This document shows, one piece after another, positions 1 to 64,000 of a DNA stretch of 64,000 nt. The stretch spans positions 68,747 through 132,746 of the forward strand of contig NZ_LMSP01000023.1 in NCBI RefSeq assembly GCF_001429545.1, read 5' to 3'. The stretch comes from Paenibacillus sp. Soil787 (lineage in GTDB: Bacteria; Bacillota; Bacilli; Paenibacillales; NBRC-103111). Below the pieces are notes generated by a model. It did no database searches and was not told the origin of the DNA. It worked only from the letters and a program-made list of their open reading frames with translations. Position 1 is the stretch's first letter; every line of letters begins with the position of its first letter. The translations under genes and the position numbers were made by a program.

Positions 1-137
1 AGTTCAGGTAATGTTTTGTGGTTCTGTTGAATGTACTTTACCGTTTGTTCTTTAAACTCTTTACTGTGACGCTGCCGTCGCTCTCCCATTTTACACACTC
101 ACTTTACATTGATATTTTTATTATCATTATATCAACC

Positions 138-237
138 GCAGAGTCCGGGAAGCCGGAAATTGACTTCTCAGCCCATCATCCCGTGCATCCATGCAGATTT
201 AAGCACGAAAAACGTTCTAAGATCAAAAACGCGCTTA
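138..237 (+). repeat. Palindromic intergenic repeat, copy A
   Basis: About 100 bp that share most of their sequence with 259-547 once the insert there is removed. The unit starts with an imperfect hairpin containing GCCGGAAAT and CTTCTC arms and ends in CGCGCTTA. It is non-coding, and a related inverted copy closes the window at 63863-63947. Confidence 0.7.
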
Positions 238-258
238 AAGTGAGAGTACTGTGAGCCT

Positions 259-547
259 GCAGAGTCCGAGAAGCCGGAAATCGACTTCTCAGCCTTTCAT
301 CCCGTACATCCATGCAGTTCTAAGCGCGATAAAGAGCCTGTCGATTAACTGTACATAACTTCGGAAATTTTACGGGAGACCACAAAATGTATGCGAAAAA
401 TCATACATAATGAGCGGCACACACAAAGAATCAGTCGATTCTATTCGAAATTTCATATACAAAACGTGATATCATATACATTCTCTGCATGTGTCCGTGC
501 ACTTTAAAACTGTCCACAATTAATCGACAGCGCGATAAACGCGCTTA
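259..547 (+). repeat. Palindromic intergenic repeat, copy B, interrupted
   Basis: This is the second copy of the repeat at 138-237. It begins with the same GCAGAGTCC block and hairpin, and it is split by a 196-bp insert at 334-529. With the insert removed, its distal part restores a perfect stem, TAAGCGCG and CGCGCTTA around an ATAAA loop. Confidence 0.7.
334..529. mobile_element. MITE-like non-coding insertion
   Basis: A 196-bp insert without coding capacity interrupts repeat copy B. The ends form an inverted repeat: the left end carries TGTCGATTAACTGT from 339 and the complement of the right end reads TGTCGATTAATTGT. The flanks carry a direct duplication, GCGCGATAAA, at 324-333 and 530-539. 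Five bases (GAGCC) lie between the left duplication and the inverted repeat and are unexplained. A 10-bp duplication would fit an IS4-type parent, but no transposase is present, so the family is a guess. Confidence 0.6.
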
Positions 548-614
548 ATCTAGAGCGCCGAACAAATAAGGGGGTGTCTTACCTTCCCTCAAACACAACA
601 CATATAAGTTCTAT

Positions 615-650
615 TTAAAAAGGGATAACCATATAGGCCATCCCTTTACT
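615..650 (-). terminator. Terminator of the small lipoprotein gene
   Basis: On the minus strand, arms AAAGGGAT and ATCCCTTT enclose a 13-nt loop and are followed by T-rich sequence just after the stop codon at 657. Confidence 0.6.
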
Positions 651-656
651 CTTTTT

Positions 657-824
657 CTATTTCGAAGTTTCAGCGTAATATGTTGGCTGCATACGGGTAA
701 ACTGGTCTTGATTTTGTTTCATGGGGTTCGGATCAGCCACCGCGCTAGGGGAGTCTGCATCGAAAGCTATTAGGAGTAAGAAGCAGCAAGCGGCTACAAT
801 GAGCAGCAGATTCAGGATTTTCAT
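657..824 (-). CDS. Small predicted lipoprotein (55 aa)
   Basis: This short ORF starts MKILNLLLIV, has a hydrophobic segment over about residues 4-20 and contains VAAC, which resembles a lipobox and predicts a lipid-anchored Cys at residue 13. The remainder is polar, rich in Asp, Pro and Gln, and ends YYAETSK. A GGAGG sequence lies 11 nt upstream of the ATG; a GTG one codon earlier has 8-nt spacing and may be the true start. A hairpin terminator follows, so it looks like a single-gene unit. I do not recognise the family. The Dps gene lies upstream on the same strand but is separated by its own promoter-sized gap. Confidence 0.55.
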   Translation of the reverse strand: MKILNLLLIVAACCFLLLIAFDADSPSAVADPNPMKQNQDQFTRMQPTYYAETSK

Positions 825-917
825 CACATTGATATCCTCCAGAACTGTTTTGCCTCAAGTATAGCCAAGTTTCATCAACCAGATGTTTGTTTTGGTTAAA
901 GATTTTGTAAACATTGA

Positions 918-1370
918 TTATCCTAGGAATGATTGCAGCATCCAGCGATGCTTTTCCACGGAAGTTTGAATGGCTAAAAGCATGTCCGACGTCGTTTCAT
1001 CCTGAACCTCTTCACAAGCTTGCATCCCAGCTTTTAATTCTTGCGTAAGAATCGTGAAATCTTCTATTACAGCTTCGACCATTTTCGTGGCGGTTTCTGT
1101 ACCCGAAGCCTCTTTTAGGGACGATAATTCCATAAAAGCTTTCATTGTAGCCGCCGGCTGACCACCGATTGAAAGCAACCTTTCAGCCAGCTCGTCCACG
1201 TGCAGAGCAGCTTCGTTATATAGCTCTTCAAATTTAACATGCAGCGTGAAAAACTGATTGCCCTTCACATACCAATGAAAGTTGTGCAGCTTGACATAAA
1301 GTAAACCCCAGTTTGCAATTTGCTTATTCAGGATAACTTGGATAGATTGGGTTAAGGACGTTGTCACCAT
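918..1370 (-). CDS. dps: Dps/MrgA-type ferritin-like protein
   Basis: Dps proteins form dodecamers that oxidise and store iron with hydrogen peroxide and protect DNA in the cytoplasm. The protein is 150 residues, normal for the family. The intersubunit ferroxidase residues are visible as H32, H44, D59 and E63, one position offset from those of Listeria Dps, within HNFHWYVKG and HVDELAERL. A longer frame begins five codons upstream, but GAGGAGG sits 6 nt before the chosen ATG (MVTTSLTQ). It is apparently monocistronic. Iron storage is well supported; actual DNA binding cannot be judged because there is no obvious Lys-rich tail. Confidence 0.93.
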   Translation of the reverse strand: MVTTSLTQSIQVILNKQIANWGLLYVKLHNFHWYVKGNQFFTLHVKFEELYNEAALHVDELAERLLSIGGQPAATMKAFMELSSLKEASGTETATKMVEAVIEDFTILTQELKAGMQACEEVQDETTSDMLLAIQTSVEKHRWMLQSFLG

Positions 1371-1575
1371 TTTAAGCCTCCTCATCTTTTATAAATCGGT
1401 TAGATTCTGTTCATGTACACGTTAATTTACGTTAGAAGCACTTATTTTATGTAATTTGTGCAACATTTCCAAAGTTAGTATTTCAAGCAGCTACATTTTG
1501 TCTTATACTAGGAAAAGACAATTAAAACATAGTAAGTTAGTTGGAATTAAATCCAATATCATAGGAGGTTACTAC

Positions 1576-2802
1576 ATGTCCACTTATCATCCTTTAAGTG
1601 AAGCGCAAGCCATTGAATACGCACGCCAAATTCCAAGTCTGTTTCAAGCGGATTCTGACTTAACTAGTCATGAAATCGGCGACGGCAACTTAAATCTCGT
1701 TTTTCGCATATCGGAAACAGCTACAGGAAAAAGTATTATTTTAAAACAAGCCCTTCCTTATGCCAAAGTTGTCGGCGAATCCTGGCCGTTAACACTCGAC
1801 CGAGCACGAATTGAAAGTGAAGCGCTCTTGATTGAAGAAGCCTTAAATCCAGACCTCGTACCTCACGTTTATGCCTATGATGCTGATTTGGCGCTTACCG
1901 TAATGGAAGATCTGAGTGACCATGTCATTATGCGCAGAGGGTTAATTGAACGTAACCAGTACCCACTCTTTGCTGAGCATATCGGTCGTTTTCTAGCAAA
2001 TACGTTATTTTTCACTTCCGATTTAGGCAAAAACCAACAAGAAAAGAAAATCCAACAGGGTCGATTCATCAACCCTGAGCTTTGCAAAATTACCGAGGAT
2101 TTGATCTTCGATGATCCGTATCGCGATGCAGAAACGAACAATATCGAAGCGCACATCCGCGATGCGGCTGAACAGCTTTGGGCGGACACCGATCTTCACT
2201 TTGAGGTAGCTATTCTTCGTAACAAATTCCTTACGAGTGCGCAAGCACTCCTCCATGGCGATTTGCATACAGGAAGTATCTTTATCAAACCTGATTCCAC
2301 GAAGGTGATTGATCCTGAGTTCGCTTATTATGGGCCGATGGGCTTCGATATTGGTGCTGTACTCGCGAACCTGCTCCTCAATTTCGCTGCTCAAGAAGGC
2401 TGGAGTAAGGATAGTGAGAGCCGTGCTTCCTATCGCGCGTATTTACTTCAAACCGTGAAGGACGTATGGAACCATTTTGAAACGAATTTCCGCGCTTTAT
2501 GGAATGAGCATGGTGTAGATCGTGTATTTCAAACACCTGGCTATCAAAACTACTTCCTAGCCAAGCTGCTCCAAGACACAGTCGGATTCGCCGGAGTCAA
2601 AATGGTTCGCCGCATAGTGGGGCTTGCACATGTGGCTGATATTGATAAAATCGAAGATGCAGCTGCAAGAGAGCGTGCACAGCGTCTGGCGTTAGCTATT
2701 GGCACTTCATTCATTCGTACCCATCGTCAAGTGAAATCCATCGATGAGCTTATTGCCATTGCCACTCAAGAATCTGCAGTAGAAAGAGGATTTGTCCAAT
2801 GA
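1576..2802 (+). CDS. mtnK: S-methyl-5-thioribose kinase
   Basis: MtnK phosphorylates methylthioribose at C1 in the methionine salvage pathway, using ATP. The 408-residue product has the usual length and the kinase-like fold: a glycine-rich loop GDGNLNLVF at 35-43, a catalytic HGDLHTGS near residue 227, and a metal-binding DPEFAYYGP near 247. The frame is open 40 codons further upstream, but AGGAGG lies 7 nt before the ATG of MSTYHPLSE, which is the family-type start. It overlaps mtnA by four bases (ATGA), so the two are translationally coupled. No S-box riboswitch was seen in the 190 bp upstream, unlike the arrangement known in Bacillus. Confidence 0.95.
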
Positions 2803-3890
2803 CCAACACGAACAACAAAAATTTAGAAGTTCAAAACCTCGAGAATCAAGGTGCCTTGCAATCCTTGCGTTGGAATGGCAAGCAGCTTGATCTGCTTGAT
2901 CAACGACTGCTGCCGGAAGAGATTGTGTATTTGCCGCTGGAGACACCGATCGAGGTGTGGGAAGCAATCCGGCACTTGAAGGTTCGCGGCGCACCAGCGA
3001 TAGGAATCGCCGCCGCGTATGGCGTTTACCTCGGCATCCGTGAAGTGGATGCTCCGCTCGACGGGCTTCTGGAAGAAGTCCAGAAGCAAGCGGACTACCT
3101 GGCGACATCGCGTCCGACAGCCGTGAACTTGTTCTGGGCGCTCGATCGCATGCGAGCGCAGGCTATGACTTTGGCAGCTGCGGGCGGAAGCCCGGCTGCC
3201 TTCAAGGAAGCTCTCCTGGACGAAGCGCAGAAGATTCAAGCTGAGGACGAGGAGACGAACCGCCTTATTGGCGAACATGCGCTAACGCTGTTCGAGGATG
3301 GATTCGGCGTGCTGACGCACTGCAACGCCGGGGGCTTAGCGACAGCCAAGTACGGCACGGCGTTAGCGCCGTTCTACTTGGCTAAGGAACAAGGCATGAA
3401 CATCAAAGTGTTCGCGGATGAGACTCGTCCGGTGCTGCAAGGCGCACGGCTGACCGCCTTTGAACTGCAGCAAGCAGGCGTTGACGTGACGCTGATCTGT
3501 GACAACATGGCGGGCGCGGTCATGTCTAAGGGCTGGATCCAGGCTGTCATCGTAGGAACAGACCGCGTAGCGGCTAACGGTGACGTTGCCAACAAAATCG
3601 GCACCTACAGCGTAGCCGTACTGGCGAAAGCGCACGGCATCCCGTTCTACGTGGCGAGCCCACTCTCCACGATCGATCTGAATACGCCTACGGGCGGAGA
3701 CATCCCCATTGAAGAGCGTCATGAGGATGAGATTACACAAGGCTTCGGTAAACGCACAGCTCCTATGGGTGTGAAAGTGTTTAATCCAGCCTTCGACGTA
3801 ACACCAAGCGAATATGTGACAGCCATTATTACCGAAAAAGGTATCGTACAAGCTCCTTATACGGAAAACTTGCGGAAGCTGTTCGAATAA
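2799..3890 (+). CDS. mtnA: S-methyl-5-thioribose-1-phosphate isomerase
   Basis: MtnA converts methylthioribose-1-phosphate to methylthioribulose-1-phosphate, the step after MtnK. The 363-residue protein resembles eIF2B subunits. It carries the catalytic Cys in [11 protein letters not shown] (near residue 174) and the catalytic Asp in CDNMAGAVM (near 235), plus [17 protein letters not shown]. It overlaps mtnK and ends just before a strong bidirectional terminator, so mtnKA is a closed two-gene operon. The later salvage genes (mtnB, mtnC or mtnW, mtnX, mtnD) are not in the window. G+C looks higher in this gene than in mtnK. Confidence 0.96.
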
Positions 3891-3893
3891 AAT

Positions 3894-3942
3894 AAGGCTG
3901 TTCCCTGTGTAGATTCACTCTACGAGGGAACAGCCTTTTTCT
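3894..3942. terminator. Bidirectional terminator between mtnA and an AraC gene
   Basis: A 13-bp stem, AAGGCTGTTCCCT with its complement, has T-rich sequence on both sides and serves the two convergent genes. Confidence 0.9.
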
Positions 3943-3944
3943 TT

Positions 3945-4901
3945 TTATACTGGATTCAATAGTTGATCACGATATTGATTCGGAGTGACACCATGCGCTT
4001 TCTTAAAGACATAGTGCAAATAATTACTAGATGCAAAGCCATTGCTTTCCGCAATTTTGTCAAGGGTCAATGAGGTTTGAAGCAGCTCGCTGCATACATG
4101 TTTCAAACGCACCTGCTCCAAGTATTCGCTGAACGAGATGTTCGCCTGCTCCTTGAAGATGCGCTGAAGCTGCCTTGAACTGATCTGTAAGCGTTCAGCT
4201 ACACCTTCAAGCGTCAGCGGACGACGGAAGTTATCCTCAATAAATTGAATCGCTAACTGATAACGATAGCTCTTCATATCACGCGCAGGCAGGTTCAGCC
4301 CTTGCTGGTCCGCCTTATAGGCCCCCACTGTCCTTAACAACATTTGCACAATGGATTGCTTAATGATCGTGTACTGCCCTAACTGATTGCTTCGCCAAGC
4401 TTCATAAGCTATAAGAAAGCACTTCATAGCTTCCTGTCTGTCTAAAGCAGGGACATGAGGAAGCTCGCTCAGCTGCCTTAAGCATGCATCTGCCTCAGCA
4501 ATCTCCCAAGCTTCTCCCCAAGCTTCAGAGACGGGCTTAGAACCTCGCTCAGCTTCATCTTGATCCAGCTTAACGATATCCACATGCAGACAAAGTTCGC
4601 CCATCGCTTCCCGCTCATCGGCTTCTTGGCGATGACTGACGCCTGGTGCCGTTACATAAAGCATGCCTTCCCCAAGAGGATGCGTAACACCGTCCAGAAT
4701 GACCCTGCCTTTGCCATAGGGGATGTAATGAATTTCATACTCGGAATGTTGATGGAAATCTATGATCATTCCTGCAGGAAAGGAAGTCAGATGACAGCGC
4801 AGTACTCGAAGTCCATAAGAACCCCATCTGAAGCTTAACTCCAAGCGATCCAATGCCATTGGATTCTCGACCATGGGTTCGAAGTAAAATGGCTGGCTCA
4901 T
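3945..4901 (-). CDS. AraC-family regulator with cupin sensor domain
   Basis: The 318-residue protein has an N-terminal cupin (about 20-120, with HQHSEYEIHYIPYGKG), the usual ligand-binding module of sugar-responsive AraC regulators. Two AraC helix-turn-helix motifs occupy about 210-315 (LTLEGVAERLQISSRQLQRI and LDKIAESNGFASSNYLHYVF). AGGAGGG lies 7 nt upstream of the ATG. It follows the oxidoreductase at 4932-5951 by 30 bp and is probably co-transcribed, so it likely controls that gene or a linked sugar pathway. The ligand is unknown. Confidence 0.9.
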   Translation of the reverse strand: MSQPFYFEPMVENPMALDRLELSFRWGSYGLRVLRCHLTSFPAGMIIDFHQHSEYEIHYIPYGKGRVILDGVTHPLGEGMLYVTAPGVSHRQEADEREAMGELCLHVDIVKLDQDEAERGSKPVSEAWGEAWEIAEADACLRQLSELPHVPALDRQEAMKCFLIAYEAWRSNQLGQYTIIKQSIVQMLLRTVGAYKADQQGLNLPARDMKSYRYQLAIQFIEDNFRRPLTLEGVAERLQISSRQLQRIFKEQANISFSEYLEQVRLKHVCSELLQTSLTLDKIAESNGFASSNYLHYVFKKAHGVTPNQYRDQLLNPV

Positions 4902-4931
4902 CCGTAGACCCTCCTTTCTAACCTGCTTATG

Positions 4932-5951
4932 TTACTGATTTAGTGAATCAAGTCGCACTTGCTGTTTGGCAGCAGCGGAACGATTAGAAGCCTCCATCAG
5001 CTTCGTTAGATCCACAGCAAGCCCAATATTTTCAACTGCTTTTGTCCCATTCTGAATATGAGCTACCCATTGATCGAACGCAGTTGGCTTCGCTTCTGGA
5101 CCGTTCTCATACGCTACCCATTGCTTGCTTGCTTCTGCAAGCTTATTCGTACGAAGCAAGACTCTTCCATCATGGTCGGAATAGAGTACACTGCCATCCG
5201 TACCGTGAACTTCAATCACAAACGGTGAAGCTGCGTTCACAAAACCAGCTTCCACGATACCTAGTGCACCGTTTGCATACTGGAGGGTTGCTACGGCATT
5301 ATCTTCAACTTCCCTACCTGTTACATAGCCGTAAGAAGCGCTTACAGCTTCAGGCAGCCCCAACAATAAACGAGTTAAATACATAGGGTGACAACCGAGA
5401 TCGATTAGGGCGCCTCCGCCACATTGCTCTGCATTGTAGAAATGCTCTGGCAGCCATCCGTTCGGATTTGCATCCGTAGAAATACCGCCATTGTGCGATA
5501 AGCGTGTACGAACGAGTGTAATCTGGCCTAATAATTCTTTCTGGACAATTTCTTGAATCGCTAACGTATACGTTGGATTCAAACGAGGCAATGAAACTGT
5601 CAATGTCACACCCGCTTCATTAACCGCATTCAGAATCTCATTCACTTCATGTAAGGTTGGTGCAATAACTTTTTCTGTGAAAATATGTTTACCTGCCTTC
5701 GCGGCAGCGATCATTACGTCTCGGTGCAGGTTGGTCGGTGTATCCACAACAACAGCATCAATTTCCTTATTTGCTAATAACTCCGCTAGATCTGTGTAAA
5801 AGCTCACTCCGCGCTTCGCCGCTTCCGCTTGCCCACGTTCTGGAAGCTCATCCCAAACCGCAACAATCTGGGTATCTGGATGTCCCTCTACCTGTTTTGC
5901 ATAATCATTTGCATGCACGTGCCAAAAACTTAACATCGCTACTCTAATCAT
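4932..5951 (-). CDS. Gfo/Idh/MocA-family NAD(P)-dependent oxidoreductase
   Basis: Members oxidise or reduce sugars, inositols or related polyols. The 339-residue protein has an N-terminal Rossmann fold (starting MIRVAMLSFWHVHANDYAKQ). The family Lys motif EKVIAPTL lies near residue 95, and a C-terminal alpha/beta domain contains GGALIDLGCHPMYLTRLLLG. GGAGG lies 5 nt before the chosen ATG; a start four codons earlier has no ribosome binding site. It leads a two-gene unit with the AraC regulator downstream. The substrate cannot be read from sequence. Confidence 0.9.
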   Translation of the reverse strand: MIRVAMLSFWHVHANDYAKQVEGHPDTQIVAVWDELPERGQAEAAKRGVSFYTDLAELLANKEIDAVVVDTPTNLHRDVMIAAAKAGKHIFTEKVIAPTLHEVNEILNAVNEAGVTLTVSLPRLNPTYTLAIQEIVQKELLGQITLVRTRLSHNGGISTDANPNGWLPEHFYNAEQCGGGALIDLGCHPMYLTRLLLGLPEAVSASYGYVTGREVEDNAVATLQYANGALGIVEAGFVNAASPFVIEVHGTDGSVLYSDHDGRVLLRTNKLAEASKQWVAYENGPEAKPTAFDQWVAHIQNGTKAVENIGLAVDLTKLMEASNRSAAAKQQVRLDSLNQ

Positions 5952-6056
5952 GTTAACCTCCAAATAAGTGACTTGGTTTCATTGTAACATGCCATTACAT
6001 CTTGATAAATTTCGAATTAGCGACAAAATAAGGTGCAAAATAACGACATCTTTTCA

Positions 6057-6893
6057 TTACTTGGTTACAGGCACCGCATTGTAATACTCTTCCATTGTTA
6101 AGCTTTTGCTTACTAATTCTTTCGCAACATCAATACCCACATAACGTATATGCCATGGCTCGTATTGATAACCGGTAATCGTTGTTTTCCCGTTGGGATA
6201 ACGAATAATAAAACCGTACTCCGCCACATGTGTTTCGAGCCATTTCGCTTCCTTGGTCCCACCAAAGCAATCTTCCGCTGCGCACTTCCCGTCACTTCCC
6301 GTTACATCTATGGCTAATCCCGTTTCATGCTCACTAGTTCCAGGAACAGCACTGTACATTTTGGCTTTCTCTTCGCCGTCTTTAAGCACATAGCGCTGGA
6401 AAATAGATTTCTGCGTCGCATAAGAGCGATAGGCTGAAACGCCTGCAAGGTGGATACCGTCCTTATCAGCTCCAGCAAAAAGCTTTTCGATCGCACTGGC
6501 TGCGGTTTTACGCATTTTACGTTTTTCATTTTTCTCAGCAAAAGTAAATGGAATGTCAGGATATACCAAATCAGTTGGCTCGTAGCTCGAAGGCAGTGAA
6601 TTTTGCTTATTTACTAAAACAGTTATACTCTCCGGTTTGGCTACAACTTGGATAGCTCCACTCTTTGGCGGAACGGCCGAGGTTGATGGGGAAGCCGTAG
6701 GAACTGTAGAGGGTTTCGGTGTTGCTAAAGGCGATGGAGAAGGGCTCAAAGAAGGTGTAGGACTCCCCAAACTAACCGGCGGAGTTGCCGTTGCAGCGGG
6801 GCTGCCTGAAGGAGCAATTTCACCCTTGCTGCATCCTGTTGCTATAGATAGCGCCAAGAGTATGGCGAGCGTATATTTCGATTTCTTGTTCAT
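6057..6893 (-). CDS. D-alanyl-D-alanine carboxypeptidase lipoprotein (VanY/YodJ type)
   Basis: Enzymes of this zinc family remove the terminal D-Ala from peptidoglycan stem peptides outside the cell. The 278-residue protein starts with a lipoprotein signal (ATGC, Cys21). A Pro/Ser/Thr-rich spacer of about 60 residues follows, then the M15B domain. The zinc and catalytic residues are visible: H189 and D196 in SEHETGLAIDV, and E245 and H248 in EPWHIRY. A C..C pair in GKCAAEDCFGG could form a disulfide. GAGGAGG is 13 nt from the ATG, a long spacing. There are no van resistance genes nearby, so a cell-wall maintenance role is more likely than glycopeptide resistance. Confidence 0.9.
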   Translation of the reverse strand: MNKKSKYTLAILLALSIATGCSKGEIAPSGSPAATATPPVSLGSPTPSLSPSPSPLATPKPSTVPTASPSTSAVPPKSGAIQVVAKPESITVLVNKQNSLPSSYEPTDLVYPDIPFTFAEKNEKRKMRKTAASAIEKLFAGADKDGIHLAGVSAYRSYATQKSIFQRYVLKDGEEKAKMYSAVPGTSEHETGLAIDVTGSDGKCAAEDCFGGTKEAKWLETHVAEYGFIIRYPNGKTTITGYQYEPWHIRYVGIDVAKELVSKSLTMEEYYNAVPVTK

Positions 6894-6978
6894 GATCTTC
6901 TAGTTGCCTCCTCAAATATGAAAAACTTAGACATGAAATAGACTTCAAATCTCGTGCAAAAGTTGCATCGCAAATGTG

Positions 6979-7026
6979 AAAGGCTGCAATTTTAGGTTTT
7001 GAGCCTAAATCACAGCCTTCTTATTT
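6979..7026. terminator. Hairpin between metY and the carboxypeptidase gene
   Basis: AAGGCTG and CAGCCTT form an outer stem around an inner TTTAGG/CCTAAA stem. The T-rich tract is better on the plus side than after metY, so its use as the metY terminator is uncertain. Confidence 0.45.
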
Positions 7027-7085
7027 TATGCGTATTCGTTTATAGTTACAAGCTTTGAATTCGTAAAATAATTCCTTATGCTCTT

Positions 7086-8393
<1,308 letters not shown>

Positions 8394-8441
8394 CTAGGAT
8401 AAATATAAATGGAATCAAATCAGTATTTATTAAATTTGATA

Positions 8442-8455
8442 ATTCCTACTGGAAT
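8442..8455 (-). promoter_or_regulatory. Palindromic candidate operator of metY
   Basis: ATTCC-N4-GGAAT is a perfect inverted repeat lying just after the predicted metY transcription start. Its position suits a repressor. A CymR-like cysteine regulator is a guess based on sulfur-gene context. Confidence 0.45.
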
Positions 8456-8466
8456 AGTATACAATC

Positions 8467-8496
8467 ATTCTAATGGAAATATATAGGTGAAGTCAA
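8467..8496 (-). promoter_or_regulatory. metY: Predicted metY promoter
   Basis: On the minus strand TTGACT and TAGAAT are separated by 18 bp, upstream of metY and downstream of the ABC operon end. Confidence 0.55.
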
Positions 8497-8547
8497 TATA
8501 TCATTTTGGAATATTTTTCTACATCATTTCGAACGAGAACGCCCTTT

Positions 8548-9432
8548 TCAAGATTGCTCTGGCGGAAGAAGAACAATTCGTCCATCTTCCATCGCAACGC
8601 GAACTTTATTCGTACTTGAAGCGCCAATCGATTCGAGGAAGTTAGCAGGAATTTGCAGTCTTCCTGCTTTGTCAACGACTGCGTATTCGACATGTGAATC
8701 ACCTTCAGCAGCTATGATACCTTGCTCAAGCTCAAGCAATTCCTCTTGATACGATTTACGACGCAGGATCTCTGAGGAGGTTTTGCCGTCACGAATGGCA
8801 ACGACGCGGTCTACTTTCTTAGCTAGAAGCGGATCGTGTGTGACGATTACAACGGTTAAACCGAAGCTGCGGTTCAGCTCACGGAACAGATCGAGAATTT
8901 GATTCGCCATCTTCGTGTCGACAGACCCTGTCGGCTCGTCAGCAAGCAAAAGTCTCGGCTGATTAGCGAGCGCAATCGCTATTGCCACCCGCTGCTGTTC
9001 CCCGCCAGAAAGCTCATTTAGCTTATTTTTTCTTCGGTGGCTCAAACCTACAGCTTCCAATAAATCTAGTGCCAGGTGGCGCTTGCGTCGTCCCTGCAGC
9101 AGGATAGGCAGCTCTACATTTTCCAAAGCTGTCAAATAGGGAATCAGGTTGCGTGCATTATTTTGCCAGACGAAGCCAACGGTTTCCCTTTTATACTTCA
9201 CCAGATCCGATTCCTTAAATTTCAACAAATCCTTCCCATCTACTTGGAGGTTACCTGCCGAAGGTCGATCTAACCCTCCCAGCATATTCAGCAGCGTTGA
9301 TTTGCCACTGCCACTGTTGCCGATAATCGCCATCAGCTCCCCCTCCTCAATATGGAGATCAAGCCCTTGCAAAGCGACAACTTCAATGTCAGCCGCTTTA
9401 TAAATTTTAACTAAATTTTCACAGTGAATCAT
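8548..9432 (-). CDS. ABC transporter ATPase (LolD/MacB type) with C-terminal AbrB-like domain
   Basis: This ATPase presumably powers the FtsX-type permease encoded 2 bp upstream. The ABC domain spans about 1-230: Walker A GNSGSGKST at 38-46, signature LSGGEQQRVAIA, Walker B LLLADEPTGS, and H-loop VTHD. The family normally ends near 230, but this protein continues to 294. Residues 248-294 (VVDKAGRLQIPANFLESIG, then KVRVAMEDGRIVLLPP) match the swapped-hairpin SpoVT/AbrB/MazE fold, usually a DNA-binding domain. The extension could dimerise the ATPase or bind DNA; nothing here decides. It is the last gene of a four-gene operon. Confidence 0.9.
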   Translation of the reverse strand: MIHCENLVKIYKAADIEVVALQGLDLHIEEGELMAIIGNSGSGKSTLLNMLGGLDRPSAGNLQVDGKDLLKFKESDLVKYKRETVGFVWQNNARNLIPYLTALENVELPILLQGRRKRHLALDLLEAVGLSHRRKNKLNELSGGEQQRVAIAIALANQPRLLLADEPTGSVDTKMANQILDLFRELNRSFGLTVVIVTHDPLLAKKVDRVVAIRDGKTSSEILRRKSYQEELLELEQGIIAAEGDSHVEYAVVDKAGRLQIPANFLESIGASSTNKVRVAMEDGRIVLLPPEQS

Positions 9433-9434
9433 CC

Positions 9435-12329
9435 TTAATCCTCCCCAAGCTTAACGGCTTGATGAATCTTAATTCTGGACAGCATCGTGCCGAGCAGTAG
9501 TAGACCCATCCCTATCATCACAGTGACAATGACGTACAAATGCAGTTGATCATTCGGATCAAAGCTCACTTGAAAAGGCGGCACTTGACTGGAAGAATCG
9601 AAAGTTAATTGGAATAAAGGAACAAATAATCGGCTAGCCGTATTCCCCGTAATCATGCCAATTAGAACCGCTGCGCCAGAAGTTAATAGTTGCTCAGCAA
9701 CAAGCATTCCGATCAGTTGCGCAAAAGAAATACCCATCGCCCGAAGCACACCGAATTGTAAGATCCGTCCGGACAATGAAAGCACCCAATACAGGAGAAA
9801 CCCAATAAAGCTTATGCCAATAGCAATCAGAAAGCCAAGCGTCATAACGCCATTCACAGCCAGTTGGAAAGGATCATTCTTGGAGAGAACCAACATTTGC
9901 TTCGTATCTGTTAAACTTGAGAGCGGTATATGTTTAAGCTCTAGCTCCTCATACAAAGCTTGACTGGTCATATCCGGTTTCAGCTTTAGCCAAACATCAT
10001 ACGGCTCAACAGCCATATTATTTTGAATGAAGGAGAGATGCCCAATAACTAATTTCGGAGCATCCACTTTACTTTGCTTCGTTGAATCAGAGCTGCTCCC
10101 TGTTTTGGTTCCTGCGGTTAAGATCGGATTGGGGTTCCAGCTCGGCCAATAATCAATAATCCCATACACAACACAAGTTGCTCCCTCAACATCATTCCAT
10201 CCTAAATGCACCACATCGCCCACTTTGGCTCCAGTTTCCTCGGCAATCGACTTGGAAATCAGCACGGCCTTGGAATCGCCGGCCAATAGGTTTAAATACT
10301 CATAAAAGTGATGATCGAGCAAATGATCGCGGAGCCAGGCCGTTCGGCCAAATTCATCGGTATCAATGCCCATGAACGCTGTTTTTTTCGTTTCTTTGCC
10401 AAGCGCGAAATAGGCATCTTTCTTATAAAACACCCTAGCCGCTGATTCTACACCTGCCAGCTGTGTGAATGGCAAGAACGGAGGCTCCGTATATTGGACA
10501 CGCTTCTTAACAACGGGTTGACTAGCATTGGAACTTGCATCCCCCGGAAAGCCAGACGGCCCTGACTGTGGTGGCGGTGCATCATTGTCCCATTTGGTTT
10601 GCAGAACAATATCCGCCCCATTCTTATAACGGATCTTCTCTTCAATATTTTTGTTCATCGTCCTTGCTGCACTGGCACTAAATAACCCTGTCGCAAGTGT
10701 CATGATGATAAACAGCATAATAAATTGATATTGTGTGGTTGATCTGCCAACTTGGAGCAGTGTTGAATACAAATAAGGAGGCCACCATTTTCGGCCGATG
10801 AGATAGAATAGTTGAATGACCCACGGATATATCCGCAGTAGGAACAAGCCCATGGCGAATATGAATAATGCTGGAACTACGAAAAGAAGCGGATCTACTT
10901 TCATGTCCATTGAGTCCAGACCTAAGGCTACCAGATCATTCATCCGACGATTAAAGCTTTGTAGTAAATAGATAGAAACTGCCAATAAGACAACATCGAG
11001 AAACATTTTATGCACAAAAGAGAGCTTGTTCTTCCTTGCCATGGTTTGTTTATGGCTAACAATTGTAGCGCGAGTGGCGAGCACAGCGGGAATAAGAGTC
11101 ATACACACCGATGCGGATACGGCAATTAATGCGTATTGATAGACTTCTTTATTCAACTTGACTTCCATTGATGCTCGCTGGACAAACGTAAGAAATCCAT
11201 TCGAAGCACCCAATATTTTCGTCAATTGAAGGCCAATTAGAGGTCCAATGAGAAGTGCAACTCCCCCTAATAAAATACCTTCCAGCACATAACCTAGCAA
11301 AATCTGAGTCCGGCTTGCTCCTCTGCTGCGCAGTACGGCAATCTCTGTTTTCTGTCGTTCTGTAATCAAATTGGCGACCATGAATAAATAGAAGGCTAGT
11401 AAAATACTAACGGGCACATTAAGCGACCACAGCATAATTCTGAGCTTTTTCTCTTTCTCACCGTACATTTTCAAGGTGGTAATCGCTGGATTTTTGACCG
11501 TATACGTGTTGAAATGATTGCTCAAATAGCTGGTTATCCTTTCATGTGTGCTGATGTAGGCTTCAAGCCCTTCCACCTTCAATTGATGATAATCCAGTAT
11601 GTAATCCCAATAAGAAAATGAGTTGGGAAAAATTTTGTTTTTCGTAAAATCTTTCTCAAATAAGGCAAAGGGAATGAAAAATTTTGTACGCAAGTCGCTC
11701 ATATTATTCGTCCAATAAAGATCGGCATAATCTGAACGATCGATAACAGCAACCGGCTTTATTCGAATATTTTGTTTCAAATCTTTGTCAACTATCGTTA
11801 ATTCAGTGCCAAGTACGATTTTTAATTGCGTCAGCAGCTCAGGGAATACCCACGCTTCGTATACGCCATCCACAGGTTCCGTAGAAGGCATAACACCGTC
11901 AACAATGCGAATATGCTTTTCCAACTCCGACATCGCAGTCAATTCAGCTGAACGGTTCACTTTGGGGTCAACTTTACTTGGATCGCTAGGTGTAAGCTCG
12001 AAATTTAATGAGCTGCGCGATACCGTGGATAGGAGAATCGGCAAACCAAACTGTTGGCTTTGCTTTGCCATAATAGCATCCGCTTCGACTAATAATTGAT
12101 CACCACTTTCTCCCATTAAGTAGGCAGAATTAAAGGCATGCCCAGGATATTGCTGCGTGTTGGTTTGTAGAACTTCCAAATCTTTGATCAGCATGCGCTG
12201 TAAAATGGCGTGAGTATAAATGGGCATTGAGCTAGCAAGTGCGACCGAAATAATTAGCCCTGCCAATAAACTCAGCTCTAACCAGCGGTTTTTGACCATT
12301 TTACGGAGAATCATCAGAAATAAAGCCAT
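9435..12329 (-). CDS. Large FtsX/MacB-type ABC permease
   Basis: This is the membrane subunit of the efflux or lipoprotein-type ABC system. The 964-residue protein has an N-terminal membrane segment (about 17-37), a large extracytoplasmic domain (40-290), and a first FtsX core with several helices (about 300-460). A second membrane stretch follows (460-560), then a second extracytoplasmic domain (565-835) that includes a Pro/Gly/Ser-rich patch. The final FtsX core (840-960) contains FGVLRAMGISFAQLIGMLVAEQ. This is the duplicated permease architecture. GGGAGG lies 6 nt before the ATG. It sits between the membrane-fusion lipoprotein and an ATPase. The transported substrate is unknown. Confidence 0.88.
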   Translation of the reverse strand: MALFLMILRKMVKNRWLELSLLAGLIISVALASSMPIYTHAILQRMLIKDLEVLQTNTQQYPGHAFNSAYLMGESGDQLLVEADAIMAKQSQQFGLPILLSTVSRSSLNFELTPSDPSKVDPKVNRSAELTAMSELEKHIRIVDGVMPSTEPVDGVYEAWVFPELLTQLKIVLGTELTIVDKDLKQNIRIKPVAVIDRSDYADLYWTNNMSDLRTKFFIPFALFEKDFTKNKIFPNSFSYWDYILDYHQLKVEGLEAYISTHERITSYLSNHFNTYTVKNPAITTLKMYGEKEKKLRIMLWSLNVPVSILLAFYLFMVANLITERQKTEIAVLRSRGASRTQILLGYVLEGILLGGVALLIGPLIGLQLTKILGASNGFLTFVQRASMEVKLNKEVYQYALIAVSASVCMTLIPAVLATRATIVSHKQTMARKNKLSFVHKMFLDVVLLAVSIYLLQSFNRRMNDLVALGLDSMDMKVDPLLFVVPALFIFAMGLFLLRIYPWVIQLFYLIGRKWWPPYLYSTLLQVGRSTTQYQFIMLFIIMTLATGLFSASAARTMNKNIEEKIRYKNGADIVLQTKWDNDAPPPQSGPSGFPGDASSNASQPVVKKRVQYTEPPFLPFTQLAGVESAARVFYKKDAYFALGKETKKTAFMGIDTDEFGRTAWLRDHLLDHHFYEYLNLLAGDSKAVLISKSIAEETGAKVGDVVHLGWNDVEGATCVVYGIIDYWPSWNPNPILTAGTKTGSSSDSTKQSKVDAPKLVIGHLSFIQNNMAVEPYDVWLKLKPDMTSQALYEELELKHIPLSSLTDTKQMLVLSKNDPFQLAVNGVMTLGFLIAIGISFIGFLLYWVLSLSGRILQFGVLRAMGISFAQLIGMLVAEQLLTSGAAVLIGMITGNTASRLFVPLFQLTFDSSSQVPPFQVSFDPNDQLHLYVIVTVMIGMGLLLLGTMLSRIKIHQAVKLGED

Positions 12330-12349
12330 TGCTTTCCTCCCAAAGAATG

Positions 12350-13384
12350 CTAGTTATTTAAAATAACATTCTGACCTTCCTTTAGTCCGGTTCGGATTTC
12401 CACTTCTGTCGGTGTTACAAGCCCTTTCTCAACATCGACTTCCTTCCGACTTTCACCAATCAACACTTGAACGTAATCCCTGCCTAGATAACTCCGGAGA
12501 CCTGTTCTCGGTATGACAATGACATTTTCTCTTTTCTCAACGACGATTGTTATGTCTGCAGATGTACCGATAACTGCTCCTTCAGTTCCATCAGGAACCC
12601 CAACGATAATCGTTTTAGCATTTCTTTCGGCTTGCGCTTTGTTGTCTGTTGCTGGTGCACTTGAGGGCGTTCTCAGCACTTTGCCTTGTATCTTATTTCC
12701 AGAGGAACCAATCTTAACTTCAACATCCATGCCAACTTCAATACCGGAAAGAGAACCAGTATCTGAAGATTCATAAGATAGCTGCAGCTTTGTAGGATCA
12801 GCGAGGACTACAAGTGTACTGAAGGCATCCACGACAGTTCCCTGCTGTGCATCGGTTAAGTAAGTTATCACTCCCTCAGAATCGGCCGCCAGCCTCGTCT
12901 TGTCCAGCTGATCTTGGAGGGATGCCAATTGAAGCTGCGCGGCTTCAACATCTATCGCCTTTAAACGATTGGCTAGCACTTGATCAGGGTCAACCTGCCT
13001 CATTTGTACACTTGCAATCTGGGCTTTCTCCAAATTCAGTTTTTGAAGCGCAATAAGAGTTTCTAAATCGCCTTTTTCCAGTTCAGCAAGCACATCCCCC
13101 GGCTTAACAGCATCGCCTAGTTTAACGCGCAGTCCAGCTAACCGATGCCCCGACTCTTTAAAATAATAGTTGGTCGTTTTACTAGACTTAAACGTCCCAA
13201 CAACGCTGACTTTCTTCGTTATCGTGCCTTTCTTCACTTCATAAAGGTCGAAATTTTCTTTCACGGGTTTGACTAATGGCGGTTTAAGCGCTTCCTCTTC
13301 TTTGGGGAGCAGCGAGCACCCTGCTAGTAAAAGCACAGCACTTGTTATTAGAACGAGTTGAGAAGCGAATCTATTAACCTTCAT
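12350..13384 (-). CDS. HlyD/MacA-type membrane fusion lipoprotein
   Basis: This adaptor protein links the ABC permease to the outside. After a lipoprotein signal (LLAGC, Cys23) come the lipoyl/barrel-sandwich halves (about 60-110 and 165-200), split by a short helical hairpin rich in Leu and Gln. A beta-barrel and a membrane-proximal domain ending NVILNN follow. The frame is open upstream to 13411. The ATG at 13384 gives a canonical signal peptide, and a TTG at 13390 has better spacing (9 nt) from GGAGG, so the start is uncertain by two codons. The gene overlaps the upstream ATPase gene by 11 bp. Confidence 0.87.
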   Translation of the reverse strand: MKVNRFASQLVLITSAVLLLAGCSLLPKEEEALKPPLVKPVKENFDLYEVKKGTITKKVSVVGTFKSSKTTNYYFKESGHRLAGLRVKLGDAVKPGDVLAELEKGDLETLIALQKLNLEKAQIASVQMRQVDPDQVLANRLKAIDVEAAQLQLASLQDQLDKTRLAADSEGVITYLTDAQQGTVVDAFSTLVVLADPTKLQLSYESSDTGSLSGIEVGMDVEVKIGSSGNKIQGKVLRTPSSAPATDNKAQAERNAKTIIVGVPDGTEGAVIGTSADITIVVEKRENVIVIPRTGLRSYLGRDYVQVLIGESRKEVDVEKGLVTPTEVEIRTGLKEGQNVILNN

Positions 13385-14069
13385 CGACAATGGTACCATC
13401 CTCCAATGCATACACTTTATCTACAATTTCCATAATCGCGAGATCATGCGTGGTCAAAATAATTGTCATTCCTTCCTGCACCAAATCTTTGAACAGTTTA
13501 AGCACCTGGAGACCCATTCTGCTATCTAACTCAGCTGTAGGCTCATCTGCCAAAATCAACTTCGGCTTGTGCGCAATAGCCCTGGCAATCGCAACCCTCT
13601 GTTGTTCTCCGCCGGAAAGTTCGTAGGGACGATGCTTCATTCTCGGCTTCAATCCAACAAAATCTAACGCCTCTTCTGCCAAACTCTTGTATTGATTGGG
13701 GTGAATACCCGAAATGCGCAATCCAAACTCTACATTCTCGTAGGCCGACATATAAGGCACCAAGGCAAAAGATTGAAAAATAAGACCGATCTGCTTCCGT
13801 CTGACTTCATTGCGCTTGGACTCGGATAAACGGCTAATCTCCATGCCTTCTAAATAAACAGCACCCTCCGACGGATGGTCGAGTGCCCCTAAAATATTGA
13901 GCAGCGTTGTTTTACCGGATCCGGATCTCCCGCGCAAAGCGACTAATCTGCCTCTGGGAATAGATAAATGAGCTCCCCGCAAAGCGTGAACGGCTCCCGA
14001 TCCTTTCCCAAAAACACGCGTAACGCCAATTGCTTGCACCATGGGCACTTGATCTTCATACGTTTTCAA
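13374..14069 (-). CDS. ABC transporter ATPase (LolD/MacB type)
   Basis: This is the first gene of the efflux operon. The 231-residue protein has Walker A RGRSGSGKT, signature ELSGGEQQRVAIA, Walker B LILADEPTAELD and H-loop TTHD. The frame is open 36 codons upstream, but AGAGGTG lies 6 nt before the TTG of LKTYEDQVP and the resulting length is normal for the family. The operon therefore encodes two ATPases, here and at 8548-9432, for one large permease. They may pair as a heterodimer on the duplicated permease; that is inference. Confidence 0.9.
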   Translation of the reverse strand: MKTYEDQVPMVQAIGVTRVFGKGSGAVHALRGAHLSIPRGRLVALRGRSGSGKTTLLNILGALDHPSEGAVYLEGMEISRLSESKRNEVRRKQIGLIFQSFALVPYMSAYENVEFGLRISGIHPNQYKSLAEEALDFVGLKPRMKHRPYELSGGEQQRVAIARAIAHKPKLILADEPTAELDSRMGLQVLKLFKDLVQEGMTIILTTHDLAIMEIVDKVYALEDGTIVDEG

Positions 14070-14133
14070 AGTTAGCACCTCTTTTAAAATTGGAATCGAA
14101 ATGACCAAGCGCAAATAGAGAAGTACACTTATT

Positions 14134-14147
14134 TGGAAGCGCTTAAA
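14134..14147 (-). promoter_or_regulatory. cre-like box upstream of the efflux operon
   Basis: On the minus strand TTTAAGCGCTTCCA matches the CcpA operator consensus TGWAARCGNTWNCW at 13 of 14 positions. It lies 65 bp upstream of the first operon gene. Confidence 0.4.
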
Positions 14148-14269
14148 TAAATGAGTAGTTGATATGGAATAAATCAACTTTATTCTCCATATAAGATAGT
14201 TACTTTCATTATAAATCTATCTTTTGCCAAAAAGATACAAATAAAAAACTAGTTCCCTCGCCTCCGCTG

Positions 14270-14302
14270 GGCTTCTACGTTCCGCTAAAATCTGGTGATG
14301 CC
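14270..14302 (-). repeat. Dispersed 33-bp intergenic repeat, copy 1
   Basis: The complement of this stretch matches 41436-41468 with one mismatch in 33 bp, including the core AGATTTTAGCGGAACGTAG. It lies in a 700-bp non-coding region between two operons. Confidence 0.75.
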
Positions 14303-14480
14303 GGTTGCGTGTATAAGGAGCGGCTGGGAAGCTCACAGATCGGCATCTATCATAATTTCCAAAACAATAAGAAAAACCTCAGGCCGTGCCTTTGGTCTTT
14401 CGTATAAACCCCTTCTTTTGTGCATAAGGAGAAATGGACGTTGGGTATAAAGGAGGAACTATTATTCAAAGCCACAATAA

Positions 14481-14656
14481 CTGCGAAAATGCAGGTATTT
14501 TACTAAAATCAATTTCAGATTGGAAAAGCCTGCCAATATGCAGGAATTTTCAGCTTTTCCATTCTGAAATTTAAAAAAGGCTGAAAAAGCCTGCACAATT
14601 GCAGAAATTGACGAGATATGTGCTATTTAAAGAAAAAAGCATGTACATTTGCATGG
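14481..14656. repeat. Short CCTGC...GCAGG palindromes with a long hairpin
   Basis: Four related short palindromes occur at 14481, 14529, 14590 and 14639, about 48-61 bp apart. The second lies inside a long hairpin: arms AATTTCAGATTGGAAAAGC (14511-14529) and its complement (14553-14571) pair with one mismatch in 19. The rest of 14070-14480 shows only the cre-like box and the 33-bp repeat; a 46-codon ORF at 14434 is judged spurious. Confidence 0.6.
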
Positions 14657-14718
14657 TTTCTCCCAAAACCTCAGACACACCAACTCTCGCTTACTTGTTG
14701 GCTTCTTTCCAATACAAT

Positions 14719-14745
14719 AAAAAAGAGGATCAACATGTGATCCTC
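14719..14745 (-). terminator. Terminator of the amino acid ABC operon
   Basis: On the minus strand GAGGATCA and TGATCCTC form a stem around CATGT and are followed by TTTTTTATT, 30 bp after the ATPase stop codon. Confidence 0.85.
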
Positions 14746-14775
14746 CCTACTTACTTCTATGCTTTTCAAATAGTG

Positions 14776-15507
14776 CTAGAGCACTTTAGACAAAAATGAT
14801 TTCGTACGTTCCTGCTTGGCATTTTCGAAGATTTGCTCGGGCTTGCCTATTTCGACAATAACGCCTTGTTCCATAAACATAACGCGGTCGCCGACCTCGC
14901 GAGCGAAGCCCATTTCATGCGTGACGACAACCATCGTCATCCCTTCTTTGGCCAGCTGCTTCATGACAGCAAGCACTTCCCCGACCATTTCAGGATCAAG
15001 AGCCGATGTAGGCTCATCGAACAGCATAATCTTCGGCTCCATAGCGAGCGCTCTTGCAATAGCCACACGCTGTGCCTGACCGCCAGAAAGCGAGTCTGGA
15101 AGAGCATTGGCTTTATCCGCCAGCCCAACTTTATCAAGAAGCTCCAGCGCTTTCTTACGCGCTTTCTCTTCCGGCCATTTTCTCACTTGAAGAGGCGCTA
15201 GCATGATATTATCAATGACCTTCATATGCGGGAACAAATGAAACCGCTGGAAGACCATACCGAGTTCCATACGGATCTCATTGATCTTGTTCATCGGATC
15301 CATAATCGATTTACCTTCAATCAAGATACTGCCGCTATCCGGCTGTTCTAACAGGTTCAAACAACGCAGAAATGTCGATTTCCCTGATCCGGAAGGTCCT
15401 ATCACAACAAGAACCTCTTGGTTCTGAATATCTGCACTAATATCCCGCAGGACGACATTGTCCCCGAATGATTTTTTAAGATTTCTAACTTCGATCATAG
15501 CCGTCAT
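14776..15507 (-). CDS. Polar amino acid ABC transporter ATPase
   Basis: GlnQ/ArtM-type ATPase that energises uptake of a polar amino acid. It is 243 residues, the normal length. It has Walker [10 protein letters not shown], signature [13 protein letters not shown], Walker [15 protein letters not shown] and H-loop VTHEMGF, all typical of the PAAT subfamily. It lies 4 bp after the permease gene and ends before a strong terminator, so it is the last gene of a binding protein-permease-ATPase operon. The substrate (glutamine, arginine or cystine) cannot be assigned with confidence. Confidence 0.92.
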
Positions 15508-15511
15508 ATCT

Positions 15512-16159
15512 CTACACTTTCCTTTCTAGATAAGCAAGCAACTTGCTTAAAGAGTAAGTGAGAATGAAATAAATAAGAGCAGCTGTCAAATAAGGTTCCC
15601 ACACTTTAAAATATTGACTGCGCATCGCATTGGACCAATACATCAATTCTGGTGCAGCAATAACTGCAAATAGGGAAGAGTCTTTAATCAGCACGATAAA
15701 CTCATTCCCAAATGGAGGAATCATTCGTTTAATCGCCTGAGGCAAAATAACCGATTTCATGGTTTGGTAATGGGTCAATCCTAGCGAATGCGCGGCTTCT
15801 GTTTGGCCTTTATCGATGGATTGAATACCAGCTCTAAAAATCTCGGCCATGTAGCCTGCTGAATTCAGGGATAAAGCAACGATAGAAGCGATGATCGCAT
15901 TCGTGGTTCCTATGAATAATGGAACGATTCCAAAGTGGACGAGTAATATTTGAACAAGCAGCGGTGTGCCGCGGAAGAAGTTTACATAAATACTAGTTGG
16001 CCATCTTAGATAGCCACGATGAGACATTTTACCCAACCCAACTGCCAACCCTAAAACCGAACCAAAAAGGATGGATAGAATGGATATGCCAATGGTCCAA
16101 AGCGTACCCTTCAGTAATAAAGGTATATATTCAATAATGATGTCAAAACGAAAATCCAT
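15512..16159 (-). CDS. Polar amino acid ABC transporter permease
   Basis: This is the single membrane subunit, presumably a homodimer. The 215-residue protein has about five membrane helices. It shows the HisMQ-type features [14 protein letters not shown], the EAA loop [20 protein letters not shown], and [29 protein letters not shown] lies 6 nt before the ATG. A hairpin at 16203-16232 separates it from the binding-protein gene upstream. Confidence 0.93.
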
Positions 16160-16202
16160 TCCACACTTCCTTTCTTAACTTATTTTGCCTTTACAGAACA
16201 AA

Positions 16203-16232
16203 AGCATGCGTAAGGTTGAAGTCACGCATGCT
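16203..16232 (-). terminator. Intercistronic hairpin after the binding-protein gene
   Basis: AGCATGCGT and ACGCATGCT form a perfect 9-bp stem followed on the minus strand by TTTGTTC. It probably acts as a partial terminator or RNA stabiliser that gives excess binding protein. Confidence 0.65.
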
Positions 16233-16241
16233 GTTGACCTA

Positions 16242-17033
16242 TTATTTTTGTTCAAGTAATTTCTTTGTATCAGGCTCTTGACCGAACCATTTTTTGTACA
16301 CTTTTGCATAAGCACCGTTCTCAATAACTTTCTTGATCGCCGGGTCTAGCTTCGCTTTAAGCTCGCTGCCTTTTGGAAGCAGAATACCGTAGTACTCGGA
16401 CTCAAAGTTTTTCGGGTCAGTAATCGTAGTGAATTTCTTATTCGGATTATTTTTCACATATTCACGAACAATAGCAATATCAGCAACAACCGCGTCAACA
16501 CCGTTATTCTCAAGCTCCATCAAAGCTAATGTGTTATTATCCAAACGTTTCAAGGATGGGTTCTTCTCACCCATAATCTTGCTCATCAGCGTATCTGCCG
16601 TTGTAGAAATTTGAACAGCTACCTTCTTGTCTTTCAAGTCTGCTGCGCTTTTGATCGGGCTGCCTTCTTTGACAAGAATCATGTTCGTAGATTCGAAGTA
16701 AGGGTTGGAGTAATCGTAAGTTTGTTTACGCTCATCTGTAATTGAAACACTGGAAATTCCTGCTTGAAACTCTTTACCTTGCTTCACACTTGTTAACATA
16801 GTATCCCAGCCTGTGTTCGTGACCTCGTAAGAAAGACCAGCTTCCTTCATCACTTCAGCAAGAAAATCAATATCAAAGCCTGTCATCTTATCTTTATCCA
16901 TATACTCCATAGGTGCATAGGCAGCATCAGTAGCAAATTTGTACTTCGTGCCACCAGTTCCCTTAGAACCACAACCTGCTAGAGCAACAACTAAAACTAC
17001 AGTTAGTAAAAAAAACATTAATTTTTTCAACAT
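16242..17033 (-). CDS. Polar amino acid ABC substrate-binding lipoprotein
   Basis: The 263-residue protein has a lipoprotein signal (LAGC, Cys21) and a type II periplasmic-binding fold of the GlnH/ArtP class. Visible features are YKFATDAAYAPMEY, GFDIDFLAEVMKEAGL, the SSVSITDERKQTYDYSNPYF ligand region and VQISTTADTLM. It is lipid-anchored outside the membrane. GGGGG lies 4-5 nt before the ATG. It leads the operon with the permease and ATPase genes following. Confidence 0.92.
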   Translation of the reverse strand: MLKKLMFFLLTVVLVVALAGCGSKGTGGTKYKFATDAAYAPMEYMDKDKMTGFDIDFLAEVMKEAGLSYEVTNTGWDTMLTSVKQGKEFQAGISSVSITDERKQTYDYSNPYFESTNMILVKEGSPIKSAADLKDKKVAVQISTTADTLMSKIMGEKNPSLKRLDNNTLALMELENNGVDAVVADIAIVREYVKNNPNKKFTTITDPKNFESEYYGILLPKGSELKAKLDPAIKKVIENGAYAKVYKKWFGQEPDTKKLLEQK

Positions 17034-17205
17034 TATTCCCCCGTTCTATGTAATGGACGAATCATATTTTAACACTTGGTCAATAAAATAACAACGCCTT
17101 TGTTGAGAAAATTCGCTAGAAATATATTGAAAATGGCTATTTTTTCACTTTTTTAGGTATATGCACAAAGGTAAGGACGCTGGTTGGTCATCATGCTCAA
17201 ATAAA

Positions 17206-17240
17206 TAAAAACGCCGAGATCCTAAGATCCCAAGCGTTCT
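17206..17240 (-). terminator. Terminator of the yunC-like gene
   Basis: On the minus strand an AACGC/GCGTT stem with inner GATC pairing is followed by TTTTTATTTATTT. Confidence 0.7.
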
Positions 17241-17262
17241 AATTTTATCATTCAAAAAACCT

Positions 17263-17565
17263 TTACATCATTTTCAAAATAGCTTCCCTTCCCGTCATCC
17301 CAGCTACAATGCCCAAATCTTCTGCGGTGTGTGTCACCGATTCAAGCGGCGCTTCCAGAAGTTCTTCAATCGTCCGAACCCCCGTTGCCCGTGCAGCTAC
17401 AATATTCCTATCCCTCAAGCGTTCATTGAGCAGCGCAACATCGAGAGCGCCACACATAATGTAACCTTTATCCGTAGTCACAACCAGCAGTGTTGTTTTC
17501 GGCAGTTTCACTTCTATAGCTATTGCTGTATGTCCTTCAAGGAGAATGGGTTCTACGCGCATCAT
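17263..17565 (-). CDS. DUF1805 family protein (YunC-like)
   Basis: A 100-residue protein of the DUF1805 family, recognisable from GHTAIAIEVKLPKTTLLVVTT, KGYIMCGALDVALLNERL and the C-terminal GMTGREAILKMM. The fold of B. subtilis YunC is known but its function is not. A frame from a GTG at 17574 exists, but its spacing to GAGGAG is only 2 nt, whereas the ATG at 17565 has 11 nt and gives the usual N-terminus. It is monocistronic with its own terminator. Confidence 0.85.
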   Translation of the reverse strand: MMRVEPILLEGHTAIAIEVKLPKTTLLVVTTDKGYIMCGALDVALLNERLRDRNIVAARATGVRTIEELLEAPLESVTHTAEDLGIVAGMTGREAILKMM

Positions 17566-17715
17566 GCTCTGCACAGCTCCTCTTCGCAGTCTTACGGTAG
17601 TATATGCGAGGTCGGCTAGTACGGTGTAAGAAAGGTTTGAAAAATATCAGGTGAATTTCCAGATTCATGTAAATAGCATGTTGTCATTGAGCGTCCGTGA
17701 AATGGATTTTTTTCA

Positions 17716-18225
17716 TTAACCCTGTAAAAGTTTTTTAATCTCAGATAGTTCTTCTTTCACATCTTTTCTAAACTCAGCAAAATCTGCCTCAAGCCTATGT
17801 AAATGTCCTTGCATATCAACAATTTCTTGTTCAGCTTTGTAGTTAATCGCAAAATCAATAATAGCCTCTTGTTTGTCTCTTGCTGACTGTCTATTCTGAC
17901 TCATCATGATAATTGGAGCTTGGAATCCAGCAAGGAAAGACAATAAAAGATTTAACAAAATAAAAGGCGGTTCATCAAAATGAATAACCTTTGTAATCGC
18001 CAGAGAGTTTAAGATAACCCACATAGCCAAAAACACCATGAAAATGTTAATGAACTTCCAACTTCCGACAAAACTTGCAACATTATCTGCGAGTCTATCT
18101 GACCATTTTGTTGATTTTACGTAATCCTCGTCTAAATGTTCATGTATATTGCTTTGAAAATTATCAACCAATCGTTGAATTCTACCTGCATACTCTTTTA
18201 TATCTTTTGTGTTTTCATTTTCCAT
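17716..18225 (-). CDS. DUF1003 membrane protein
   Basis: The 169-residue protein has two central membrane helices (about 58-80 and 88-112) flanked by a soluble N-terminus and a C-terminal coiled coil (about 130-169). The DUF1003 signature is clear: FVGSWKFINIFM, FDEPPFILLNLLLSFLAGFQ and APIIMMSQNRQSARDK, followed by KAEQEI. Its function is unknown; members are cytoplasmic-membrane proteins. The ATG at 18225 is preferred over a GTG three codons earlier because of spacing to AAAGG. Confidence 0.85.
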   Translation of the reverse strand: MENENTKDIKEYAGRIQRLVDNFQSNIHEHLDEDYVKSTKWSDRLADNVASFVGSWKFINIFMVFLAMWVILNSLAITKVIHFDEPPFILLNLLLSFLAGFQAPIIMMSQNRQSARDKQEAIIDFAINYKAEQEIVDMQGHLHRLEADFAEFRKDVKEELSEIKKLLQG

Positions 18226-18577
18226 TGTTATCACTGCCTTTATTTGTAGTTGAAATGGATTTTTTATTTGTATTGTTCGTTTAATTTTTCAATAAACACT
18301 TTATGATATATCCCATTTCACTCATTATACTATGACCTATGCAATTTGATCCATTTCCTGCTAAGACGGCCGTAATTAACGATAATATAAGATCATATAC
18401 CTGTAATTGACTAGTTGCTAAGACGTTGATCATATCATCTGGAATTCTCCAGTTAATTCCGAGAAGTATATTCTTCGAAATAACAAAAAAGGTTGTTACT
18501 GCGGTAGGTTTTCCATCAAAAAAGTGCTTTAATGGAAAGAGCCAGATCCGGTGGCAAATTTTCCGTTTAAATTATGT

Positions 18578-18652
18578 TTAACGGACACCAAAGACCTTAT
18601 TTGCTGATTAACCACTGTTTCTCGGTTCTTACGGACACAGTGGACCTTATTT
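18578..18652. repeat. Two-unit 50-bp-period palindromic repeat
   Basis: Units at 18578 and 18628 share (T)TA(A)CGGACAC...GACCTTATTT and are exactly 50 bp apart. Related units with the same period occur at 41931-42115. The rest of 18226-18819 shows only a TTCCAT/ATGGAA hairpin near 18511, the hairpin at 18684 and no convincing gene. Confidence 0.55.
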
Positions 18653-18683
18653 CAAACTCATGATTATACATTAAAATCAACAC

Positions 18684-18713
18684 AAAAAAGCTACCCTTTT
18701 GGAATAGCTTTTC
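18684..18713. terminator. Terminator-like hairpin without an obvious gene
   Basis: AAAAGCTA and TAGCTTTT arms enclose about 10 nt with T-rich flanks. No gene ends nearby, so it may mark an unrecognised transcript or a lost gene. Confidence 0.4.
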
Positions 18714-18819
18714 TTATTCAAATTGCCATCAATACGATATGAGCAGTGTCACTTCTATTTAGGTATGATATCATGATATAGTAAATGCAAGAGCATTATC
18801 TGGGCTGCAAGGAGGCTAT

Positions 18820-19317
18820 ATGAGTCAAGAAAAAGCAAACACAAGTCCGAATGGACATTTATTTACCGTCGAAATTCTGATTGAAGATTCCACCAATGGC
18901 CTAGCCATGGAAAAGCTTCTTCATCTTCTTAATGTGGATACAGTCAAGGATTACCAAATCATTAAAGGTATTCAACTTGGCAAGTTGATTGAACTTAACA
19001 CGAAAAAAGAGATCACCCCTCCATTACAACCAAACAAAAAAACGGCTGCGGTCCCACCTTCAACTGTAACAGCTGCAGCGAAAGCCACCACCAACAGTGG
19101 AGCTTCAGATAAAATTATTGAGCAATTGGAAAGTTTCAAAGTGAATAATACGTTAATCCGTTTAACGGTTATCAAAGGACAAGGAATCAAGCTTAATCTT
19201 CCATGTCGTATTTTGAACTTTGATAGCAGTACTCAAAATGTTTCGGTGTATCATGTAGATGAGAAGAAGGTCTACTTATTCAAATTGAATGAAATTGATG
19301 ATTATGTTGCGTTCTAA
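18820..19317 (+). CDS. Hypothetical two-domain protein
   Basis: A 165-residue protein that I do not recognise. Residues 1-65 form a small alpha/beta-looking domain (LFTVEILIEDSTNGLAMEKL). Residues 66-98 are an Ala/Thr/Pro-rich linker. Residues 99-165 look like a small beta-barrel (IRLTVIKGQGIKLNLPCRI, ending YLFKLNEIDDYVAF) reminiscent of WYL or Sm-like folds; that resemblance is weak. AAGGAGG lies 6 nt before the ATG. It is a plus-strand single gene ending in a long shared terminator. There is no signal peptide. Confidence 0.75.
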   Translation: MSQEKANTSPNGHLFTVEILIEDSTNGLAMEKLLHLLNVDTVKDYQIIKGIQLGKLIELNTKKEITPPLQPNKKTAAVPPSTVTAAAKATTNSGASDKIIEQLESFKVNNTLIRLTVIKGQGIKLNLPCRILNFDSSTQNVSVYHVDEKKVYLFKLNEIDDYVAF

Positions 19318-19365
19318 ATAAAGTAAGAGGGTATCCTAGAATAAGGATACCCTCTTACTTTATTT
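19316..19365. terminator. Long bidirectional terminator
   Basis: A near-perfect inverted repeat with arms of about 22 bp (AAATAAAGTAAGAGGGTATC and complement) lies between convergent genes and overlaps the end of the EAL gene. Confidence 0.9.
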
Positions 19366-21228
19366 AGCATGGACAGACGCACCAGCTGAAGCGTTCGGGA
19401 TGCCCGATCTTAGCATTTGTTCTAGTTCATCCGCACTTACGGGCGGGCTAAACCAGAAGCCCTGCACCTCATTACAGCGATTCTGATGAAGGAAATGCAG
19501 TTGATCTTCGGTTTCTACGCCTTCAGCAATGACCTTCAAGTTCAGATGGTGCGTCATCGCAATAATCGTGGCTACGATGGCCGCGTCATTCGGATCCACC
19601 ATGATATCTCGAACAAAGGAACGATCGATCTTCAGCTTATCAATCGGAAATTTCTTTAAGTAGTACAGCGAGCTGTAGCCTGTCCCAAAATCATCAATGC
19701 TTACATTCACACCTAGTTCCTTAAGCTCAAGTAAGGACTGAATGGCGTGATCAACATCCATCGTCATGCTTTCGGTGATTTCAAGTTCCAAATACTGCGG
19801 ATCAAGTCCTGTTTGTTCTAAAACATGTCTGATCTTACCTTTGAGATTGTGCTGAAAAAACTGCCGCATAGACAAATTCACAGATATCGGCATCATCGGA
19901 TACCCTTGATTTTGCCATGCTTTATTTTGCTTACATGCAGCGCGCAGTACCCATTCACCGATCGGTACGATCAATCCGGACTCCTCAGCAAAGGGAATGA
20001 AATAGTTTGGGGAGATGAGGCCTTTCTCCGGATGATCCCAACGGATCAAAGCTTCAACACCGACAATACGCCCTGTCTCAATGTCGACCTGGGGTTGATA
20101 GTATAAGACGAACTCATCCCCGACAATCGCTCTGCGAAGCTCACTTTCCAGCTTGAGTCGGTTTATTGAAACTGACTTCATATCCGTATTGAAGATCTGG
20201 AAGTCGTTGCGCCCCTTCTCTTTGGCCCTGGCCAATGCAATGTCGGCATATTTCATAAGTAAATCTGCATCGTCGGCATCATCCGAGGATATCGCAACGC
20301 CGATGCTGGCTGTAATATGTAGTTCATATTGTTCTAAAAGAAACGGCTTTTCGAGGACACGATTAATCTCTGCTATAACCGCAATTACGTCATTAGAATC
20401 GGCCACATTCGTATAGAAAAAGGCAAATTCATCGCCTTCCGTACGAGCCAAATAATCGTTGTCCGTTACAACTCTCGTGAAACGCTCTGCGAGCTGCAGC
20501 AGCAGCATGTTTCCATAATCATAACCGAAGCTGTCATTGACCAGCTTGAAGCGATCGATGTCCAAATAGAAGACTGCTACTTTTTGTCCAATCGATTTGG
20601 AAATACCTAGCCGCTCATTCAAGTTATCTCTGAACATGCGCCTGTTCGGCAGCCCTGTCATATCATCATAATAAGCCATATAGCGAACTTGCTCATCACC
20701 GCGCTTCCGCTCAGTGATATCCTGACAAATGAGAATATTTCCTTTGGAATTAGGCTGCAAATCAACAGGAACAGCGGTCACGTTCAAATCCACCCGGTAG
20801 CCGCTTTTATGTATAACAGCTGTTTCAAAGGTGACAGGAGTCCCGCTTCTCACTTGTTCAAGCTGACTGCTTGTCCGCTCCAGCTGCTCTTGTGTAACAA
20901 ATCTGATAAACGGTTGATTGAGCAGCTCCGATACGGAGTAGCCTAGGATGGTTTCTGCCGCTAAATTAATCCGAATAAATGTACCCTCTTGATCAAAAAT
21001 ACCAATCGCATTCGGATTGTGCTCGAATAAGGAATCAAGCACATTTATATACGTGTGATCCCGCGGCATTTCCTTTTTTAAGGATTCTTTACTTCCACCC
21101 TTTCTAAGCAGCGCGATTAGCAGCACTAGTGAGGCAAGCAAACAAATCCATGCAGCATACGGCTTTACGTAAAAGCTTACGAATATGGCGACTAACAAAT
21201 ATCCGCCAATATAGAGCCGGTTTTTCAC
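19360..21228 (-). CDS. Membrane PAS-GGDEF-EAL cyclic-di-GMP protein
   Basis: The 622-residue protein has two N-terminal membrane helices (about 5-42) and a PAS domain (about 60-175). A GGDEF domain follows (about 185-345) whose signature reads EGDEF, and then an EAL domain (about 355-605). The EAL domain keeps EALIRW, LELEITES, IDDFGTGYSS and KIDRSFV, so phosphodiesterase activity on c-di-GMP is likely. The altered GGDEF signature makes cyclase activity doubtful and may serve as a GTP or effector site. GAGGAGG precedes a GTG start by 7 nt. It lies 14 bp after the PAS kinase gene, so the two probably form a signalling operon. Confidence 0.92.
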   Translation of the reverse strand: MKNRLYIGGYLLVAIFVSFYVKPYAAWICLLASLVLLIALLRKGGSKESLKKEMPRDHTYINVLDSLFEHNPNAIGIFDQEGTFIRINLAAETILGYSVSELLNQPFIRFVTQEQLERTSSQLEQVRSGTPVTFETAVIHKSGYRVDLNVTAVPVDLQPNSKGNILICQDITERKRGDEQVRYMAYYDDMTGLPNRRMFRDNLNERLGISKSIGQKVAVFYLDIDRFKLVNDSFGYDYGNMLLLQLAERFTRVVTDNDYLARTEGDEFAFFYTNVADSNDVIAVIAEINRVLEKPFLLEQYELHITASIGVAISSDDADDADLLMKYADIALARAKEKGRNDFQIFNTDMKSVSINRLKLESELRRAIVGDEFVLYYQPQVDIETGRIVGVEALIRWDHPEKGLISPNYFIPFAEESGLIVPIGEWVLRAACKQNKAWQNQGYPMMPISVNLSMRQFFQHNLKGKIRHVLEQTGLDPQYLELEITESMTMDVDHAIQSLLELKELGVNVSIDDFGTGYSSLYYLKKFPIDKLKIDRSFVRDIMVDPNDAAIVATIIAMTHHLNLKVIAEGVETEDQLHFLHQNRCNEVQGFWFSPPVSADELEQMLRSGIPNASAGASVHAK

Positions 21229-21242
21229 AAATTAGCCTCCTC

Positions 21243-22757
21243 TTACTGCTCACTATAGGTAATAGGAAGCGTCACACTGACAACCGTTCCTTCTCCCACT
21301 TTACTCTCAATCATAACCTGACCATGATGATCCTCAATGATTTTGTGCGTAATCATGATGCCAAGCCCAGTCCCTTTTTCCTTTGTTGTATAGAAAGGCT
21401 CTCCAAGTCTAGCGATTGCCTCATTCGGTATCCCATGCCCTCGATCTTGAAACAATACACGTATGGCTTTGTCTCCAACTGAAAACAGTTGAATATCGAT
21501 TTGCCCGCCATCTGGCATTGCTTCCATCGCATTTTTGAGCAAATTAATGAAGGATTGCTTCATCTGGTTTTCCTCACAAAGAACAAGCGGCAGATGATTC
21601 TCCATAGCGACAACGATTTGAATATTACTAATAATGGCTTGTGTTTCAAGCAGGGTTATGACACTTTTAATGATATTCTCAATACTTTTGGGCTGGTAGT
21701 GTATGAATTGCGGTTTAGCCAGAACGAGCATTTCTGTAGTAATTAACTCAATCCGTTCTAGTTCGGACATCATAATATCGTAGTATTCTTTCTTATTTGC
21801 AGCACCTTGCTGCAGAAATTGCATAAATCCTTTGAGCGTAGTCAATGGATTACGAATTTCGTGAGCAACTCCAGCAGCAAGCTGCCCGATAAGGGACATC
21901 TTGTCTGACCTGCGGAGCAGCTCTTCCGTGCGCTGCCGCTCAGTAATATCAATGAATGATAGAACTACTCCAATGATTTGATCTTGATCCAAGATCGGTG
22001 AAGTCATGTATTCAACCGGAAACGAGTCTCCATTTTTTTTGTAAAAGATCTCGTTTGAACAATCACAAACCCCTTCAAGCATCGTTCGATTTAGCACAGT
22101 TTCATCAGTTCCACTAGCACGTGTCAATACGAGATAAGGATTCTTCCCCACCATTTCTTCATAGGTGTACCCCGTTAAGCTCTCCGCAGCTTTATTCCAA
22201 AACGTAGTGCCAAAATGCTCATCGATGCCAAACATACCATCTGAAACGGCATTGAGAATGAGTTGGTTATGGTTATGATTCAGCTGGGATTGATAGCTGC
22301 GTCTGCTTTCCTCAAGCTTGTACTCCAAATGCTTTCTTTCTGATACATCTTGAATCTGAACTATTGCAAAATTGGGATGGGCATCTGTATCACGAACGAA
22401 AGATACTTGAATTATCCCCCATTTCATGGAGCCATCCTTATGGATATAGCGATTCTCTTTTTGAGCAGAATCCCGCTCGCCACGAAGGGTCTGTTCACAT
22501 AGTTCAGCATAGGTTGCCACATCGTCAGGATGTGAAATCTCCTGAATATGCAGACCAATCAGTTCTTCTTCTGTATAGCCTACGAGGCGGCATAATGATG
22601 TATTCACCATGATTAACTTGCCGTCCAGACTTACGATTGCCAATGCAATGATTGCGCAACCAAACAATTGATGATAAAGCTCATGGTTTGTAATTAGCTT
22701 AAGTTCCGAAGCAATTGGCTTACCCGTTTCTGATTGGTCCCCCATGATATCAGCCAT
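21243..22757 (-). CDS. PAS-containing sensor histidine kinase (sporulation-kinase type)
   Basis: A 504-residue cytosolic-looking kinase. It has two PAS/PAC domains (about 28-150 and 160-285) and a HisKA domain with the phosphoacceptor His in AAGVAHEIRNPLTTLKG (near residue 299). The HATPase domain has N-box NLLKNAMEAMPDGG, DRGHGIPNEAIA and GTGLGIMITHKII. No membrane segment is seen. This layout matches KinA/KinE-type kinases that feed the sporulation phosphorelay; no response regulator is adjacent, which fits such an orphan. GAGAGG lies 9 nt before the ATG. Confidence 0.92.
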   Translation of the reverse strand: MADIMGDQSETGKPIASELKLITNHELYHQLFGCAIIALAIVSLDGKLIMVNTSLCRLVGYTEEELIGLHIQEISHPDDVATYAELCEQTLRGERDSAQKENRYIHKDGSMKWGIIQVSFVRDTDAHPNFAIVQIQDVSERKHLEYKLEESRRSYQSQLNHNHNQLILNAVSDGMFGIDEHFGTTFWNKAAESLTGYTYEEMVGKNPYLVLTRASGTDETVLNRTMLEGVCDCSNEIFYKKNGDSFPVEYMTSPILDQDQIIGVVLSFIDITERQRTEELLRRSDKMSLIGQLAAGVAHEIRNPLTTLKGFMQFLQQGAANKKEYYDIMMSELERIELITTEMLVLAKPQFIHYQPKSIENIIKSVITLLETQAIISNIQIVVAMENHLPLVLCEENQMKQSFINLLKNAMEAMPDGGQIDIQLFSVGDKAIRVLFQDRGHGIPNEAIARLGEPFYTTKEKGTGLGIMITHKIIEDHHGQVMIESKVGEGTVVSVTLPITYSEQ

Positions 22758-22856
22758 GCGCTACATCCTCTCAATAAAGGAAGAATGATCGTATCTGTCA
22801 TGGACTACTTTCTACATGATCCGAGCTTTTTCCTGCTAAGATGACACAAAACAATG

Positions 22857-22884
22857 AAAAAAGAGTCAGATTCCCTGACTCTTT
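22857..22884 (-). terminator. Terminator of the DUF423 gene
   Basis: On the minus strand AAAGAGTCAG and CTGACTCTTT form a 10-bp stem followed by a T-run. Confidence 0.85.
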
Positions 22885-22892
22885 CCATTTTT

Positions 22893-23258
22893 TTATTTGT
22901 AAGCGGCCACGGCCAGAAGTATCCATCCAACCAAGAAACTCAGCCCGCCTAGCGGGGTAATAGGTCCAAAAAACTTGAGTCCAGTCAAACTCAGCCCATA
23001 TAGACTACCTGAGAACAGGATAATCCCGATAAAAATGGCCCAACCCGATGCATTCACCATAGAGCTATTTGCCAGCTTATCCGACAAAAGAGCAATAAGG
23101 ATGAGGGCTATCGCATGAATCATGTGGTATTGTACACCGGTCTGAAACACATCGATCTTATCCGGAATCCTTTGTTTCAAGTAATGAGCTCCAAAAGCGC
23201 CTAGAGCCACCGAAAGAAACGCATTCACACTACCTAACAGCAAAAAAAGTTTCATCAT
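22893..23258 (-). CDS. DUF423 family membrane protein
   Basis: The 121-residue protein has four predicted membrane helices and the DUF423 (YwdK/YgdD) signature: LGAFGAHYLKQR, VFQTGVQYHMIHAIALI, FSGSLYGLSLTG, and PITPLGGLSFLVGWILLA. Its function is unknown. Two consecutive ATG codons begin the frame and either could be used. A terminator follows. The gene at 23295 lies 36 bp upstream on the same strand and may be co-transcribed. Confidence 0.88.
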   Translation of the reverse strand: MMKLFLLLGSVNAFLSVALGAFGAHYLKQRIPDKIDVFQTGVQYHMIHAIALILIALLSDKLANSSMVNASGWAIFIGIILFSGSLYGLSLTGLKFFGPITPLGGLSFLVGWILLAVAAYK

Positions 23259-23294
23259 TTTCGTCTTCTTTCCTTCCGTTACGATTTCATTTAT

Positions 23295-23597
23295 TTATTC
23301 CACTTCGCCAATATCATGCTGACCGACAATTAACCGCACGGGCTCCAAAAACACTCGCGTTACCGAAGGCTTTTTGATCAGATCGAGTTCAATGTCTACA
23401 ATCTTGTTCCGAGCGGTTTTGCCTTCTCTTTTATCATAAACAACATCAAATTGCTTCAAACCAAGCTGATAAATCACAACTGATGAACCAATCATTAATG
23501 CATTCGATTCAAAATCGCCATGGTCAAATAATACCTCTGACAAAATCTCTTCATTCATATCCACAATCGTAACATACTGACAAAATTGGTAACGCAT
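23295..23597 (-). CDS. Hypothetical protein (100 aa)
   Basis: I do not recognise this 100-residue protein. It is predicted to be mostly beta strand, with no signal peptide or membrane segment and an acidic C-terminus (IVGQHDIGEVE). AAGGGGG lies 9 nt before the ATG, which supports it as a real gene. It precedes the DUF423 gene by 36 bp and could form a two-gene unit with it. Confidence 0.7.
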   Translation of the reverse strand: MRYQFCQYVTIVDMNEEILSEVLFDHGDFESNALMIGSSVVIYQLGLKQFDVVYDKREGKTARNKIVDIELDLIKKPSVTRVFLEPVRLIVGQHDIGEVE

Positions 23598-23685
23598 GAA
23601 GGAAGTCCCCCTTATAGATAAGTATGGTTACCAATTCGCTGAAAAATGTCGAAATTCCTGCTAATTTCATGATTCCCTTCTATGT

Positions 23686-24606
23686 TCATATAAAATTCAA
23701 ACAAAAGATAACAACTGGGATTGTAAACATACTAAATAAAGTTGAAGTAAAGACAGCCTGCGAAGAAAACTCCGCTTCATTCTCATATTCAATGGCCAAC
23801 AACACACTGCTTAGAGAGGTGGGCACAGCACACGAGAGGATCAATGCTTTGGCCGTAATTCCATCAATCCCGAGCAGCCAAACAACGAAAAATCCGAGCA
23901 GCGGTCCTGCAGCAAGTCTTAGTATATTAGAAACGAGTACATTGGAAAAATGAAATTCCCATTTCATACCGCCAAGCTGCACACCGAGTGTCAGTAAGGC
24001 TGTCGCCATAAAAGCGTTTGAAATATACTGCAGCGGTATATGAATCGATCCTGGAACAGGTAGATGGAAATATCGCAGCAGAAGCGCAATCGGAATGGCA
24101 TAAATGACCGGTAAGGAAAGAATGGTTTTCATCGTTGCTTTCCAGGTTGATTTATGTGCATTTAAGGTATAAATGCCATATGTATTAGGAATTAGCGTTT
24201 GCATAATCATGATCACGATTTGGATAGATAAGGTATAAGCATTCCCACCAAAAACTGTTTGATTCAGCGGCAGTGCGTAATTAGCGCTATTGTAGAAAAT
24301 AACACTATTGCGCATGGCAATACGCATACCGCGCTGCATCTTTTTCAAGCGAATAATGACCTCAATGCAGGCAAAAAGGAGACTAAAGAAAAGGACAAAA
24401 AACAAGAGAACCTGCATTAAAACATGCAAGTTCATTTCGGACTCATACAGCTTAACAAAAACGAGCGCTGGTGAAAACACGTAGAAATTAAGCTTCGATA
24501 ATGTCTTAATATCAATATGGAAAGCGCGGTACATCGCCGCGCCGATCGCAATCATAATACTGATAGGTACTATGTTATTCACCAAAATGTATATGAAATA
24601 ACTCAT
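23686..24606 (-). CDS. AEC-family (auxin efflux carrier) transporter
   Basis: The 306-residue integral membrane protein has about ten helices arranged as two five-helix halves, as expected for the AEC/BASS-like fold. Recognisable segments are NFYVFSPALVFVKLYESE, NSVIFYNSANYALPL, and the second-half NILRLAAGPLLGF with ILSCAVPTSLSSVLLAIEY. Bacterial members export or import small carboxylates, but the substrate here is unknown. GAGG lies 7 nt before the ATG. The gene starts 35 bp after ohrR and is probably in its operon, where an ohrA peroxidase would usually be expected. Confidence 0.87.
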   Translation of the reverse strand: MSYFIYILVNNIVPISIMIAIGAAMYRAFHIDIKTLSKLNFYVFSPALVFVKLYESEMNLHVLMQVLLFFVLFFSLLFACIEVIIRLKKMQRGMRIAMRNSVIFYNSANYALPLNQTVFGGNAYTLSIQIVIMIMQTLIPNTYGIYTLNAHKSTWKATMKTILSLPVIYAIPIALLLRYFHLPVPGSIHIPLQYISNAFMATALLTLGVQLGGMKWEFHFSNVLVSNILRLAAGPLLGFFVVWLLGIDGITAKALILSCAVPTSLSSVLLAIEYENEAEFSSQAVFTSTLFSMFTIPVVIFCLNFI

Positions 24607-24641
24607 TCCAGAGCCTCACTTCAAAAATCGATAGTCGTTCC

Positions 24642-25082
24642 TTAGTCGAATGCATTTACGCTGCTGATAATACGTTTTAACTGTTCATTGAAAGTGTAGA
24701 TTTCTTCAAGAGACAGCCCGCTTGACGCAAGCAGCGACTGTGGAATACAAAGTGCTTTCTCGTAAAGGGCAAGACCGGCTTCCGTGATTTGAATATTCAC
24801 GACACGTTCATCTTCCGAAGATCGTTTCCTTTGAACCAATTGCTGAGCCTCCATCCGCTTTAGCATAGGTGTCAAAGTACCCGAATCAAGATCAAGCTTC
24901 TCGCTAAGCTCTTTGACCGTGCTTTCCTTTTGATCCCAGAGAACCAACAGCACCAAATATTGCGGATAGGTAATCCCCAAACCTTCAAGAAAAGGGCGAT
25001 ACATGCGAGTAATGGCTCTCGAGCTTGCATATAGACTAAAGCACAGTTGATTTTCTAGCTTTAAAAATTCACTGCTGCTCAT
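24642..25082 (-). CDS. ohrR: OhrR-type organic peroxide-sensing MarR repressor
   Basis: OhrR is a dimeric MarR-family repressor that leaves DNA when its N-terminal Cys is oxidised by organic hydroperoxides. The 146-residue protein contains KLENQLCFSLYASSR with the reactive Cys14, GITYPQYLVLLVLW, and the winged helix LDLDSGTLTPMLKRMEAQ with RKRSSEDERVV, closely like B. subtilis OhrR. The frame opens nine codons earlier, but AAAGGA fits only the ATG at 25082. The neighbours are an AEC transporter downstream and a divergent isoprenoid/RiPP gene pair; no ohrA is present. Confidence 0.92.
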   Translation of the reverse strand: MSSSEFLKLENQLCFSLYASSRAITRMYRPFLEGLGITYPQYLVLLVLWDQKESTVKELSEKLDLDSGTLTPMLKRMEAQQLVQRKRSSEDERVVNIQITEAGLALYEKALCIPQSLLASSGLSLEEIYTFNEQLKRIISSVNAFD

Positions 25083-25114
25083 TGGATTGGTTTCCTTTCT
25101 ATCAGTCATATTGT

Positions 25115-25131
25115 AAACAATCGATTTGTTT
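25115..25131. promoter_or_regulatory. Candidate OhrR operator
   Basis: AAACAA-TCGAT-TTGTTT is a perfect 17-bp inverted repeat 33 bp upstream of ohrR and 110 bp upstream of the divergent gene. The position suggests autoregulation. The sequence is not the B. subtilis OhrR box, so the assignment rests on context. Confidence 0.5.
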
Positions 25132-25240
25132 CAAATGTATATAAAATTAACCCCGCTGTCAAGAAAAATACTAATTGTATACTCCGTGAATTCATGCTAG
25201 GCTAGTTTCAAGAATATACCAATAAAGGGGATAATGACCT

Positions 25241-26173
25241 ATGAACTGGTTCCTTGCTTATGAGAAAGATCTTGCTGACGTATTTACAGAGGCAGAGGGC
25301 ATCATTAGCGCATTTCCAGCACCGTTAGATCACCTCGGACTTGCCTATCTAGCTACATTTGACGGGAGAAAAGAAGATAGCACTAAAAACTATATCTGTT
25401 ACCTTCTTCCATATTGGATGAAAGACATCAGTGAACTTCCGCCAGAGTCGATGAATAAACTCTCATTAGCGAATGTATTCGTAATGCTCTACTATTTTAT
25501 ACAAGACGATATTATGGATTCAGCCAAAGGTGAGCATAAGGACAAGCTGCCTCTAGCCAATTTATTTCATATGCAGTTCCTATCCATCTATAGAGATATG
25601 TTTCCTGCTGGGTCGCCTTTCTGGAGTTACTACGAGACGTATGTTACGGAGTGGTCTGAAGCTGTTTCCAATGAGCAGCAGTCCGATTACTTCCTTCAAG
25701 ACATTGTCAAAGTCGCAAAGAAAGCAAGTCCAGTCAAAAATGCCAGCACCGGCGCTCTTCTATTAGCAAACCAAGCTCACCTTATCCCTGTCGTCACGGC
25801 GGCTGTTGAACAAACGCTTATCACTTTGCAAATGCTGGATGATTGGGCTGACTGGGAAGAAGATCTGGAAGAGGGTTCTTACAACTGCTTATTAGCTTCG
25901 ATGCGTAAGCATTTGCAGCTTTCAAAGGAAAGTGTTGTATCGCCAGAAATGGTGAAGCAGCAGTTGTATGTGCATGACTTTTTGGATTCCTATGGGCAAA
26001 TCGCCACTACTCATCATGAGCAATTACTAGACTTACAGATTTCAATGACACAAATGATCAATTTCCATGATTCTCTTGTGCAAAACATTCAAAAAGTCGC
26101 ACTTGAAATCAAAGAAAATAGAAAAATGTTAGCATCAGGGGGATTCTATTATTTTTTGTCGAAATCTAGTTGA
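25241..26173 (+). CDS. Class I isoprenoid synthase-like enzyme, possible peptide prenyltransferase
   Basis: The 310-residue, mostly helical protein carries the two Asp-rich Mg-diphosphate motifs of class I isoprenoid enzymes at the expected spacing: DDIMD at 89-93 (a DDxxD motif) and DDWADWEED at 200-208. Length and motifs suit the trans-isoprenyl diphosphate synthase, squalene/terpene synthase and ComQ superfamily. No membrane segment or signal is seen. AAAGGGG lies 10 nt before the ATG. The gene is followed after 80 bp by a RiPP precursor with a terminal Trp, which raises a ComQ-like role in prenylating a peptide. Making a free terpene or isoprenyl diphosphate is the alternative. The fold is well supported; the substrate is inference. 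Confidence 0.82.
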   Translation: MNWFLAYEKDLADVFTEAEGIISAFPAPLDHLGLAYLATFDGRKEDSTKNYICYLLPYWMKDISELPPESMNKLSLANVFVMLYYFIQDDIMDSAKGEHKDKLPLANLFHMQFLSIYRDMFPAGSPFWSYYETYVTEWSEAVSNEQQSDYFLQDIVKVAKKASPVKNASTGALLLANQAHLIPVVTAAVEQTLITLQMLDDWADWEEDLEEGSYNCLLASMRKHLQLSKESVVSPEMVKQQLYVHDFLDSYGQIATTHHEQLLDLQISMTQMINFHDSLVQNIQKVALEIKENRKMLASGGFYYFLSKSS

Positions 26174-26199
26174 TTTTGCTAGATTATTCAGAATATTCA

Positions 26200-26208
26200 T
26201 GCTATAAT
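26200..26208 (+). promoter_or_regulatory. Extended -10 promoter of the precursor gene
   Basis: TGCTATAAT is a perfect extended -10 element 46 bp upstream of the precursor ATG, with no good -35. It suggests that the precursor is also expressed independently of the enzyme gene. Confidence 0.5.
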
Positions 26209-26253
26209 TTTCTTGTAGGAAAAATTACCCAATTGACTAAGGAGTGATTCGGA

Positions 26254-26493
26254 ATGTCATCCAATGAAGTATTAAAAGCGAAAATTATTCAAAAAGCCTG
26301 GGAAGATGAAGCATTCAAAAACCAGCTTATTGCTAATCCCAAAGCCGCATTAAAACAAGCATTTGGCATTACACTCCCAGATGACATCAAAGTTAAAGCC
26401 GTAGAAGAAACTTCAACTGAGTTTGTTCTAGTCATTCCTACGAATCCTGCAAAGATTTTGGTTACTACGAATGCCGTTGAATCTTTTTGGTAA
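26254..26493 (+). CDS. NHLP-leader RiPP precursor peptide
   Basis: This 79-residue peptide resembles the nitrile hydratase alpha-like leader (NHLP) family of ribosomal natural product precursors. An AWEDEAFKNQLIANP block is followed by KAALKQAFGITLPDDIKV, VEETSTEFVLVIP and a short tail. The presumed core after VIP is about 18 residues, has no Cys, and ends with Trp79. AAGGAG is placed well before the ATG. No lanthionine synthetase, cyclodehydratase, radical SAM enzyme, peptidase or exporter is nearby. The only candidate modifying enzyme is the adjacent isoprenoid synthase. It could also be a free-standing NHLP-like protein of unknown role. Confidence 0.8.
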   Translation: MSSNEVLKAKIIQKAWEDEAFKNQLIANPKAALKQAFGITLPDDIKVKAVEETSTEFVLVIPTNPAKILVTTNAVESFW

Positions 26494-26523
26494 AATAAAT
26501 AAATAAATAAATAAATAAATAAA
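26490..26523 (+). repeat. AAAT tetranucleotide tandem repeat
   Basis: About seven to eight AAAT units begin at the precursor stop codon and run into the terminator stem. Copy number may vary by slippage but does not change a reading frame. Confidence 0.8.
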
Positions 26524-26567
26524 GAAGAGGTGCCGCGCTTACGAGTCGCAGCACCTCTTCTTTATTT
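26517..26567. terminator. Strong bidirectional terminator
   Basis: AAATAAAGAAGAGGTGC and its complement form a 17-bp stem between the precursor gene and the convergent kinase gene. Confidence 0.92.
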
Positions 26568-28457
26568 TATAGTAATAGCTGGGAAACGAATGATAACCTC
26601 TGTGCCTATGTATTTTTGACTTTTGAACTCAATGTGCCCTTTCATGATTTCAATGATCCGAAAGGTGATCATTAATCCAAGCCCTGTCCCCTTCGTCTTT
26701 GTGGAATAATAAGGCTCCCCTAATTTGATCAACTGCGCGGGTTCAATCCCCTCGCCATTATCTTTGATATGAATGTACACCTCATCATTTTTAAGATAAG
26801 CCCATATATGAATCTGACCATCAACCTGAAAGGCTTCGATACTATTTTTGATAATATTAATAAGCACTTGTTTCAATTTCGATGAGTTCCCTTGTATATG
26901 CAAATCATTAGGAACACTAACGGTTATCCGCCCGCCATGTAAGGTAGCCAATGGAACAATAATACCTTCAATTTGGCTGATTTCCTTGGAAACATTTAAA
27001 TCAACGAGATCATCAAGCTGGGGCTTTGCAAAAGTCAGGAAGTCCGTAATGATAACAGAAGCCCGATCTAGTTCTTCTATCGCGATTCCCATATATTCTT
27101 TGTTCTTATCATCTGTTCTAGCAGCGACAAGCTGTAAAAATCCACGTGTTACTTGCAGAGGGTTTCTCACCTCATGAGCGACAGAAGCCGCCAATGCGCT
27201 TATGATTTCCATCTTTTCAGAGAGTTGGAGTTGATGATTGTAAAATTCAAGTTCTTTGGAATAATTAATCATATGTTCCTGATTGATGGCAAAGCGCCTG
27301 CCTAATACGACAACAATGACAATAATAAATCCGACAACTCCCCATTTCCAGAAGAAAAACTGATAGTTTTGAGAACTAGCATAGAAGTATATAAGGTCTA
27401 GAGTACTCATAAATGCTAACATGACAAAACCAGATAAGAAAATAATAGCTTCCTTGTTCCCTCTTCGTACAAGAATAATGGAGCATACAATCATTAAAAT
27501 GAACTGACTAATCATAATAAACCCCAAAACGGTAACCGATGCAAAAAAATAAACTTTGTTAAATCGATAATTACTGAGTTGATTAACGAGCATAAAAGTA
27601 ATTAAAAAAATCGAATACAGAACTTGGAATTTTCTAAACCAACGAATCAGTTTATATTTTCCGTCATCAAATATTTTTTCAAAAAAATAAGTGAGTGCTG
27701 GCAAGAAAATGGCAAGCGACATATCAAACAAAGCACTAAATAGATCGCCATAGTTCGTAAAGTTTGCGTACATGAAAGATGAATATGTAATAAAAATAAA
27801 GCCAAGCGTTAAATTAAGTATACTAACTAAAACCCAGTTTGTAAGTTGACTTTTTTTCAGGAAGAAAGAACATATCAGCATACTCGCAGACATGAAGAGA
27901 AAGGCACATCCTAGTATAATGTCCGGCAAATCTTGAAGTACAAATGTTCGCGTCAAAGCAGTGTAATCATCCAGCTTAATTGCTGAATGTATTCCTAAGC
28001 GCCCCATGGATGTCTCCAGCTTTAAATAAACGGTTTCTCCCCCGTCCTCGCTACTAATAGAAAATAAGCTTCTTTGACTATCAACTGGAAAATCAAACTT
28101 GGTTTCTCGAACTAAGCGATCACCAATATAAACCCAGAGGTTCTGCGCATGAATTCCTTCAATGTATATGCCATAGTCTTTAGGTACTTTGGACGGAAGT
28201 TGGAGCCTAATCCATGCCGAAGAAACTTCTTCCGGTTTCTCGGGAGATGATTTGCCGTTATTGATTTTAATCCATTGATTAGGGGAAGCAGTACTTACTC
28301 CTTCTAACCCCCCTGGCGGATCGCCCCACATGATGCTCCACTCTGGGATCGCTTTCATATCCACTTGATCAACGGCATAAGCATGGGAAGTCATAAATCC
28401 ATAACAAATAACCATAACCAACATCGTTTTCCAGAATACTTGAGATAACTGTTTCAT
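26562..28457 (-). CDS. 7TMR-DISM sensor histidine kinase
   Basis: The 631-residue protein has a signal peptide (about 1-28) and an extracellular 7TMR-DISM ligand domain (about 30-175, beta-rich). Seven membrane helices (about 180-395) and a HisKA domain with the phosphoacceptor in ASVAHEVRNPLQVTRGFLQL (H428) follow. The HATPase domain has NIIKNSIEAFQVDGQ and GTGLGLMITFRII. GGAGG lies 7 nt before the ATG. No response regulator is adjacent. The kinase core resembles the sporulation-type kinase at 21243, so input to a phosphorelay is plausible. It is convergent with the RiPP locus, so it could sense that product, but this rests on proximity only. Confidence 0.92.
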   Translation of the reverse strand: MKQLSQVFWKTMLVMVICYGFMTSHAYAVDQVDMKAIPEWSIMWGDPPGGLEGVSTASPNQWIKINNGKSSPEKPEEVSSAWIRLQLPSKVPKDYGIYIEGIHAQNLWVYIGDRLVRETKFDFPVDSQRSLFSISSEDGGETVYLKLETSMGRLGIHSAIKLDDYTALTRTFVLQDLPDIILGCAFLFMSASMLICSFFLKKSQLTNWVLVSILNLTLGFIFITYSSFMYANFTNYGDLFSALFDMSLAIFLPALTYFFEKIFDDGKYKLIRWFRKFQVLYSIFLITFMLVNQLSNYRFNKVYFFASVTVLGFIMISQFILMIVCSIILVRRGNKEAIIFLSGFVMLAFMSTLDLIYFYASSQNYQFFFWKWGVVGFIIVIVVVLGRRFAINQEHMINYSKELEFYNHQLQLSEKMEIISALAASVAHEVRNPLQVTRGFLQLVAARTDDKNKEYMGIAIEELDRASVIITDFLTFAKPQLDDLVDLNVSKEISQIEGIIVPLATLHGGRITVSVPNDLHIQGNSSKLKQVLINIIKNSIEAFQVDGQIHIWAYLKNDEVYIHIKDNGEGIEPAQLIKLGEPYYSTKTKGTGLGLMITFRIIEIMKGHIEFKSQKYIGTEVIIRFPAITIK

Positions 28458-28573
28458 TCATTTTCCTCCCCCGAAGAAAAATGTAAGTAATTAACAATAT
28501 AATAAATTCGACAGGTTTCTTTGCATTCCCTTTTTATTACATGGTAAACATTTGAAAAACAAAACATAAACAA

Positions 28574-28598
28574 CCCCCTGCGAAATAACATCAGGGGG
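28574..28598 (-). terminator. Terminator at the end of the catabolic operon
   Basis: On the minus strand CCCCCTG and CAGGGGG form a stem followed by TTGTTTATGTTTT, 28 bp after the cytosine-deaminase-like gene. Confidence 0.8.
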
Positions 28599-28625
28599 TA
28601 CAGTTAATTGTATAAATTTTTACAT

Positions 28626-29876
28626 TTATAATACAGTGAACAATTGACTCCTTGCAGTTACAGTCTCAGCGACAATGCGGCCTTGGCTCACTACATACCG
28701 ACAACTCGGCTGCTCACGAATAAGATCCATGGCATCATCTCCAGGCAGCAGGATAAAGCTGGCAGGATGGCCAATCTCGATCCCATATTCCTTGAGCTGC
28801 AGGGTGTTCGCTGCACGTGTTGTAATCATACGTACAAGCTCAGCCACTTCCTCACGTCCAGTCATATGTGCTAAATGAGCGGCGATATGGGCTGCTTGCA
28901 GCATATTCCCTGTTCCCAGCGGATAGAAAGGCGTCTGAATATCATCATGCGCAATGCTTACATTCACACCAGCCGCCCACAATTCCTTGATTCGGGTGAT
29001 GCCTCGGCCCTTGGGATAGCCATCGTATCTGCCCTGCATCGCACTATTGATGAGCGGACAACAAACAATATTCACACCCGAACGCACCAGCATTCCCTGC
29101 ACCTTCTGGTAATAAGCTTCACAATAATAGGCTGCAGCGTTCGCATGCGCAGCTGTTACTCGTTCGCGCAGTCCTGAACGAATCGCGAGATGGGCCACGC
29201 TTTCTAAGAACGTGGAGTGAGCATCGTCCATTTCGTCGCAAAAAACATGAACGAAGCAGCCGTGCTTTTCTGCTAGGTTGAAGCAAATCTCCAGCGAAGC
29301 CAGGCCTTCCTCACGCGTAGGCTCAAGATGCGGAATCGCTCCAATGCCATCAGCGCCAAGCTCAAGCGCTTGCTCCAGCCGGCGCTCATTATCGGGACAT
29401 GCGCGAATACCATCTTGAGGAAACGCGATAACCTGCAGGTTCATGTATGGTTTAACACGCTCACGCAAGGCAAGAAGTGCACGTAGAGCAATCAGATTTG
29501 GATCCGAAATATCTGCTTGTGTACGCACATGCAGGATACCGGCAGCCATCTGCATCCGAAGCACCTTCTCTGCTCGTTCCGTGACATCCTCGTAGGTGAG
29601 CGCTTGTTTCCGCTTTTGCCATAATCCGATGCCTTCGAATAGAGTCCCGCTCTCATTCCAGGCGGGCTCCCCCGCCGTTAGGACGGTGTCCAAATGAATA
29701 TGGGACTCCACGAACGGAGGGAGCAGCAGGTGACCAATGCCATCGATTTCGCGTTCCCCTTGTTCGGTAATACTTCCAAGCATAACGATTTTGCCGTTTT
29801 TTACACCGATATCTACAGGACTTCGGTCCTCTGAATGTCTAAACATACGCACATTACGAAATACAATGTCCAGCAG
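28626..29876 (-). CDS. Cytosine deaminase-like amidohydrolase
   Basis: The protein (416 residues from CTG) is closely similar in motif layout to E. coli CodA: LPPFVESHIHLDTVLTAGEP, SGTLFEGIGLWQKRK, HVRTQADISDPNLIALRALL, the metal His in HVFCDEMDD, and AHDDIQTPFYPLGTGNML. CodA deaminates cytosine, isoguanine and related rings. The only standard start in frame is GTG at 29852, which lacks a ribosome binding site. Eight extra codons encode LLDIVFRN as in homologues, and a CTG at 29876 follows AGAGGG by 8 nt; a TAG lies directly before it. It is the last gene of the catabolic operon. Ring deamination is likely; the exact substrate is not clear. Confidence 0.88.
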   Translation of the reverse strand: MLDIVFRNVRMFRHSEDRSPVDIGVKNGKIVMLGSITEQGEREIDGIGHLLLPPFVESHIHLDTVLTAGEPAWNESGTLFEGIGLWQKRKQALTYEDVTERAEKVLRMQMAAGILHVRTQADISDPNLIALRALLALRERVKPYMNLQVIAFPQDGIRACPDNERRLEQALELGADGIGAIPHLEPTREEGLASLEICFNLAEKHGCFVHVFCDEMDDAHSTFLESVAHLAIRSGLRERVTAAHANAAAYYCEAYYQKVQGMLVRSGVNIVCCPLINSAMQGRYDGYPKGRGITRIKELWAAGVNVSIAHDDIQTPFYPLGTGNMLQAAHIAAHLAHMTGREEVAELVRMITTRAANTLQLKEYGIEIGHPASFILLPGDDAMDLIREQPSCRYVVSQGRIVAETVTARSQLFTVL

Positions 29877-29906
29877 CTAACTCACCCTCTTTACCTTGGT
29901 GCCATA

Positions 29907-30803
29907 TTAGGTATCCTTTTTCATCTCGGATTCGTGCCACGAACTAAGCAGCCATTTGGCGAAAGCGTTGACCAATAGGAAGAAAATAATGCCCAGTGCT
30001 GATGCCGAAAGTCCACAAGCGAATAAATAAGGTGTTTTTAAACGCGCAGCGGCATACGTTATCGCATAACCAAGTCCGCCTTGACCTCCGCCGATACCGG
30101 CAATGTATTCACCGACAATAGCCCCGACTACGGATAAAGTACAAGAGATTTTCAGACCGGCTACGATATAGGGAAGGGCAGCTGGTATGCGCAGCCTCCA
30201 CATCGTTTGAATCGGATTCGCATTGTATAAATAAAACAGATTACTCATATTTTGATCCGTGGAATTTAGACCGATTAACGTATTTGAAAGCATGGGGAAG
30301 AATCCGATTAAGAATGTAATAATAACAATCGCATTCACACCTGCATCGAACCAGATCACAATGAGAGGGGCAATGGCGACAATCGGGATCGTTTGTAAAA
30401 TAATCGCATAAGGATACACACTCTTCTCAATCCATTTGGAGCTTGCCAGTAGAATGGCACCAGTAACTCCTAATATAATACTGAGGAAAAATCCAAGCAC
30501 AGCTTCCAGCGTCGTTGTCCTTACAGATACCCAGAGTCCGTGCCTGTTTTCTACGGCTGCTGCGACGATATCGGAAGGCTTAGGCACGAGATAAACAGGT
30601 GCTTTCACTAAATAAGCAATGAGTTCCCAGCCTCCAATGAAAACAACAAAGGCAACCAGCGGTGGCAAAAGATGCTTAAGCAGCAACAAAAGCCTGCGAC
30701 CTGGCGAGATCCCGTCTTCCAATCGATTAGCCCAAGCCGCCCGTTCGCGGGCAGGGAATATTTCATCCGGCAGTATTTGCAGGTATTTAGAATCTACAGC
30801 CAT
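29907..30803 (-). CDS. NitT/TauT-family ABC transporter permease
   Basis: The 298-residue membrane subunit has six predicted helices after a 40-residue cytoplasmic N-terminus. The BPD-type EAA region reads IQTMWRLRIPAALPYIVAGL, with GEYIAGIGGGQGGLGYAI near the C-terminus, characteristic of the TauC/SsuC/ThiX group. AGGGGG lies 7 nt before the ATG. It works with the ATPase at 32180 and the binding protein at 35393. It is separated from the ATPase gene by the flavoprotein gene, so the transporter genes are interleaved with enzyme genes. Confidence 0.9.
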   Translation of the reverse strand: MAVDSKYLQILPDEIFPARERAAWANRLEDGISPGRRLLLLLKHLLPPLVAFVVFIGGWELIAYLVKAPVYLVPKPSDIVAAAVENRHGLWVSVRTTTLEAVLGFFLSIILGVTGAILLASSKWIEKSVYPYAIILQTIPIVAIAPLIVIWFDAGVNAIVIITFLIGFFPMLSNTLIGLNSTDQNMSNLFYLYNANPIQTMWRLRIPAALPYIVAGLKISCTLSVVGAIVGEYIAGIGGGQGGLGYAITYAAARLKTPYLFACGLSASALGIIFFLLVNAFAKWLLSSWHESEMKKDT

Positions 30804-30820
30804 TATAAGTCCCCCTTCAT

Positions 30821-32158
30821 TTACATCTCATAAATGATTTTCCCTGGATTCAGCAGCCCTCTTGGGTCATTCTCACGCTTCTTGCGCTCCATGCTGCCAA
30901 CTTCACCACGTCCGCCGTGATCCAACACCCAGGTATGAGGATCAAATATTTTCACGCCGATGGATTCACAATATTGAATGATCTCGTATAAGCGTTCTTC
31001 GCTTTCAAAGCGAACAATCGGAAGCGAATTTGGTGATATTTCCCCACCGCTGCGTACCCATTCAAAATGCAAGTACACTTCTTCCCCATATTTATCTTTA
31101 ATCATCTGAATTTGTTCCATATAGGAATCCAGCTTAAAGCCAGCTTGCAGATACGTCATCGAAGGGTCCGTTTTCATTGCCCATAACGTCGTATGATTCC
31201 ATGTAAAATCCGACACCCCGATCGTTTTCCGGTAATTCTTAGCCTCAATCAGATGACCGATGTGCCCGCCATAGCTTTGGGCAAGAGCTTCGACTAGCGG
31301 CAGCGTATCCTCAGCAAATTCAAGCATAACAACGGCCATACCCGACTTGATCACTTTGGCAAACGGAAAGAAATATGAAGGAATGGGCCATTCCATGGGA
31401 GCAATAAGTCGTTTCAGAATAGCTTCCTCTCTAGCAAGAGCCTCACCGAATCGCATCGACTGCTCGAAGGTGTCGAAATTAGCAATAGCCTGAGCCCACT
31501 CGGTGCGAGGAGAAAGCGGGATGGTTACCTCGGTCAGAATGCCGGTAGTACCATAATTATGAATATAATCAAATAAGTCACGGCCTTGGATAACCAAGCG
31601 CTGCGGAGATTCTTCCATCGTGTAAATGACAGCTTCCAGCACATTGCCATCCCATAAGTTTCCGTGGGTAATCGAGCCGATTCCGCCGGAACCGCCGCTC
31701 ACAAAGCCGCCTACCGTTGCTTTGACATAAGTACTGGGGTATATGCGAATCTCTTGTCCGACTTCACGAGCCTTTTTATCAATTACACTAAGACGAACTC
31801 CGCATTGTAAACGAGCGTAGCCAACACCGATTTCAAGAATTTCATCCATCCGGCTTAAATCTAAGACAATACCGCCCTGCAGGGGAACCGCCTGACCATA
31901 GTTGCCTGTACCGGCTCCTCGAACCGTAACGGGAATATTGTGGCGGTAACCAAAGGCTAACACTTCAGCCACCTCAGTTTCATTGCGCGGTATAGCAACG
32001 ACATCGGCCGCTTTCATATGCTGCAATTGGCGATTAAGTACTGGGGAGTACCAGTAATAATCTTTAGAGAGCTTTTCTCTCGTTTCGGCATCGACAAACA
32101 CGATTTCTTTCGCAAGCTGCTCCTGTATCTCTTTCTCCCAGCTAATATTCATGGCCAT
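30821..32158 (-). CDS. FAD-linked oxidoreductase (GlcD/VAO type)
   Basis: The 445-residue flavoprotein has an FAD_binding_4 domain. The PP-loop is PVTVRGAGTGNYGQAVPLQG, preceded by VVAIPRNETEVAEVLAFGYR, with GGFVSGGSGGIGSITHG further on. The C-terminus is LLNPGKIIYEM. Family members oxidise hydroxyacids, alcohols or amines. Of three possible starts, the ATG at 32158 has AAAGGGTGA about 8 nt upstream. It is embedded between the ABC ATPase and permease genes of the catabolic operon, so it probably oxidises an intermediate of that pathway. Confidence 0.88.
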   Translation of the reverse strand: MAMNISWEKEIQEQLAKEIVFVDAETREKLSKDYYWYSPVLNRQLQHMKAADVVAIPRNETEVAEVLAFGYRHNIPVTVRGAGTGNYGQAVPLQGGIVLDLSRMDEILEIGVGYARLQCGVRLSVIDKKAREVGQEIRIYPSTYVKATVGGFVSGGSGGIGSITHGNLWDGNVLEAVIYTMEESPQRLVIQGRDLFDYIHNYGTTGILTEVTIPLSPRTEWAQAIANFDTFEQSMRFGEALAREEAILKRLIAPMEWPIPSYFFPFAKVIKSGMAVVMLEFAEDTLPLVEALAQSYGGHIGHLIEAKNYRKTIGVSDFTWNHTTLWAMKTDPSMTYLQAGFKLDSYMEQIQMIKDKYGEEVYLHFEWVRSGGEISPNSLPIVRFESEERLYEIIQYCESIGVKIFDPHTWVLDHGGRGEVGSMERKKRENDPRGLLNPGKIIYEM

Positions 32159-32179
32159 GAGCTTATTCACCCTTTCGTA

Positions 32180-32983
32180 TCAATGATCCAAAGCGGCAGA
32201 TACTTCACGAACTAAATCACTGAACTGCGTCGTTGTACGGAAGCTTTCATCTCGAGGAAAAGGGACGGGAATATCAAGCCTCGCCGATATTTTACCTGGA
32301 CGCGGTGTCATCACAACAACACTTGTGGATAAGAACACCGATTCGAATACGTTATGCGTGACGAATAGCACGGTCATCGACTTATCCTGCTGCCAAATAT
32401 TGAGCAGCTCCATTTGCAAGGTTTGACGTGTAATTTCGTCTAGAGCGCCGAAGGGCTCATCCATGAGGAGCAGCTTAGGTCTCGAAATGAGCGCACGCGC
32501 GATGGAGACACGCATCTTCATTCCCCCGGAGAGCTGTCTAGGCAGCACCTTCATATAGTCCTTCAAGCCGACCAGCTCCAATACGCGCTGAGCTTCTTCT
32601 TTCTGTGTCCTCTTATCTACACCGCGCAATTCAAGCGGCAATCTGACGTTAGCTTCGACCGTAGACCAAGGCAGCAGCGTATGATCTTGGAAAACAAAGG
32701 CGATATCACTTTGCTTGCGCGCTTCTTTGGGTGTCGTACCAAATACGTCTAATGTCCCTTTACTTGGCTTGGCAAGGCCAGTGATCATTTTGAAAATCGT
32801 TGATTTCCCACACCCAGACGGACCAACAAAACAAAGAAACTCCCCTTCTTGTATCGTTAGATTCACATCTTGCAAGGCAATTGTTCCGTTGGGGTACGTC
32901 TTAGACAGATTTTCCATATTTACGAATTTAGGGCCGGATACTTGTGAGTTGGATGTATGGAACAGAGAAGAATTCATAGCCAT
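32180..32983 (-). CDS. NitT/TauT-family ABC transporter ATPase
   Basis: The 267-residue ATPase is of the SsuB/TauB class: Walker A GPSGCGKST, Q-loop FVFQDHTLLPW, signature QLSGGMKMRVSIARAL, Walker B LLLMDEPFGALDE, and H-loop FVTHNVFE. AGGAGA lies 8 nt before the ATG. It pairs with the permease at 29907-30803. Substrates of this class include sulfonates, nitrate, thiamine precursors and pyrimidines; the operon context favours a nitrogen heterocycle. Confidence 0.92.
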   Translation of the reverse strand: MAMNSSLFHTSNSQVSGPKFVNMENLSKTYPNGTIALQDVNLTIQEGEFLCFVGPSGCGKSTIFKMITGLAKPSKGTLDVFGTTPKEARKQSDIAFVFQDHTLLPWSTVEANVRLPLELRGVDKRTQKEEAQRVLELVGLKDYMKVLPRQLSGGMKMRVSIARALISRPKLLLMDEPFGALDEITRQTLQMELLNIWQQDKSMTVLFVTHNVFESVFLSTSVVVMTPRPGKISARLDIPVPFPRDESFRTTTQFSDLVREVSAALDH

Positions 32984-33024
32984 TTACTTCATCTCCTGTA
33001 TGTGATTTATGGAACATTCCTCCG

Positions 33025-33837
33025 TTATTGTTCCTTTTTCAATGACGTCATCTCAAAAGCTTGAAAGGTGAGCAGCGCTTCGGCGATATGTGCACCGTAC
33101 TTTTCAGCCATCGCATGGCCTTTCGTTATCGTTGCTTGTGTGGCATCACCAGAAATGCCTGAATGAGATAAATCATCCATCACCCAAGCAAAAGCACGAT
33201 TGCGAAGGCTTAAATAACGCGAATCCGGATAATTCGGATATTCCGTAGGAGCCAGCTCCATATGAACCCAATCGGGCTTAGCCGACATCACTAGGGAAGT
33301 TTCCATATCACCCGCATGAATACCAGCCTGCTTCTCCAGCGGCGTTATCCACTCATCAGCGGCACCGAGACCGCCAGGATCTAATCGAAATACAGCCAGC
33401 CCCGTTTCAATACGGATTTCCCGACCCATCATATTTAATAAATCCGTGTTGCCCCCGTGCGTGTTCACTAGTACTAATTTCTGAAATCCGCTTTTACTCA
33501 GGCTTTTCGCTATATCCATCACAACAGCCATTAATGTAGTCGCCGATAACGTTATGGTCCCTGGATGGCCAAGGTGCTCCGTACTTTTGCCATACGGAAT
33601 GGCGGGCAGCAGCCATATATTCGCATCCTCGGGAAGCTGTTCGAAAGCCTCGGTCAAGAGGACTTCGGAAATTAATGTATCGGTAAACACTGGCATATGC
33701 GGACCATGCTGCTCGATCGCGCCAACCGGCAGAACGATAAGTGCATCATCTTTGGGAACCTGAGCAACCTCGAGCTTACTTAAACGGGGAAAAAAGCAGC
33801 GATCCCACGCTTTACCTTGATAACGATTGAATGACAA
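33025..33837 (-). CDS. Creatininase-family amidohydrolase
   Basis: Creatininase-family enzymes are metal-dependent cyclic amide hydrolases (creatinine, formylated pyrimidines and others). The 270-residue protein has the metal signature LPVGAIEQHGPHMPVFTDT (Glu, His, Asp), the VNTHGGN motif and HAGDMETSL with a metal Glu. The frame is open to 33876, but GGAGG is 8 nt from the TTG at 33837 and gives a family-like N-terminus. It is in the catabolic operon. It may open a ring or cleave an amide after deamination; true creatininase activity is only one possibility. Confidence 0.88.
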   Translation of the reverse strand: MSFNRYQGKAWDRCFFPRLSKLEVAQVPKDDALIVLPVGAIEQHGPHMPVFTDTLISEVLLTEAFEQLPEDANIWLLPAIPYGKSTEHLGHPGTITLSATTLMAVVMDIAKSLSKSGFQKLVLVNTHGGNTDLLNMMGREIRIETGLAVFRLDPGGLGAADEWITPLEKQAGIHAGDMETSLVMSAKPDWVHMELAPTEYPNYPDSRYLSLRNRAFAWVMDDLSHSGISGDATQATITKGHAMAEKYGAHIAEALLTFQAFEMTSLKKEQ

Positions 33838-33985
33838 GCTGAGCACCTCCAAGTGGGTGGATAGTAGTATACACATAAGCTCTTATGAAAAAAGACCCAA
33901 ACTCAGAGTGAAGAGCGGATCTTAAGCTTTCAATTTAGCGTCGTTCAACAATAAGGGGAGACTAACAGGTTAGCCAATTAGACGC

Positions 33986-35365
33986 TCACCCTTTCGCGAA
34001 TTCATGGTTATGGAAGGATACATTTTCGCTTGCTTCTTGCCAATAATGAGCTAAGGTCTTATCCTGCCACTCCGCTTTATTTGCAGCCATCCGCACAAAG
34101 CTTCCTTGACTATATACCCAGCGGCGTTCAGGCAGCATGGTAAAGAGCTCTTCCGGCGTACTTCCGTCTATGATAATAAAATTCGCATGATTACCAGCCT
34201 TTACCTCATAAGAAGTTAGACCGAGCACCTTGGCTGGCACATCCGTGATCATGCGCAGCAGCGTTCGAAGATCATCCGGTCGACCCATATGAGCGGCATA
34301 AGAGCCAATAAGAGCAATTTGCAATAAATCGCCTCTGCCAAAAGGATGAAAGGGATCGTGAATATTATCTGAAGCCACGGCAATAGGAATGCCTGCTTCC
34401 CAAATCTCCTTCAACCGAGTTACGCCACGTCTAACGGGGAAACTGTCTTGCCTTCCTTGCAAATACAAATTGACTGCAGGCAAGGAGACTGCTTTGAGCC
34501 TCGCATCAACCATGCGTTCAATGATGCCGTGAGCATCCTGATCCGTCATCGAAGCTAACGCACATAAATGATCGACGGTAACTCTCCCTGAATATCCCTC
34601 TGATTTCGTTCGCAATGCGATATGATCGATTGTGCGCGTAGCTGGATTGTCTGTTTCGTCGCAATGCAGATCAATCGGCACATCGTATTTCTCTGCTAAT
34701 TTGAATATAAAATCGATATCTTCCTTAGGGGTTAATGATAAATGCGGCGCCCCGCCAATCCCATCTACGCCCATCCTTAGTGCTTCCTCTACAGCATCAA
34801 CATCTAGTGACATGAAATTGTAGGGACACATCGGAAACAACTGCAAGCTGATATAAGGCGCTAAGGCTTCTTTGGCTTCCAAAGCGGCCTCAATTGTGCG
34901 TAAAGCTACTTCACGTGAGGCTCTCAAATTAAAATCAAGATGTGTACGAACATGCGTTGTTCCAAATGACAAAGCTTGCAAAGCCGAACGCATAATTCTT
35001 GATTTAATTTCATTTTTGGTAAAAAGCGGTGATGCACTTGAATAATTGCGTACGGCCTCTTCTAATGTCCCGCTCCGATTCTCAACCGAAGTTAGCGAGA
35101 AAGATTTGTCTAAATGCATATGAGCATCTACGAAGCCTGGCAGTATTATTTTCCCTTCAATGTCAATGAACGAGATGCCCGATTCACCTGTACCAAGCTG
35201 TGGTTTCCATTGTTCCAATGACATTGCATCAGAATGGGCAGCATTAGCTTCTTGATTCTGAATCTGAGTCCAAACGCCTTCACGAATCGAGAGACGAAAC
35301 AAATGCCCCTCATCCTCCATTGGCAATCGAACGTTCACTAAATCCATATTCATGATAGAAGCCAA
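33986..35365 (-). CDS. Amidohydrolase of the cytosine deaminase-like group
   Basis: A second CodA-like amidohydrolase (459 residues). It has PGFVDAHMHLDKSFSL with the HxH metal pair, FGTTHVRTHLDFN, IDLHCDETDNP with metal His, and ASDNIHDPFHPFGRGDLLQI. A Lys replaces the Thr of the usual HLDT and AGxP is missing, so substrate preference probably differs from the gene at 28626. Start choice: a GTG at 35374 abuts the G-rich ribosome site, while TTG at 35365 has about 8-nt spacing and is preferred. It follows the binding-protein gene by 27 bp. Confidence 0.87.
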   Translation of the reverse strand: MASIMNMDLVNVRLPMEDEGHLFRLSIREGVWTQIQNQEANAAHSDAMSLEQWKPQLGTGESGISFIDIEGKIILPGFVDAHMHLDKSFSLTSVENRSGTLEEAVRNYSSASPLFTKNEIKSRIMRSALQALSFGTTHVRTHLDFNLRASREVALRTIEAALEAKEALAPYISLQLFPMCPYNFMSLDVDAVEEALRMGVDGIGGAPHLSLTPKEDIDFIFKLAEKYDVPIDLHCDETDNPATRTIDHIALRTKSEGYSGRVTVDHLCALASMTDQDAHGIIERMVDARLKAVSLPAVNLYLQGRQDSFPVRRGVTRLKEIWEAGIPIAVASDNIHDPFHPFGRGDLLQIALIGSYAAHMGRPDDLRTLLRMITDVPAKVLGLTSYEVKAGNHANFIIIDGSTPEELFTMLPERRWVYSQGSFVRMAANKAEWQDKTLAHYWQEASENVSFHNHEFAKG

Positions 35366-35392
35366 TACCGCCACCCCCTGATTCTTTATCCC

Positions 35393-36487
35393 TTACTTCT
35401 TAGGTAAAAATTGCGTTGTGAACACTTTGTCGATGTTCTCTGCTGTTTTTAGAACACCTACATCAACAAGCTGCTTCTGAACTTCTGTCCAGCGTTCCTT
35501 GGTCATGACTCCTGTACCTTTGGTTGCTGCATCTCCTCCGAATACAAAGTCCATCTCTTTAGCAGCGCTAAATTTCATCATATCTAAGCTCATATCTGGA
35601 TTCTTCTGTTGGATGGAAGGATTGATCTCCTCGGAATGATCCTTGTAATAATCCCAGCCTTTAACCGTAGCTTCGACGAAAGCTTGCACTTGGTCCGGAT
35701 GTTCAGCAATCATTTTCTCCGTAGTGAAGTATACGCCAGCGTAAATGTTATAACCGGAATCGGCAACTAAGAGCGCGCCGTGCTCTACCTTTTGCTGAGT
35801 GAGCGTGAACGGTTCAGAAGTTACATATCCTTGCGTAAGAGCTTTTGGATCGCTGACAAAGTTAACTAATTGACCTGTATATTTCATTTCTTGGGCACTG
35901 TCTAATTTGTATTTCTTCTTAATAAACTGCCAGAAGCTGGCCGTTGAAGCCACATACACCTTATGTCCGTTTAAATCACCAAAATCTTTAATCGCAGTAT
36001 CTTCTTTATGATAAAACACAGCTTGTGGACTCTTTTGCATGGAAGTTGCGATAGCTACAATCGGAATACCCTCTTGTCTGGCTACTAGGATATCATCGCC
36101 ATTGGCCATACCGAATTGCGCTTTGCCTGAAGCGACGATTTGTGTAGAAGAAACCTGCGGACCACCTGGCATAAGCGTCATATCAAAACCCGCGTCTTTG
36201 TAGAACCCTTTGGCGGAAGCAGCAAAGTTCCCACCATGTTCGGGTTCTGCGAACCAGTTTAAAACAACAGTTGCAGGTACGACAGCTTTGGCAGCTGTAG
36301 TTGAAGCCGGAGATGCTGCTGGAGCAGTGGAAGCCGTCGCTTGCGCCGCTGTAGTTGGCGCTGACGTTGAAACCGAGGAGCCCGCGTTACCGCATGCGGC
36401 GAGCATACTTGAGATCATAACTAAGCTCATGGACAAAACAACTGGGCGTTTCGCTGCAAGCGGATTAGTAAGATTAAATGGTTTCAT
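35393..36487 (-). CDS. NitT/TauT-family ABC substrate-binding lipoprotein
   Basis: The 364-residue protein has a lipoprotein signal (LAAC, Cys32). An Ala/Thr/Ser/Pro-rich spacer of about 35 residues follows, then an NMT1/THI5-like binding domain starting VVLNWFAEPEHGGNFAA, with YVASTASFWQFIKKKY and KALTQGYVTSEPFTL. The VLNWxxxPxH beginning resembles binders of thiamine-pyrimidine precursors and other heterocycles. GGAGGGG lies 9 nt before the ATG chosen. It heads a seven-gene transcription unit with its own promoter. Confidence 0.9.
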   Translation of the reverse strand: MKPFNLTNPLAAKRPVVLSMSLVMISSMLAACGNAGSSVSTSAPTTAAQATASTAPAASPASTTAAKAVVPATVVLNWFAEPEHGGNFAASAKGFYKDAGFDMTLMPGGPQVSSTQIVASGKAQFGMANGDDILVARQEGIPIVAIATSMQKSPQAVFYHKEDTAIKDFGDLNGHKVYVASTASFWQFIKKKYKLDSAQEMKYTGQLVNFVSDPKALTQGYVTSEPFTLTQQKVEHGALLVADSGYNIYAGVYFTTEKMIAEHPDQVQAFVEATVKGWDYYKDHSEEINPSIQQKNPDMSLDMMKFSAAKEMDFVFGGDAATKGTGVMTKERWTEVQKQLVDVGVLKTAENIDKVFTTQFLPKK

Positions 36488-36546
36488 ATTAGACTTCCCC
36501 TCCATATTTGGTTTTCTCTACAAAAGAACTTATCAATCTTTAGTCA

Positions 36547-36576
36547 AATATAGAGTTGATGGCCTGTTCAAGTCAA
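36547..36576 (-). promoter_or_regulatory. Predicted promoter of the binding-protein operon
   Basis: On the minus strand TTGACT and TATATT are separated by 18 bp, 60 bp upstream of the binding-protein start. Confidence 0.55.
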
Positions 36577-36688
36577 CGAATATACTAACGTTTTGTATTT
36601 TCACACAATAAAAGTACGTCTTTTCATTACTTTCACAAGACTCATTTTAAATAAATGCACAAATATCTCATAAAACACGAACATTCAC

Positions 36689-37684
36689 TCAAATTACTCC
36701 AACAACCACGCCTAATTCTTTCAACCAACGACGATATGCAATGGAGAACCGGTCTACCTTATGGTTGAGTTCGACCTGCAGATCCAGCGGAAGCAGCTCC
36801 GGTTTCTGCGTCTCAATTACCCTCGCATCTTGTTCAAACACGATATCCTGGAAGCGAATAAAATTCGCATCTACTACGTCATAGGCATAATTCCGTGAAA
36901 CCATCATGAACACGACACATTCTTCTGCGGCTACAGGCAATACCGTCAACATAATCCACAAGGTTTGGCCATTACTTGGATCTGCTTTGGACAATCGTGC
37001 GGATAAGGGCCGATAAACTTCTTTCATATAGACGTAAGTCGTCCCTTCACTCTTATCCGAGCCGGAATGGGCAACCGGTTGAAAGATCGGAATATTTTCG
37101 ATATAAATGCGTTCCTTCTCCTTGATCACCTGAAAGTCGGGGAGCTCTGCATAGTCGGGGTGCCCGAGCAGATTCTGATGGACGAACATCAAATGTGCAA
37201 AGTCGGTGAAATTCTCAATAACTCTCGTTCCAGCTGCCTTAACTTTGTAGGGCCCACATGGCAGTGGACGAAACACCGGATTAGCAAACTCTTCAAAATG
37301 AGGCAAAGGTGCCACGGGTTCGCCTATACATACCCAGATGAAGCCGTATTTCTCTTCACAGGCATAGGTTTGCGCTTTAGCTCTGAGAGGAATTTTCTCC
37401 CCCTTGGGCTGCGCTGGAATACAGACACATTGCCCAGATGAATCATACTGCCAACCATGGTATGGACAGACGAGAACATCGTCTTGTACCCATCCTTTGG
37501 AAAGCATGGCTCCACGGTGAACGCATAGATCTTGCAGCGCATGAACCCCTTTGCTAGAGCGGTAAATGGCTACTCTTTCACCCAAAATGACGACACCCAC
37601 AGGTTGGTCTTTCAGCTCAGACGCGAGGTGCACAGCATGCCAATCATTTTCAAGTACAGGATCATGTAGACGTTGTAAAGCCAT
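36689..37684 (-). CDS. Rieske non-haem iron oxygenase, alpha subunit
   Basis: The 331-residue protein has an N-terminal Rieske [2Fe-2S] domain (C54, H56, C73, H76 in CVHRGAM and CPYHGWQY). Its C-terminal catalytic domain has iron ligands H164 and H169 and the bridging D161 in ENFTDFAHLMFVHQ. Such enzymes hydroxylate or O-/N-demethylate aromatic and heterocyclic compounds. AGGAGG lies 9 nt before the ATG; an ATG three codons earlier directly abuts it. No ferredoxin or reductase gene is adjacent, so electron donors must be encoded elsewhere. It follows the amidohydrolase gene at 37741 and shares its promoter. Confidence 0.92.
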   Translation of the reverse strand: MALQRLHDPVLENDWHAVHLASELKDQPVGVVILGERVAIYRSSKGVHALQDLCVHRGAMLSKGWVQDDVLVCPYHGWQYDSSGQCVCIPAQPKGEKIPLRAKAQTYACEEKYGFIWVCIGEPVAPLPHFEEFANPVFRPLPCGPYKVKAAGTRVIENFTDFAHLMFVHQNLLGHPDYAELPDFQVIKEKERIYIENIPIFQPVAHSGSDKSEGTTYVYMKEVYRPLSARLSKADPSNGQTLWIMLTVLPVAAEECVVFMMVSRNYAYDVVDANFIRFQDIVFEQDARVIETQKPELLPLDLQVELNHKVDRFSIAYRRWLKELGVVVGVI

Positions 37685-37740
37685 TGAAATCATCCTCCTT
37701 AGCGTTTATGAAAATTGGTTAGCGCAAGCTTTAAAATGAA

Positions 37741-39126
37741 TTACTCTATATTTGAGAAAATAGGATATTGCCCAGCCAGCTTATTGCGCAGAGCATCCAC
37801 CCTTGCTTGGGCTCTTTGTAGGATTTCTTGCTCATCGATCCACGTGCTCATCCCCTTCTCCACAACAACATGACCGCCAACAATAACGAGATCAACATCA
37901 TTGCCGTTCGCGTTATAAACTAGCGCTGAAGAAGCGCGATGCACGGGACTAATGTGTGCTTTGAGCATATCTACGGTCACTAGATCTGCCTTCTTGCCTG
38001 GCTCAAGACTGCCCAAATCAGCACTCCTCCCAACTGCCTTAGCACCATTCACAGTAGCCATACGCAGCACATCCATCGGCGGCAATAAGGTAGCATCCAG
38101 TTCATTCACCTTATGCAAGCATGCCGTGAACTTCAGCACTTCCAAGTTATCTTGACAATTATTACTGCCAGGGCCATCCGTACCTAAGGCAACGTTAATG
38201 CCCATTCGCAGCATTTCAGGTACTCTGGCAACACCAGAAGCTAAGTACATATTGGATACTGGACAATGGATGACGGAAGCTTGCTTTGCACGAATCAATT
38301 CTAGTTCTACATCATCAAGCCACACACCATGAACAACCTGCGTTTGCTCGCCCAGCAGCCCAACTTCATTCAGCAATTCCAAATTACGCAGGCCATAACG
38401 GGCCATCGTCGTGTCGATCTGTTCGCTTGTTTCCGCAACATGTACATGAGAAATCAGCTTGCGATCCCGGCTAAAGACTGCCGCCCTCTCGAGATAACCT
38501 CTGGAACATCCATATAAATTAAGCGGTCCAAGTGCAATTCGAATCCGACCGGAAGCAGCCCCATCCCATTCATCGAGCAATCGATCTGTACTCTCGAAGA
38601 TCTGTTCTTCTGTCTCCCTTAATCGGACTTCTCCCGCCAAATCCGAGCCGCCTCTGGCCAAATGTCCGCGAATCCCTGAATCCACCATCGCTTGCAGTAC
38701 ACTCGCATCATTCTCTGGATACGTGTGGATATAATGGTGATCCATCAAATATGTCGCGCCCGACTTCAAATTTTCGATACACCCGATTAAAGCAGCCAAA
38801 TAAAAATCTTCAGGTTCCATCGCGAGACTCATCGGCCAAATAATCCCCTTCAGCCACTGTGCGAGCGGGGAGTGATCCGATACCCCTCTCATGAACGTTT
38901 GAAACAAATGGGTATGACCATTGATGATCCCGGGAATGACGACTTTACCCGAAGCATTGTACGTATACGCAGATTGTGAAAGTAAATGGTCCAAGCTCCC
39001 GTCGGATCTCCATTCCCCCACTTCACGGATCACATCATGCTCCATATACACATAGCCGGGTTTGAAAATCTGATTGGTGGCATTCATGGTCAACACCGTA
39101 CCGTTGTAAATTAACTTGTTTGACAA
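37741..39126 (-). CDS. SsnA/TrzA-type amidohydrolase (probable heterocycle deaminase)
   Basis: The 461-residue protein belongs to the amidohydrolase branch of guanine, 8-oxoguanine, S-adenosylhomocysteine and triazine deaminases. It shows VVIPGIINGHTHLFQTFMRG (HxH pair), HVHVAETSEQI, VVHGVWLDD, HCPVSNMYLASG and ALGTDGPGSNN (metal Asp). The ribosome site AGAGGTGG is 4 nt from a TTG at 39126, which gives the expected N-terminus SNKLIYNGTVLTMN. It is the first gene of the cluster, directly behind the Lrp-type operators. Confidence 0.9.
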   Translation of the reverse strand: MSNKLIYNGTVLTMNATNQIFKPGYVYMEHDVIREVGEWRSDGSLDHLLSQSAYTYNASGKVVIPGIINGHTHLFQTFMRGVSDHSPLAQWLKGIIWPMSLAMEPEDFYLAALIGCIENLKSGATYLMDHHYIHTYPENDASVLQAMVDSGIRGHLARGGSDLAGEVRLRETEEQIFESTDRLLDEWDGAASGRIRIALGPLNLYGCSRGYLERAAVFSRDRKLISHVHVAETSEQIDTTMARYGLRNLELLNEVGLLGEQTQVVHGVWLDDVELELIRAKQASVIHCPVSNMYLASGVARVPEMLRMGINVALGTDGPGSNNCQDNLEVLKFTACLHKVNELDATLLPPMDVLRMATVNGAKAVGRSADLGSLEPGKKADLVTVDMLKAHISPVHRASSALVYNANGNDVDLVIVGGHVVVEKGMSTWIDEQEILQRAQARVDALRNKLAGQYPIFSNIE

Positions 39127-39142
39127 GTTACCACCTCTCTTC

Positions 39143-39163
39143 AATGTTATGTAAGCTAACATT
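39143..39163. promoter_or_regulatory. Candidate Lrp-type operator 1
   Basis: AATGTTA and TAACATT are perfect 7-bp arms around a 7-nt spacer in the leader of the amidohydrolase gene. Confidence 0.55.
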
Positions 39164-39188
39164 AATTTTATTTTTTTATTTATGTGTT

Positions 39189-39202
39189 ATGTTAATTAAC
39201 AT
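39189..39202. promoter_or_regulatory. Candidate Lrp-type operator 2
   Basis: ATGTTAATTAACAT is a perfect palindrome abutting the predicted -10 box, positioned to block transcription. It shares the TTAACAT half-site with sites 1 and 3. Confidence 0.6.
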
Positions 39203-39203
39203 C

Positions 39204-39232
39204 ATTATAGGAATGAACCTTTTTATCGTCAA
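39204..39232 (-). promoter_or_regulatory. Predicted promoter of the amidohydrolase-Rieske unit
   Basis: TTGACG and TATAAT are separated by 17 bp on the minus strand, directly upstream of operator 2. Confidence 0.7.
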
Positions 39233-39290
39233 CTCTATTTGTAAATGAAAAGAATATATACGGTTACGTTTTGTCATAAAATCGATTATT

Positions 39291-39301
39291 TTAATTAACA
39301 T
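39291..39301. promoter_or_regulatory. Candidate Lrp-type operator 3
   Basis: TTAATTAACAT repeats most of the operator 2 core and lies about 95 bp upstream of the regulator gene, which suggests autoregulation or looping. Confidence 0.4.
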
Positions 39302-39394
39302 AGTTTGATTTTGAACGTAAAAATTGTTCTTATCACGTGAATACTATGATAATATTAACAACTGTATATATTTCACGAAAAAGGAGTCATGCCT

Positions 39395-39856
39395 GTGTTA
39401 GAACTCCCTCACCTCGATCAAGTGGATCAAGAAATCATCAAGTTACTACATGAGAACGGCCGGATATCCTATGCAAAAATCGGAGAAATGCTCAATCTCT
39501 CACGTGTTGCGATTCAAAAACGAGTCGAAAACCTCATCGAAAAAGAAGTCATCGAGAACTTTACCATTCGGTTGAACGCGACGAAATTAGGTAAAGTAGT
39601 CAGCGCTTTTTTCGAAGTCGAAGTAGAGCCGCGGTTTGCTGAGGAAGTAGGCAATCTGCTTTCCGCTGACTCCAACGTTATCAGTATTTATCAAATGACA
39701 GGGAGCAGCTCTCTGCATATGCATGCCTTGCTCAAAGACGATGCTGCACTCGAAGAATTCCTCTACCAAAATATCTACAAATTGAAAGGCGTCGTACGCG
39801 TTAACACGCAGGTCGTTATTAAACGGTTTAAACAAGGGACTGGATTGGAACTATGA
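39395..39856 (+). CDS. Lrp/AsnC-family regulator
   Basis: A 153-residue protein with an N-terminal AsnC-type helix-turn-helix (LDQVDQEIIKLLHENGRISY, then NLSRVAIQKRVENLIEK) and a C-terminal RAM ligand-binding domain (about 70-150). AAGGAG is 8 nt from a GTG at 39395 but only 2 nt from the ATG at 39389, so the GTG is preferred. It diverges from the heterocycle cluster and very probably controls it through the TTAACAT sites between them. The effector would be an amino acid or a pathway intermediate. Confidence 0.9.
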   Translation: MLELPHLDQVDQEIIKLLHENGRISYAKIGEMLNLSRVAIQKRVENLIEKEVIENFTIRLNATKLGKVVSAFFEVEVEPRFAEEVGNLLSADSNVISIYQMTGSSSLHMHALLKDDAALEEFLYQNIYKLKGVVRVNTQVVIKRFKQGTGLEL

Positions 39857-39867
39857 GAATAGACAAA

Positions 39868-39902
39868 AAAACTGCGCGAGCATCGGTGCTCACGCAGTTT
39901 TC
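39868..39902. terminator. Bidirectional terminator
   Basis: AAACTGCG and CGCAGTTT arms with inner GAGCA/TGCTC pairing lie between the Lrp-type gene and convergent yhaM. Confidence 0.88.
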
Positions 39903-39916
39903 GTTATTTTGATAAA

Positions 39917-40873
39917 TTATAAGTTCAAACGATACATCGCCTTATTTTCTAGACCACGGATCATCGGCGTCCATGCTTCTGTCTCTGGCGTTGTCAGCAG
40001 AGTGTCCTCAACCATTTGCAGCTTCGCATCCATCGAATCAATGTAATGCAAAGCAACAGCTTCTGGAATTTGAGGCAGCACTGGGCTCCCCCATTCAGGC
40101 AAGTTGTGGTGGGACAGCACAATATGCTGCAGACCAATGACAACATCCGATTGAAGATCAATCCCATGATGCAAAGCAGCTTCCGTAATCCAGTTCGACG
40201 CCATCGAGATGTGTCCGAGCAGTTTTCCTTGCACACTGTAATCCGAAACGATTCCTAGCTGCGCGATCATCTCTTCAGGTTTGGCGATATCATGCAGAAT
40301 GATGCCGGCTTTAATTAAATCAGGATTAAGAAATGGCCGCTGTTTACAAATAAATTCACCGATCTCCAACATCCGCACAATGTGGTAAGCAAGGCCGCCG
40401 AAATAGGCATGATGATGAGTCTTGGCAGCCGGGGAATGGTTTAGCTTCTCTTCTACTTTGCTCACACAAAACGAAACTATCGACTTGATCGTCGGATTCG
40501 CAATACTTTCCAAAACTTGATTTATCGTATGAATTAGATCGATTGGACTAATCGGTGCTGAACGAATGAAATCCGTAATATGTACGCCATCCTCTGGCAG
40601 CGCCTTGCGTAACTTCCCGATTTTCACCTGAAGTTTATCACGATAGGTTTGAACTAAACCTTGAACCTTGACCAACGTCATCGGGAAAAATGTTTCTTTA
40701 TCGGACGCGCTAGCATCCCATAGTTTTGCAGAGATCTGCCCGCTAGCATCGCACAGAACAATGTCCATGAAATCTTTGGCAGGCGTGGTATTCGTTTGTT
40801 TGACTTCTAACTCTTTAATGAGGTAGTAGCCTACAAACTCTTCTGGTGCTTGCAATTGCTTAATTAAAGTCAT
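39917..40873 (-). CDS. yhaM: 3'-5' exoribonuclease YhaM
   Basis: YhaM trims single-stranded RNA (and DNA) from the 3' end in the cytoplasm. The 318-residue protein has an N-terminal OB fold (about 10-100) and a C-terminal HD domain with HHHAYFGGLAYHIVRM, IILHDIAKPEEM and QHIVLSHHNLPEWGSP. GGAGG lies 7 nt before the ATG; the frame is open 10 codons further. It is monocistronic and ends at a shared terminator. It lies 1.4 kb from the RNA-repair operon but is a common housekeeping gene, so the proximity may be chance. Confidence 0.93.
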   Translation of the reverse strand: MTLIKQLQAPEEFVGYYLIKELEVKQTNTTPAKDFMDIVLCDASGQISAKLWDASASDKETFFPMTLVKVQGLVQTYRDKLQVKIGKLRKALPEDGVHITDFIRSAPISPIDLIHTINQVLESIANPTIKSIVSFCVSKVEEKLNHSPAAKTHHHAYFGGLAYHIVRMLEIGEFICKQRPFLNPDLIKAGIILHDIAKPEEMIAQLGIVSDYSVQGKLLGHISMASNWITEAALHHGIDLQSDVVIGLQHIVLSHHNLPEWGSPVLPQIPEAVALHYIDSMDAKLQMVEDTLLTTPETEAWTPMIRGLENKAMYRLNL

Positions 40874-41049
40874 TTTAGTTCCTCCATATGTCGTTAGGAA
40901 CATTATACTACGAATAGGAGAGAATTAATGAATAGAAAATGATAGAAATTTGAGAAAGTGCTGAATTTTTTCACTCAAAGTCTTTTACAGTCAGTATCCT
41001 GTTGCGAGGTATCTCGCTCATCGGCTCTCCTAATTTCGCCCCAACCTTC

Positions 41050-41435
41050 TCACGAAACGAATTCGGTATCGGGATCTTCGAATTCCAAACGGTTCGTTGG
41101 ATCAATGACAATTTCATTCTTATCCTCATTCCAGCCCGCCGAATGCCATAATGTATCGCTGAAAAAGGAAAGAGGAACATAAATGGAGTTGTTCGTTATG
41201 AACGACTTTTTCGAGTACCCTCTATCATGACGCTCAAAAAATACCCGGATCTCTCCCTGTCTATGGGCAAGAATAGTCTCCGTGCGAGGAGGCTTAGGTT
41301 GTTGTTTCTCAGTCCTATCTGATAGCCACTGAGTCAGCTTCTCTGCTCTTTCCGTACCAAGATGATGCGTATCAAATACACTAACGTAGGGTAAATCCCA
41401 TCCTTGGGAGTAAAATAGATAGGTTTCTCCAACTG
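41050..41435 (-). pseudogene. 5'-truncated gene remnant
   Basis: About 128 codons read openly on the minus strand from 41435 to a TGA at 41050, without any plausible start. The upstream end coincides with a dispersed repeat, where TAG TGA follow in frame. The sequence includes LPYVSVFDTHHLGTERAEKL and later FFERHDRGYSKKSFITNNSI and YVPLSFFSDTLWHSAGWNED, the latter resembling the stalk or copper-amine-oxidase-N-like domain of secreted proteins. No signal peptide or N-terminus remains. I call it a remnant of a secreted protein cut by rearrangement at the repeat. Confidence 0.6.
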
Positions 41436-41582
41436 GGCATCACTAGATTTTAGCGGAACGTAGAAGCCTTATTTTGCGCAAAACCGCGTATTTCACGTTT
41501 TCGCGGAACGAGGAGCCTCTATTTCCTGCTTTCGAGGTGTAAAAACCGAAAAATGTCAAAAATAACGCCTCCACGTTCCGCG
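41436..41582. repeat. Dispersed repeat, copy 2, with GCGGAACG units
   Basis: 41436-41468 matches the complement of 14270-14302. Degenerate units of GCGGAACGnnGnnGCCT plus TATTT follow at about 41452 and 41502, with an inverted copy at 41561-41582. Confidence 0.65.
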
Positions 41583-41930
41583 TACCGGTCCGGCATCGGC
41601 ATAATCACCGAAATAGCGGCTGCTCGTTCCCTATGGTCCGCAGATTAGCAGCTTATTGTCCGAAATCACTCCACGGAGTTGGATTTGACCGGCTATTTAT
41701 CCATATTTGAACAGAATACTATTTTACCTGCCCTCGCACCAAACTTTTCACTATACCATCCAATAACAGAGCACGTCACATGGTTTTCGTCGGGTCAAAC
41801 AATTAATGTTAACCCAAAGGTGAACCTATTCTTGTTATCTACCTTCCATCGACTCAACTTTTATAGGAAAATAACAAACCTAAGGACCAATTAACGCACA
41901 CAGCTAATGAAACCAACCGGAAATAGACGT
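41583..41930. other. Non-coding stretch without recognised content
   Basis: Nothing convincing was seen here. A 71-codon plus-strand ORF at 41679 has no ribosome binding site and an unremarkable translation. Confidence 0.5.
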
Positions 41931-42115
41931 TTAACGGACCTGGATGCCGTTAACTGTCTATTTGGAGCGATGATTTCGAGCTTACGGACTTCAGCGCCGT
42001 TATTCGGTTTCAATCTATCTTATTTTCATCATTTGAAGTAGATTAAGGGCTGTCGAGTCCATTAGATTTTCAAATTCAATCTTTTTCGGGGATTAACGCC
42101 GCTCCAGTCCTTTAG
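41931..42115. repeat. Four-unit 50-bp-period palindromic repeat array
   Basis: Units start at 41931, 41981, 42041 and 42091. Each is an imperfect palindrome of about 22 bp with the pattern TTAACGGAC-N7-CCGTTA. The first two are in one orientation, the last two in the opposite, and spacing within each pair is 50 bp. The region lies between the remnant and tatD; 42116-42265 shows only a weak hairpin. Confidence 0.6.
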
Positions 42116-42265
42116 CCGGAAAAGATGAATCTGAAGTAGATTTCGCACCCATTTCCTTTCTCAACAGCTGCATGTTGATTGGTCAGTCGTAGAAAAAAAG
42201 AGGAAACCCCCGTGACTATTTGTACCACCTATACGTCTAGGAGGTTGAAGCCAGAGTGGAAATCC

Positions 42266-43075
42266 TCACATATTGAACGCATTCAATCCGAAAAAATCCT
42301 TTGCTGCCCGCGTCGTTGATTCGGCAACTTCCTCAACAGTTTTACCTAGGCACGCAGCAACCGTCGCAGCGATGTGCGGTAGAAAAGCCGGCTCATTCCG
42401 ACCATCCTGCGGCTTTACGGGTAAATCCCGCGGTGTAAGAAATGGAGCATCGGTTTCTAGCAGCAGACGATCTAGCGGTATACGCTTTACTAACTCACGC
42501 AGATGCTTCCCCCTGCGTTCATCACAAATCCAGCCTGTGATCCCGATATAAAATCCTAGCTGCAGATAGACCTGAAGCTCCTGCAGTGACCCTGTAAAAC
42601 AATGAACCACAGCATTCTTCTTCATTGAGCCAATATAAGGCTTCATTAAACGAACGAAATCGTAATGAGCCTCACGTTCATGTAGGAAAAGCGGCATTTC
42701 CAGCTCGCAAGCAAGCTGAATTTGTTCCTCAAACCATTTGCGCTGCACGTCGCGTGGGGAAAAATCTCGGTTATAATCCAATCCGCATTCGCCAATAGCC
42801 ACAACTTGAGGCAGCTTCGCTAGTTGACGCAGCTTATCAATGGTATGCGCCGTGCAATTGCGTGTATCGTGCGGATGAATCCCAGCCGTTGCAAATAATT
42901 TCCCCGGAAATTTATCGGCATAACGCGCTGCTTCCTCGCTGTTTCTCACGTTTGTGCCGGTCAAAAGAAGTGGGGACACTCCCGCGGCTAAAGCTTTTGC
43001 AACCACCTCATCGCGGTCCTGATCAAAAGAACGATGCATCAAATTAACTCCAATATCGATGAGTTGATCATCCAT
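42266..43075 (-). CDS. tatD: TatD-family metal-dependent hydrolase
   Basis: TatD enzymes are TIM-barrel nucleases (3'-5' exonuclease activity on DNA, some act on RNA). The 269-residue protein shows DIGVNLMHRSFDQD, TAGIHPHDTRNC, IGECGLDYNRDFSPRDVQ, MPLFLHEREAH, VVHCFTGS and LLLETDAPFLTPR. It overlaps kptA by 8 bp and is the last gene of the RNA-repair operon. Location suggests a role in trimming damaged ends, but a general DNA quality-control role cannot be excluded. Confidence 0.93.
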   Translation of the reverse strand: MDDQLIDIGVNLMHRSFDQDRDEVVAKALAAGVSPLLLTGTNVRNSEEAARYADKFPGKLFATAGIHPHDTRNCTAHTIDKLRQLAKLPQVVAIGECGLDYNRDFSPRDVQRKWFEEQIQLACELEMPLFLHEREAHYDFVRLMKPYIGSMKKNAVVHCFTGSLQELQVYLQLGFYIGITGWICDERRGKHLRELVKRIPLDRLLLETDAPFLTPRDLPVKPQDGRNEPAFLPHIAATVAACLGKTVEEVAESTTRAAKDFFGLNAFNM

Positions 43076-43646
43076 TTAACTGTCCCTCCTTTTCGGCCTC
43101 ATAAACGCGGCAGAACTCAGCAGGAACTTCGTCTGCAAGCCATACTTCATTACCAGCGTAATAGAAGACTACTCCAGCCTGGGAAGCTTTCTCTGTATCA
43201 ATGGCTAAAATGATTAATTCCCCCCTTCGTTTACCAGCAAGCGTTGCAAAATGAAGTCCTTCGGACAAATGGACATATTGACGCTTCATGGGACGCAACC
43301 CCTGTTTTAAAATTACAGGGGCAGCCAGTACATTCGTGCCATGGTAGAGCACATTAGGAGGTGTTGCAGCCGGATAGCTGACTTTATCATGGCTGTGTCC
43401 ATATCGGGCCCGAATCCGCTCGCCGTTAATTTCAAAGCGCTGCTTTTCACAGCGCGCTGCAACTTCTTCAATATCGCTCACTTTAATCTCTGACCACTTC
43501 GTCTGTACACGAAGAACTTCTAGCAGATCAGCAATCGCACATGAACCATCAACAGGATCGAGGCTCAGTCCGAACTCTTCTGGCGAATGCCGGAGTATTT
43601 TACTCATAAACTTACTTAATTTTGTTTGTACGTTATCATGTAACAT
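43068..43646 (-). CDS. kptA: RNA 2'-phosphotransferase (Tpt1/KptA)
   Basis: KptA transfers a 2'-phosphate from an RNA splice junction to NAD+, giving ADP-ribose cyclic phosphate. Such 2'-phosphates arise from fungal/plant-type ligation or end healing. The 192-residue protein has the family motifs LSKFMSKILRHSPEEFGL, IRARYGHS, LYHGTN, and VHLSEGLHFATLAGKRRGE, then FYYAGNEVWLADEVP. The ribosome binding site is weak (AGGA about 16 nt away), suggesting coupling or another start. Its place after rtcB and an AAA+ gene supports function in RNA repair. Confidence 0.95.
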   Translation of the reverse strand: MLHDNVQTKLSKFMSKILRHSPEEFGLSLDPVDGSCAIADLLEVLRVQTKWSEIKVSDIEEVAARCEKQRFEINGERIRARYGHSHDKVSYPAATPPNVLYHGTNVLAAPVILKQGLRPMKRQYVHLSEGLHFATLAGKRRGELIILAIDTEKASQAGVVFYYAGNEVWLADEVPAEFCRVYEAEKEGQLNG

Positions 43647-43696
43647 GTCAATTCAATCACGTCCTAAAATCCTTTTTATATTTGTTATCTCATTTC

Positions 43697-45001
43697 TCAA
43701 CTAACCAAAAACCCAACCCGCACATCCGAATCCTCTTTCATCCATGACATCGTCTGCCCTTTATGCAGATCCGACTTCATCAATTTCACCAGCTTATCGA
43801 TATTCACGCTTTGCTCATAATGCCACTGAAGCGCAGCCGATACATACAATTCATTTAACTGGGCAAAAGTAAACCCTTCTGTTTGCTTCGCCGTTACGCG
43901 AATCAACTCTTTGCTCAGAAGCTTCCCTATCCCCTTTTGCTCCAAATAGATCTGTCTCAGCTCTAAGTCTGGAAGCTTGATTTCATAAGCACGGTCAAAT
44001 CTTCCTGCCCTGTTCATAAGTGCCGGATCAATTTGCTCCGGATAATTCGTTGTCCCAATGAGGAAAATGCCTTCTTTGGAAGTCGCACCATCCAAAATGT
44101 TTAAAAAGTACGACCTTGCCCGCTGAGGCATAGCGTCGATATCCTCAATTACAAGAATCATTGGCGCCATGTTAGCCGCAGCTTGAAACACCTCTTGAAT
44201 AGATTCGCTACCGGTGTTCTCCGTTATTTGCCAGTAAGCAACAGGAGCTTTCACACTTCCGGCAATCGATTTAACGAGCGTTGTTTTTCCATTGCCAGGC
44301 TTCCCATAGAGCAGAATTCCTCTTTTGTAAGGAAGCTGATACTCTTTGAAAAAAGCACGATCCTCCGTAAAAAACTGATCGATAGAGCGATAAATATCTG
44401 TCTTCACTTCGTCTTTCATAATGACCTCCGCACGGTCGACCATGCGAGTAATAGGAGCCAGTTCTTTTTCCATTCCATGAGGTCCATCTGTGAAAACAGT
44501 TACTTGTCGCCGATCCAAGTCTCTTCTACGCTGCCGAGCGTGTTCCAGAAAACGCAGCAGACTCGCATCTTCCACAGCAAAAACAAAATCCTCTTCTCCG
44601 ACGCCATTCATGCGAAAGATAGGTACTCTAGCTAACGCGATTCCCCAGGACGGGTAAACAAAAACGTTATTGCGCAGTGTAGGAAACGTACGATAAGCCA
44701 ATGCTTCATTTTCCGCATCAATTCCGAATGCACGGGACTCCATATGGTCAAAGATCTTTGTGACGAACTGCACATCACTAGACCCTGTCTTAACATCCTG
44801 TTCAAGCAGCTCCCAATACTCTTCTTTCCCATCATCACTCAAATAGGGTTCGAAGTGGTGACCATATTTATCTCCCAGCACATATTGTATGCGTTCTAAT
44901 ACATAGGCATAGTCCCTATACGCAGTAAGCGAACGTTTCTCAGTTATATGCGTAACAGCCGCTGTTTCTTCATTCATTTTTACGCTTTGTAATTGTTTCA
45001 T
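43697..45001 (-). CDS. AAA+ ATPase of the RNA-repair operon
   Basis: The 434-residue protein has an N-terminal region without recognised domain (1-200). An AAA+ core follows with Walker A LYGKPGNGKTTLVKS (near 235), Walker B MILVIEDIDAMPQ, the sensor region GTTNYPEQIDPALMNRAGRF (with arginine finger) and a C-terminal lid. It is of the classic CDC48/spastin-like type. Its start overlaps the end of rtcB (ATGA), so the two are translationally coupled. A role in remodelling RNA or the repair complex is plausible from context. Confidence 0.88.
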   Translation of the reverse strand: MKQLQSVKMNEETAAVTHITEKRSLTAYRDYAYVLERIQYVLGDKYGHHFEPYLSDDGKEEYWELLEQDVKTGSSDVQFVTKIFDHMESRAFGIDAENEALAYRTFPTLRNNVFVYPSWGIALARVPIFRMNGVGEEDFVFAVEDASLLRFLEHARQRRRDLDRRQVTVFTDGPHGMEKELAPITRMVDRAEVIMKDEVKTDIYRSIDQFFTEDRAFFKEYQLPYKRGILLYGKPGNGKTTLVKSIAGSVKAPVAYWQITENTGSESIQEVFQAAANMAPMILVIEDIDAMPQRARSYFLNILDGATSKEGIFLIGTTNYPEQIDPALMNRAGRFDRAYEIKLPDLELRQIYLEQKGIGKLLSKELIRVTAKQTEGFTFAQLNELYVSAALQWHYEQSVNIDKLVKLMKSDLHKGQTMSWMKEDSDVRVGFLVS

Positions 45002-46419
45002 TTGGCACCTTTTACTGCCGCCATGGGCTTACATTTAGCTACAACTTCAGCCAATCCCGCTCCGACGACACTTTCGATAATTTGATCTACATCTTTGTAA
45101 GCTTGCGGCGATTCATCCAGAATCGACTCTAATGACCTATGATTTACGACAATTTCATCATTCGTTCCCACTCGCATGGAAGAGGCAAATTCATTCAATG
45201 TTATCAACCTTTTCGTCGCACTACGCGAGCGAATTCGTCCTGCTCCATGACAGATGGAGTGAAAATTAGCTTTGCCACCCGGAGCTCCTACCATAATGTA
45301 CGAAGCTGTCCCCATCGAACCCGGAATCAGCGCAGGATGACCTGTGTTTAGATAAGCCTGCGGATTGCCTGGATGGCCTGCCGGAAGCGACCTCGTCGCC
45401 CCTTTCCGATGGACAAAATAGGACTGCCCCTCATGCTCTTCCTCCCAAGCATAGTTATGCATAAGATCGTACAAGGTGGTCATTTCAAACTTCGACCCAA
45501 ACACATTTTTACCAGCCTCACGAATGGCATAGGCAATGAGATGGCGATTTACAACAGCATAATTGAGCGCTGAATACATCAGATTTACATAATTCAGGGC
45601 TTCCGGATGATCTAAAGGCGCAAATAACAACTTAGGATCAGCCGTTCCTAATCCGTTCATCCGCATCACTTTCAACATGTCACTGCTGCAATATTGACTC
45701 ACCGAGCCGCCCCATGCTCGCGAGCCCGAGTGAATCATTACGACCACTTGACCATCAAATAGTCCCCATGCCTCAGCCACCTCACGGTTCTTTTCCGCAA
45801 TCTCTATCGACTGAATCTCCGCAAAATGGTTACCATTCCCGAGCGTTCCAAGCTGGCGGTGTGACCGATGCCAAACATGGTCCGGAAATCGATTCAATGC
45901 ATTTTCATCCAACGTAAATTTGCTGCTTTCTACATGTGTAAGCGAAGTCGCCTTCCTTGGCGTGTAGCCATCAGGAATATATTTCTTTGGAAGCCCGTGC
46001 AGTCCTTTGGTGACGATGTGTTCCAATCGGATGTCTGAGAAATGCCCACGTGCATGGTCTTCAACTGGTAAGTACTTCTCGATCGTCTTCACCAGCTTGC
46101 GGCGCAGCTTCACATCTTTCAGTTCATCCTTGTGCAGATTCGTCGTATGCACTCGCATGCCACAGCCAATATCGCTGCCAACAATAGAAGGTGATACATA
46201 TCCGTTAAGCGTATTCCATACTGCTGTCGTGCCTATGCAAGTACCAACTCCGACATGTACGTCTGGCGTGTAGCTCATATACACTTGATTTGGAATCTGT
46301 AAATTGTTGTTGGCCATTTGAAAAACTTGATATTCTAAAGCTTTAAATAACTCAGGTCCTGCGTATACATGCACAACTCCCGACGGGAGCTGAACCTGCT
46401 GAATATAATCTTCTTTCAT
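44998..46419 (-). CDS. rtcB: RtcB-family RNA ligase 1
   Basis: RtcB joins RNA 3'-phosphate or 2',3'-cyclic phosphate to 5'-OH ends with GTP and Mn2+. The 473-residue protein keeps the metal and guanylylation residues: SDIGCGMRV (Cys), GNGNHFAEIQ (His), VVMIHSGSRAWGG (His), HRKGATRSLPAGH, and SICHGAGRIRSRS with the His that carries GMP. The ribosome binding site is weak. It lies 16 bp after the nucleotidyltransferase gene. A paralogue at 48953-50371 is similar along its whole length, and the two differ most in the middle. Confidence 0.95.
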   Translation of the reverse strand: MKEDYIQQVQLPSGVVHVYAGPELFKALEYQVFQMANNNLQIPNQVYMSYTPDVHVGVGTCIGTTAVWNTLNGYVSPSIVGSDIGCGMRVHTTNLHKDELKDVKLRRKLVKTIEKYLPVEDHARGHFSDIRLEHIVTKGLHGLPKKYIPDGYTPRKATSLTHVESSKFTLDENALNRFPDHVWHRSHRQLGTLGNGNHFAEIQSIEIAEKNREVAEAWGLFDGQVVVMIHSGSRAWGGSVSQYCSSDMLKVMRMNGLGTADPKLLFAPLDHPEALNYVNLMYSALNYAVVNRHLIAYAIREAGKNVFGSKFEMTTLYDLMHNYAWEEEHEGQSYFVHRKGATRSLPAGHPGNPQAYLNTGHPALIPGSMGTASYIMVGAPGGKANFHSICHGAGRIRSRSATKRLITLNEFASSMRVGTNDEIVVNHRSLESILDESPQAYKDVDQIIESVVGAGLAEVVAKCKPMAAVKGAK

Positions 46420-46434
46420 TCGTTTTGTTCCTCT

Positions 46435-47217
46435 CTATGAACCCCAAACCTCCCTCAGCGCATCTCGGAATAAAGCATCTAATGCTGCTTCTTGTTTTTC
46501 ACCAGAGACAGCGATATGTTTGGCAGTTTCTTCAAAATAAGCGATTTGTCGATCTAAATAATCGTTGATTACCGTAATTTTCGGCTCTAAGTCGAATTCG
46601 ACACCAGCCTTCTTACGCGTCAACAACGTATACACTTCTTGTTTTAGTTTCGATTCCGGCAGCATTTGCTCCACCAGATCCTCAAAATCCATCGGCGGCA
46701 TGCTGCCGCGCTCTTCAATCCACTGGCAAGCCAGTATTGGGCGTAACACATAAAAATACTTTTTGATTTTCACATACTCACCCTGCAAATATTCCCGAAA
46801 ATTCCCTTTGGCCATATGCAAATAGTGATACATACTGGACCGCGATGAAAAGGTTAACGGTGACAGCTGGCGGATTTTCTCGGTTACACCGTACTGCTCC
46901 AAATACTGAATCGGTGATTGCAGCCATTCGAGCAATGGCGGGTTCGATTTGCGAAATAGGTTCAGCGCCTTCTTCAAATCCCAACCATTAATGTCGAGCT
47001 GATCGCTGATCGGACGCTCAATGACATCTCGTTTCTCAAATATGGATAAGTACCAATCCACAGGTCTTACGTAGATAAACCTTACATCATAATCACTGTC
47101 TTTCGACGGAAATCCCCACGCTCTACTACCCGATTCGCAGGCATAGAGGATGCGTACGCCTTCCTCTTGTTCAATCCGTTTAAGCTCACTATCTATTTTT
47201 CTTATATCAAATGTCAT
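46435..47217 (-). CDS. RlaP-type predicted nucleotidyltransferase
   Basis: The 260-residue protein has the polymerase-beta-type nucleotidyltransferase signature CESGSRAWGFPSKDSDYDVR (GS and DxD) and the following FIYVRPVDWYL, of the COG3541/RlaP group repeatedly found with RtcB ligases. The middle region carries MYHYLHMAKGNFREYL and KKYFYVLRPILACQWIEE. Such proteins are thought to modify RNA ends or nucleotides. The ATG at 47217 has AAGGG 8 nt upstream; a GTG three codons earlier is less good. It is the first enzyme gene after the leader ORF and terminator. Confidence 0.88.
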   Translation of the reverse strand: MTFDIRKIDSELKRIEQEEGVRILYACESGSRAWGFPSKDSDYDVRFIYVRPVDWYLSIFEKRDVIERPISDQLDINGWDLKKALNLFRKSNPPLLEWLQSPIQYLEQYGVTEKIRQLSPLTFSSRSSMYHYLHMAKGNFREYLQGEYVKIKKYFYVLRPILACQWIEERGSMPPMDFEDLVEQMLPESKLKQEVYTLLTRKKAGVEFDLEPKITVINDYLDRQIAYFEETAKHIAVSGEKQEAALDALFRDALREVWGS

Positions 47218-47250
47218 GGGACTCACCCTTTCTTCTTAATTTGAGGTCGC

Positions 47251-47284
47251 AAAAAAGCCATAGACCAACATCGTCTACGGCTTT
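47251..47284 (-). terminator. Intrinsic terminator in the RNA-repair leader (possible attenuator)
   Basis: On the minus strand a 12-bp stem (AAAGCCGTAGAC with complement, one GU pair) and 7-nt loop are followed by six Ts. It lies between the leader ORF and the first operon gene, only 34 bp before the latter, leaving no room for another complete promoter after it. Confidence 0.85.
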
Positions 47285-47322
47285 ATCATGTCAAATTTAA
47301 ACTAGGCCTACTCAAAGAGTAC

Positions 47323-47412
47323 CTACGTATTCGTCATTAGTCCGGTTGAGACCGATGGTATGAAGTGCTTTTCAATTGTCAGGTTATTCATAGAAATTTG
47401 ATTGCGAATCAT
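47323..47412 (-). CDS. 29-codon leader peptide ORF
   Basis: A very short ORF on the minus strand starts MIRNQISMNNL and ends STGLMTNT. An ideal AAAGGAGG lies 8 nt upstream of the ATG, and a TTGACA-N18-TATGAT promoter is just above it. The stop codon runs into a small hairpin (AGGTACTC and GAGTAGGCCT, one bulge), and the terminator at 47251-47284 follows. The peptide is polar and not toxin-like. I read it as a leader peptide for the operon beginning at 47217, although an independent small peptide gene is possible. It matches no family I know. Confidence 0.55.
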   Translation of the reverse strand: MIRNQISMNNLTIEKHFIPSVSTGLMTNT

Positions 47413-47444
47413 ATCGTCGGCCTCCTTTCCATTCATTTACAAAC

Positions 47445-47474
47445 ATCATACGAGTCAAACCTAAGAATTGTCAA
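47445..47474 (-). promoter_or_regulatory. Promoter of the leader ORF and RNA-repair operon
   Basis: TTGACA and TATGAT are separated by 18 bp on the minus strand, about 30 bp upstream of the leader ORF. Confidence 0.7.
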
Positions 47475-47560
47475 TCCGTTCGCGGCGGAAAGATTAATTA
47501 TAATGATCGTACCTATTAATAAAATTTATCATTGTCTATTCAGCTATGTATCTGCTTAAT

Positions 47561-47589
47561 TTGTTCAGAAAGCTAAATGCTGTTATGTT
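47561..47589 (+). promoter_or_regulatory. Predicted vapBC promoter
   Basis: TTGTTC and TATGTT are separated by 17 bp on the plus strand, 36 bp before the antitoxin ATG and divergent from the RNA-repair promoter. Confidence 0.45.
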
Positions 47590-47624
47590 ATTATTAAAGA
47601 AAATCAGAAAGGTGGAACCTTTTT

Positions 47625-47849
47625 ATGGCAAAAAAACTGGATAGTCACACATTAAATCTAATTAAGGAGGCTCTCTCTAAAATGGATGTTAATTATAAAA
47701 AAGTAAATATTGACTTGGAGAGCGGAGACATTACTGAAGATCCACACAGCATGAACATACAGGATTTATTAGCATTAGGAAAAGGAATCAGCAAAGAAAG
47801 AGCTAAGGAATGGGCAAAGGACGTAGAGGAGGCAAGAAATGACTGGTAA
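47625..47849 (+). CDS. Type II antitoxin partner of a PIN toxin
   Basis: The 74-residue protein ends 11 bp inside the PIN-toxin gene, the usual overlap of antitoxin and toxin. It is charged, with an N-terminal half like MAKKLDSHTLNLIKEALSKM and a C-terminal GISKERAKEWAKDVEEARND that probably wraps the toxin. No clear DNA-binding fold could be named. AAAGGTGG lies 9 nt before the ATG. It is predicted to neutralise the toxin and repress the pair. Confidence 0.75.
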   Translation: MAKKLDSHTLNLIKEALSKMDVNYKKVNIDLESGDITEDPHSMNIQDLLALGKGISKERAKEWAKDVEEARNDW

Positions 47850-48237
47850 AAATAGAGTCATTCTTGACACCAATATCGCAATCGGACTAATTATTCAAGA
47901 TCCAGAAATAGCTCAAACGCTTAATTTATTACACAGCAATGGCATCTTATTCTGTATGTCAGTTATTTCAAAATGTGAACTTCTTAGTGGTGCTAGAAAT
48001 GATAAAGAAATCGAACAGATCATAAACTTAGGCAATGAAAACTTTGTCGAAGTTAATAATGAAATAGCTCAAATTGCTGGAGCAATTCGTCGCGAACAGA
48101 AGCAAAAACATGGAAGAGCTTTAAAGACGCCAGATGCATTAATCATAGCAACAGCTAAATATCATGGATTTGCTCTCTATACAAAAGATAAAGGCATGCA
48201 CTTTATTGAAGAGTATGGTGTGACCCTAATTAAATAA
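47839..48237 (+). CDS. vapC: PIN-domain toxin (VapC-type ribonuclease)
   Basis: VapC toxins are Mg-dependent endoribonucleases that cut tRNA or rRNA. The 132-residue protein has the four acidic PIN residues D10 (ILDTNI), E47 (CELLSG), D99 (TPDALI) and D117 (YTKDKGM). GAGGAGG lies 6 nt before the ATG, inside the antitoxin gene. The pair is surrounded by RNA-repair genes: it diverges from the RlaP-RtcB operon and converges with the RtcB2 operon. That suggests that the toxin damages RNA which the flanking enzymes can mend. Confidence 0.9.
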   Translation: MTGKNRVILDTNIAIGLIIQDPEIAQTLNLLHSNGILFCMSVISKCELLSGARNDKEIEQIINLGNENFVEVNNEIAQIAGAIRREQKQKHGRALKTPDALIIATAKYHGFALYTKDKGMHFIEEYGVTLIK

Positions 48238-48345
48238 TTATTTCCACTATGAAAGTCCCCGTTCCCACCCTCACCACTTCGTCTGAATCAGCACTTGGTT
48301 GTAACAATAAACATAACATGTACTTTTGTAACTGTAATGGGCATT

Positions 48346-48457
48346 AGTTGTTTAAGCAGGACTCGAACCTACAGGATATGGCCCCTCACATCCACCATCA
48401 GTTCCAACTTACCCAGTTGGCGGGTTATGCTCACCTTCAGACAAAAGGCTACCAACT
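48346..48457 (-). ncRNA. tRNA-like non-coding RNA candidate
   Basis: On the minus strand, right after the DIP1984 gene, lies a 112-nt stretch closed by AGTTG and CAACT. It contains a textbook T-arm, GTAGGTTCGAGTCCTGC (48356-48372), with a 5-bp stem and the canonical TTCGAGT loop. It also holds hairpins CCTT-N7-AAGG (48434-48448) and CCAACT-GGGTA-AGTTGG (48404-48420). There is no 7-bp acceptor stem, no clear anticodon arm and no CCA, so it is not a working tRNA. Its place in an rtcB operon recalls the Y RNAs and other tRNA-like RNAs linked to RNA-repair operons. Confidence 0.55.
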
Positions 48458-48472
48458 TCATAATGAAATAAC

Positions 48473-48928
48473 TTACAACAACTTTGTTTTCCAATTGGCT
48501 TCTTGAATGGTCGTGTCTAGCTCGCGAAAAGCTTTCGAGTACTGATCAACCTGCTTTTGCAAATCCATAATAGGGACAGTCGAATAAAACTTCACTTCTG
48601 ATTTGCTAAACCTGTCTTGCCTAATAGCAGCTGCATTTATAACATCTTGAATGATAGATCTCCGCATGGATAGTGTATCTCTTTGTGCCAAAGCTTCGGC
48701 AATTGTAACTCCAGTGCTCAACAAGACTTGAGAATTCGTCCGATTGATGGCTGTCACTAAGGATTCGAATTCATTTAAAGTGTCGTTCAACTCATGAAAT
48801 AGGTCAGTAGGATTCTCAGGCGGATGCTCGCCTTCTTGGACTTTAGCGCTTCGTGTTAAACGAGTTTTCAATTGTTCCACACGCTTTTGGCAATCAGCTC
48901 TATTCATTAAAGCTTCTGCAAGTTTCAT
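48473..48928 (-). CDS. DIP1984-family protein
   Basis: The 151-residue helical protein matches the DIP1984 family: it starts MKLAEALMNRADCQKRVEQL, continues with KVQEGEHPPENPTDLF and an INRTNSQ motif, and has the AEALAQRDTLSMRRSIIQDV repeat-like helices. Its function is unproven, but the family is repeatedly found with RtcB RNA ligases. GAGG is 8 nt from the ATG chosen; another ATG and a GTG precede it. It lies 24 bp after rtcB2 and directly upstream of the tRNA-like RNA. Confidence 0.87.
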   Translation of the reverse strand: MKLAEALMNRADCQKRVEQLKTRLTRSAKVQEGEHPPENPTDLFHELNDTLNEFESLVTAINRTNSQVLLSTGVTIAEALAQRDTLSMRRSIIQDVINAAAIRQDRFSKSEVKFYSTVPIMDLQKQVDQYSKAFRELDTTIQEANWKTKLL

Positions 48929-48952
48929 CATTATCACCTCATATTTATTTAC

Positions 48953-50371
48953 CTAAACGCCTTTAATCGCAACCATCGGCTTACAAGTCGCCACCACATC
49001 CGCTAGTGATGCGCCCACAACACTATCAATAATCTGATCCACATCCTTATAGGCTTGCGGACATTCATCAAGAATCGTTTGCAGGGAACGATGATTTACT
49101 AGAATCTCATCATCCGTTCCAACTTTCATCGATTGCGCGAATTGATGGGCGGTGACAAGCTCTTTCGTTGCCTTCCGTGATCTTGCTCTGCCTGCACCGT
49201 GACAAATGGAGTAGAAGTTTTTCAACCCTTCCTCTTTCCCAACCATAATGTAGGACGAGGTCCCCATAGAACCGGGGATTAATGCCGGATGACCTGTTTC
49301 TTTATAAGCAGCTGTATTCAAGAAATGACCTGGCGGCAGCGCTCTTGTCGCTCCCTTCCGATGAACGAGCATCGGCTGATTGCGGTGAAATTCCTTTAGT
49401 GCATAGTTATGCATAAGGTCATAGAGAACAGGCAGTTCTTCATTTTCGCCAAAAACTTCTCTGAAAGCTTCACGCACGCCATATGCAATCATATGTCGAT
49501 TACTTACTGCAAAGTTGAGAGCGGAATACATCAAATTTAAGTAGGTTTGCCCTTCATGACTGGCAATTGGCGCATATAAGAGATTCCGATCCGGATTTAC
49601 GACACCCCAGCTGTTCATTACTTCTCTGAAAACCTTGGTAAATTCTTGACCCAACATAGCTCCCCATGCACGTGATCCGGAGTGAATCATGACGACAACC
49701 TGCCCGTCGAACAAGCCCCATTTTGCAGCCAAATCCTTATGAGCCTCCGCCACTTCTAGATATTGAATCTCTATAAAATGGTTCCCGCCACCAAGCGTCC
49801 CAAGCTGCCCGTGGGCATACTTACGGATTTTTGCAGGTAAATTCTCAAGGTAGGCGTGGTCGAACTTGAACGTAGACTCTTCAACATGTGTAAGCCACTG
49901 TTCATTCGGAACGTATTTCTCAGGAAGTCCTTTTAATCCGTTTTGAACGACATTCATGATATCGATATCGGAATAATTCGTATTTGTACGCTCATTGGTT
50001 GGAACATATTTCTCAATCGCTTTGATTAGCGCTCTACGAACACCCTTGTCTTGAATATCACGTTTATGCAGAGATGTCGTATGAACACGCATGCCGCAGC
50101 CGATATCTACACCAACGATGGAAGGTGAAACGAACCCGTCTTTCATACTCCAAACTGCCGTTGTCCCAATACAAGTGCCAATACCAACATGGGCATCCGG
50201 TGTGTAGCTCATATGCACATTACGTGGAATCCGCAGGTTATTATCTGCCATTTCAAATACTTTGTTTTCAAAGGATTGGAACACATCAGTGTTAGCAAAA
50301 ACATGCAAATTGCCATGCTCTAGTTCCATTTCATAATGATTACTTCCGTGTGCTTTTGTTATCGTATCCAT
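48953..50371 (-). CDS. rtcB: RtcB-family RNA ligase 2
   Basis: The 472-residue paralogue of the ligase at 44998-46419 keeps all key motifs: VDIGCGMRV, GGGNHFIEIQ, VVMIHSGSRAWGA, HRKGATRALPPGH and SICHGAGRARSRK. Differences include ALENLPAKIRKYAHGQ and the region around residues 230-260. GGAGG lies 8 nt before the ATG. It diverges from two WYL regulators and is followed by DIP1984 and the tRNA-like RNA. Two ligases may have different end or substrate preferences, or be expressed under different signals. Confidence 0.95.
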   Translation of the reverse strand: MDTITKAHGSNHYEMELEHGNLHVFANTDVFQSFENKVFEMADNNLRIPRNVHMSYTPDAHVGIGTCIGTTAVWSMKDGFVSPSIVGVDIGCGMRVHTTSLHKRDIQDKGVRRALIKAIEKYVPTNERTNTNYSDIDIMNVVQNGLKGLPEKYVPNEQWLTHVEESTFKFDHAYLENLPAKIRKYAHGQLGTLGGGNHFIEIQYLEVAEAHKDLAAKWGLFDGQVVVMIHSGSRAWGAMLGQEFTKVFREVMNSWGVVNPDRNLLYAPIASHEGQTYLNLMYSALNFAVSNRHMIAYGVREAFREVFGENEELPVLYDLMHNYALKEFHRNQPMLVHRKGATRALPPGHFLNTAAYKETGHPALIPGSMGTSSYIMVGKEEGLKNFYSICHGAGRARSRKATKELVTAHQFAQSMKVGTDDEILVNHRSLQTILDECPQAYKDVDQIIDSVVGASLADVVATCKPMVAIKGV

Positions 50372-50527
50372 TTGGTTAACCTCCGTTTATCTTCTAAAGC
50401 TATCTTCGCTGATTTGCGTTCGAACGAACATGGTGAAAGTATGACGACTGGTGAAAAGTTTTCCATTTTCTACATAACGCTCCCCTGTTACAATAAGTAA
50501 AGGTCGAAGGAAGAGCGAGGGATTCAA

Positions 50528-51853
50528 GTGGCGAAAGAAAGCTTTGATAAAGAAATACAATTTCTACGTATGTTCGTTCTCACAAGCGGGGCATACAGTC
50601 GTCAGCAATTTGCAGAGAGGCTGGGTATCTCGGTCCATACCTTTGATAAAACCTTACGCCGGTTAAAAGAAATTGTAGCGACGATGTATCAGCAGGTTCC
50701 TGATGAGCAAAGGAAAGAATTCGCCGAGATGCTGCGTTATAGCTATTTCGATTCAACAGATCCTATGCTGCTGTTCTTATTTCGAGCAAAGTCATTGAAG
50801 GAATCCGAAAGCCAGCGAATATCTACTCTGCTTACTGCTTTGAATGAGCAGGAACTTACCGCTATTGAGCTGCTGGATGTATGCTGTAAAGATATCCAAA
50901 CCGACTCCTCACTTCCTGATGAGAAAACGGTTAGAAACGACTTGAAATATCTCGAAGAAGTCGGTGTCATCAAAAAAGTACCGGGACCACGTCCCTACCG
51001 ATATCGCATACATAATGATTTAATCCATGAACTTAGCCAGGATGAGCTTCTTGATCTCTATGATTTCATTGATGTGATGTCGAATACGCAGGTACCGTCG
51101 GTTCAAGGTTATTTACTGCGAGACGGGCTAAAAAAGCATATGAATCGGACTTCATCGGAACCGGCATCCATAGAGCCATTCCTTTATAAATACCATTACC
51201 ACTCACGTATTTTGGATGAAGCGCATCTATCCATCCTTCTATCAGCCATTCAAAATCGCCGCAAGATCGATTTCTTATACTTTTCGCCCAAAAATGCGCA
51301 ATCCTATTCATCGAAAAACACAAATCCATTGTTCGAACGTGAAATGGAAGGGAAGCTGCAGAAAACATTACCGCTCAAAATTGTCTACGATCACCAATAT
51401 GGACGATGGTACCTTCTTGCTTATGATTCCCGGCATGGCATCAAGAAATATCGTATGGAAGGCATGACTCAGATTGAGCATGGTGAGAGTGTCGACTCCA
51501 TCCTTTTTGATGAGAAGAAAAGTGTATTGGAAGAGAGTATAAAGCATAGTTGGGTTCTTGATACCGGACGTTCGATTACTTTGAAGGTAAGATTTTTTAA
51601 TCCAGGCGAAACGGGGCCGAATTTCATTAGAGATCGCGTCCTTCTTCAAGGGCAGTGGGGAGAGATTACGGAAGAACAGATAGACTCGTTTATTTTTGAA
51701 ATTAAAGTCAATGGAACGACGGAAATTAAACCGTGGATTAGAAGCTTCGGATCGAGCTGCGAGGTGCTTGAACCCCTCTATTTTCGGAATGAGATGATAT
51801 CGGAGTGGAAGGAGCTTGAGGCGTATTATGAACCTGTTCGAGAAAATATTTAA
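50528..51853 (+). CDS. WYL-domain transcriptional regulator 1
   Basis: A 441-residue regulator. An N-terminal helix-turn-helix (LTSGAYSRQQFAERLGISVH, then TFDKTLRRLKEI) is followed by a second winged-helix-like region (about 110-165). A WYL domain (about 225-330, with RRKIDFLYFSPKN and YGRWYLLAYDSRHGIKKYRM) and a C-terminal WCX-type region complete it. WYL domains bind nucleic-acid-like ligands, and in RNA-repair loci they may sense broken RNA. The start is a GTG preceded by GAGGG. It diverges from rtcB2 and is followed by an overlapping second WYL gene. Confidence 0.88.
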   Translation: MAKESFDKEIQFLRMFVLTSGAYSRQQFAERLGISVHTFDKTLRRLKEIVATMYQQVPDEQRKEFAEMLRYSYFDSTDPMLLFLFRAKSLKESESQRISTLLTALNEQELTAIELLDVCCKDIQTDSSLPDEKTVRNDLKYLEEVGVIKKVPGPRPYRYRIHNDLIHELSQDELLDLYDFIDVMSNTQVPSVQGYLLRDGLKKHMNRTSSEPASIEPFLYKYHYHSRILDEAHLSILLSAIQNRRKIDFLYFSPKNAQSYSSKNTNPLFEREMEGKLQKTLPLKIVYDHQYGRWYLLAYDSRHGIKKYRMEGMTQIEHGESVDSILFDEKKSVLEESIKHSWVLDTGRSITLKVRFFNPGETGPNFIRDRVLLQGQWGEITEEQIDSFIFEIKVNGTTEIKPWIRSFGSSCEVLEPLYFRNEMISEWKELEAYYEPVRENI

Positions 51854-52637
51854 CTATCAAATGATTACACGGCTAGAGAATTCGGGCACTTTCATGATCA
51901 CCTCACAGGAAAGGTCATGGCTGAAGACCATGCTTAATCACCCTTCGGCGTCCTACGCTTTCACTCCAGTGACACTCGAAAAGCTTGAATCTGTGTTAGT
52001 TGATGAGAACACCTTCGATTTATCTGATGCCTTTATTGAGAAAGCACGAAGTAAGGAAAAGTTAGTCTATCACCCGATGCTTCGCGCATTACGTCGATTC
52101 ATTACGAGTCAAGCCGCTATCCAGCTTACTTACAGAGTGAAGGGTGATCGGACTTTTACCAATGAAATGGCTTTTCCCTATAAGCTTGAGTATTCCCTGG
52201 TGAAAAAAGAATGGTACTTGCTCTGGTATCACATCAGACATCGAGCAATAATGAGTTCGAAACTTGAAAAAATTGAATCGATCAAAGAGTTGTCCATCTC
52301 TCCTGAGCGAGTTGATCAAATTGGTTTAGACATAGAGAAACTGCTGCAGAAACGTCAGATTCATGCGACGATTGAGGTTGTAAAGGAGTTCAATCGGGAG
52401 TTATCGCGGATTTTATATGCTTTCTCTTGCTTTGAGAAGCAAGTTGATTACGATGAAATTCAAGAAACGTATACAATCCGATTATCCTTTCTAAACAATG
52501 AAGCCGAATATGTCCTTAGCAAACTTCGTTTCTTGGGTAAGCGGGTGCGCGTCTCCCAGGGTGAGCATTTACAAAGGAGAATGCTTGAATCGGCCAGAAA
52601 AGCTTTGGCTAGGTATGAGCCAATGAATATTGAATGA
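51828..52637 (+). CDS. WYL-domain regulator 2
   Basis: The 269-residue protein overlaps regulator 1 by 26 bp. It carries a WYL-type domain (about 85-165: RFITSQAAIQLTYRVKG and KKEWYLLWYHIRHRAIMSSK) and a C-terminal WCX-like part (QVDYDEIQETYTIRLSFLNN). The N-terminal 80 residues may hold a degenerate DNA-binding domain (ITSQERSWLKTMLNHPSA). The overlap suggests the two proteins act together, perhaps as a heteromer controlling rtcB2. An ATG at 51828 is chosen over an upstream TTG because of ribosome-site spacing. Confidence 0.83.
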   Translation: MNLFEKIFNYQMITRLENSGTFMITSQERSWLKTMLNHPSASYAFTPVTLEKLESVLVDENTFDLSDAFIEKARSKEKLVYHPMLRALRRFITSQAAIQLTYRVKGDRTFTNEMAFPYKLEYSLVKKEWYLLWYHIRHRAIMSSKLEKIESIKELSISPERVDQIGLDIEKLLQKRQIHATIEVVKEFNRELSRILYAFSCFEKQVDYDEIQETYTIRLSFLNNEAEYVLSKLRFLGKRVRVSQGEHLQRRMLESARKALARYEPMNIE

Positions 52638-52686
52638 TCGATAACAACTGCTTGACCTCATACCACTTGGCCTTACATCAAAAATA

Positions 52687-52715
52687 TCCTGTGCGACCAC
52701 CTGGGCCGCACAGGA
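52687..52715. terminator. Bidirectional terminator
   Basis: TCCTGTGCG and CGCACAGGA arms lie between convergent WYL2 and the sugar-binding protein gene, with ATATTTTTG after the stem on the minus strand. Confidence 0.85.
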
Positions 52716-52732
52716 ACGCTTTGCTTGCACCG

Positions 52733-54394
52733 TTATTTCTTGAACGATTTATCGTAGGATTGCTGCATAATTTCCAGGTAGCGTTTCAGATTTAATTTAT
52801 TTAAGCCAGCTACATATGCATCCCAGTCCTTGTTCAAATCTTTTGAACCGGTGACGAATTGAAGCGCGTTCTGATCGATGTAACTCTTGATGTTCGTCTT
52901 CAGCATAGCCGCTTCGTCCGCAGCTGAAGGATCGATCCATATGGCCCAGTGTGGAAACACCTCCTTCGGCTGCTTACCGTTATACAGATTTGTTGCTTCC
53001 TGTAATCTGCGCTCATAGCCTGAAGTGTCATATAGATCGGTAGCTGCAATCCATCCGTCCCGGAATGCCTTAGGTTGGAAATATTGCGCCATTGCTCCCC
53101 AAGACGAGTTATGAGGTGTTTCACCCTTTGGGGTCGGAATTGTAGCCAGAATGGAAGCGGCACTCTTCTCAACAGGAACATCCCCATCCTTAGGCTGTCT
53201 CCAGTCTCTTCCCTCTTCCCCGAAGTGTCCGCGGATTTGGCCTTCTTGCGTAAACAAATAATCGACTAATTTAATCGCTGCGATTTGCGCCTCTTTGCTC
53301 GCTTTATTCGTCAGGACGAAGGTGGCGCCGGGATCGCTCGGGTAGTTATACGCAGCGTAAGCACCGTTCGGTCCGGTCAACGGCGGGACGGCATCATACG
53401 TTTTGGAATTATCCGATCCGCCCGTTACGAAAATATAAGGATGCATAGCGGCGCCCGCGCCCAAAATTTGCGCATCGGCATTATCGCCGATTTTCTTAAA
53501 GGCCGCAGCATTTTGCGTAAATGCCCCTTTATCGATGAGGCCCTCGTCATACATAGACTTAACGAACTGCAGGCCTTGCTTCCATTCCGCTTTATTTGCA
53601 GCGATATCCGCTTTCCCGTTGTTCAGCAGCAGATACGTTCTATCATCGTCATAGATGAAGCCGTTCATAAAATACGGAATGATATGAACGCCATAATCCT
53701 CGATTGAACCACTCAGCGGCACTTCGTCCGCTTTGCCGTTACCGTTCGGATCCTTCGTTTTGAATGCTTGCAGCACTTGTTTATATTCATCCAGCGTTTT
53801 CGGCGTCTGCAAGTTTAGCTTCTTCAGCCAACTGGAATTAAGCCACATTTTATTCGGATAGGAACAGTGGTAGCATTCGATCAATTGCGTCAATCCGTAA
53901 ATTTTACCGTCAGGTGCGGTGTTCATTGCCTTAAAGTATGGGAATTTATCCAAGGCCGCCTTCACGTTTGGCGCATACTTGTTGATCAAATCGTCAAGCG
54001 GAATAATAACACCCTGCTGCGAGTAGCGAAGAATATCCGTTTGTGAAAATTTATCAACCCACGGAATCAGCATATAAAGGTCCGGATAGTCTCCGCTGGC
54101 AAGAGAAATTTGCCGTTTCTCGGCCGCCCCGTCGAACGGAACTGTCTGCCATTGAAACTTAACGTTGAACTTCTCCTCTGCCAATTTCGAGAAGCTATTT
54201 GTCGCCAAATCCGTATTCGTGTCTTGCTGTGCAAAAATTTTGATCGGTACCGGACCGGAGCTGCTCTCCGATGCTTTTGGCGTATTCTTAGCATCCGGCG
54301 TACTATTATTGGAAACATTTGGAGTCGAACAAGCCGTGAGAACGAGGCCAAAAGCAAGCAGCATTGTCATTATGAATGAAACTGATTTTTTCAA
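52733..54394 (-). CDS. Lpl-type carbohydrate ABC substrate-binding lipoprotein
   Basis: The 553-residue lipoprotein has a signal ending LTAC (Cys22) and a Ser/Asn/Thr-rich spacer. A large type I extracellular solute-binding domain follows, of the LipO/LplA class common in Paenibacillus (KIFAQQDTNTDLATNSFSKL, AALDKFPYFKAMNTAPDGKI). It probably binds an oligosaccharide released from glycans. A TTG start is chosen because GAGAGGG lies 5 nt upstream and the signal peptide begins KKSVSF there; 21 codons of open frame precede it. It is the last gene of the locus. Confidence 0.9.
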   Translation of the reverse strand: MKKSVSFIMTMLLAFGLVLTACSTPNVSNNSTPDAKNTPKASESSSGPVPIKIFAQQDTNTDLATNSFSKLAEEKFNVKFQWQTVPFDGAAEKRQISLASGDYPDLYMLIPWVDKFSQTDILRYSQQGVIIPLDDLINKYAPNVKAALDKFPYFKAMNTAPDGKIYGLTQLIECYHCSYPNKMWLNSSWLKKLNLQTPKTLDEYKQVLQAFKTKDPNGNGKADEVPLSGSIEDYGVHIIPYFMNGFIYDDDRTYLLLNNGKADIAANKAEWKQGLQFVKSMYDEGLIDKGAFTQNAAAFKKIGDNADAQILGAGAAMHPYIFVTGGSDNSKTYDAVPPLTGPNGAYAAYNYPSDPGATFVLTNKASKEAQIAAIKLVDYLFTQEGQIRGHFGEEGRDWRQPKDGDVPVEKSAASILATIPTPKGETPHNSSWGAMAQYFQPKAFRDGWIAATDLYDTSGYERRLQEATNLYNGKQPKEVFPHWAIWIDPSAADEAAMLKTNIKSYIDQNALQFVTGSKDLNKDWDAYVAGLNKLNLKRYLEIMQQSYDKSFKK

Positions 54395-54507
54395 ATGCGC
54401 CCTCTCCCTTTCATTTTCAAGTGATAACCCCTGCATGCCATTTGTGATCGTATGCATATCGTTCTTGTTGCCTTGCCCTGCACCACCTCCTCCATGTCGT
54501 TCAAAGT

Positions 54508-55407
54508 CTATCCTTTCACGGAGCCAATCAGCATTCCTTTAACGAAATACCGCTGCACGAACGGATAAATGACCAAAACGGGTAAGCTCGCTACAACGAT
54601 GAGTGAGTATTTCGTCAAATCGGCAAACTGCTGTCTTCTCAGCTGCTCAGCCGCATCAATGTTGCTCGAAGCCGCCGAATTAAGAATCAGGATGCTTCGT
54701 AGGATCAATTGAAGTGGGTAGAGGCTTTGCGATTTTAAATAAATTAATGCATCAAAGTAAGCGTTCCATTGGCCAATCGCATACATCAAGATCAATACTG
54801 CGATGATAGGCTTGGAAAGCGGAATCACAACGTTCCACATGAAGCGTAAATCGCTGCACCCATCTATTTCGCTCGCTTCCGCCAGTTCTTCCGGAATCGA
54901 CGACTGAAAGAATGTCCTAGCAATAATAATTTGCCATACCCAGATTGCCTGAGGGATCAGCAGGGCCCACCTTGTATCGAGCAGTCCGAGCTGCTTAACG
55001 ACCAAATAAGTAGGGATCAGTCCGCCGGAAAATAGCATCGTAAACGTGATGAAAATCATAAGAGCATTGCGGCCGAAGAACGACTTCCGCGATAACGGAT
55101 ACGCCAAAACAATCGTTAACATGACGCTGATGCATGTGCCCAATAAGGCGTACAACAGCGAGTTACCATAGCCCATCAGCACTTGCGGATTGCTTAAGAC
55201 GACCCTATATCCGTCAAGTGTCATATCCACCGGCCATAACCAGACTCGTCCCGATGAAACAGCGAGCGGACTGCTTAACGACGAGCTGAGAATAAAGATC
55301 AGCGGGTAAAGGACTATGATAAGAACGATAAGCAGAAATACATACACACCCGCGAGAAATAGCCGATCCCCATTCGATTCACGAATGCTGCGCCTATACC
55401 CTAACAT
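54508..55407 (-). CDS. Carbohydrate ABC transporter permease (LplC/YtcP type)
   Basis: The 299-residue membrane subunit has six helices. It carries the LplC features FSGGLIPTYLVVKQLGLLDT, the EAA loop EELAEASEIDGCSDLRFMWN, VVIPLSKPIIAVL, and a C-terminus ending FVQRYFVKGMLIGSVKG. AAAGGAGG lies 7 nt before the ATG at 55407; nine codons of open frame precede it. It forms the transmembrane pair with the gene at 55428. No ATPase is in the locus, as is usual for these systems, which share an MsmX-type ATPase. Confidence 0.92.
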   Translation of the reverse strand: MLGYRRSIRESNGDRLFLAGVYVFLLIVLIIVLYPLIFILSSSLSSPLAVSSGRVWLWPVDMTLDGYRVVLSNPQVLMGYGNSLLYALLGTCISVMLTIVLAYPLSRKSFFGRNALMIFITFTMLFSGGLIPTYLVVKQLGLLDTRWALLIPQAIWVWQIIIARTFFQSSIPEELAEASEIDGCSDLRFMWNVVIPLSKPIIAVLILMYAIGQWNAYFDALIYLKSQSLYPLQLILRSILILNSAASSNIDAAEQLRRQQFADLTKYSLIVVASLPVLVIYPFVQRYFVKGMLIGSVKG

Positions 55408-55427
55408 GTCGACGCCTCCTTTCTCTT

Positions 55428-56393
55428 TCACCAAAGACTTGTACTGGAAATTCTTTTTGCGAGCGTGTTAACAAGCAGAAGCAGGACCAGGTTGACAACC
55501 GAATTGAACAAACCAACGGCAGTAGCGAAGCTGAAATTTGCGTTCAACAAGCCGATCTTATACACGTAAGTGGCGATAATTTCAGACGTTTCCAGGTTAA
55601 GCGGATTTTGCAGTAAATAAATTTTCTCGAATCCGACTGACATGATGCTGCCAACACTTAAGATCAAGATGATGACAGCCGCAGGCATAATACCGGGAAT
55701 ATCGATATGGATAATTTTCTGAAATCTTGAAGCCCCGTCGACCTTAGCCGCCTCGTACAGCGACGGGTCTACCCCAGCAAGTGCCGCTAAATAGATGACG
55801 GCCGAGTAACCAGCCCCCTGCCATACATCAGACCATACATTGACGCTGCGGAACATGCTTGGAACACCGAGGAAATTGATCGACTCAAGCCCGAAGCTTT
55901 GTAAAATAATGTTGATAACCCCCAATCTAGGGGAAAGAAGCAGCATAATCATCGAAACCATGACAACCGTCGAAATGAAGTAAGGAGCATAGGTAACGAG
56001 CTGTACCGCTCTTTTAAAAATCCCATTCCGTATTTCATTCAGCGCCAAAGCCAGCAGGATCGGAACGGGAAACCCGACGGCGATCTGATAAAGACTGAGG
56101 AATAGCGTGTTCTTTATCAGAACCCAAAATTGCGGATTGCTGAAGAACAAATGGAAATGTTTGAAGCCGGCCCACGGGCTTGCCCAAATCCCTTTGACGA
56201 CGCTGTAATCTTTGAATGCGATGACAGCGTTCAGCATCGGAATGTATTTGAAAACAATAAAGTAAAGAACGGCTGGTATGATGAGCAAATAAAACTGCCA
56301 ATGCTTCCGGAAGCTCTTATTTGCCTCCGACCATAATTTAGATTGCTTTTTTATACTCGGAGCGCGTGCATCTCTGACTGTTTCCGTTTTCAG
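55428..56393 (-). CDS. Carbohydrate ABC transporter permease (LplB/YtcQ-partner type)
   Basis: The 321-residue protein has a positively charged N-terminus (KTETVRDARAPSIKKQ) and six membrane helices. Its features are LLIIPAVLYFIVFKYIPM, the GYSAVIYLAALAGVDPSLYE EAA region, and a YVYKIGLLNANFSFATAVGL segment. The first standard start in frame is a TTG at 56288 inside the first helix. The 35 upstream codons are protein-like, and AGGAGG lies 7 nt before a CTG at 56393, so a CTG start is proposed. It precedes the LplC-type gene by 20 bp. Confidence 0.88.
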   Translation of the reverse strand: MKTETVRDARAPSIKKQSKLWSEANKSFRKHWQFYLLIIPAVLYFIVFKYIPMLNAVIAFKDYSVVKGIWASPWAGFKHFHLFFSNPQFWVLIKNTLFLSLYQIAVGFPVPILLALALNEIRNGIFKRAVQLVTYAPYFISTVVMVSMIMLLLSPRLGVINIILQSFGLESINFLGVPSMFRSVNVWSDVWQGAGYSAVIYLAALAGVDPSLYEAAKVDGASRFQKIIHIDIPGIMPAAVIILILSVGSIMSVGFEKIYLLQNPLNLETSEIIATYVYKIGLLNANFSFATAVGLFNSVVNLVLLLLVNTLAKRISSTSLW

Positions 56394-56409
56394 AACAATC
56401 CCTCCTGTT

Positions 56410-56423
56410 TGGTAGCGCTTTCT
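56410..56423 (-). promoter_or_regulatory. cre box upstream of the sugar permease genes
   Basis: AGAAAGCGCTACCA on the minus strand matches the CcpA consensus at 13 of 14 positions and is nearly the same as the box at 61452-61465. Confidence 0.6.
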
Positions 56424-56461
56424 ATATGTCTACAAGACCATATTTGCCCCGTCATCGTAAA

Positions 56462-56528
56462 GGTACACTTCAAAATGGAGGGTACATCTGACTTTAAGCA
56501 GAAGGGTACATTCCTTCTAACGGGTACA
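56462..56528 (-). repeat. Four TGTACC direct repeats
   Basis: GGTACA occurs at 56462, 56481, 56505 and 56523 (TGTACC on the coding strand) between the glycosidase and permease genes. Spacings of 18-24 bp suggest stacked regulator sites or a small repeat. Confidence 0.45.
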
Positions 56529-56601
56529 TTTGCCAATGAAACGTCAAACGACGGATCCAATGGAACCCGCCGTTTACGTAACTATATAGCTTTCGAAATG
56601 A

Positions 56602-58983
56602 TTATAAGCTGCGAAGTGTGTACGTCTTACCCGCCTGCGTATCAAAGCAGACGACACCGTCCTTCTCACGCTCGAAGTGAATGCTGCTGCCTTCCGATTC
56701 GACTGTTATCAATTGCCCCTTCGTACGAACACGGCAGCTTCCGCCGAATGGGGATTCTATTTCCGCTTCCTGAAGAGCGCCGCCTGCCCATGTCAAACTG
56801 ACACCCATTGCGCCTCTTACACGAAGTCCCTTCACAGACCCCGTCGGCCATGCGTCTGGCAATGCAGGCAGCAGGCAGATTTCACCGGTATGAGATTGTA
56901 CCAGCATCTCCGCCACACCGGCGGTAAACCCGAAGTTACCATCGATTTGGAAAGGAGGATGGGCATCGAACAAATTGGCGTAGACGCCACCGCGTTGATA
57001 GTTCGTTCCATCCTCCTCCACTAGCTGAAGCAGGTTGGAAATGAGCTGAAACGCTCGATTCCCGTCATTAAAGCGGGCCCATAAACAAATTTTCCAAGCA
57101 AGGCTCCACCCTGTGCCGCCATCACCGCGCCGCTCCAAGGAGTTCCTTGCCGCCTTGAATAGCTGCGGCGTATCCTGCTGCGTCAGTTGACGGCCAGGGA
57201 ATATACCGAATAAGTGCGACACATGACGGTGATGAATATCCTCGTCGTCCCAATCCTCCGACCATTCCTGCAGCCCGCCGTGTTTGCCGATTTGCATCGG
57301 CTTTAATTTCTCGCGTGCCGCTGTCAGCTCGGCTCCAAGGGATTCATCCGTCTGCAATACCTCTAAAGCCTCGATACAATTCGTGAACAAGTCCCAGATT
57401 AATGACATATCCATCGTAGCTGCTTGGCTGACCGCAGCCTTCTGCCCATCCTGAGTCACGAACTTATGCTCCGGCGAGGTGGAAGGTGATGTGATCAGAT
57501 GACCGCTTTCGTCGGTATGTAACCAGTCCAGGCAAAAGAGAACCGCTTCTCTCATAACCGGATAAGCCTGCTCGCGAAGAAACTGTTCGTCCTTGGTGAA
57601 CGAGTAATGTTCCCATAGATGCTGGCAGAGCCATGCGGCCGACATCGGCCAAAGTGCCCACACCGGATCACCTTGACCAAAGTCTCCGACAGGCGCAGAC
57701 TGGCACCAGATGTCTCCGTTATGATGTGCGGTCCATCCTCTGCAGCCATAATTGATTTCGGCGGTCTTCCTCCCGTTGCAGGCCAGATTCTGAATATATT
57801 GGATGAGCGGCTCGTGACACTCGGATAAATGACACGTTTCTGCAAGCCAATAGTTCATCTCCGTGTTAATGTTTAGGGTCCAATTGCTGCTCCATGGCGG
57901 CCGTATCTCCCGGTTCCAGATCCCTTGCAGATTGGCAGGCTGCGTCCCAGCACGCGAGCTTGCGATCAGCAAATAACGGCCGTACTGAAACAGCAGCTCA
58001 ATAAGCCCCGGATCCTTCGCCCCATATTCAGCGATTCTCCGATTGGTTGGCATTTGCTCAGGCACCTCGGAAGGACTTAGCTTAAGCTCCACCCGCTCGA
58101 ATAGAGACTTATAATCGTCAATATGAGATTGCCGCAATTGTTCGTAAGTCTTCGTCATTGCTTGCTGCAATCGAACCTCGTTCGAAGCAGCTATTTCACT
58201 GTTCTCCCTAGCGGGAGGCTTGTCATACCCTTGAAAGCTGGTTGCCGCACTAAAGAGCAGTGTCACGGCCCCAGCACCTTTAATATGAAGCCCGTCCTGA
58301 TCAATGGAATAAGCCCCGTTCTCAAGATGAACGCCAAGCCGTCCTTCAAACCGCATGGCTTCGGTTGTTTCCGGTTCACCGTACACGACAGGATGATCGG
58401 AATGGTAATAATTAGGGTCGACATGCTCGGGACAAATACCCTGCAGAAACAAATGATTTGCGGATGTACTTGTTCGAAATGGATGCGGACTGTCTAGTCT
58501 GGCGGTAAAATTCAAAGCTCCCGGTGAGCTTGCTTCTAATCGAACCACGATGACTTGGTCGGGGAAAGAAGCAAACATCTCACGGGTATAAGCTACATCG
58601 CCGATCCGATACTCTACCCGGGTAATGGCAGTAGTCAAGTCTAAGCTGCGCTCGTATGCTCTCACTACTCCCCCGTGGCGAAACTTCACTTGTAAATCGC
58701 CAAGCGGCATATAGGATTGATTGAAGGGACCCATCATCTCCTTGCTTTTCTTGTCCGCTTCCACATAGTTACCAGTTGAAATGAGCCGGCGTACTTCGGC
58801 GAGAACCTCTTTCGCGTTCGGATTGTTCCACTCTTTGGGACCTCGGCCCGACCAAAGCGTGTCTTCATTCAGCTGCAAATGCTCGGATTCCGGTTCGCCG
58901 AATACCATTGCTCCCAGACGGCCGTTTCCGATAGGAAGCGCTTCCGTCCACACTTTTGCATAGCTTTGATAACGTAATTTCAA
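56602..58983 (-). CDS. GH95 family glycosidase (alpha-L-fucosidase type)
   Basis: GH95 enzymes are inverting alpha-L-fucosidases or alpha-L-galactosidases. The 793-residue protein has the N-terminal GH95 domain (WTEALPIGNGRLGAMVFG, LQLNEDTLWSG), the (alpha/alpha)6 barrel with TLNINTEMNYWLAETCHLSE, the STSPEH motif with the likely acid Glu, and QIDGNFGFTAGVAEML with the Asp region. No signal peptide is present, so it acts inside the cell on imported sugars. AAGGAG lies 9 nt before a TTG start. It sits between the regulator and the ABC permease genes. Confidence 0.92.
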   Translation of the reverse strand: MKLRYQSYAKVWTEALPIGNGRLGAMVFGEPESEHLQLNEDTLWSGRGPKEWNNPNAKEVLAEVRRLISTGNYVEADKKSKEMMGPFNQSYMPLGDLQVKFRHGGVVRAYERSLDLTTAITRVEYRIGDVAYTREMFASFPDQVIVVRLEASSPGALNFTARLDSPHPFRTSTSANHLFLQGICPEHVDPNYYHSDHPVVYGEPETTEAMRFEGRLGVHLENGAYSIDQDGLHIKGAGAVTLLFSAATSFQGYDKPPARENSEIAASNEVRLQQAMTKTYEQLRQSHIDDYKSLFERVELKLSPSEVPEQMPTNRRIAEYGAKDPGLIELLFQYGRYLLIASSRAGTQPANLQGIWNREIRPPWSSNWTLNINTEMNYWLAETCHLSECHEPLIQYIQNLACNGRKTAEINYGCRGWTAHHNGDIWCQSAPVGDFGQGDPVWALWPMSAAWLCQHLWEHYSFTKDEQFLREQAYPVMREAVLFCLDWLHTDESGHLITSPSTSPEHKFVTQDGQKAAVSQAATMDMSLIWDLFTNCIEALEVLQTDESLGAELTAAREKLKPMQIGKHGGLQEWSEDWDDEDIHHRHVSHLFGIFPGRQLTQQDTPQLFKAARNSLERRGDGGTGWSLAWKICLWARFNDGNRAFQLISNLLQLVEEDGTNYQRGGVYANLFDAHPPFQIDGNFGFTAGVAEMLVQSHTGEICLLPALPDAWPTGSVKGLRVRGAMGVSLTWAGGALQEAEIESPFGGSCRVRTKGQLITVESEGSSIHFEREKDGVVCFDTQAGKTYTLRSL

Positions 58984-59089
58984 AGTTAACAGCTCCTTTT
59001 TGCGAATTAAATTATGATCACTCCAACTACATCACAAAATCACCTCAGGTATAAGTACATTTCTAAGATACTTTTGAATAATATCAACA

Positions 59090-61414
59090 TCAATTTAAAG
59101 TTTTTCGATAAATGCTAGGCGAGACGCCCGATACACGCTTGAAAGCTCTCCGAAATGCGTGTGCACTGTTATAGCCAACATGCTGAGAAATTTCATCAAT
59201 CGTATGCTCGCTGTTAAACAGAAGATCAGTCGCATTTTTAATGCGGATCTTCTCTAGGTAGTCCGATAGATTCTCTCCGGTCTGCTCCTTAAATAACTGC
59301 GAAATGTATTTCTCGGGGAGTTCAACGGCTACCGATATCCGATAAAGATTTAAATCAGAATCAGGATAATGACTCTCCAGAAAAGTAACAATTTTGGAAA
59401 TAATTTCTCCAGTACTATTCTCTTTCTTCTTCAACACCCGATTGCAAAACGCTTCAAGAAGCCCCAAAATTTCATTGCGCAAACGCTCCAAACTTGTCGA
59501 TAACTGCAATTGCTCCACGCGGGGTTTTAGCCCCTCCGATACCGCTTGATCCGTAAACGGACTATGCTGCAACAGCTTAAAGAACGTCCCCTTCAATTCG
59601 CCGAATAATTGCTGAACCATCTCCGCAGATAACTGTCGTTCCGAGAAGTTCTGCTCCAGCAGTTGTTCAAAAATGCGATACACCTCATGAAGCTCGCCGA
59701 TTTTGACTGCATTCATGATTCTAAGTTCCATATCAATCGGATAGTAATACGTCGTTGATTCCTTGATGATGTCTTGATACCAGATTGTTTTTGCCTCTTC
59801 AATGAGAACCGAGTAATCAAGTGCTTCTCTCGCTTCTTCGAAGGATCGACTGCTGTCGGAGAGCGCCTGGAAGCTGCTGCCGATCGCAACGGTCATTTGA
59901 ATCCGATACTCCGCCTTTACATACTCCCGCAGCAGATCGAACACGGCAGCAAGTTCATCTGCCTTAGAAGAGTCAGCCTCTTCGTCTAAAGTGATCAGAA
60001 TCGCAATTTTATCTGAATCGATATCGGTCACGTTCAGTTGAAACATACCTTCAACCTCATGAAGGAACTTTTTCATCAGTAATCGGGCTGTATTCAGCTC
60101 ATGAATGATTTCTTTGCTGATCAAACCGCTGTAGCCATTAATTCGGATGATTGCTACATAACCGGCATCTCCTTTCAAATTCATGTTTGGCAGTGAATGC
60201 ATTAACGTCCGCACTTCCTGGAGGGAGTCAAACTCCCCCTTCAGGAGCCGCTTCACAAAAGCATCCTCCAATAAAGGCTGCTGGCACCTTAGCTCCTCTT
60301 CCAGAGACTTTTGACTTGCTAGCAAATTGGATATGTTCCCTTGCAGAAAATCATATTCATTCTTCGCTTTATAACTGCCTTGTCCTGTTTGTTCCCGAAA
60401 GGCTGTGACAATCCGGTTAATCGGCGCACTATTCCTGTAAGCAAATAACAAGGCTGCCACAATCCCGAGCAACAACGTCGAAGCTGTAATTATCCATGTC
60501 ACCTTAGCGATAAACTCGGATTGCTTCATGACGGTGCTTTTCGGCAAACCGACGACATACACCCACCCGTTATAAGTTGATTTGGAGGAAATAAGCAGCG
60601 TTTTGTCTTCGACAAAGGTATTGGTCGAGCCGTTACTTATTAAATTCGGTATGTTCAGTGCCTGTATTTGCGAATCCTCGATCCCCATTCTGGCAATCGT
60701 ATGACCATCCTTATCACATATATAGGCCCAGCCCCCATATTGCTTCGGGATACGTTCCAGCATTTTGGCAATTTCACTTTCGTCTATCAAAATAACAACC
60801 GTTCCAAGTGAATGCTGAAAGCTATCAAAGGGAATCGATTGCAAATACGTGATCACGTTTGTTTTTTTTCCGTTATTGATGAACGGTTGCGATGGTAACG
60901 TCTCTCTGCGATGGATTTTCCCCACTATATCCTGCTTCCATTGGCTGTGGTCAATATCCTGGTAATGATATAAGTCGTAGTAATCGTCGGGTCGGACAAA
61001 AACACCAGATGGCGTAAAAATAACTTGATAATTGTCCAAATAAATGTAGAAATCCTCCAGAAAATTATTCGTCAAGCTATAAGCCGTTGTATTTCGCCAT
61101 GATTTCCAAAGTGCGTAAACATTAAAATGATCGGCTTCCACCTGTTCATTCAGCAAGTAATTTAGGTCTTGGTCCAGCGACAGCTGCCTTGTGATGTTTT
61201 CAACCTCTTCCATTCTTCGGTCTAAGATGTCCTTGCTTTGGTTCAGCATCATCGCGCTCGCCTCTAACGAATTGGTCTTAATGATATCAGAGGAAACGAA
61301 ATAAGAGATGAAACCCGTAAGCATGGGTATAAACAGGATGAGCACATAGGAGATAAGGAAGCTTCTGAAAATGGGGGAATGCTTGAACCTCAGATTGAAC
61401 TTCAGCTTCATCAC
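59090..61414 (-). CDS. Membrane-bound AraC-type regulator with extracellular sensor
   Basis: The 774-residue protein has two membrane helices (about 17-40 and 300-322) enclosing an extracellular dCache-like sensor. A cytoplasmic region of about 300 residues and a C-terminal AraC helix-turn-helix pair (NLYRISVAVELPEKYISQLF, then TIDEISQHVGYNSAHAFRRA) follow. This design is common in Paenibacillus sugar loci. A GTG directly precedes the ATG; GAGGTG fits either. It is upstream of GH95 and the transporter and probably activates them when the extracellular domain or a binding protein detects the glycan. Confidence 0.9.
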   Translation of the reverse strand: MMKLKFNLRFKHSPIFRSFLISYVLILFIPMLTGFISYFVSSDIIKTNSLEASAMMLNQSKDILDRRMEEVENITRQLSLDQDLNYLLNEQVEADHFNVYALWKSWRNTTAYSLTNNFLEDFYIYLDNYQVIFTPSGVFVRPDDYYDLYHYQDIDHSQWKQDIVGKIHRRETLPSQPFINNGKKTNVITYLQSIPFDSFQHSLGTVVILIDESEIAKMLERIPKQYGGWAYICDKDGHTIARMGIEDSQIQALNIPNLISNGSTNTFVEDKTLLISSKSTYNGWVYVVGLPKSTVMKQSEFIAKVTWIITASTLLLGIVAALLFAYRNSAPINRIVTAFREQTGQGSYKAKNEYDFLQGNISNLLASQKSLEEELRCQQPLLEDAFVKRLLKGEFDSLQEVRTLMHSLPNMNLKGDAGYVAIIRINGYSGLISKEIIHELNTARLLMKKFLHEVEGMFQLNVTDIDSDKIAILITLDEEADSSKADELAAVFDLLREYVKAEYRIQMTVAIGSSFQALSDSSRSFEEAREALDYSVLIEEAKTIWYQDIIKESTTYYYPIDMELRIMNAVKIGELHEVYRIFEQLLEQNFSERQLSAEMVQQLFGELKGTFFKLLQHSPFTDQAVSEGLKPRVEQLQLSTSLERLRNEILGLLEAFCNRVLKKKENSTGEIISKIVTFLESHYPDSDLNLYRISVAVELPEKYISQLFKEQTGENLSDYLEKIRIKNATDLLFNSEHTIDEISQHVGYNSAHAFRRAFKRVSGVSPSIYRKTLN

Positions 61415-61451
61415 AGATTAATCACCTCGTTCGCTTGTATGTCCGATAACA

Positions 61452-61465
61452 AGAAAGCGTTTCCA
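61452..61465 (+). promoter_or_regulatory. cre box upstream of the AraC-type regulator gene
   Basis: AGAAAGCGTTTCCA matches the CcpA consensus at 13 of 14 positions and lies 38 bp upstream of the regulator start. Confidence 0.6.
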
Positions 61466-61649
61466 ATTTGGTTATTATCATAGAACGAAAACGAGACATT
61501 GTCTGTCGAAATACGGCAATGAATCTCAGTTTTTACTAAACTGCCTTCCACTTCCCTTTTTCATATCCGCTCTTCAATTCGGTTGGCGTTGACGAACCTA
61601 GCCAAAAGGAGATCTCTCGTACCTTAGAAAACTTATACTTGTAAATAAA

Positions 61650-61668
61650 CCTGAGGCTTTGCCTCAGG
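61650..61668 (-). terminator. Terminator of the RQC-minor gene
   Basis: CCTGAGGC and GCCTCAGG form a perfect 8-bp stem with a 3-nt loop, followed on the minus strand by TTTATTT. Confidence 0.8.
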
Positions 61669-61687
61669 CCCATTGTGTCGATCAGTC

Positions 61688-62503
61688 TTAATCAAAATCA
61701 TTCCATGTGAAGCCTTCTATTTGCCTACGACGCTCTTCCCTGCAAGAAGAACAACGCTTTGGCGGCTTCCAGCCACGCATGCGGAATACATCCTGTTCCT
61801 CTACCTTCCATTCAAAACGTTTTCCGCATTCCCAGCATTTAAGCCGTTCCGCTTCGCGCGGTTGATGAAACAGGTCGGAAGTAATTCCCACTTGAGGTGC
61901 TGCACCTTCTAAAACTAAGCGACTCTTCCCCTTATTCTGAAGATGAGCAATAACCTCCATTATCGCTTTCTTCACCTTTTGATAATCGACAAGCTGCCAC
62001 TGCTTGAGCAGTGGAATGAAGCGTTCATCTGAAGTGCCCGCGACTTTCTGTAAAAAAAGTAGAATCATGCCTCGGTTGCGATCTTTCAGATAGGACATAT
62101 CTATATCGCCAATTCCAGCTTCAATCCACTGGCTCCACTGATGCAGCAGCAGATCAGTCAACTGATCACACTGGATCAGCCATCCTTTTTCTGTGAAAAT
62201 AAGCAGGGGCATATCTCGGTTGTACTGCAATTCAAGAAAATCATTCTTGATCATCCAATCGACTCGTTCTGTAATTTGCTCTATCGTCAAGTAACTATAG
62301 CAGCCATAAGCTACATTCGTGTTCAATTCCAGCTCCAACAGCCTTTTATCGCGTGAGCCCTTTAAAATTTTGGCCAACATACTCCTTCCTCCACTACCGA
62401 TCAAACTATCTGCCGCGTGAAGGATATAACGGATTTCCTCTTCTCTTAAACTAGCTGCCAGCTCCGGTTTCGACTGCTTACTCTTATGATTCAATGTAGC
62501 CAT
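61688..62503 (-). CDS. RQC-minor-type DNA-binding protein with zinc ribbon
   Basis: The 271-residue protein has an RQC-like winged helix (about 20-115: EEEIRYILHAADSLIGSGGR, LAKILKGSRDKRLLEL, FTEKGW) resembling the RecQ C-terminal domain but without helicase parts. A middle helical region and a C-terminal zinc ribbon (CWECGKRFEWKVEEQD and RCSSCREERR) follow. It likely binds DNA; its function is unknown. The start may be the ATG at 62503 or a TTG two codons earlier (GAGGAGG upstream). It is transcribed away from the SEC-C gene. Confidence 0.8.
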   Translation of the reverse strand: MATLNHKSKQSKPELAASLREEEIRYILHAADSLIGSGGRSMLAKILKGSRDKRLLELELNTNVAYGCYSYLTIEQITERVDWMIKNDFLELQYNRDMPLLIFTEKGWLIQCDQLTDLLLHQWSQWIEAGIGDIDMSYLKDRNRGMILLFLQKVAGTSDERFIPLLKQWQLVDYQKVKKAIMEVIAHLQNKGKSRLVLEGAAPQVGITSDLFHQPREAERLKCWECGKRFEWKVEEQDVFRMRGWKPPKRCSSCREERRRQIEGFTWNDFD

Positions 62504-62738
62504 GAACAACCGTTCCTCCTCGCTCTTTTTTCGGATTAACCAGCTTCAATCAACAGTTTCTTTTTCAAACCCATTCTAGTATTGTATTATTAATTATAGA
62601 CAATATTTTAATATAGCAAAACTAGAATAGAAAGGTTGTTTTCCGTGCTCACACCTAATCAGATAAAACCGTTTATTTTACACCCAGAGAGTCGTTAGCC
62701 ACGCTGCGATCAATTATTTTTCCAAAAGCAATTTATAT

Positions 62739-63848
62739 TTGAATGATGCTACACTTATGCCGCTCGTCCTTCAAAGGTTGAAGCAAGTTCAGAAGGGTGA
62801 GACCTTCTACCTGCACAAAGCCCGTTTATTCACTCAATCCAAAGAAACGATCTCCGAGATTATGGAGCTTCTTCAAGCAGCGGATATGGATGCTAACACC
62901 AAATTTCATTTAACTAATATTCTCATTCATAGCGATCTGTCTCTGCTTGAACCTTATCTGGATGTTCTGGCTCAGTCTGAGGACTTGAATAAAAGGATAC
63001 AAACCAGAAAGAACATTGCTAATTTGGAAAATGATGCTCTCTTCGATGCATTCGAACATTTCATTAAAGAAGCTTATGGCAAATACTTTAACGAGATTGA
63101 AACATTTTATGGCGACCAACTAATACATGAACTCGCAAACCGCAAGAGTGTATCGCCTGACTACATTATGCATGTACTCGATTCCTACGACCCGGACGAT
63201 TTTAGTTACGAAACTATCTTTTACACAAAATTGGCAGGTGAAATGCAGTTGGAAACGGCAACTCCACTGTTATGCAGCTTTCTGGGAGATGAAGATGATG
63301 TTCTGCCGGAAACGGCTGTGAGGGCCCTTGTTCGGATTGGCACCGAATCTGTCATTACGACATTAGCTGAAAAATACGCTGCAGCATCCGATGAATACTA
63401 TCGCCTCTTTGCATCGGATGTGTTTGGAAAAATTAAGCTGCCCGCTTCTGAGAAAGCACTGCTTGAGCTGCTGCCAAATGAAAATGATATCACTAATGCC
63501 ACTAAGCTGGCCGATGAACTGTGCGAGTTAGGCTCCACTATAGGTATCCCCTTGGTGCATGAACTCGTGGAGAATGGCTATGACAGCGGACACCTGAATC
63601 TCACGGAAAAGCTTTATGCCCATTGTGTAATGTCTGACTCTCTGCTGCCTCAGAGGAATCTCTGGAAGCGTGAGCTTGAAGAAGAGGAGAAACGACGCGC
63701 CAAACCAAATGAGATAGATCGGCTCCTTAAGGGGAAAGGTTCAGTACCAATGTTAACCCCTTTCAAGAAGATGGATAAAATAGGACGCACCGACCCTTGT
63801 CCTTGCGGCAGCGGTAAGAAATACAAGAAGTGCTGCAGCAATGCATAG
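62739..63848 (+). CDS. HEAT-like repeat protein with C-terminal SEC-C motif
   Basis: The 369-residue protein is helical, with HEAT-like repeats (about 60-300) and a C-terminal SEC-C zinc motif DPCPCGSGKKYKKCC, known from SecA and many stand-alone proteins. The cellular role is unknown. The start is uncertain: a TTG at 62739 and an ATG at 62757 both lack a Shine-Dalgarno sequence. In the 24 upstream codons before an in-frame stop there is no better start. An A+T-rich 230-bp gap separates it from the divergent RQC-minor gene. Confidence 0.8.
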   Translation: MNDATLMPLVLQRLKQVQKGETFYLHKARLFTQSKETISEIMELLQAADMDANTKFHLTNILIHSDLSLLEPYLDVLAQSEDLNKRIQTRKNIANLENDALFDAFEHFIKEAYGKYFNEIETFYGDQLIHELANRKSVSPDYIMHVLDSYDPDDFSYETIFYTKLAGEMQLETATPLLCSFLGDEDDVLPETAVRALVRIGTESVITTLAEKYAAASDEYYRLFASDVFGKIKLPASEKALLELLPNENDITNATKLADELCELGSTIGIPLVHELVENGYDSGHLNLTEKLYAHCVMSDSLLPQRNLWKRELEEEEKRRAKPNEIDRLLKGKGSVPMLTPFKKMDKIGRTDPCPCGSGKKYKKCCSNA

Positions 63849-63862
63849 AAACATAAACGAAT

Positions 63863-63947
63863 AAGCGCGAAAACCGCGCTTTCAGCGAGAGTTCGGTGGG
63901 CTGAAGCTCGCCAACAGTATCTGAGAGGTCGGAAATCGACTTCTCAG
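63863..63947. repeat. Palindromic intergenic repeat, inverted copy C
   Basis: Two hairpins, AAGCGCG-AAAAC-CGCGCTT (63863-63881) and CTGAGAGGTCG-GAAAT-CGACTTCTCAG (63921-63947), resemble those in copies A and B but occur in the opposite order, as expected for an inverted copy. The first may also act as a weak terminator. Confidence 0.6.
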
Positions 63948-64000
63948 ATGACCCTCCCATTCTATCGGTATTTCGAAAGTAACAAGATAAAACTTGACTG

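Follow-up and report, generated by a model that had tools for sequence, protein, structure and literature searches.

A predicted peptide prenyltransferase, its NHLP-leader precursor and a convergent histidine kinase form a putative palQXP locus in Paenibacillus sp. Soil787

Results

Genes and intergenic elements of the locus

We analyzed a 64,000-nucleotide stretch of Paenibacillus sp. Soil787 DNA (contig NZ_LMSP01000023.1, positions 68,747 to 132,746 of the forward strand), hereafter the window. At 25241..26173 (+) lies palQ, which encodes a predicted class I isoprenoid-fold Trp prenyltransferase of 310 amino acids with a FARM (DDIMD, residues 89-93), Q197, and a SARM (DDWAD, residues 200-204, within DDWADWEED at 200-208). 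An 80-bp spacer (26174..26253, +) separates it from palX (26254..26493, +), which encodes a 79-residue precursor ending in AVESFW, with Trp79 as the final residue. The two ORFs, their Asp-rich motifs, the gap, and the terminal Trp agreed with an earlier note on the same DNA, which had also described the precursor as Cys-free and of the NHLP type; we counted zero Cys, and the TIGR03793 leader_NHLP model scored 76.6 bits against a cut-off of 50.9. At E ≤ 0.001 no second NHLP match turned up in the genome, and the assignment of PalX draws as well on the conserved Trp79 column and on the leader identity with P. alvei. A ComX domain was absent from PalX; its Pfam matches up to E 1 were NHase_alpha, Frankia_peptide, and DurB-like. 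The core lies approximately at residues 63-79 (TNPAKILVTTNAVESFW; 26440..26490, +), as placed from the position of variability and from the P. alvei cut site (PMC10853753).

A third gene of the unit, overlooked in the earlier note, is convergent with palX. This gene, palP (26562..28457, -), encodes an orphan histidine kinase of 631 amino acids with a beta-sandwich ectodomain, seven transmembrane segments (7TMR-DISM), HisKA, and HATPase_c, assigned from Pfam, identity to the P. alvei kinase, an AF2 model, and the named loci described below.

Within 26200-26253, the palQ-palX spacer contains an extended -10 sequence, TGCTATAAT, with TATAAT at 26203-26208, and a GGTAAAATTACC-like palindrome that directly precedes the palX ribosome-binding site. 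In a 12-sequence alignment the extended -10 was conserved and the palindrome, imperfect in the window, was also found. These sequences suggest that palX is perhaps transcribed from its own extended -10 promoter and that the palindrome is a possible operator or RNA element. A promoter scan of 24.9-28.7 kb gave 7 matches versus a shuffled expectation of 12.1, i.e., below chance. Between the palX and palP stop codons (26494..26563, no strand), an (AAAT)n run together with a GAAGAGGTGC...GCACCTCTTC palindrome is a likely bidirectional terminator; a simple terminator scan of the same 24.9-28.7 kb found none and left this palindrome unflagged. Rfam gave zero matches within the window at the gathering threshold.

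PalQ and its P. alvei orthologue

A three-gene cluster that includes the histidine kinase PalP has been described in P. alvei (Miyata et al. 2023, PMC10853753). According to the open text of that paper, P. alvei PalQ, an enzyme with an isoprenoid fold, transfers a prenyl group in vitro to the C-terminal Trp of the NHLP precursor PalX, at indole C3; DMAPP, GPP, and FPP all serve as donors, and the product is a tricyclic pyrroloindole. A C-terminal Ala extension of PalX abolished its activity (PMC10853753). The same text notes that various Paenibacillus share the cluster and that PalX sequences conserve both leader and terminal Trp (PMC10853753). The window has in common with P. alvei the three genes, the enzyme fold, the motif positions, the NHLP leader, and the C-terminal Trp; the P. 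alvei core, however, is DNVRRFFW versus ESFW in the window, and the biochemistry is that of P. alvei, whereas the window is known from its genes (PMC10853753).

We recovered the P. alvei locus (L113) from record AMBZ01000001 of strain DSM 29, which is the genome that PMC10853753 had used. Identity between the window and L113 was 139/309 (45%) for the enzyme, 38/73 (52%) for the PalX leader, and 261/594 (44%) for the kinase. D89, D93, Q197, D200, and D204, which are the residues discussed in the open text of PMC10853753, have identical numbering in the window PalQ, align with those of L113, and were invariant across 20 sequences, down to 30% identity. The presence of D200 and D204 is no proof of catalysis because a P. 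alvei D200A/D204A double mutant stayed active in an end-point assay (PMC10853753).

The structure model of PalQ, modeled as a monomer, showed a trans-prenyl-synthase fold (class I isoprenoid-synthase). A Foldseek search of this model against the PDB returned no match at E ≤ 0.001 (best 1.6e-3), and a sequence search against the PDB returned chance helical matches only among the best 60 of 149 (hemagglutinins, E 0.016 and worse). No model in Pfam or NCBIfam names PalQ, and a DUF5685 match was sub-threshold. We considered the best 120 of 352 enzyme relatives, 60 of which entered the structure alignment; relatives among these 120 are named "terpene synthase" or "polyprenyl synthetase."

Enzyme, precursor, and kinase occur together across the family

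In the family, palQ was present in 42 of 104 genomes, at 48 loci. An NHLP ORF adjoined the enzyme at all 48 and a PalP-like kinase was found at 47; at the kinase-less exception (L028) the locus is short, and a longer version of the same contig (L070) has a kinase 1.2 kb on. The pairing of enzyme and precursor, to which the earlier note had drawn attention, is therefore not chance. NHLP matches occurred in 49 of the 104 genomes, seven of these without palQ. Among the named loci (the best 80 of 209), 78 had a precursor and 78 a kinase, each best kinase match scoring at least 462 bits; the two sets of loci (L002-L049 and L052-L131) overlap in species and are not independent. The kinase gene lay tail-to-tail beside palX at 75 named loci and only upstream of palQ at three. 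An intact-looking palQ of P. nasutitermitis (L090:4989-5951) had no partner gene, precursor or kinase, within 5 kb, and another locus (L120) stops at the contig edge. Two or more PalP-like kinases over 400 bits were seen at 21 of the 80 named loci (e.g., L074, L078, L081, L091, and L116).

In a sample of the phylum, 6 of 398 genomes matched, including the window's own, and the other five came from the same order. Scans of viral contigs with both enzyme alignments yielded no relative.

The surroundings of the trio changed from genome to genome. The MarR gene upstream recurred at 4 of the 80 named loci and the adjacent transporter at 3; none of seven other window neighbors (kinases uncounted) lay beside the trio at more than 10. 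A catabolic-looking run occupies 28626-39162 (-) of the window, with amidohydrolases, a creatininase-like protein, a Rieske oxygenase, an NMT1-type binding protein, and an ABC transporter; its first three genes were near palP at 8-10 of the 80 named loci.

The precursor tryptophan and natural variants of the locus

Precursor tails were readable at 77 of the 80 named loci, and Trp was the last residue in 61, the second-last in 13, and the third-last in 3. The conservation of a terminal Trp, which the earlier note had suggested examining, was thus borne out to within three residues in 77/77. In the first locus set (61 ORFs), Trp was last in 39 and second-last in 21, the one exception being a 46-aa fragment; this NHLP-like fragment without Trp (L027/L067) was excluded from the named-locus counts. 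The Trp column was invariant in 75/75 aligned precursors (the window and 74 named), and positions 72-78 just before it, with an entropy of 2.7-3.4 bits, were among the most variable in the protein. This alignment omits L090 and L120, which have no precursor (the L120 contig ends ~280 bp after the enzyme), L092, L104, and L112, where the kinase is upstream only and the precursors nonetheless end in Trp, and L113, whose tail is unreadable in frame. At L113:6008-6295, the deposited P. alvei DSM 29 palX frame departs from the published core DNVRRFFW after DNVRRF. A P. alvei lysate cleaves PalX between T72 and D73 (open text of PMC10853753); cut likewise, the window core would be approximately TTNAVESFW, which is short and acidic, not cationic.

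We then followed the Trp-plus-tail trait on the enzyme tree and found it to be clade-bound, with 5 changes versus a shuffled mean of 20.3 (on a quick tree with several long branches). The tails after Trp vary freely, examples being S, P, D, GD, M, V, R, I, E, Q, TP, and L. A second enzyme clade (L043-L048; 30-33% identical) came from six genomes, each of which also carries the first enzyme, and its loci hold one to four precursors each, all with Trp plus one residue. P. cellulosilyticus (L149:5983-10406) has one PalQ-like enzyme, five tandem NHLP precursors with the tails YTWV, FVWI, YNWL, YVWF, and FIWT, and a convergent PalP-like kinase. Two further loci (L050:625-2900 and L051:5976-8252) pair a precursor with a close PalP relative; no enzyme match was found there within stretches of 9.0 and 16.2 kb, respectively, and a full locus lies elsewhere in the same genomes.

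Trp-plus-tail clades were unexpected because the Ala extension had killed P. alvei PalQ activity (PMC10853753). At such loci, a carboxypeptidase might first trim the tail, after which the enzyme would act on a C-terminal Trp. We consider this evenly balanced: the inactivity of P. alvei PalQ on the Ala-extended precursor (PMC10853753) and the free variation of tail letters favor trimming; however, a clade-bound trait also fits enzymes adapted to a non-terminal Trp, and PalQ is reported to have low activity on an internal Trp with Gly flanks (accessible text of the review PMC13290415). The question does not touch the window precursor, which ends in Trp. In the open literature, outside subscription papers and supplements, we found no description of Trp-plus-tail clades, of loci with several precursors or with none of the enzyme, of PalX acting as a pheromone, or of the cyanobacterial pair described below; the supplement of PMC10853753 may show some of these variants.

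PalP is a putative phosphorelay-type kinase

In Pfam, PalP matched 7TMR-DISM_7TM exactly at the cut-off (29.0 bits), HisKA (PF00512), and HATPase_c, and the AF2 model of its N-terminal 400 residues showed a beta-sandwich ectodomain followed by seven transmembrane segments. A carbohydrate role for the ectodomain is possible. PF07730, the ComP-type kinase domain, was absent from the Pfam table of PalP up to E 0.01. Response_reg had zero matches in the window, and the nearest response regulator was ~50 kb from palP. Within the same genome, a response regulator lay at most 4 kb from 3 of 19 close kinase-domain paralogues versus 37 of 39 distant ones. No NCBIfam sporulation-kinase model scored over its cut-off; the second-best NCBIfam match was KinD, at 141.4 bits against a cut-off of 775 and over the kinase part only. 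Like PalP, the sporulation phosphorelay kinases of the KinA-E type are orphans without their own response regulator. Judged from its neighbors, PalP is an orphan kinase; it would be of the phosphorelay type and may be linked to a sporulation-type phosphorelay.

Core and sensor evolve fast, chiefly among the window's closest relatives

Across the five genomes of the window's group, pN/pS was 0.06 for the leader, 0.45 for the core, and 0.17 for the enzyme; for PalP it was 0.42 in the ectodomain, 0.37 in the 7TM region, and 0.09 in the kinase domain. Three other groups likewise had core above leader and ectodomain above kinase domain, with lower core ratios of 0.21-0.24, and in one of these the core equaled the kinase domain (0.21) and was below the enzyme (0.24). 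A control membrane kinase unlinked to palX gave 0.17 for the membrane part and 0.06 for the kinase domain; this control set is a single kinase, taken from the window's genome plus three of its four relatives, with one sequence incomplete at its start. Two further membrane-kinase controls had no orthologues at E 1e-80 in four genomes.

A rank-based partial Mantel test of core versus ectodomain, after enzyme, kinase domain, and leader, gave 0.03 (not significant); core versus 7TM was small (0.12, p 0.008), and the Mantel values for core versus kinase domain were larger (0.43 to 0.50). The pN/pS and partial Mantel results support fast evolution of core and sensor, chiefly in the group to which the window belongs, but they do not support a matched change of the two.

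Discussion

The window locus and known systems

From the genes themselves, we identify the window locus as palQXP, the Paenibacillus counterpart of P. alvei PalQ/PalX. The earlier note had proposed a new prenylated RiPP system: ComQ-like chemistry on an NHLP leader is very likely, but the claim of newness did not hold. The chemistry and the three-gene locus were already published (PMC10853753), and the window system is therefore a further member of PalQXP.

ComQ/ComX/ComP/ComA of B. subtilis likewise has an isoprenoid-fold enzyme, a near-C-terminal Trp, and an adjacent membrane histidine kinase (PMC4008528 and PMC10853753, as far as their open text goes). However, ComX has its own precursor domain instead of an NHLP leader and an internal rather than a terminal Trp (PMC10853753); ComP has PF07730 instead of HisKA with a 7TMR-DISM sensor; ComA has no counterpart at the window locus; and ComQ lacks the SARM that is present in PalQ (PMC10853753). 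We rejected ComQXPA membership on the precursor, the kinase domain, and the missing regulator.

PalX shares an NHLP leader above the TIGR03793 cut-off with RiPPs such as proteusins and TOMMs, and Paenibacillus NHLP precursors have been filed as TOMM or proteusin (accessible text of PMC7343975 and PMC11594732). The modifying enzymes differ. Consistent with the earlier note, Pfam showed none of the usual NHLP enzymes among 25 ORFs that are 140 aa or longer and lie at least partly within 12-40 kb (together spanning 9.4-40.9 kb of the window); YcaO, lanthipeptide, and radical-SAM domains were absent from these and from three smaller ORFs. An NHLP-type proteusin, TOMM, or lanthipeptide cluster was rejected, with no radical SAM, YcaO, or lanthipeptide synthetase in the scanned ORFs.

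A 2026 review places PalQ, ComQ, and ChrPC together among peptide prenyltransferases that resemble trans-prenyl synthases (PMC13290415). By its description, the ChrPC P domain and Ord1, both Trp prenyltransferases of this kind, share with PalQ a Gln just before the SARM; they act on an internal Trp and on free Trp, respectively, versus the peptide C-terminal Trp for PalQ (PMC13290415, accessible text).

Proposed mechanism

By orthology, the window PalQ very probably prenylates PalX at Trp79. PalQ would bind the PalX leader, and Trp79 would enter the isoprenyl-diphosphate-synthase-type pocket. A prenyl group would then pass from an allylic diphosphate to indole C3 of Trp79, with C10 or C15 the likelier natural donor by analogy, and the backbone amide would close the ring to give a tricyclic pyrroloindole. 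Removal of the leader, at a putative cut site, would leave a short prenylated C-terminal peptide, presumably exported and perhaps then sensed by PalP. Prenyl transfer, the C3 site, and the tricycle were demonstrated for the P. alvei orthologue (PMC10853753, open text); the present analysis establishes the gene pair, the triad, the residues, the predicted fold, and the Trp conservation. Against this mechanism stand the identity of just 45% to the proven P. alvei enzyme, the Foldseek search without a PDB match at E ≤ 0.001, the L090 enzyme without precursor or kinase within 5 kb, the deposited P. alvei frame that leaves the published core, and the active D200A/D204A double mutant (PMC10853753).

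Role of the product

The most likely and best-supported role for the product appears to be that of a pheromone. The mature prenylated peptide would be sensed by PalP in a ComQXP-like circuit built of unrelated leader and kinase parts, and PalP may feed a sporulation-type phosphorelay; for this reading our confidence falls just short of even. It is favored by the presence of the kinase at nearly every locus (47/48 and 78/80), by the precursor and kinase loci without an enzyme (L050 and L051), and by the high pN/pS of core, ectodomain, and 7TM versus the low leader and kinase domain. The orphan pattern of the close paralogues and the distant KinD match, far under its cut-off, point in the same direction. 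The PalP ectodomain, however, resembles a sugar domain, and core and sensor covary weakly.

Alternatively, the product could be an antimicrobial or surface-active lipopeptide, with PalP merely regulating its production or sensing damage. PalQ geranylation is reported to raise the potency of membrane-active peptides (PMC13290415, accessible text), and the residues ahead of Trp are variable; we nevertheless consider this role unlikely, as no tested neighbor accompanies the trio beyond 10/80 loci and the window core, if cut as in P. alvei, is short and acidic rather than cationic. A reading of PalQ as a conventional terpene or prenyl-diphosphate synthase that does not act on the small protein, as its fold and the names of its relatives might suggest, is highly improbable given the constant pairing, the invariant Trp, and the P. 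alvei biochemistry, in which, as the earlier note had envisaged, the orthologue acts on a peptide and not only on free diphosphates (PMC10853753, open text).

For a pheromone, the constant trio in changing surroundings and the fast core and sensor pose a testable signaling question. In the open literature, peptide prenylation of this type is known from one species in vitro, with its natural purpose unstated. The natural variants (Trp plus 1-2 residues and multi-precursor cassettes) offer material for enzyme studies, and labels such as "terpene synthase," "TOMM," and "proteusin" for such genes may need correction.

It is possible, though short of probable, that Paenibacillaceae possess in PalQXP a genus-wide prenylated-pheromone system, a ComQXP analogue of unrelated parts (an NHLP leader, and a 7TMR-DISM orphan kinase feeding a sporulation-type phosphorelay). 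Such a system would have species-specific cores, multi-signal cassettes in which one enzyme serves as many as five precursors, and precursor-kinase satellites that lack the enzyme, and its enzyme superfamily would reach Cyanobacteria and Chloroflexota, with at least one Os1348-type NHLP neighbor having an internal Trp.

This neighbor lies on the 13-kb plasmid unnamed6 of Tolypothrix sp. PCC 7910 (L148:1-1115), in a single pairing. There, the gene of a distant PalQ homologue (26% identical over 70% of the query) runs across the start of the record; 29 bp after it comes the gene for a protein annotated as Os1348-family NHLP, which has an internal Trp (PHVNWRVD). The family of this enzyme comprises 63 proteins, two of them named Anaerolineae, and profile comparison shows its clear homology to PalQ (E 7.8e-37). 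Its members mostly keep QDDL and retain the LLDH..DW motif, with Val replacing Q197.
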